Assembly: GCA_001803565.1 (NCBI GenBank)
Contig: MHDQ01000167.1
Coordinates: 1-5,463, forward strand
DNA: 5,463 bases
Source: Nitrospinae bacterium RIFCSPLOWO2_12_FULL_45_22
GTDB taxonomy: Bacteria; 2-12-FULL-45-22
Reading direction: 5' to 3'
Shown here: positions 1 to 5,463 of the stretch, in pieces
How positions within the stretch are numbered: position 1 is the stretch's first letter
How the letters are laid out: each line of letters starts with the position of its first letter
Notes under the pieces: generated by a model
What the model was told of the DNA's origin: nothing
The model's input: the letters and a program-made list of their open reading frames with translations, nothing else
The model's database searches: none
Position numbers and translations under genes: made by a program

Positions 1-25
1 CACGGAATAGGTAAAAAGGAAATCA

Positions 26-37
26 AGCGTAAACGCT
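26..37. promoter_or_regulatory. Short perfect palindrome upstream of the small plus-strand gene
   Basis: The sequence AGCGT-AA-ACGCT is a 5-bp inverted repeat with a 2-base centre, ending 15 bases before the ATG at 53. Its position would suit an operator or a leader hairpin, but arms this short occur by chance, no convincing -35/-10 pair can be placed because the window begins only 25 bases upstream, and no binding protein can be named. Seen in sequence; the role is a guess. Confidence 0.18.
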
Positions 38-52
38 ACGTGGATTAGAGCC

Positions 53-292
53 ATGAAAAAGAAGACAGACAATACAAAGCAGAAGTTCGTCGTCTGCATC
101 AACAATAGCGAGTACCCTGCTTCGTTGGAGCTGCACAAAATATATTGCGTTTTGCCCGATGAAGAAGCGGCTCAGGATGGAGATGTTCGCATCATAGATG
201 AGAGTGGGGAGGATTACCTTTACCCGGCGGAATGGTTTGTCCACATAGATGTCCCGCACGAGGTAGAAGCTTCTCTGCTCCAAGCCTCTTAA
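53..292 (+). CDS. Small conserved hypothetical protein (79 aa), VVCI-N-S / DESGEDYLYP type
   Basis: The 79-residue protein starts MKKKTDNTKQKFVVC and has no signal peptide, membrane segment or cysteine cluster. After a basic, disordered-looking N-terminus of about 11 residues it carries KFVVCINNSEYPASLELHKIY (about residues 11-31), then VLPDEEAAQDGDVRIIDESGEDYLYPAEWFVHIDVP (about 33-68) and a short acidic tail. I recall this arrangement, with its VLPDE..A..G..RviDESGEDYLYP core, from short uncharacterised proteins in many bacterial genomes; I know of no assigned function. The alternation of short hydrophobic strands suggests a small beta-rich fold, which is inference. The ATG at 53 is preceded by GGATTAGAGCC, only a weak ribosome-binding match. 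It converges on the rtcA operon and shares no visible link with it. The opposite-strand reading frame over the same bases is a shadow. Confidence is high that this is a real gene, low for any role. Confidence 0.78.
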   Translation: MKKKTDNTKQKFVVCINNSEYPASLELHKIYCVLPDEEAAQDGDVRIIDESGEDYLYPAEWFVHIDVPHEVEASLLQAS

Positions 293-561
293 CCGAAGTT
301 TTGCAGCAGATAACGCGCTGCACCTGATTGTTACCCGCCCCATCGGTGTCGAGTGAGGTTGAACGTTATACTGCTATCTAAGGTATAGATTTCCGCTAGT
401 AACCAATACCATTTATAGTCCCTCATAAAATGAAGATTACTACGAGAAATGTTAACAGGGAGTCAGTAGGTGGGTGTTTAGCCTTTATTTATGGGGCTTT
501 TGGGGGAGGGATAAAACTTTTTTCTCGTGCGGTATAGTAAAAAGGGTACGGCTGTAATAAG
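293..561. other. Gene-free gap between convergent genes
   Basis: These 269 bases lie between the stop of the small plus-strand gene and the stop of rtcA. I find no recognisable protein or structured RNA. It holds a 6-bp stem-loop just after the plus-strand stop (302-322), a weak AGCC/GGCT hairpin followed by TTTT at 480-501 on the plus strand, and a G-rich plus-strand patch at about 466-510 with runs GGG, GGGG, GGGGG and GGG. A 36-codon frame from ATG 430 to the TAG at 538-540 has no ribosome-binding site and no family resemblance. No strong rho-independent terminator for the minus-strand operon is visible beyond rtcA. Confidence 0.6.
302..322 (+). terminator. Stem-loop after the small plus-strand gene, possible weak terminator
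   Basis: TGCAGC (302-307) pairs perfectly with GCTGCA (317-322) around a 9-base loop, beginning 10 bases after the TAA at 290-292. The position fits a transcript end, but it is followed by CCTGATTGTTACC and not by a run of T, so it is not a textbook rho-independent terminator. It may be a 3'-end stabilising hairpin or chance. Confidence 0.27.
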
Positions 562-1605
562 TTAAGTTCCAGGAGAGCAATGAACTTTGCCCGGTTCCCC
601 CTCGCTACCTTCTATCTTGAACTCTACGGGCAGAAAATGTTTTACTACCCAGATAGTTGTCAGTAGATGCTGGCTGATGCGGCAGGTAAAGAAGCTAGAA
701 TGGCCCTGGGCTACGGCCATAGGCAGGATGAGCTGATCAGCCAGATGTTCGTCTATAGCTGCGCCAGTATCGAGATAGTAGAGGAGCTGATCCACGGCCT
801 CATCGGCTACTTTTTCTGCCCGCTTACCCCGTTCTCCTAAGGCCGAGAAGCCCGCTATTCCCTTCTCTAATTCTGGCATGAGGAAGATAAAGCTGCCTTG
901 ATCAAGGCTCTCGGGAGACATAATATCTATCTTTACCGGGACTTTCAGGTGCTTGAGGCGTTCCTTAGCTTGTTGGGCTTGACGCTGTGCCACATGCTCG
1001 GGCAAATTTGAGGCGGCCGATATCCCTTTGATGCCCTTCAGTTTACCCCGCTCCATCCATGAGATAGGCCCTAGTTTACTAATAGGTTCTACCTGTAATA
1101 TAGCCTCTCCTAAACCCTGAGGATACCAGCCCCAGCGATGTAATTCGAGGCTACCACGATAACCCATAAGAGAGAGGGCGGGGAGAAATACCTCTTTTAG
1201 GTAATGGAAAGGGGGGCTCCAGGCCACATGGGTCCCACCCCTCAGGGTCACTTTGGTAGGGATTTGAGCAAAGGCCAGTGGCAAAAAGATTGCCTGGAAT
1301 AGTAGAGTAATTGATCCGGCACTCTTTCTCTCCTCGGCTATATCAAAGATATATTCGCCACCATCCAGGGTAGTAGGGACGAATTGCAGATAGGGAGATT
1401 CCATTCGATCACCCAGGAGTTGGGCCTCGGTAATAAGATATAGCGAGCGGACTGCGGCTAAGTGTTGCGGCCTTAGCCCTGCTTTACTCCTCCGGGCCCG
1501 GATATTATTAATCTCGACCGGCTTTTGCAGTAGAGAAGATAAAGCCAGGGCGGTGCGCAGAATCTGTCCCCCACCTTCTCCATAGCTGCCATCTATCTGG
1601 ATCAT
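562..1605 (-). CDS. rtcA: RNA 3'-terminal phosphate cyclase RtcA
   Basis: RtcA uses ATP to turn an RNA 3'-phosphate into a 2',3'-cyclic phosphate, through an enzyme-AMP (histidine) intermediate; it acts in the cytoplasm. The 347-residue length is close to the E. coli protein (about 338). The N-terminal signature DGSYGEGGGQILR (residues 5-17) is intact, followed by the basic RARRSKAGLRPQH (36-48). Near the C-terminus ADQLILPMAVAQG leads to SQHLLTTIWVV, whose His313 matches the adenylylated histidine (His309 in E. coli). So the enzyme looks catalytically complete. The ATG overlaps the pcm stop as TAATG (1-bp overlap) and has no clear Shine-Dalgarno of its own, so translation is probably coupled to pcm. 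It is the last gene of the archease-rtcB-pcm-rtcA unit. Its product end is a substrate for RtcB, which explains the linkage. Residue matches are seen; the reaction is family knowledge. Confidence 0.96.
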   Translation of the reverse strand: MIQIDGSYGEGGGQILRTALALSSLLQKPVEINNIRARRSKAGLRPQHLAAVRSLYLITEAQLLGDRMESPYLQFVPTTLDGGEYIFDIAEERKSAGSITLLFQAIFLPLAFAQIPTKVTLRGGTHVAWSPPFHYLKEVFLPALSLMGYRGSLELHRWGWYPQGLGEAILQVEPISKLGPISWMERGKLKGIKGISAASNLPEHVAQRQAQQAKERLKHLKVPVKIDIMSPESLDQGSFIFLMPELEKGIAGFSALGERGKRAEKVADEAVDQLLYYLDTGAAIDEHLADQLILPMAVAQGHSSFFTCRISQHLLTTIWVVKHFLPVEFKIEGSEGEPGKVHCSPGT

Positions 1606-2276
1606 TAGCTATCAGCGCTCGCTACTTTAGGCCATCCTTCTTCACCTATTAGAGGGACAAATATGCAGCCTACTATTTCGCGCTGGATAGGCCGCCCTTT
1701 TGATATGATGACCTCGGTTAAGACCTGATTGAAGCGATCACCAATAGGTATTACCAGTCTCCCTCCCTCATCCAGTTGTTCTATTAGTTGAGGAGGGATT
1801 CTGGGGGCTCCGGCTGAAACCAATATAGCCTGAAAAGGGGCTTGTTCCGGATAGCCCACGGTCCCATTGGCAATGAGTACTTTTAAGTTGTTATACCCCA
1901 ACTCTTCTAGTATCTTTTTAGCCCTTAGGGCTAATGAAGGTAAACGCTCTATGGTATAAACCTGAGCTGCCAGCTTGCTCAGCACAGCCGCCTGATAGCC
2001 CGAACCAGCACCTACCTCTAAGACCTTCTCGTCACCTTGCAGATTAAGGGACTGGGCCATAATAGCTACCATAAAAGGTTGCGAGATAGTCTGTCCTTCG
2101 CCGATAGGCAGGGGAGTATCTTGATAGGCCATGGACTCATATTCTTTTAAGACGAATTTATGCCGGGGTACCTCTTCCATAACCTTCAGCACCCGTTCAT
2201 CAGAGATACCCTTCCCCCGTAGTTGTACCCGGATCATCTCCCGTCTCTCTTTCTCGTATCCATATTCGTCGCCCAT
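1605..2276 (-). CDS. pcm: Protein-L-isoaspartate O-methyltransferase (PIMT)
   Basis: PIMT methylates abnormal L-isoaspartyl residues in damaged proteins with S-adenosylmethionine, starting their return to normal aspartyl bonds. The 223-residue protein has the family hallmarks in order: an N-terminal helical part with EVPRHKFV (35-42), the substrate-site loop LPIGEGQTISQPFMVAIM (about 56-73), SAM motif I VLEVGAGSGYQAAVL (85-99), the acidic post-I residue in YTIE (E110), and SAGAPRIPPQLIEQLDEGGRLVIPIG (about 154-179). Two usually acidic positions differ: the common GDGT is ANGT (N137), and the common PFDAI is PFQAI (Q149). The fold and substrate loop are otherwise intact, so activity is likely but not certain. 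The ATG lies 4 bp after the rtcB stop, with AAGGGA in the last rtcB codons as its ribosome-binding site. Its place between two RNA-repair genes suggests a shared stress-repair role (inference). Confidence 0.95.
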   Translation of the reverse strand: MGDEYGYEKERREMIRVQLRGKGISDERVLKVMEEVPRHKFVLKEYESMAYQDTPLPIGEGQTISQPFMVAIMAQSLNLQGDEKVLEVGAGSGYQAAVLSKLAAQVYTIERLPSLALRAKKILEELGYNNLKVLIANGTVGYPEQAPFQAILVSAGAPRIPPQLIEQLDEGGRLVIPIGDRFNQVLTEVIISKGRPIQREIVGCIFVPLIGEEGWPKVASADS

Positions 2277-2280
2277 TATA

Positions 2281-3732
2281 TCATCCCTTGATAACGGCTA
2301 TAGGATAGATTTTTGCCACCTTACGGCTAATACCGGCATTATGGGCTATATCTACCACCTGGGTAACATCTTTGTATGCCTCAGGTATCTCTTCTACCAG
2401 GGTATCTTTACTGGCTGCCCTTACCAGTATACCTTGATCAGCTAATTCGCGCACTATAGCGCGGCCTTTAGCGGCCTTTTTTGCCTGGTGGCGGCTGAGG
2501 AGGCGGCCCGCACCATGGCAGGTACTACCAAAGGTCTCTTCCATAGCCCTCTGGGTACCGACCAATACATACGAACAAGTACCCATATCGCCTGGAATTA
2601 ATACTGGCTGACCAATAGCACGGTAGTCTTCGGGTATCTCCGGATGATCTGGCGGGAAGGCCCTGGTAGCCCCTTTCCGATGTACCCAGAGCCGTTTCTT
2701 TTTACCTTGAATATCATAAGTCTCTAGCTTGGCGATATTATGACAAACATCATAGACCAGCTCGAGGCCCAAATCTCTTGGCCCACGCCTTAGGACTTCT
2801 TCAAAGCTCTGACGTACCCAGTGGGTGATAATCTGGCGATTAGCAAAGGCATAGTTGGCGGCACAGGCCATAGCGGCTAAATAGTCCTTTCCTTCGGGTG
2901 ATTTAGCCGGGGCACAGCACAGTTGTCGGTCCGGCAGCTCTATCCCATATTTATGGGAAGCGTCCAACATCACCTTGATAAAATCATCGCATATCTGATA
3001 CCCTAGACCGCGGGAGCCCGTATGGATCATAACGGTAATCTTGCCTGGGGCAAGGTTCATGCTATCGGCTGCTCGTTGGTCATAGACCTCTGCGACATAG
3101 CCTATCTCCACAAAATGATTACCCGATCCCAGGGTGCCCAGTTGAGTCCGCCCTCTTTCTAATGCCTTTTGTGAGGCTATATCCGGGTATGCCCCCGGGA
3201 TAGTACCTTGATTTTCTATATGCTCTAAATCGCGTTGCGTACCAAAGCCCTGGCTTACAGCCCATAAAGCCCCTTTTTCTAAAACTCTTCGTTCATCTGC
3301 CGGGCCCAGCTTAAGGTCTTTACGCCTGGAGCCTACCCCGGATGGAATATTGACAAACAAGCTATCCAATAACTGCTGAAGCTTATCCTGGATATCTAAC
3401 CGGGTAAGATGGGAGGAAAGGAGCCGCACCCCACAATTAATATCGTATCCTACACCACCAGGCGATATGATCCCCTCCTCTTCATCAAAAGCAGCTACCC
3501 CACCGATAGGGAAACCGTAGCCCGAATGGATATCGGGCATAGCCAGCGAGCGAGAGATGATCCCGGGCAGATGGGCTACATTAGCCACTTGCTGCAAGCT
3601 ATCCTCTTGCCTGATTTTATCCAACATCTCTTCTGCTACATATATCAAACCATCGGTCCTCATCTTTCCTTCTCGGGGGATAAGCCAGCGATAGTCATCC
3701 AATTTTTGTAATTTTAAGTCTCGTCTTTCCAC
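2281..3732 (-). CDS. rtcB: RNA-splicing/repair ligase RtcB, GTG start
   Basis: RtcB joins RNA ends bearing 3'-phosphate or 2',3'-cyclic phosphate to 5'-OH ends, using GTP and Mn2+ through a GMP-histidine intermediate. From the GTG start the protein has 483 residues, nearly the 481 of the Pyrococcus horikoshii enzyme. Every metal and catalytic residue I can align is present: D97 and C100 in GYDINCGVR, N205 and H206 in GSGNHF, H237 in IHTGSRG, H331 in DVCHN, and the guanylylated H406 in STCHGAGR. It ends in the usual AVIKG. No intein interrupts the DINCGVR block. A longer frame opens at a TTG (3757-3759) overlapping archease by 11 bp, but GTG 3732 has a strong AAAGAGGTG site 7 bases upstream and gives the normal N-terminus MERRDLKLQKLDDYRW, so I chose it. 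It follows archease by 16 bp and precedes pcm by 4 bp. Function is very secure; the physiological RNA targets cannot be read from the sequence. Confidence 0.98.
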   Translation of the reverse strand: MERRDLKLQKLDDYRWLIPREGKMRTDGLIYVAEEMLDKIRQEDSLQQVANVAHLPGIISRSLAMPDIHSGYGFPIGGVAAFDEEEGIISPGGVGYDINCGVRLLSSHLTRLDIQDKLQQLLDSLFVNIPSGVGSRRKDLKLGPADERRVLEKGALWAVSQGFGTQRDLEHIENQGTIPGAYPDIASQKALERGRTQLGTLGSGNHFVEIGYVAEVYDQRAADSMNLAPGKITVMIHTGSRGLGYQICDDFIKVMLDASHKYGIELPDRQLCCAPAKSPEGKDYLAAMACAANYAFANRQIITHWVRQSFEEVLRRGPRDLGLELVYDVCHNIAKLETYDIQGKKKRLWVHRKGATRAFPPDHPEIPEDYRAIGQPVLIPGDMGTCSYVLVGTQRAMEETFGSTCHGAGRLLSRHQAKKAAKGRAIVRELADQGILVRAASKDTLVEEIPEAYKDVTQVVDIAHNAGISRKVAKIYPIAVIKG

Positions 3733-3739
3733 GACATTA

Positions 3740-3748
3740 CACCTCTTT
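3740..3748 (-). promoter_or_regulatory. Strong ribosome-binding site fixing the rtcB start
   Basis: The minus strand reads AAAGAGGTG directly after the archease stop codon TAG, then seven bases (TAATGTC), then the GTG at 3730-3732. This close match to the anti-Shine-Dalgarno complement at ideal spacing supports GTG 3732 over the upstream TTG as the rtcB start. Confidence 0.8.
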
Positions 3749-4195
3749 CTACAGGTCAAAAATTATGCGGGCTTGCCAGCCCTTTTCTCCTTCCGCCACT
3801 TTCATCTGGTGATAAGTAGCGGCTTTTATGATGGTATTAATAATGTGCCTCTCCTGGTCAAATGGCTCACCATGGCCCAGGGCCTTTAATCCATTATTAC
3901 TTAACTCAAGCATCCTCAGCTCATGAAACAACAAACCCCTGGTATCAAAGAGATAAAGGAGTTCTCCTAGCCAATTAACCATCAACTGCTCTAAGTCCTG
4001 GCCTTCTACCAGGATCTCTTTTTCCTCCCGGGTTTGTACCCGCGATAGGTCAGTGATTATATCAAAAAAGGCCAGGCCCGCATGACAGAAGAGCTGCGCC
4101 AGATCATTACCCCAGACAATAATCCCTAAATCACCAGTATGATCCACCAGTTGATAATAATCTTTTATATTGACAACCAAAGGCATCCGCTCCAT
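3749..4195 (-). CDS. Archease, RtcB-activating protein
   Basis: Archease is the cofactor protein that speeds RtcB guanylylation, allows multiple turnovers and broadens its nucleotide use. The 148-residue protein carries the family pattern: YYQLVDHTGDLGIIVWG near the start (D18, H19, D22), the middle helix region VNWLGELLYLFDTRGLLF, then GHGEPFDQERH (about 107-117), IKAATYH (123-129) and the terminal ARIIFDL with D147. The conserved aspartates of the N-terminal DHTxD and the C-terminal FD are those known to bind metal in the family. The N-terminus is about ten residues longer than typical; Met4 is an alternative start, but its upstream GGAG is only 3 bases away. ATG 4195 has only a weak TGGAA 7 bases upstream. 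Its leader is almost wholly the inverted repeat at 4208-4234. It is in the same frame as the GxxExxY gene, separated by that gene's stop and 14 open codons. The adjacent rtcB confirms the assignment. Confidence 0.96.
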   Translation of the reverse strand: MERMPLVVNIKDYYQLVDHTGDLGIIVWGNDLAQLFCHAGLAFFDIITDLSRVQTREEKEILVEGQDLEQLMVNWLGELLYLFDTRGLLFHELRMLELSNNGLKALGHGEPFDQERHIINTIIKAATYHQMKVAEGEKGWQARIIFDL

Positions 4196-4207
4196 GCAAG
4201 AATTCCA

Positions 4208-4234
4208 AACAGGGATATACAGGATGAACAGGAT
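4208..4234 (+). repeat. Inverted repeat arm, archease side
   Basis: On the plus strand this 27-mer begins AACAGGGATA and continues with two CAGGAT units. It matches the reverse complement of 4613-4639 at 23 of 27 positions. The AGGAT cores recur at about 9-base spacing. It ends 12 bases before the archease start codon and begins three bases beyond the GxxExxY stop. Confidence 0.85.
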
Positions 4235-4237
4235 TTT

Positions 4238-4600
4238 TTATCCATGTAGTCTCCTATATTCAAGCTTAGGATTCCCAAAGTTGATCAACAAACCGACTTC
4301 TAATCCTGTAGCCTTGAGATAATTGATCAGTTGAGCCTTGTACTCCGGAGCAAGCTTTGTTACCGCTTTAAGCTCCAATATGACAATATCTTCCACCAAT
4401 ATATCGGCAGAAAACTCTCCCACCGGTATCCCTCGAAACTTTACGGTTAGAGGAACCTGGGATTGTGCCTTCAAACCTTTGTCTCTCAAAGCAATAAGCA
4501 GGGCCTTTTCATACACAGATTCCAGAAAACCAGCCCCCAGTTCATTGCTGACCTCAAAGCAGGCTTCCAGAACCTTTGCAGTTAATGCTTCATGCAACAT
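4238..4600 (-). CDS. GxxExxY family protein (PD-(D/E)XK nuclease-like), 120 aa
   Basis: The family is named for its motif, seen here as GFLESVY (G24, E27, Y30) after MLHEALTAKVLEACFEVSNELGA. It is related to the PD-(D/E)XK nuclease superfamily. D66 (in SADILVED), E76 and K78 (in ILELKAV) and Q90 with YL (in QLINYLK) sit where that fold keeps its catalytic residues, so the nuclease core looks complete. No activity or biological role is established for the family as far as I know. The frame stays open upstream to an ATG at 4696 inside the radical SAM gene, but those 32 residues include a repeat-encoded RDKQDRQDRDR stretch and do not belong to the family; MLHE at 4600 is the normal start and has AGGGA 7 bases upstream. 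The protein ends in the usual EYRRL. It interrupts an operon with which it has no evident biochemical link. Confidence 0.9.
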   Translation of the reverse strand: MLHEALTAKVLEACFEVSNELGAGFLESVYEKALLIALRDKGLKAQSQVPLTVKFRGIPVGEFSADILVEDIVILELKAVTKLAPEYKAQLINYLKATGLEVGLLINFGNPKLEYRRLHG

Positions 4601-4607
4601 CGCTCTG

Positions 4608-4612
4608 TCCCT
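4608..4612 (-). promoter_or_regulatory. Repeat-adjacent ribosome-binding site of the GxxExxY gene
   Basis: The minus strand reads AGGGA seven bases before the ATG at 4598-4600. It is the last, diverged unit of the GGAT-type repeat array, so the repeat appears to supply the translation signal for the ORF it brackets. It supports the 120-residue start over the longer frame. Confidence 0.5.
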
Positions 4613-4639
4613 ATCCTGTCTATCCTGCTTATCCCTGTT
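4613..4639 (-). repeat. Inverted repeat arm, radical SAM side
   Basis: On the minus strand this 27-mer begins AACAGGGATA and continues with two CAGGAT units, matching the plus-strand arm at 4208-4234 with four mismatches (two at each spacer between units). Unit spacing is about 9 bases, a multiple of three, so the gene frame stays open through it. It starts 11 bases after the radical SAM stop and directly precedes the ribosome-binding site of the GxxExxY gene. Confidence 0.85.
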
Positions 4640-4650
4640 GATAGACTTCC

Positions 4651-5463
4651 CTATAGCGACCATAGGCCGGGGATAGCAGTATGGCAGGAGGGGCATTTAC
4701 CCTCCTGCATAACATTTTCCTGGACCTGGAATCCCCAGCGGTCTATTAACTTTTTATGGCAATTATAGCAGTAAGTATCTTCGTTTTCATCCCCCGGTAT
4801 ATTACCACTGTATACGTACCTTAGTCCTATCCTGCGCCCTATCTCGCCAGCCCGATGGATACTTTCGACTGAAGTCCGAGGACGATCGGTCATCTTATAG
4901 GTCGGATAAAAAGCGCTTATATGCCAGGGTATATCAGGAGATACGCTCAGGATAAAACGGGCTAGCTCTTCTAACTCGCTCTCAGAATCGTTATGGCCCG
5001 GAATTAATAGCGTCGTGACCTCCACCCATATGCCCAGTTCGTGCATCAGCCGGATAGTATCCAGCACAGGCTGGAGTCGGGCACCGCATACCTGGCGATA
5101 TCTTTGGTCATCAAACCCCTTAAGGTCTACATTAGCCGCATCCAGATAAGGATTAATCAGTTGTAATGCCTCCGCAGTCATGTAGCCATTAGTGACAAAG
5201 TTGTTTCTCAGGCCTTTGCTATGGGCCAGCCTGGCGGTATCCAGGGCCAGTTCAAAAAAGATAGTCGGTTCAGTATAGGTATAAGATATATTGGTACAAC
5301 GATACCGGGTGGCCGTATTAACGATCTCATCCGGGGAAAGTTTCTGGCCATTGATACGGCCCTGCTCATCCCCCGGCATCTGTGAGATCTGATAATTCTG
5401 GCAGTTCCGGCAGCGGAAGTTACAACCCACAGTAGCGATAGATAAAGATAAGGTGCCGGGTAG
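4651..5463 (-). CDS. amrS: AmmeMemoRadiSam system radical SAM enzyme, N-terminus off the window
   Basis: The frame is open to the right window edge; the visible 270 residues begin LPGTLSLSIATVGCNFRCRNCQN. The GTG at 5428-5430 is the valine just before the cluster motif and cannot be the true start; by family length (about 330-340 residues) some 60-70 N-terminal residues are missing. CNFRCRNC (CxxxCxxC) binds the 4Fe-4S cluster that cleaves S-adenosylmethionine. Next come YTEPTIFFE, NFVTNGYM, DAANVDLKGF, TLLIPGHNDS and WHISAFYPTYKMTD, all usual in this pyruvate-formate-lyase-activase-like group. The C-terminus has a paired-cysteine module, CYNCHKKL and CPSCHTAIPG, probably a metal-binding ribbon. 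The family is defined by co-occurrence with AMMECR1 and Memo proteins; its substrate is unknown to me. Its end is intact, so the neighbouring cassette did not truncate it. AMMECR1/Memo genes, if present, lie outside the window. It was probably the upstream neighbour of archease in the original operon. Confidence 0.92.
   Translation of the reverse strand, partial: LPGTLSLSIATVGCNFRCRNCQNYQISQMPGDEQGRINGQKLSPDEIVNTATRYRCTNISYTYTEPTIFFELALDTARLAHSKGLRNNFVTNGYMTAEALQLINPYLDAANVDLKGFDDQRYRQVCGARLQPVLDTIRLMHELGIWVEVTTLLIPGHNDSESELEELARFILSVSPDIPWHISAFYPTYKMTDRPRTSVESIHRAGEIGRRIGLRYVYSGNIPGDENEDTYCYNCHKKLIDRWGFQVQENVMQEGKCPSCHTAIPGLWSL

Follow-up and report, generated by a model that had tools for sequence, protein, structure and literature searches.

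The window analyzed here is the whole stretch of 5,463 nucleotides at positions 1 to 5,463 of contig MHDQ01000167.1 from Nitrospinae bacterium RIFCSPLOWO2_12_FULL_45_22. On its minus strand an AmrS-type radical SAM gene is followed by a short element with inverted ends and then by genes for archease, RtcB, an isoaspartate methyltransferase-like protein and an RtcA-like protein (Table 1). The last two are what we take these genes to be, as they were named from their sequence without a Pfam run. The element leaves just 11-12 bp to the neighboring gene on each side (radical SAM stop at 4651, archease ATG at 4195). Near the start of the window a 79-aa ORF on the plus strand (53-292) had no Pfam match.

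Table 1. Positions of the GxxExxY element, its parts and the flanking host genes in the window.
Feature	Position	Strand	Description
Whole GxxExxY cassette	4208..4639	minus	432 bp; inverted arms and a single ORF; homologous cassettes elsewhere with differing immediate flanks
Terminal arm 3' of gene	4208..4234	plus	AACAGGGAT-AT-ACAGGAT-GA-ACAGGAT, unit spacing ~9 bp
Terminal arm 5' of gene, inverted copy	4613..4639	minus	ATCCTGT-CT-ATCCTGC-TT-ATCCCTGTT
GxxExxY gene	4238..4597	minus	119 aa, PF13366/TIGR04256, predicted PD-(D/E)XK nuclease
Host flank, AmrS-type radical SAM gene	4651..5463	minus	runs past the window end
Host flank, archease gene	3749..4195	minus	next in the same operon

The two arms, AACAGGGATATACAGGATGAACAGGAT on the side 3' of the gene and ATCCTGTCTATCCTGCTTATCCCTGTT on the side 5' of it, are complementary at 23 of 27 positions and form both the longest and the best inverted repeat of the window. 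They scored 34, whereas the best of 60 dinucleotide shuffles of the window scored 30, so the probability that chance alone produced the repeat is less than ~2% at the window level, and the comparative data below remove the doubt. Each arm contains three units ~9 bp apart, starting at 4208, 4219 and 4228 and at 4613, 4622 and 4631. The GxxExxY gene starts with the ATG at 4597 (minus strand) and its stop codon is 3 bp to the inside of one arm.

An earlier note on this DNA, made from the sequence alone, had described a 27-bp inverted repeat with 23 matching positions around one GxxExxY ORF, and this held. Its reading of terminal inverted repeats without a transposase also held, the sole ORF of note being the PF13366 gene. 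The stated ORF length of 120 residues held only in part, with 119 aa counted from the ATG, and for the claimed ribosome-binding site there is only a weak, putative candidate (GGGA, ~11 nt upstream). The note had taken the arms for plain repeats and had not recorded that they are arrays of iterated units.

The GxxExxY protein has a predicted nuclease fold

The window protein matched PF13366 (E 1.1e-40, 139.1 bits, cut-off 22) and TIGR04256 (E 1.3e-41, 141.6 bits, cut-off 35) over the full domain and above the curated cut-offs, which places it in the GxxExxY family. An AF2 model built from 57 sequences had a pLDDT of 94.6. The top structural match of this model was Cas4 SSO0001 (Z 10.2), followed by further PD-(D/E)XK proteins with Z of 8 or lower; lambda exonuclease and Hjc were also matched. 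The model thus predicts a restriction-endonuclease-like core, that is a PD-(D/E)XK fold similar to Cas4 and lambda exonuclease, from which nuclease activity is inferred. Within the 57 sequences E26, D65, K77, Q89 and Y93 were invariant and E75 was conserved in at least 90%. The putative active site comprises E26, D65, E75 and K77 together with Q89xxxY93, and catalysis by these residues is likewise inferred. The ketol-acid reductoisomerase hit from phmmer (5e4r, E 5.6e-5) was rejected, as it covers residues 16-78 only and conflicts with the fold result.

At an orthologous site in Luteimonas (see below) dN/dS values were 0.03-0.29; these are approximate, as dS often exceeded 1. This comparison shows purifying selection on GxxExxY, so the gene has been kept functional. 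As PADLOC and PHROG gave no match for the GxxExxY protein and the phage search no hit, a role in defence or in phages is unsupported here. Plasmid matches were few (8 records). For VIA-align, absence from its family list does not exclude a family.

Copies and derivatives within the genome

PF13366 matched 12 places in the genome of origin, 5 of them long or full-length copies and 7 C-terminal pieces. When the flanks were read, nearly all 12 copies were bracketed by inverted arrays of units, and the phrase of the unit differed between copies. The window copy carries the ACAGGAT phrase, while CACAAGAT was found at C96, C64, C67 and C66 (and at C297, where one side is visible), CACAGAG at C232, CACAAAG at C84, C320 and C229, and CGCAGAT at C219; C8 gave no clear phrase. 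The C-terminal pieces derive from internal deletion and retain both ends, as is likewise the case in MITEs; C297 shows the 3' side only.

The ends of the window element also occur without the gene. Palindromes bearing them were found at C136 and C280, and the former matches the window arm over 28 bp at 96%. Further ACAGGAT palindromes lie elsewhere in this genome: a 17-mer search allowing up to 3 mismatches gave 46 hits, against 7 for the reversed control.

The cassette architecture recurs across phyla

A scan of contigs, seeded with one conserved stretch and therefore favoring one subtype, recovered 80 loci from many phyla. The genomes were sampled at one per species and many are MAGs, so that recent insertions are not visible. 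Inverted repeats were sought between the 150-bp flanks of 77 loci, with significance judged against shuffles. A significant inverted repeat spanned the gene at 62 of these GxxExxY loci and was absent at the other 15. Scores of at least 30 were reached at 54/77 loci, compared with 2/361 shifted controls in the same loci. The arms were again tandem units with a period of usually 9-10 bp, built on ACAGGAT in the window and on ACRCRGAT elsewhere.

Two loci from different genomes (L163 and L178) have elements that are 85% identical (1471-1898), and the sequence immediately outside differs. A caveat is a second matching stretch elsewhere in these contigs (447 bp, 70%). About 90% of the cassettes are co-oriented with both neighboring genes (36:4 and 36:3; L118-L197), which possibly reflects read-through expression, or insertion linked to RNA or transcription. 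No target-site duplication was detected at 55 loci (mean edge repeat 1.13 vs 1.04 ± 0.18 when permuted).

At four loci (L131, L141, L145 and L170) extra arms of opposite orientation lie beside the cassette, as would result if palindromes without a gene had inserted next to it. Separately, ~10 GxxExxY genes or pieces occur within roughly 42 kb of one chromosome (G207:C1:786477-828000).

The same site differs between related species

Three host gene junctions were compared, whose names (sufE-sufT, leuC-leuD and liuC-liuD) are what we take the genes to be from reading their sequence. Between sufE and sufT in Flavobacterium, four of the species that were read have no insert (L257, L266, L267 and L277; genes ~4 nt apart), ~10 species carry an insert of 580-710 bp that matches the GxxExxY element, and others have gene-less palindromes with three different phrases. 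The leuC-leuD junction of the Flavobacterium comparison holds GxxExxY elements in two species and gene-less palindromes in most; three longer inserts start like IVP genes, as judged from the ORF start only. Between liuC and liuD in Luteimonas, 7/30 species carry a GxxExxY element and six are essentially empty (12-37 bp). Three others (L312, L313 and L318) have an ORF that by eye is DUF559-like, between inverted arms of CCCTCCCCTTCAAGGGGAGGG. Some sites are stably shared across species (L129/L130/L167/L148, and four sites in Flavobacterium).

At one orthologous site (L305-L311 and L324) the two arms of a locus match each other at 0.89-0.98, compared with a match of down to 0.69 for the same arm across diverged species; the two arms thus change in concert. 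At L305 the inverted repeat extends over a reverse copy, in the left flank, of the liuD start region (GAGCATTTTTT). For the window locus, G001 was considered as an empty site and rejected, since the neighboring genes differ and archease and RtcB are missing there.

Arm sequence follows protein subtype and the presence of the gene

Arms made of C(A/G)CNRAG units accompanied all 23 classifiable proteins ending in GI(R/K)R, whereas 59/60 proteins of the NYLKAT type had GAT/GAC/GAA-type units (23/23 vs 1/60, Fisher 1.3e-19). The two subtype sets came from separate searches, and the arms had been inspected before the unit classes were drawn up. The closest protein found, at 69% identity in an acidobacterial MAG, has arms with the rare ACAGGAT phrase of the window. 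No finer relation between arm and protein similarity was detected within the NYLKAT subtype (Mantel rho 0.05, p 0.26; arms not orientation-normalized).

The ACRCRGATNAACRCRGAT pattern occurred in 24/290 genomes, 23 of which encode GxxExxY (Fisher 1.6e-15). The single genome without the gene had one hit only, and the reversed control pattern gave 0 hits across the 290 genomes.

The earlier note had suggested that the segment is mobile. By comparison this is supported and extends to other phyla, with no movement directly observed. It had proposed to look for copies with matching ends, which were found in the genome of origin, including the gene-less palindromes, and for empty sites, which were found in Flavobacterium and Luteimonas. 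Presence and absence at one site are thereby established for relatives of the element and not for the window locus, which has no close relative to compare. The suggested refutation, that such repeats are common without GxxExxY, failed at the genome level (the gene is present in 23 of the 24 genomes that show the arm pattern). The choice that the note had left between a mobilizing nuclease and cargo is settled by no experiment; the coupling of arms and protein favors the former. As refinements, the arms vary among copies and track protein subtype, and two further small-gene families share the layout.

Discussion

Comparison with known systems

REPINs are short inverted repeats that are scattered through intergenic regions, have multiplied within a genome and are tied to one protein family, the RAYTs; repeats and protein are thought to co-evolve and gene-less doublets to be mobile in trans (PMC3116915). 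RAYTs, which belong to the IS200-like Y1 tyrosine transposases and are associated with REP palindromes, have been described as present in a single copy and unable to move themselves (PMC3116915). The GxxExxY element is similar in its gene-tied intergenic inverted repeats, their amplification and the gene-less copies. It differs in that a PD-(D/E)XK nuclease lies inside the unit, that it is multi-copy and that its arms are arrays of 7-10-bp units. Its protein matched PF13366 only, so no IS200-like Y1 transposase is encoded in the element, and the GTAG/CGTC of REP palindromes (PMC3733652) is in neither arm of the window element, which are ACAGGAT arrays.

Like insertion sequences and MITEs, the element has a single gene enclosed by terminal inverted repeats, and it likewise occurs in internally deleted forms and with empty sites. 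In contrast to these, it has no DDE, Y1, serine or tyrosine recombinase, its arms are iterated units and no target duplication is detectable; some IS families also produce no target-site duplication. In its working the element thus resembles REPIN-RAYT systems or IS/MITEs, yet its enzyme excludes it from both.

Intervening sequences of 23S rRNA with IVP genes (PF05635) similarly have a small gene between inverted ends, but the IVP fold is unlike that of GxxExxY. Classical intervening sequences reside inside 23S rRNA. In the genome of origin, 9/9 IVP genes (G000 L067-L075) lay between inverted repeats, most of which are arrays of ~7-bp units (TTCTAGG, ATAGCTG, TCAACGT, GGTTATT and others), and the layout is therefore broader than one family. 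Cas4, lambda exonuclease and Hjc share the predicted fold and the E-D-ExK-QxxxY residues. These enzymes act in CRISPR adaptation, recombination or junction resolution, and none of them is known to us to lie between its own terminal repeats. In Beggiatoaceae, intergenic heptanucleotide direct repeats such as TAACTGA are suspected to be mobile, with the repeat-binding protein unidentified (PMC4679880). They resemble the GxxExxY arms as suspected mobile arrays of short intergenic units, but are direct repeats, and the relevant sections of PMC4679880 describe no inverted pairing around an ORF. The open-licence PMC literature that was searched contained no description of such GxxExxY/repeat elements.

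Alternative explanations

The most serious alternative, which remains possible, is that a different recombinase, or host repair, acts in trans to move the arms, with GxxExxY, IVP and DUF559 as interchangeable cargo. In its favor, the same layout surrounds three unrelated small genes and gene-less palindromes are common. Against it, each gene family, and within GxxExxY even each subtype, has arms of its own, and genomes without the gene almost never contain such arms. This specificity and dependence are unlike what a shared mover would predict, although a common transposase in the carriers is not excluded.

A less likely explanation is an RNA stem, in which paired arms in operon transcripts act as an mRNA-processing hairpin or as an intervening sequence comparable to those of 23S rRNA, with RNA-linked spread. 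This would fit the predominant co-orientation with both neighbors, the same layout of IVP genes and, at one site, the closer match of arms within a locus than between species. However, mismatches between the arms on the sense strand showed no excess of G-U-compatible pairs (91 vs 83, p 0.60), and this absence of a wobble bias speaks for recognition of DNA over RNA. Co-orientation is equally expected from a need for read-through or from selection.

It is very unlikely that the segment is an immobile operon element, i.e., a regulatory palindrome passed on by vertical descent that some species have lost. Many congeners are occupied at the same junction, as this reading expects, but one junction holds different element families and arm phrases, homology is confined to the element between differing contexts, and copies are dispersed in one genome. 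A meaningless chance repeat is all but excluded: in 5.4 kb a pair of 27-bp arms that differ at 4 positions is unremarkable by itself, but the score was unreached in the shuffles and the architecture recurs across phyla.

A proposed minimal mobile element

Comparison has shown that the architecture recurs, that shared sites can be occupied or empty, that homology between elements ends at the arms, that the arms depend on the gene across genomes and are coupled to the protein, and that the gene is under purifying selection. Comparison thereby gives good support for mobility of arms and gene as a unit, with no movement directly observed. The explanation that we prefer, by a modest margin, is that the 432-bp segment is a minimal mobile element whose GxxExxY protein recognizes its own arrays and mobilizes derivatives in trans; binding and catalysis are both inferred. 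The nuclease would bind the units of its own arms and cut DNA at the element ends. The element would then insert at new intergenic sites, mostly internal to operons, with an inferred joining step that may use host enzymes, and would be expressed through read-through of the host operon. Internally deleted or gene-less derivatives with the same arms may be served in trans. Several points count against this explanation: target-site duplications were lacking, 15 of the 77 loci have no significant repeat, arm and protein similarity were unrelated within the NYLKAT subtype, some sites are stably inherited between species, the window locus offers no empty site for comparison and, to our knowledge, no PD-(D/E)XK protein performs transposition alone.

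In a bolder reading, these elements would form a new, autonomous class of mobile DNA across much of the bacterial domain, which would rely on a Cas4-like nuclease alone and no classical transposase, with convergent versions based on IVP four-helix and DUF559 proteins; jointly they would explain many intergenic short-unit repeats. We lean slightly against this wider claim on the present evidence.

The GxxExxY family is annotated yet unexplained, and genomes often hold several copies. The literature searched offers no explanation for short-unit repeats such as ACGCAGATGAACGCAGAT, which recur between bacterial genes. The link between the two gives both a directly testable function. If the nuclease alone suffices, this would be a route of transposition without a known transposase class, in a package of ~430 bp.
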